From positions 1-10,612 of the forward strand of contig JAFZQP010000082.1 in NCBI GenBank assembly GCA_017620345.1: a stretch of 10,612 bases of DNA, read 5' to 3'. The stretch comes from Lachnospiraceae bacterium. Its GTDB lineage: Bacteria > Bacillota_A > Clostridia > Lachnospirales > Lachnospiraceae. The translations under genes and the position numbers were made by a program. A model generated the notes under the pieces. The model was not told where the DNA came from. It made no database searches and saw nothing but the letters and a program-made list of their open reading frames with translations. Each line of letters begins with the position of its first letter. Within the stretch, counting starts at the first letter, position 1. This document shows, one piece after another, positions 1 through 10,612 of the stretch.

Positions 1-854
1 ATCATCGCAGGAACCTGAGGTTTCAGGTCAACAACAAGTTCAAGATCCTTTGAGTTGTCATTCATACGAAAAGCAGTGACCACATCATCAATAAGTGATG
101 TGCTCATATAATCGTCTTCTTCAAGAAAAACCTTTCCTCTTTTACACTCCGTGTAGTCCTGGATATCCTCGATCTGATAAGCCAGCCTTACCCCCGCACT
201 CTTAATGACATCAGCTTCGTGTCCGGTGGCTTTTTTTATGAGAAGATCCGACATCCCGTTAACAACATTTACCGGGGTTCGGAGCTCATGCGAGATATTT
301 GACAGAAAGTCTTCCATGTTCGCATCATTTGATTCTATTTTTTCATCCTTTATCCTGTTTGTCTCTTCATCATCCAGCCTGTTATTGATCAGTCGAACTG
401 ATGTAAGATATACAAGCAGAACGATCACAATATGCAGAAGTGTTCTGGATATCGTGATCCTGTCAAATGTTATCGGTTCGCCGCCGGGAAGATTTATGAA
501 ATGAATGAACAACAGTATCGCATATTCAAGCAGTATGATGTTCATCATATGAATGCTGTTGAGAATTGAAAAAGTCGCCATTGCAAGTGAAACAGTCAGG
601 GCGATATCAAAGTAACTTGTTTTGTGTATTCCCTGATAGAGCACCATCAGAGCAGCAATAACAAAATAGAATGCCTTGCGTAAACTGTAATCGATCTTAT
701 CCGACAGGCTTACCACCCACAGTGAAGCCACACCGATAAGCTGAGCTAACGGAACCCAGTACTCCCATTCCATGATCACGTTCTCGACTATCAGTCCGAA
801 TGATGCAAGTGTCAAAACATAGACTATGAATTTTTCATTATCGTTCTGTTTCAT
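1..854 (-). CDS. Membrane sensor histidine kinase, C-terminus cut by window edge
   Basis: This is the first 284 codons of a two-component histidine kinase; the rest lies beyond base 1. Residues 1 to about 155 are hydrophobic, with about five to six membrane segments (roughly 8-28, 32-50, 61-78, 83-122 as one or two, 138-155) and almost no extracytoplasmic domain, so it may sense within the membrane or act with a partner. A short charged linker follows, then a HisKA domain with the phospho-acceptor motif SHELRTP at 188-194 (His189). The usual ATP-binding domain should begin near the cut and cannot be confirmed. The ATG at 854-852 overlaps the TGA of the upstream GGDEF gene (ATGA) and has AAGGAG four bases upstream, so translation is probably coupled. 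It is third in an operon with a hybrid sensor and a diguanylate cyclase, and is the obvious candidate kinase for that relay. The family is certain; the signal is unknown. Confidence 0.93.
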   Translation of the reverse strand, partial: MKQNDNEKFIVYVLTLASFGLIVENVIMEWEYWVPLAQLIGVASLWVVSLSDKIDYSLRKAFYFVIAALMVLYQGIHKTSYFDIALTVSLAMATFSILNSIHMMNIILLEYAILLFIHFINLPGGEPITFDRITISRTLLHIVIVLLVYLTSVRLINNRLDDEETNRIKDEKIESNDANMEDFLSNISHELRTPVNVVNGMSDLLIKKATGHEADVIKSAGVRLAYQIEDIQDYTECKRGKVFLEEDDYMSTSLIDDVVTAFRMNDNSKDLELVVDLKPQVPAM

Positions 855-2194
855 CGTACTCCTTTTTCGAATGCTATAGGGGATGTTACATATTCTATAT
901 TAACCCTGTTGTCGTATCCCTGCTCCGACCATGCTTTCATTATTCGATCTATGACCGAGGGCGTATCATCTGGTGACAGGAGTGGTAATACAACAAGAAA
1001 ATCATTCGGTCTGTACTGGAATATGATATCGCTCTTTCTGAGTGTATTCTTAAGGACATTTCCAAATTGCAAGATCATCTCCGAAAAAACAACGCTGTCA
1101 TCATCGGATGATATCCTGAACAAAATCCTGTTTGCATGCCCTCCGTATCGTTTCAGGAACCTGATGATAAAACGATAGTTCCAGGAAAATCCTTCCTGTC
1201 CAAGTATCAGGGCTCCCTTTCCTTCTCCGCGCTCCGATACGATCTGTATGGCGCGCGCTATCTCCTGATCAAGACCATATTGTTCATCCGATTCGGCGAA
1301 CCCGGGATCATATATTGCATACCCGTGCTTGCCGTTCTGCTTGACCGTATACAATGCACTGTCGGCATATTGGAACAGTATCTGATATTCATCAGCGTGA
1401 GCAGGTGCAAAGGTACATCCGATAGAAAGTCCTATCGGTATGCCGTGACCGCTCCCCATGAGCAGATCCGTTTCCCTTATAATCTGTTCGTTCAAACGCT
1501 GAGAGAGCGCTGCCACAGCATCTTCCTGTGTTACGTCGACAAAGAAGGCCATGAACTCATCGCCTCCGATCCTGCATACAACATCTTCGGATCTGATATT
1601 ATGTCTGACGATCTCGGAAAACGCCACAAGTACCCGGTCGCCCATATCGTGACCGTAAATATCATTAACAAGTTTAAAGCTGTCCAGATCAAAGATCAGA
1701 AGCGCGCCGGGACGGTTTTGACACAATGATGAAACCTTTTCACTGCCGCTGCCCTTGTTGAGAAACCCGGTAAGCTTATCAAGTGATGCCTCTTCCGTAA
1801 GGTTTTCTATCGTCCTGCTGTTATCGATCGTGTTGGTGATACGGTTAACAAGAACATCCGCATCAAACGGTTTATGTATAAAGTCGGACGCTCCCGCCTT
1901 AAGTCCCCTTCGTTCCGTTTCGCTGCCGTTTTCCCCGGTTACGAATATGACCGGCGTCTGAGACTTCTCTGTCTGCTCTTCATATATCCGAAGCTTCTTA
2001 TATGTCTCAAATCCGTCCATTTCCGGCATAAGTATATCAAGAAGTATCAGATCGGGGGAATTCTTCTCCATGAAAGCAAGAAGTTCTTCACCCGACCGCA
2101 GGCAGCTTACGCGCATGCCTTTTTTATTCAGTTGTTCCTTTGCATTTTTCAGGCTGAGCGGTTCATCATCGACCGCTACTATCCAGTAACCCAT
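851..2194 (-). CDS. Response regulator diguanylate cyclase (REC-GGDEF) with degenerate second GGDEF-like domain
   Basis: A cytoplasmic response regulator predicted to make cyclic di-GMP from two GTP when phosphorylated. Residues 4-120 are a receiver domain: acidic pair Asp9/Asp10, phospho-acceptor Asp53 in LLDILMPEMDG, Thr86 and Lys108. Residues 135-295 are a GGDEF domain with LTGFLN (141-146), metal-binding Asp169, Asn177 and Asp186 in the substrate region, and an intact GGDEF at 210-214. An inhibitory-site RxxD (Arg201-Asp204) sits five residues before it, so the enzyme is probably active and product-inhibited. Residues 320-447 look like a second GGDEF fold: LRKSDIIFQY is followed by RPNDF (395-399) where GGDEF would be, keeping RxxD (386-389) but losing the catalytic signature. 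The ATG has AAAGG eight bases upstream and lies 14 nt after the hybrid sensor gene. Its Asp53 is the likely final acceptor of the relay encoded around it (inference). Confidence 0.93.
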   Translation of the reverse strand: MGYWIVAVDDEPLSLKNAKEQLNKKGMRVSCLRSGEELLAFMEKNSPDLILLDILMPEMDGFETYKKLRIYEEQTEKSQTPVIFVTGENGSETERRGLKAGASDFIHKPFDADVLVNRITNTIDNSRTIENLTEEASLDKLTGFLNKGSGSEKVSSLCQNRPGALLIFDLDSFKLVNDIYGHDMGDRVLVAFSEIVRHNIRSEDVVCRIGGDEFMAFFVDVTQEDAVAALSQRLNEQIIRETDLLMGSGHGIPIGLSIGCTFAPAHADEYQILFQYADSALYTVKQNGKHGYAIYDPGFAESDEQYGLDQEIARAIQIVSERGEGKGALILGQEGFSWNYRFIIRFLKRYGGHANRILFRISSDDDSVVFSEMILQFGNVLKNTLRKSDIIFQYRPNDFLVVLPLLSPDDTPSVIDRIMKAWSEQGYDNRVNIEYVTSPIAFEKGVR

Positions 2195-2208
2195 TCCGGA
2201 TCCCTTTC

Positions 2209-4302
2209 TTATTTAGCCCCATCAAGTAATTCAATGATAGTGGCGTATTCAAACCTTTCCGATGCAGCCCGGAGCTTTCCGAACAGCTCTGCTTCATCTT
2301 CAGGTATCCTGTATGCTTTCATTTCTTCAAATACGGTCTCAAGTCGGTCGCAATCCATATCATCGGCAGCTTTCCTGATCTGATCATATGCCCTGTTAAT
2401 CAGTTCGGTATCTGCCTCAGGTCTGTCAGCCCCGTCATCCTCTTCTTCCGTGAACAGATATGACAGATCATCACACAGGCGGCGGAATGCATCGATAAAC
2501 CTGTCATGATTAGCCCTGATATAATTTTGATCATCATTCTTGCCGGCATCTTCAAGAGCCTGAGCCTCTTCTCCGAGGCCTGTTGCTCCTATTATCCTCA
2601 GCAGGCTTTTCAGCCCATGAACCTTGATGATATAGTTCTTTATATCATTCTCCGAATACAGCCGGTTAAGTTCACCGGTATTATCATCTACGGATCTGTA
2701 AAACATCCCGAGGAGCGACAGATACGAATCCACAGACCCGTTGTTTTTTATACCCGCATCGATATCAACAGATCTTGTCCGAAGTCTTTCAAGTTCCTCC
2801 GGGATCTTTTCCATGCCTTCTTCGCTGCCTTCAGGGACTTCATATACTTCGATCTTCTCATCCGGAATAAACTTCCTGAGCATAACTTCAAGTTCATCGG
2901 TATCAACCGGTTTCGTCAGATAGTCATCAAATCCGGCATCCATATAGATCTTTCTGGCCCCCGGAACCGCATTTGCCGTAAGACATATAGCAGGGGTTGA
3001 TGCATTGATACACGCTTTGTCGGCCCGTAGCTGCGCCAGCGTTTCTATGCCGTCTTTTTCGGGCATCATATGATCGAGGACGATAACGTCATACTTAGTC
3101 TCTTTGGCAAGTGCGAGGCCCTCATCCCCGCTAAGTGCCGTATCCACGATGATCCCGGTCCTCTTGACCAGATTCAGGAATACCTGGAGATTCATTGAGT
3201 TGTCGTCAACCGCAAGGATCCTTGCATCACTTGCCGTAAATCTTTCTCTTTTTCTCTCTGCCTTCTGCGGCTTACTGCCGGTCTGTTTTTCTCCATTCTT
3301 GGAATATGCCAGTATCTCATCAACAAGACCGAGCAGCTGTGCGCCTGCTGCCTTGACGTTTTCGGAATACTTGCGTATATCCGCCTCTTCGCTCTCCCTG
3401 AATATCATTTCATTATTGCCCAGCATGGCATTGATCGGAGTCCTTATCTCATGTGACATGCTGGCAAGAAAATCACCCTTGGCTCGATCAGCCGCCTCTG
3501 CGATCATGATCTGCTCGGTAAGGGACGTAGCCATGGACTGCAGGGTCCTTGACAGTACTCCGAGTTCATCATCCCTGTCCACCTCAAGATTTCCCGTATA
3601 GTCCCCGTCCTGATAGCGTTTGGCGATCTTCGTGATCTGCGCCATCGGCTCCACGATCGAATTGATCTGAAGGAAACAGATGAATCCTACTACCATAAGC
3701 GTAAAGACAAGAATGACCAGATACAGTATAATGGTCTTTCCTATCTGTTCCGCCTGCTGTCCTTCATACCATTTCTTTGAAAAATCAACCGCAATGATCC
3801 CCGCAACATTACCGGCGGAATCAAAAACGGGACTGTATGCGCTGTAGAATGTTCCCCATTCGTCCGTATACGGTTTTTCATCTGCCGAAGCGATCCCATT
3901 ACTTGCCCTGATAAGCGCATCGGTCTTTACAACTTCGGCTCCGAATTCAGCAGGGTCATTAAGTGCCGGATCTACCGTGAATGTAAATCTTCCGTCATCC
4001 TCTTTGCGGATCCCGTATATATACTCCGTCTCAATATTATCCCTGAAGATCGCAAGCGAATCATATACTCTCTTATATTCCGCCGTATCCTGATCTTCTT
4101 TTGTGAGCTTCTTTAATACATCACCGTTTACCGAACCGGACGCACAGTTTGCGATGTCGAGCATCCTCTGGCGTGTGGATGTTCTGATCGCGTTCTCAGC
4201 CTGAACGACAGATACAACACAAACAAGACCTGAGGCAAGCAGTACCGCAAGCAACACAACGATCTCTATTCTTGAAGCAAGACTCTTTTGTTTATTCTTC
4301 AT
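2209..4302 (-). CDS. Hybrid sensor protein (Cache-like-HAMP-HisKA-REC-Hpt) lacking the ATPase catalytic domain
   Basis: A 697-residue membrane signalling protein. An N-terminal membrane helix (about 13-33) and a second (190-212) flank an extracytoplasmic PAS/Cache-like sensor region (34-188). A HAMP linker (213-265) leads to a HisKA helix pair with SHEIRTP at 283-289 (His284). The HATPase_c domain of about 150 residues that should follow is absent: no N-box, DxGxG or G-box motif is present, and a basic linker (336-358) runs straight into a receiver domain (360-477: Asp366/Asp367, Asp410, Thr442, Lys464). An Hpt domain follows at 512-618 with KVHGLKS (His562, Lys565), then a charged helical tail. 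It therefore has the parts to receive and pass on phosphate but not to hydrolyse ATP itself. It is first in an operon with the GGDEF regulator and another kinase. The ATG at 4302 has no good Shine-Dalgarno sequence and only a short leader after its promoter. Confidence 0.93.
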   Translation of the reverse strand: MKNKQKSLASRIEIVVLLAVLLASGLVCVVSVVQAENAIRTSTRQRMLDIANCASGSVNGDVLKKLTKEDQDTAEYKRVYDSLAIFRDNIETEYIYGIRKEDDGRFTFTVDPALNDPAEFGAEVVKTDALIRASNGIASADEKPYTDEWGTFYSAYSPVFDSAGNVAGIIAVDFSKKWYEGQQAEQIGKTIILYLVILVFTLMVVGFICFLQINSIVEPMAQITKIAKRYQDGDYTGNLEVDRDDELGVLSRTLQSMATSLTEQIMIAEAADRAKGDFLASMSHEIRTPINAMLGNNEMIFRESEEADIRKYSENVKAAGAQLLGLVDEILAYSKNGEKQTGSKPQKAERKRERFTASDARILAVDDNSMNLQVFLNLVKRTGIIVDTALSGDEGLALAKETKYDVIVLDHMMPEKDGIETLAQLRADKACINASTPAICLTANAVPGARKIYMDAGFDDYLTKPVDTDELEVMLRKFIPDEKIEVYEVPEGSEEGMEKIPEELERLRTRSVDIDAGIKNNGSVDSYLSLLGMFYRSVDDNTGELNRLYSENDIKNYIIKVHGLKSLLRIIGATGLGEEAQALEDAGKNDDQNYIRANHDRFIDAFRRLCDDLSYLFTEEEDDGADRPEADTELINRAYDQIRKAADDMDCDRLETVFEEMKAYRIPEDEAELFGKLRAASERFEYATIIELLDGAK

Positions 4303-4329
4303 ACAACGTAATAAGGCGTTTAAAGGATT

Positions 4330-4344
4330 ATTATATCATATTTT
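4330..4344 (-). promoter_or_regulatory. Extended -10 promoter of the signalling operon
   Basis: On the minus strand the sequence reads AAAATATGATATAAT, a perfect TATAAT preceded by TGn (extended -10). It lies 27 bases upstream of the hybrid sensor ATG. No -35 box close to consensus sits 16-18 bases further upstream, as expected for an extended -10 promoter. It would give a leader of roughly 20 nt and make the sensor operon independently transcribed even though it directly follows the flavin-reductase-like gene. Almost the same 15-mer occurs ahead of the hydrogenase-like gene. Confidence 0.6.
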
Positions 4345-4347
4345 CGC

Positions 4348-4923
4348 TCACTTTGATCCCTTAACCGAATAACCGAACTTCCCAAGCTTTTCTCCGAGTG
4401 TGAAATACTCTCCGTGAGAATATGCTATAAGATCCGTGGCGCCAAGATCGAATCTTCCGGACTCATCCATATATGAACCGTCTACCGTGATCCCGGCGAC
4501 ATCTGCTATGAACATATCATGCGAACCGAGCGGTATCATATCCTTGACCCTGCAATAGATATTGACAGGACTTTCCGATATCGCCGGAGTGTTCATATAC
4601 TCCGACACGTATTCGGTAAGATGCATCTTTGCAAACTTGTCGTAGTCCCTTCCCGACCTTACGCCGCACCAGTCGCAGGCTTCCGTAAGTTTGCGCGTGA
4701 CAAGGTTTATCACGAACTCGCCGCTTTCCTTGATGATATCGTGCGAATACCTCTCGGGGCGGACCGAAATGGATACCATTGCAGGCTCCGAGCATATGGT
4801 TCCGGCCCATGCGACCGTTATTATATTGGCCTTTCCGGTTTCCGGCTTACAGCTTACCATGACCGCCGGCAGCGGATATAACATGTTGCCCGGCTTCCAA
4901 TTCTGTTTACTTACATCTGACAT
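4348..4923 (-). CDS. Flavin-reductase-like FMN-binding protein (flavoredoxin type)
   Basis: A 191-residue soluble protein of the flavin reductase-like split-barrel family, which binds FMN and either reduces flavin with NAD(P)H or acts as a flavoredoxin electron carrier. Visible family features are the early strand PAVMVSC (19-25), the FMN-binding stretch NIITVAWAGTICSEPAMVSI (33-52) followed by VRPERYS (54-60), EFVINL (69-74), the late strand GSHDMFIADV (133-142) and the C-terminal LGEKLGKFGYS (176-186). Length is typical of the single-domain family. Cysteines at 25, 44, 83, 86 and 124 could be redox active, but no known motif identifies them. The ATG has GAGG seven bases upstream. It lies 28 nt downstream of the peptidase gene and is probably the last gene of that transcript. 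The exact substrate or electron partner cannot be read from the sequence. Confidence 0.88.
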   Translation of the reverse strand: MSDVSKQNWKPGNMLYPLPAVMVSCKPETGKANIITVAWAGTICSEPAMVSISVRPERYSHDIIKESGEFVINLVTRKLTEACDWCGVRSGRDYDKFAKMHLTEYVSEYMNTPAISESPVNIYCRVKDMIPLGSHDMFIADVAGITVDGSYMDESGRFDLGATDLIAYSHGEYFTLGEKLGKFGYSVKGSK

Positions 4924-4951
4924 ATCATTACCTCTTTCGTATCAATATGTT

Positions 4952-6535
4952 TTATTCATCCTCAACCACGTACCAGTCATCATCTTCTTCATCGTAATAA
5001 TATATCTGATCTTCATATTCATCATAGAAGAACATCATATCCGATTCATCGTCATACAGATATACATTACCGTCTTCATAAAGGTACCAGAGTTTTTCTT
5101 CGTAATCATACTCCCAGTCTTCAAAGTCTTCATCCGGCTCGCATGAATTCCATCCCTGCTCGTATGACTGCCATCCGCACCATGAATCCTCAAAACCGCT
5201 GTAGTCGCAATAATCACCGCTTCCTTCGGCACTTACGAATCTTTCGAGCCAGTCGACATACTCTTTATCAATTCCGCAATTAGAGTATACGTCTGAGAGC
5301 TGTTCATAAAAATCCCTGTCACCGTACGGCAGCGATACAGCCAGCCCTGTGAGCTCATTTTTATCCGAGGTATGTCCGAAATATGCGGCGCATGCTTTCA
5401 GGGCTGTTCGAAGATCTGTTGTGGTCTGATCTTCCTTCCCTACACTCTCGACAATGGACAGCATGTCGCTCACATAGTATTGGTCCATCGTCACCTGGCT
5501 GTCATCTTCTTCCCACGAATCAAAAAAGGTGTCCATGAACCCTCTTCCTTTGGCCATATGAGGTTTACTGTAATTCAGCCCGAGAAGACTGTCCGAGTTC
5601 TTATAGGCATACTCCATCCACTTCTTCATAAGATCCAGTACGGCTTTCTCATTCACAAGGATCATTGTCGATGAATCGCCGGCCTCATCATCGTTTTCGT
5701 TTGCTTCGATCATTCCGTCTATGATCTTCTTCCCGAGCAACGGCGTGGATATCCCGGGATTTTCTTCAAACAGCTTCATCCAGTTGGTATATGACCATCC
5801 GAGTCCCGATTCGAAATCCTCGGACAATACCGCATACTTACAGAAAGGCTCGAGCACATAACAGGTTTCAAGATTAGCCATGATACAGCAATCCATTCCT
5901 ATCATATCAAATCCGATGTCCGAGTTTCTGCGAAGTGCTTCCTGTATCTCATCAAGAGTCAGGGATTCCGTATCTTCCTGCCACTCATCGTATCCGAATC
6001 CGTATACCGGGCCTCCGCCGTGATCCCATAGGATCAGCATATACCTGTCAGCCGGGTAATTTTTTTTCCCAAAATCGATAAAATCAGACAATGTGTCAGC
6101 CTTTGTACAGTCAAGCTGACCCATGTCATCCTTAACAAGTTCCAGTTCGCCCCTGTTTACTTTGTATATCTGGGATGTTTTTGAAGAAATGTCATAGTCA
6201 TGCCATTTTTTTGTTCCCATAGTCTGAACAATGACATTAACATTCTCACCAATGCCCGATTCGATCATCTCATCAAGATCAGTGGTGGCTTCTCCCGCCT
6301 TGGTCTCAAGATCGGACCCGTTCATATAGATCATGACGGTCGCTGATCGTGCATCGCTTCCGATCTCCACAGGCTCTATATCCATCATCTCATTTTCTGC
6401 TTTATGTTCCTGACCGTCTTCCGATTCTTCGATCAGTTCATCGTCGATCTCATCAAGCCACTCATCATCACATCCGCTCAGCACAAAAACCGACAGGAAA
6501 CCTGCGAGCAGAAATCTCATTAACTTCTTTTGCAT
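4952..6535 (-). CDS. Clostripain-family (C11) cysteine peptidase, predicted lipoprotein
   Basis: A 527-residue surface protein. The N-terminus is a lipoprotein signal peptide (charged MQKKLMR, hydrophobic 8-20, lipobox LSGC with Cys22), followed by a very acidic spacer to about residue 58. The peptidase domain starts at ATVMIYMNGSDLE (65-77). The catalytic histidine is His172 in LILWDHGGG (167-175), and the nucleophile is probably Cys217 in MDCCIMA (214-220), matching the DACLM motif of clostripain. This family cuts after Arg or Lys. From about 440 the chain is extremely acidic and aromatic, ending in roughly five short Tyr/Trp-rich segments separated by Asp/Glu turns. The ATG at 6535 overlaps the transporter-fusion gene by 16 nt. 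An in-frame ATG at 6520 overlaps its TAA by one base (TAATG), has AGAAG four bases upstream, and would still leave a signal peptide, so the start is uncertain by five codons. Confidence 0.9.
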   Translation of the reverse strand: MQKKLMRFLLAGFLSVFVLSGCDDEWLDEIDDELIEESEDGQEHKAENEMMDIEPVEIGSDARSATVMIYMNGSDLETKAGEATTDLDEMIESGIGENVNVIVQTMGTKKWHDYDISSKTSQIYKVNRGELELVKDDMGQLDCTKADTLSDFIDFGKKNYPADRYMLILWDHGGGPVYGFGYDEWQEDTESLTLDEIQEALRRNSDIGFDMIGMDCCIMANLETCYVLEPFCKYAVLSEDFESGLGWSYTNWMKLFEENPGISTPLLGKKIIDGMIEANENDDEAGDSSTMILVNEKAVLDLMKKWMEYAYKNSDSLLGLNYSKPHMAKGRGFMDTFFDSWEEDDSQVTMDQYYVSDMLSIVESVGKEDQTTTDLRTALKACAAYFGHTSDKNELTGLAVSLPYGDRDFYEQLSDVYSNCGIDKEYVDWLERFVSAEGSGDYCDYSGFEDSWCGWQSYEQGWNSCEPDEDFEDWEYDYEEKLWYLYEDGNVYLYDDESDMMFFYDEYEDQIYYYDEEDDDWYVVEDE

Positions 6536-9189
6536 TTAAGGACTACCTTCTTCTGCGAAATAGTATAATCTGTTCTTTGCGAAACGACATCTCTGCAAAG
6601 ATCAAGCGTCTTCTGCATCTTGCTGACCATTTCTTCGACACTCTTTTCGACCTCCTCATCGTCCGTTTCCGCGGTCAGTATGAATGCATCGGGTGTCATC
6701 TTCATTTCCCTTACTGCAGCCAGTTTCTTATTCTCCGCTATCTGGTCCTTATCTGTGAGAAGTCCTATATCATAAAGGACAAGCGGATTACGTGAAGCGA
6801 CAACATCGATCTCATCAGCTATCCTGATAAGCGCCGCAAGATACGGCAGGCAGACTGTATTCCCGTTCGGAAGCCTGTAATCGGAAGGATATTCATGCTC
6901 ATCATACAGGTCCGTCCTGCGATGCCCTCTTGCGACCTGTTTGATCGCGAATGTATGCTCCGGAGAAGGAAAATCAAACATCCCGGAATACTTTTCAATG
7001 AACAGCCCGCTGAATTCGTTATGACGATCCCTTACAAAATCACAGATTTCCGCATCCGGATGCTCATCAAAATATGACGCCGCTCCAAAAATATCTTTGA
7101 ACTCATCGTAATCTTTCCTGCTTATTCCCATTCCCGTATCATGAAGGTAAGAAGCCTCAAGAAGAATATAGATCTCATCCGCATTCAGCCTGGCGATCTG
7201 TTCAAGCCCTATTATGCGGTTGCAACAGTCTATAACTGTCATGCTGTGAAGTTCGGAATGATCGGTATATTCCGGGAACAACAGTCTGTATCTGGACAGT
7301 ATCTTCTGTACAACGAACACCGTATCGTTAAACCTTCCGTGAAGATCGGGATCAAGTCGTGCAAGCGTTTTTTCCAACAGAAAATCCGTCTTTTGAAGCC
7401 TCAAAAGATCCCGGTCATGTATACGTATCGTAAGCACATTGAGCCCGAGAAGATTCTGATAGGACACATCATCAGCGATCTTATATACCATCCGTATCCC
7501 GATATTTGCAGACGGATCGTTCTGCTGCCTGACCATCTGTGCGATCTGTCTTATATCAAACGGTTCGCAGTCATCCTTGATCCGCAGTATAACATTGTTA
7601 TTACGGATTATGACAAGAGCGTTCAGCGAGTGGTCCCGTTTTCCGGGAGTAAAACCATGTTTGATAACATTTCCCGCAAGTTCCTCAAGGCATAAAGCCG
7701 AATAATATGCAGCCCTTTTTTCCATGTCATGTCCTTCACAGAACTGCTGCACACGCTCAGCAGTATGCGACAGTTCATCGTTATCACGTATCGTGATGAA
7801 CAGCGAGTCGTCATGCGGTACTCCGAAATCCTCGAAAAAGAACATAAGATCGTCTTTTCTTTGAGGAAGGCGTTTAAAATATATAACACGGTATAACGGG
7901 ACCGTCAGTATCGTAAGGATTATCCCTATCGGATTGGCAAGCCAGACTCCGAGTGCTCCAAGGATCGGTGCCAGGATAAGGGACGGGATCACCATAGCAA
8001 AGAAACCGTCAAAAACGGATACGAAATTGACGAACATTGCGTGGCCCATAGCCTGAAGATAATTGGTCTGAACCTGACAGATAAGGACCATCGGAATGCA
8101 TAGGGCATAGATCATGAACAACTTATATGTAAGACTGTAAACATTGGAACCGGGATCCGAAAAAAACAACCCCGCTACAGGCTTTGACAGGATCAGGACT
8201 ATGGCCGCCACAAGCGCCGACAATGCCATTGCCTTTTTTTCAAGGACCGAAAAAAGCTGCCAGATCGAATTCCTGTCTTCCTCTCCGAAGAAAACACTGA
8301 CGAGCATCCGGACAACAGATCCGTTACCAAGGCAGAAAGCTATCAGTATCCCAAGGATCATATTGAACGCGGACATGGCGGAAAGTCCGTCTCCGCCCGC
8401 ATACTTTAGCAGGATGCGGTTAATGACGAGTCCTCGAAATCCCATACAGAAAACAAGAAGCGCCCCGGGAAAACCGATCCTGAGCATCTCAGGAGCAAGC
8501 TTCCAGCGTATCTTCGATGCCGCAAAATGAAGCTGCGACCTTCCGGACAGATAGTAAGGTGTTAAGATCAGGAAATAAACAATATTTGAAATGGATGTTG
8601 CCAACGCAAGTCCGAAAATTCCCATCCTAAACACGGCAACGAGGACGATATCAAGTATGATATTTGTTGCCGTCATTCCCGCGATACCGATATATCCTCT
8701 CTTATCCTGTCGTTCGAGTTGCAGGAACGCAGCTATCTGCTGTGAGAAAAGCATCGGCAGTATCCCGATCGAATACCACATTATGTATGTAACGAGGGCA
8801 CCCTTTAATTCCGCATTTGCTCCAAGAGCTGTGGCCAGTGGTCCGGGAATCACCAGACTTATAAGAGTAAGAACGGTTCCGATGATAAAAGTCAGAGCCA
8901 TGTCGAGCGAAAAAACACCCTCTGTCTTATCGATGTCTCCCCTTCCCATGAACCTTCCGCACAGAACCGCTGAGCCTCCGAGAAATACCGCACCTGAAGC
9001 GTTGATGATGTTGATCATGGAATAGTACAGACCGACAACACCCACCGACGATGAGTCAATAAAACGTCCCGCCATGGCACCGTCAACGATCGAATTGACG
9101 CTCCCCATGGCAAAGATCAATATCTGAACAGGAAGCATTTTAAAAAAAAGCTTCTCTATCATTTTGTTATCAGCTGTCAGACCTTTCAC
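6520..9189 (-). CDS. MATE-family transporter fused to RsbW-like GHKL ATPase and HD phosphohydrolase domains
   Basis: An 889-residue fusion. Residues 10-440 are a MATE/MOP-type transporter with about twelve hydrophobic segments; early motifs include GSVNSIVDGAMAGRF (29-43) and SAVLCGRFMGRGD (73-85). Residues 450-590 are a GHKL ATPase domain of the anti-sigma factor (RsbW/SpoIIAB) type: LCLEELAGNVIKHGF (499-513, N-box Glu502/Glu503/Asn507), Asp-box IKDD (537-540) and G-box ANIGIRMV (561-568). Residues 600-889 are an HD-superfamily domain with His648, YLHDTG (681-686, His683/Asp684), RDRHNEF (720-726), RGHRRTD (754-760) and LIRIADEID (787-795), a complete-looking metal site resembling HD domains that pair with GHKL ATPases in nucleotide-signalling and conflict proteins. 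MATE proteins alone are about 450 residues, so the second half is an addition. The start is GTG at 9189, as an in-frame TAA lies three codons upstream; ATG at 9162 is an alternative. The substrate is unknown. Confidence 0.9.
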   Translation of the reverse strand: MKGLTADNKMIEKLFFKMLPVQILIFAMGSVNSIVDGAMAGRFIDSSSVGVVGLYYSMINIINASGAVFLGGSAVLCGRFMGRGDIDKTEGVFSLDMALTFIIGTVLTLISLVIPGPLATALGANAELKGALVTYIMWYSIGILPMLFSQQIAAFLQLERQDKRGYIGIAGMTATNIILDIVLVAVFRMGIFGLALATSISNIVYFLILTPYYLSGRSQLHFAASKIRWKLAPEMLRIGFPGALLVFCMGFRGLVINRILLKYAGGDGLSAMSAFNMILGILIAFCLGNGSVVRMLVSVFFGEEDRNSIWQLFSVLEKKAMALSALVAAIVLILSKPVAGLFFSDPGSNVYSLTYKLFMIYALCIPMVLICQVQTNYLQAMGHAMFVNFVSVFDGFFAMVIPSLILAPILGALGVWLANPIGIILTILTVPLYRVIYFKRLPQRKDDLMFFFEDFGVPHDDSLFITIRDNDELSHTAERVQQFCEGHDMEKRAAYYSALCLEELAGNVIKHGFTPGKRDHSLNALVIIRNNNVILRIKDDCEPFDIRQIAQMVRQQNDPSANIGIRMVYKIADDVSYQNLLGLNVLTIRIHDRDLLRLQKTDFLLEKTLARLDPDLHGRFNDTVFVVQKILSRYRLLFPEYTDHSELHSMTVIDCCNRIIGLEQIARLNADEIYILLEASYLHDTGMGISRKDYDEFKDIFGAASYFDEHPDAEICDFVRDRHNEFSGLFIEKYSGMFDFPSPEHTFAIKQVARGHRRTDLYDEHEYPSDYRLPNGNTVCLPYLAALIRIADEIDVVASRNPLVLYDIGLLTDKDQIAENKKLAAVREMKMTPDAFILTAETDDEEVEKSVEEMVSKMQKTLDLCRDVVSQRTDYTISQKKVVLKCKRS

Positions 9190-9296
9190 CCGTACTTATC
9201 CAACCTTTTTCTATGTCCGCACGCGTTGCCCCTCCGAGGATCCAGGCATGTTGCGTATCTTTCATCTCCTGACGGTACAAAATCATCTGTTCCCAT
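9186..9296 (-). CDS. Possible 36-codon leader ORF before the transporter fusion
   Basis: Between the toxin gene and the transporter fusion, an ATG at 9296 has AAGGA seven bases upstream and opens a 36-codon frame. Its TGA overlaps the GTG start of the transporter gene (GTGA), an arrangement often used for translational coupling, and it would explain why that GTG has only a weak binding site of its own. The product (MGTDDFVPSGDE...) is not recognised. A competing frame (ATG 9286 to TGA 9170, 38 codons, with a helical-looking stretch around HAWILGGATRADIEKG) covers the same bases and looks at least as protein-like, so only one of the two can be right and neither may be translated. Confidence 0.25.
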   Translation of the reverse strand: MGTDDFVPSGDERYATCLDPRRGNACGHRKRLDKYG

Positions 9297-9348
9297 TTTA
9301 TTGTCCTTTTGTTCCGGATAGTTTCAAACTGATCCAAATATCTCGCCG

Positions 9349-9666
9349 TTACAATCCTCTTATTATACTGAGGTAATCTTGCCTCTGGTCAACAACCGTA
9401 TAAACCGTAACCGTTTTTTTCTTTTCACCAACCTTATAAAAGACAAGATCTTTTTCTAATATAAGCACCAAATATCCCTGGCGTTTCAATACGTTATATC
9501 TTGGTTCTACTCCGATGTATGGGTTATCACCAAGATTCATAATAGCCTCTTCCAAATAATCTAATTTCTCAAGAGCCACATCATTTCCAAAGTTCTCTGC
9601 TATAAACAATACTATCTTGCGAATCAGGGAATCGGCCGTATCCGTTCTTTCAACTCTATACTTCAA
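9349..9666 (-). CDS. RelE/ParE-family toxin of a type II toxin-antitoxin system
   Basis: A 105-residue RelE/ParE-fold protein. Members either cleave mRNA at the ribosome (RelE-like) or poison gyrase (ParE-like); the sequence does not settle which. Two N-terminal helices (about 9-46) precede the typical strand pattern: GVEPRYNVLKRQGYLVLI (52-69), DLVFYKVGEKKKTVTVYTVV (73-92), then the C-terminal DQRQDYLSII (93-102), which is characteristic of the family. It starts with TTG at 9666, not ATG. That TTG overlaps the antitoxin TGA (TTGA) and has GGGAGG at 9674-9679, seven bases upstream, so the start is well supported. It is co-transcribed and translationally coupled with the antitoxin gene. The pair appears AT-richer than the flanking genes, consistent with acquisition by transfer. 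Confidence 0.88.
   Translation of the reverse strand: MKYRVERTDTADSLIRKIVLFIAENFGNDVALEKLDYLEEAIMNLGDNPYIGVEPRYNVLKRQGYLVLILEKDLVFYKVGEKKKTVTVYTVVDQRQDYLSIIRGL
9362..9392 (-). promoter_or_regulatory. Candidate promoter for the transporter-peptidase-flavoprotein genes
   Basis: Inside the 3' end of the toxin gene the minus strand has TTGACC (9387-9392) and TATAAT (9362-9367) separated by 19 bp. The -10 box is perfect and the -35 has five of six consensus bases, but the spacing is long. Transcription from here would give a leader of about 165 nt before the GTG at 9189. Read-through from the toxin-antitoxin operon is also possible, as no terminator is visible between them. Confidence 0.4.
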
Positions 9667-9947
9667 GCCTGACCCTCCCTGAGCATCCTTCGTAAATCAT
9701 CGAAGGTATCCTTCATGGGAGCTACCCTTCCGCATTTAACATCCTCATCCGCTTCAGCCAGTATTTCCAAAAGCTCTATTCTGGCCTTCATTCTCTTGTA
9801 TTCCTCATAGCCAATAGAAACTGTATCACCTCTTCCATTTACAGTGATGATCACAGCCTCATTATTCTCACGGCATTGTTTTGATACTTCGTTATAATGG
9901 TTTCTAAGATCCGCTGACGGACGAATTGTTTCTTGTAATGAATACAT
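9663..9947 (-). CDS. Phd/YefM-family antitoxin
   Basis: A 94-residue antitoxin that should bind and neutralise the toxin through its C-terminal half and repress the operon through its N-terminal DNA-binding domain. The N-terminus has the family pattern: IRPSADLRNHYNEVSKQC, then a strand with EAVIITVNGRGDTVSI and the helix start GYEEYKRMKARIELLEIL. The acidic, probably flexible toxin-binding tail is EADEDVKCGRVAPMKDTFDD. The frame could open at a GTG at 9956, but that codon lies inside the Shine-Dalgarno sequence, so the ATG at 9947 is chosen. Its TGA overlaps the toxin TTG. It is the first gene of the two-gene operon. Confidence 0.9.
   Translation of the reverse strand: MYSLQETIRPSADLRNHYNEVSKQCRENNEAVIITVNGRGDTVSIGYEEYKRMKARIELLEILAEADEDVKCGRVAPMKDTFDDLRRMLREGQA
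9674..9679 (-). promoter_or_regulatory. Shine-Dalgarno site fixing the toxin TTG start
   Basis: The minus strand reads GGGAGG within the antitoxin 3' end, seven bases before the TTG at 9666. This strong site supports TTG as the real toxin start, since no ATG or GTG lies nearby in frame. Confidence 0.75.
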
Positions 9948-9951
9948 CGAA

Positions 9952-9960
9952 ATCACCTCC
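9952..9960 (-). promoter_or_regulatory. Extended Shine-Dalgarno site of the antitoxin
   Basis: The minus strand reads GGAGGTGAT, a nine-base match to the complement of the usual 16S rRNA 3' end, followed by four bases and the ATG at 9947 (eight bases from GGAGG). It decides the start in favour of that ATG, because the upstream in-frame GTG is part of the site. Such strong antitoxin initiation fits the need to make more antitoxin than toxin. Confidence 0.8.
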
Positions 9961-9963
9961 GTT

Positions 9964-9975
9964 TCTATATATAGA
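9964..9975. repeat. 12-bp palindrome, candidate antitoxin operator
   Basis: TCTATATATAGA is a perfect 12-bp palindrome between the -10 box and the Shine-Dalgarno sequence of the toxin-antitoxin operon. Phd/YefM antitoxins repress their own operons by binding palindromes at this position, so this is a reasonable operator candidate. It is AT-rich, and a chance palindrome is possible. Confidence 0.45.
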
Positions 9976-9978
9976 CAT

Positions 9979-10007
9979 ATTATATCGCGATAAGTCTACG
10001 GATTCAA
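9979..10007 (-). promoter_or_regulatory. Promoter of the toxin-antitoxin operon
   Basis: On the minus strand, -35 TTGAAT (10002-10007) and -10 TATAAT (9979-9984) are separated by exactly 17 bp, a near-consensus sigma-70-type promoter. The -10 box lies 31 bp upstream of the antitoxin ATG at 9947. Palindromes overlap and follow the -10 box, which suits autoregulation. Confidence 0.75.
9983..9992. repeat. 10-bp palindrome overlapping the -10 box, candidate operator
   Basis: TATCGCGATA is a perfect 10-bp palindrome that shares two bases with the -10 hexamer of the toxin-antitoxin promoter. Its centre is 18 bp from the centre of the TCTATATATAGA palindrome. Binding here would block RNA polymerase, as expected for antitoxin autorepression. 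The two palindromes differ in sequence, so at most one may be the true site. Confidence 0.45.
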
Positions 10008-10022
10008 CGAGTATTCAAACGA
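10002..10022. repeat. Short direct repeat at the divergent promoter region
   Basis: ATTCAACGA (10002-10010) is followed one helical turn later (11 bp) by ATTCAAACGA (10013-10022). The first copy contains the -35 box of the toxin-antitoxin promoter. It also sits upstream of the -10 box of the plus-strand gene, so a regulator on this pair could affect both directions. It is short and could be chance. Confidence 0.3.
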
Positions 10023-10033
10023 AGTAGAATGAT

Positions 10034-10048
10034 AAAATGTGATATAAT
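10034..10048 (+). promoter_or_regulatory. Extended -10 promoter of the hydrogenase-like gene
   Basis: AAAATGTGATATAAT contains a perfect TATAAT with TGn directly before it and ends 36 bases ahead of the TTG start. No clear -35 hexamer is seen 16-18 bp upstream, typical of extended -10 promoters. It diverges from the toxin-antitoxin promoter. Confidence 0.6.
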
Positions 10049-10070
10049 CAGTCAGTATAAATTTAAATAC

Positions 10071-10076
10071 GGGAGG
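10071..10076 (+). promoter_or_regulatory. Shine-Dalgarno site fixing a TTG start
   Basis: GGGAGG lies eight bases before the TTG at 10085. It identifies TTG as the start of the iron-sulfur protein and rules out a later start, which would lose part of the first cysteine cluster. Confidence 0.75.
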
Positions 10077-10084
10077 ATCGGTAA

Positions 10085-10612
10085 TTGAAAAAGGGGCTTG
10101 TATATACGAATGAAAACTGCATCGGATGCAACAAATGCATCCGGGCCTGCAGCTGTATCGGTGCCTGTGTTTCCACGCAGCCTGATGAGCGCGGTATTTC
10201 CCAGATCGAGGTCGATGGCAGTCTGTGCGTCGCCTGCGGCGCCTGTTTTGATGTTTGCGAACACAAAGCACGGGCCTTCAGGGATGATACGGAAGATTTT
10301 TTTAAAGATCTGGAAAACGGTGAGGCTGTTTCTCTTCTCATAGCACCTGCTTTTCAGGCGAATTATCCGAATGAATATGCCTCAGTGCTTGGCGGCCTTA
10401 AAGCCCTTGGCGTACGCCGCATGATCAACGTATCTTTCGGAGCGGATATAACAACATGGGGATATATCAATTACATCAGGGAACATGATTTTTCCGGAGG
10501 GATCTCACAGCCGTGTCCTGCGGTGGTCGGATACATTGAACGATACATCCCGGAACTGATCCCTAAGCTTTTCCCTGTGCAGAGCCCTTTGATGTGTGCA
10601 GCCATATATGCC
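10085..10612 (+). CDS. Ferredoxin-domain [FeFe]-hydrogenase-like protein (sensory HsfB-like type), C-terminus cut
   Basis: The first 176 codons of an iron-sulfur protein that continues past the window. Residues 5-65 are a ferredoxin domain for two [4Fe-4S] clusters: Cys12, 15, 18 and 22, and Cys48, 51, 54 and 58; Cys24 and Cys28 are extra. From about residue 80 the sequence resembles the [FeFe]-hydrogenase large-subunit domain in the diverged form seen in putative sensory enzymes. SQPCPAVV (142-149, Cys144) stands where catalytic enzymes have TSCCPAW, and SPLMCAAIY (167-175, Cys171) where they have MPCTAKK. This points to a hydrogen or redox sensor rather than a bulk hydrogenase, but the third cysteine motif is off the edge. 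In such proteins the unseen part often carries PAS and output domains such as a SpoIIE phosphatase or a kinase (family knowledge, not seen here). It starts with TTG and is transcribed divergently from the toxin-antitoxin pair. Confidence 0.82.
   Translation, partial: MKKGLVYTNENCIGCNKCIRACSCIGACVSTQPDERGISQIEVDGSLCVACGACFDVCEHKARAFRDDTEDFFKDLENGEAVSLLIAPAFQANYPNEYASVLGGLKALGVRRMINVSFGADITTWGYINYIREHDFSGGISQPCPAVVGYIERYIPELIPKLFPVQSPLMCAAIYA

Follow-up and report, generated by a model that had tools for sequence, protein, structure and literature searches.

Why should a membrane transporter, an anti-sigma-type ATPase and a phosphohydrolase be encoded as one protein, and what could such a protein do? 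The question is raised by a gene on the reverse strand (6520..9189) of the window, the whole 10,612-nt stretch of Lachnospiraceae DNA analysed here, whose product carries, in this order, a MATE transporter, an RsbW-like HATPase_c_2 domain and an HD-CE domain. The open reading frame runs from a GTG at 9189 to the stop at 6520, 889 codons with zero internal stops, and the database copy of the same protein (P0001, 880 aa) fits a start at the ATG of residue 10. Pfam finds MatE, HATPase_c_2 (residues 471-589) and HD-CE (residues 638-872) in the 889-aa protein, all above their curated cut-offs, in agreement with the original prediction of three modules in one continuous frame and of an ATPase and an HD domain in its C-terminal part.

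This architecture is not confined to one contig. A homologue search with residues 441-889 gave 718 hits, and 106 of the 120 clusters listed (P0001-P0105 and P0109) pair MatE with HD-CE in the precomputed domain column, 97 of these also with HATPase_c_2 by our own count of that column. MATE-ATPase-HD-CE proteins are a real family, and the organism of P0001-P0105, where the source names one, is a Lachnospiraceae bacterium or Butyrivibrio. As 32 of 74 related loci, drawn from other genomes in one scan of species genomes, are fused as well, the gene is not an assembly join, and the frameshift or assembly error that might have explained it away can be ruled out. Conservation is given below for an alignment of 106 rows, namely the window protein plus P0001-P0105 (P0001 being the window protein itself), across which the active-site residues of the ATPase and HD domains have not been lost. 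The whole chain was modelled with a pLDDT of 81 and a pTM of 0.64. Among the 50 Foldseek matches listed for it, MATE proteins and the related MurJ/WzxE were the only folds, and the C-terminal part was therefore modelled alone.

The transporter domain (residues about 9-437; 7879..9165, reverse strand), as delimited by Pfam, our own HMM and the alignment to DinF-BH and PfMATE, matches the MatE profile of the MOP superfamily in two stretches with 73.9 bits (cut-off 24.9), and scores 98.2 bits against the NCBIfam matE subfamily model TIGR00797, below its cut-off of 147.4. Its closest solved structures by sequence are DinF-BH (BH2163) and PfMATE. Asp36, Asn176, Asp180 and Thr198 align with Asp41, Asn180, Asp184 and Thr202 of PfMATE, which we take to be the N-lobe Na+ site, and they are kept in 95 (otherwise 7 Asn, 1 Gly and 3 gaps), 105, 100 and 105 of the 106 rows, respectively. 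That the ion-site residues are retained makes an active, ion-coupled transporter more plausible than an inert scaffold. The solved chains, of about 440-500 residues, consist of the transporter alone, whereas the window protein adds the ATPase and HD-CE domains.

The second domain (residues about 450-598; 7396..7842, reverse strand) matches HATPase_c_2 with 34.5 bits, and a structure search with the separately modelled C-terminal part places it closest to the anti-sigma kinases SpoIIAB, RsbW and UsfX, which supports its predicted RsbW-type identity. The N-box (residues 502-512; 7654..7686, reverse strand) is well kept, with Glu502, Glu503 and Gly512 in 106/106 rows, Asn507 in 101 and His511 in 99, as are Asp539 (104/106), Asp540 (106/106) and Gly564 (104/106). 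In a textbook GHKL site the glycines of the G1 and G2 boxes are canonical; here Cys541 (105/106) takes the place of the G1 glycine, and residues 564-566, the G2 box, are GIR. The claim that the N-, D- and G-box motifs are intact thus holds for the N-box and for Asp539, Asp540 and Gly564, but not for the canonical G1 and G2 glycines, which makes kinase activity uncertain. In its HATPase_c_2 fold, its N-box Glu and Asn and the STAS and SpoIIE genes beside its unfused relatives, the domain resembles the RsbW/RsbV/RsbU and SpoIIAB/SpoIIAA/SpoIIE systems. It differs from them in being welded to a membrane transporter, in its altered G-box glycines and in the addition of HD-CE.

The C-terminal domain (residues 638-872; 6574..7278, reverse strand) matches HD-CE (PF24391) with 124.8 bits against a cut-off of 27. 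The predicted set of HD metal-ligand candidates proved complete: His648, His683, Asp684, His723, His756 and Asp792 are each invariant (106/106, and 39/39 in A3), the His683-Asp684 dyad lying at 7138..7143 on the reverse strand. To this set His644, four residues before His648 and absent from the earlier list, has to be added as part of the HD site (105/106). By sequence, the HD-CE profile finds its best PDB relatives among cyclic-nucleotide phosphodiesterases, and in the profile alignment to PDE10A both the HNxxH and the HD motif align, the former with His644-x3-His648 (7246..7260, reverse strand), its second residue being Ser/Thr here and not Asn. Identity to these class I enzymes is 9-14% in the structural rows, and the PDEase_I Pfam profile does not match the window protein at an E-value of 0.1.

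The proposal that GHKL and HD domains pair elsewhere was also supported. HD-CE followed by an HSP90-like HATPase_c_3 (PF24391 plus PF13589) was found in five of six long HD-CE proteins scanned (one of the five below the cut-off) and in P0116; in L111, a row labelled HSP90-type, HATPase_c_3 was not matched. These proteins share the HD-CE family and the pairing with a GHKL ATPase, and equivalents of His644, His648, His683, Asp684, His756 and Asp792 are present in 24/24 aligned rows, that of His723 in at least 90%. They differ in having the HD domain first and the HSP90-type ATPase after it, in being longer, in lacking MATE and in falling outside the HD-CE branch of the window in a quick tree. 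Within that branch, HD-CE is also fused to an M20-type peptidase (P0107, P0108) and to a nucleoside hydrolase (P0110, P0112), the latter hinting at a nucleotide or nucleoside product.

How the three parts came together can be read from the 74 related loci. Besides the 32 fused ones, 12 encode MATE-HATP and HD-CE in two neighbouring genes of the same strand, 13 contain MATE-HATP but no HD-CE, 16 have HD-CE without a recognised MATE-HATP (in one, L057, the MATE gene is cut by the contig end) and one has a partial MATE only. A tree built from 83 MATE-HATP rows groups every one of the 33 fused copies, the window included, in one 38-row clade (SH-aLRT 99), of which five members lack HD-CE; its sister, L021, has MATE-HATP and HD-CE as two genes 3 nt apart. 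Such a pattern is expected from one fusion of an existing two-gene operon, which would have been followed by a few losses. P0109, a divergent MATE-HATP-HD protein with 26% identity over the chain and a different position in the HD-CE tree, may represent a second fusion. These are quick SH-aLRT trees in which several long branches are unsure, and the long HD-CE row L128 is missing from the second one. Of 16 genomes examined, 15 have exactly one HD-CE gene. In two loci a second, separate HD-CE gene follows the fused one (L011 4831-5787, L031 12660-13529), by the tree a recent duplication.

The two halves also occur together when they are not neighbours. Among 20 genomes whose HD-CE gene does not adjoin a recognised MATE-HATP, some of these genes being near contig ends (L067, L062), a full-length MATE-HATP is encoded elsewhere in 14 and a partial one in G716; of the remaining five, G709, G715 and G717 gave no match, and G712 and G291 have a MATE without the ATPase. 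In a comparison draw of 150 family genomes, a full-length MATE-HATP was found in at least 14, a figure from a different taxonomic draw in which 8 candidates per genome were scored and 4 of 18 genomes were dropped because the match covered the transporter only. Conversely, an HD-CE above the cut-off is encoded elsewhere in just four of the 13 genomes with an HD-less MATE-HATP locus (one being a fused paralogue), so that dependence would run only from HD-CE to MATE-HATP. In the other nine no HD-CE above the cut-off was found genome-wide, and the HD part is therefore dispensable.

The domain's kinship with RsbW had suggested a role as protein kinase or partner-switch factor, and genomic context bears out a partner-switch link for the unfused relatives but not for the fused loci. 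Partner-switch genes (STAS, SpoIIE, RsbW) are found no more than 5 kb from 5 of the 12 split loci (0.33 expected), from 2 of the 32 fused loci (L011 and, with a 392-aa STAS protein, L022; 0.86 expected, no enrichment), from 1 of the 13 loci with MATE-HATP only (0.29 expected) and from 2 of the 16 with HD-CE only (0.37 expected), where the expectation assumes 10 such genes per 2.9 Mb, evenly spread. None was found within the 10,612-nt window. In a survey of 42 MATE-HATP genes from 16 genomes (2 of the genes partial and 1 fused; even gene spread assumed), single-domain STAS or SpoIIE genes were found within 5 kb of 9 (1.46 expected; one of the 9 from G008, whose neighbours were known beforehand) and within 2 kb of 6 (0.74 expected). 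Counted per contig, this becomes 6/33 against 1.44 at 5 kb (p 0.002) and 4/33 against 0.74 at 2 kb (p 0.006). The survey excluded G010 and G702 (chosen for known adjacency), STAS frames above 200 aa, one 55-aa STAS and SpoIIE rows below 60 bits; restoring the 11 SpoIIE and 28 STAS rows so dropped would add 2 near genes (G057, G095), the expectations given here applying to the reduced set.

Individual loci illustrate the arrangement. A 98-aa STAS gene directly follows HD-CE in L024, L035 and L038, and in L035 the genes after it encode, in turn, a permease, STAS, another MATE-HATP, STAS, SpoIIE and an RsbW that stands alone. In L188 the order is MATE-HATP, STAS, RsbW, MATE-HATP, with genes overlapping or nearly so, and in L045 and L195 SpoIIE directly precedes MATE-HATP. 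With 5 of 12 split but 2 of 32 fused loci so placed, linkage is a property of the unfused relatives. The fused genes lack such neighbours, and any partner they have must be encoded at another place in the genome, which is the main weakness of a partner-switch reading of the window protein. Two further kinds of gene were seen at such loci: a single STAS-APH-HATPase_c_2 protein (L065 4777-6363) with a related STAS frame beside a fused MATE (L022 12703-13881), possibly a kinase-STAS-RsbW chain, and GH3-family genes beside STAS/SpoIIE and MATE-HATP loci (L043 7913-9673, L011 1-2133).

A comparable assembly exists on another transporter. In P0111 and related proteins the transporter is of the SDF (dicarboxylate) type, and the N-terminal domain matches RsbW by profile comparison (hhalign 96% against rsb, E 2.2e-9, and 48% against the MATE-family HATP profile; transmembrane controls 0), and 4 of 32 hits, the query included, carry HD-CE at the C-terminal end. 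The union of transporter, RsbW-like domain and HD-CE has therefore arisen two or more times, with the domains ordered differently and the transporter folds unrelated. By eye, P0111 seems to have lost the N-box asparagine, which suits docking rather than catalysis. An NCS2-type permease family adjoining STAS genes ends in a tail with a visual resemblance to RsbW; with hhalign at just 19% against rsb and 4% against HATP (transmembrane controls 0-0.1%), it was not counted as an RsbW domain. There is precedent for half of an anti-sigma switch pair on a transporter in the SulP/SLC26 family, whose members carry a C-terminal STAS domain (PMC8256260). In that family it is the STAS half that sits on the transporter, whereas the window protein has the RsbW half on another transporter fold, plus a phosphohydrolase.

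Downstream in the window, a gene for a C11 (clostripain-family) lipoprotein peptidase (4952..6535, reverse strand; PF03415 101.6 bits) overlaps the fusion gene by 16 nt, from which co-transcription can be inferred. Its proposed membership in the same system was not borne out. A BLAST homologue (1e-8) occurs in 2 of the 74 loci, many of which have short flanks, and in both it is about 7.5 kb away; no C11 gene was found among the immediate downstream genes of 10 of the 32 fused loci, which encode a cell-wall hydrolase, a YgjV-like protein, a GGDEF-EAL protein, an Fe-hydrogenase, a dihydroorotate dehydrogenase, an Fe-ADH, a GDSL-lipase-like protein (below cut-off), an amino-acid kinase, YqeC and a urea transporter. 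The peptidase was thus rejected as a conserved partner. It is kept as a lead because of the distant L148 operon (8911-12534, reverse strand), with C11 peptidase, STAS, RsbW and HD-CE genes, so that some lineages may have a connection to C11. Further along the reverse strand, a sensor-kinase-like frame (2209-4302) has HAMP, HisKA, receiver and Hpt domains without HATPase_c between HisKA and receiver, a domain that is present in the related hybrid kinases of L001, L002 and L023; possibly it was deleted here, or the kinase depends on the ATPase of a partner. A Phd/YefM antitoxin and ParE toxin pair (9349-9956, reverse strand) immediately precedes the fusion gene, with no BLAST homologue (1e-8) among frames of at least 90 aa in the 74 loci. 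A ferredoxin plus Fe-only hydrogenase-like gene (10085-10612, forward strand) is cut by the window end, and in L005 an Fe-hydrogenase gene lies directly downstream of the fused MATE.

The reading favoured here, with a probability of roughly 0.43, is a transporter coupled to partner switching through its RsbW-like domain, with HD-CE hydrolysing a nucleotide signal. The protein would be a membrane-tethered partner-switching module whose N-terminal part is a MATE transporter like DinF and PfMATE, driven by ion coupling. Its cytoplasmic RsbW/SpoIIAB-type domain would bind ATP and a STAS-domain partner, which it possibly phosphorylates. Whether the transporter works would then depend on how far the STAS protein is phosphorylated, a SpoIIE-type phosphatase acting in the opposite sense. 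HD-CE, as a predicted metal-dependent, phosphodiesterase-like hydrolase beside the switch, would couple the level of the nucleotide signal to transport. The proposal draws on the architecture, the conserved active sites, the ATPase fold, the phosphodiesterase-like signature, the fusion history, the linkage of unfused relatives and the SDF assembly. STAS binding, the direction of control, ATP use, kinase activity, the HD substrate and the transported substrate are what we would infer from these. Against it stand the lack of enrichment at fused loci, the dispensable HD part, the non-canonical G1 and G2 boxes and the weakly RsbW-like permease tail.

Ranked next, and rather doubtful, is the reverse flow of information, in which the MATE part senses an ion gradient or substrate, the RsbW-like output releases or phosphorylates a STAS or sigma partner, and HD-CE tunes the response. 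The classical role of RsbW/SpoIIAB domains is that of an output acting on sigma factors and STAS proteins, the ATP site is mostly kept in the MATE family, and the same clusters also contain stand-alone RsbW genes (L035, L188, L190). Against this direction speak the retained ion-site residues of the transporter and the RsbW-like domains of SDF and NCS2-type permeases, whose degenerate look by eye favours docking over kinase output. Incidental inspection of the loci also brought up no neighbouring sigma-factor gene. Alternatively, the protein could be a plain MATE pump with ATP- and metal-dependent regulator domains and no STAS partner, in which HD-CE is a housekeeping nucleotidase and its fusion incidental. 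The 2 of 32 count and the five fused-clade members without HD-CE would fit this view. We consider it unlikely, as an incidental fusion would not be expected to show adjacent-gene as well as fused forms, co-occurrence, STAS/SpoIIE linkage of unfused relatives and repeated assembly on SDF transporters.

Far less probable still is a conflict or defence protein, a membrane GHKL plus HD effector triggered by phage or a nucleotide signal. This role had been raised from the domain pairing and gained little support, in the form of partial PADLOC matches, mostly to the HD region of RT_UG24 (window, residues 641-699, 21.1 bits; L021 41.6; L148 32.9; L093 22.6), and weak Cas3-HD matches (L021, L148), beside the occurrence of HD-CE with HSP90-like ATPases. 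No PADLOC defence model matched along the length of the protein, the scanned neighbours of fused loci are ordinary (deformylase, fmt, priA, lepA, hemN and others), and the single copy of HD-CE in 15 of the 16 genomes examined speaks against such a role as well.

Among the matches listed in open-access PMC full text, no description of a MATE-RsbW or MATE-RsbW-HD protein was found. The JGI name of several members, Na+-driven multidrug efflux pump/anti-sigma regulatory factor, indicates that the MATE-RsbW union has already been annotated by machine. Partner switching is familiar from the release of sigma factors; here a transporter would be its built-in member, as the RsbW half is attached to two or more transporter folds that are unrelated to each other, in company with a phosphodiesterase-like domain. 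Perhaps, and this is put forward tentatively, Clostridia have a general, unrecognised control of secondary transporters, in which RsbW-type grafts on MATE, SDF and possibly NCS2 proteins plug into STAS/SpoIIE switching with HD-CE as nucleotide-signal input, the window protein being the fully fused, self-contained form. The control reading, if true, would yield predictions on the pairing of STAS proteins with transporters and on the nucleotide cleaved by the HD domain, and would give a function to part of the large uncharacterised HD-CE family. It would also mean that a protein switch directly controls membrane transport in bacteria of the gut and rumen, and the recurrence in relatives and on an unrelated transporter suggests that bacteria may wire transporters straight into a protein-switching pathway.
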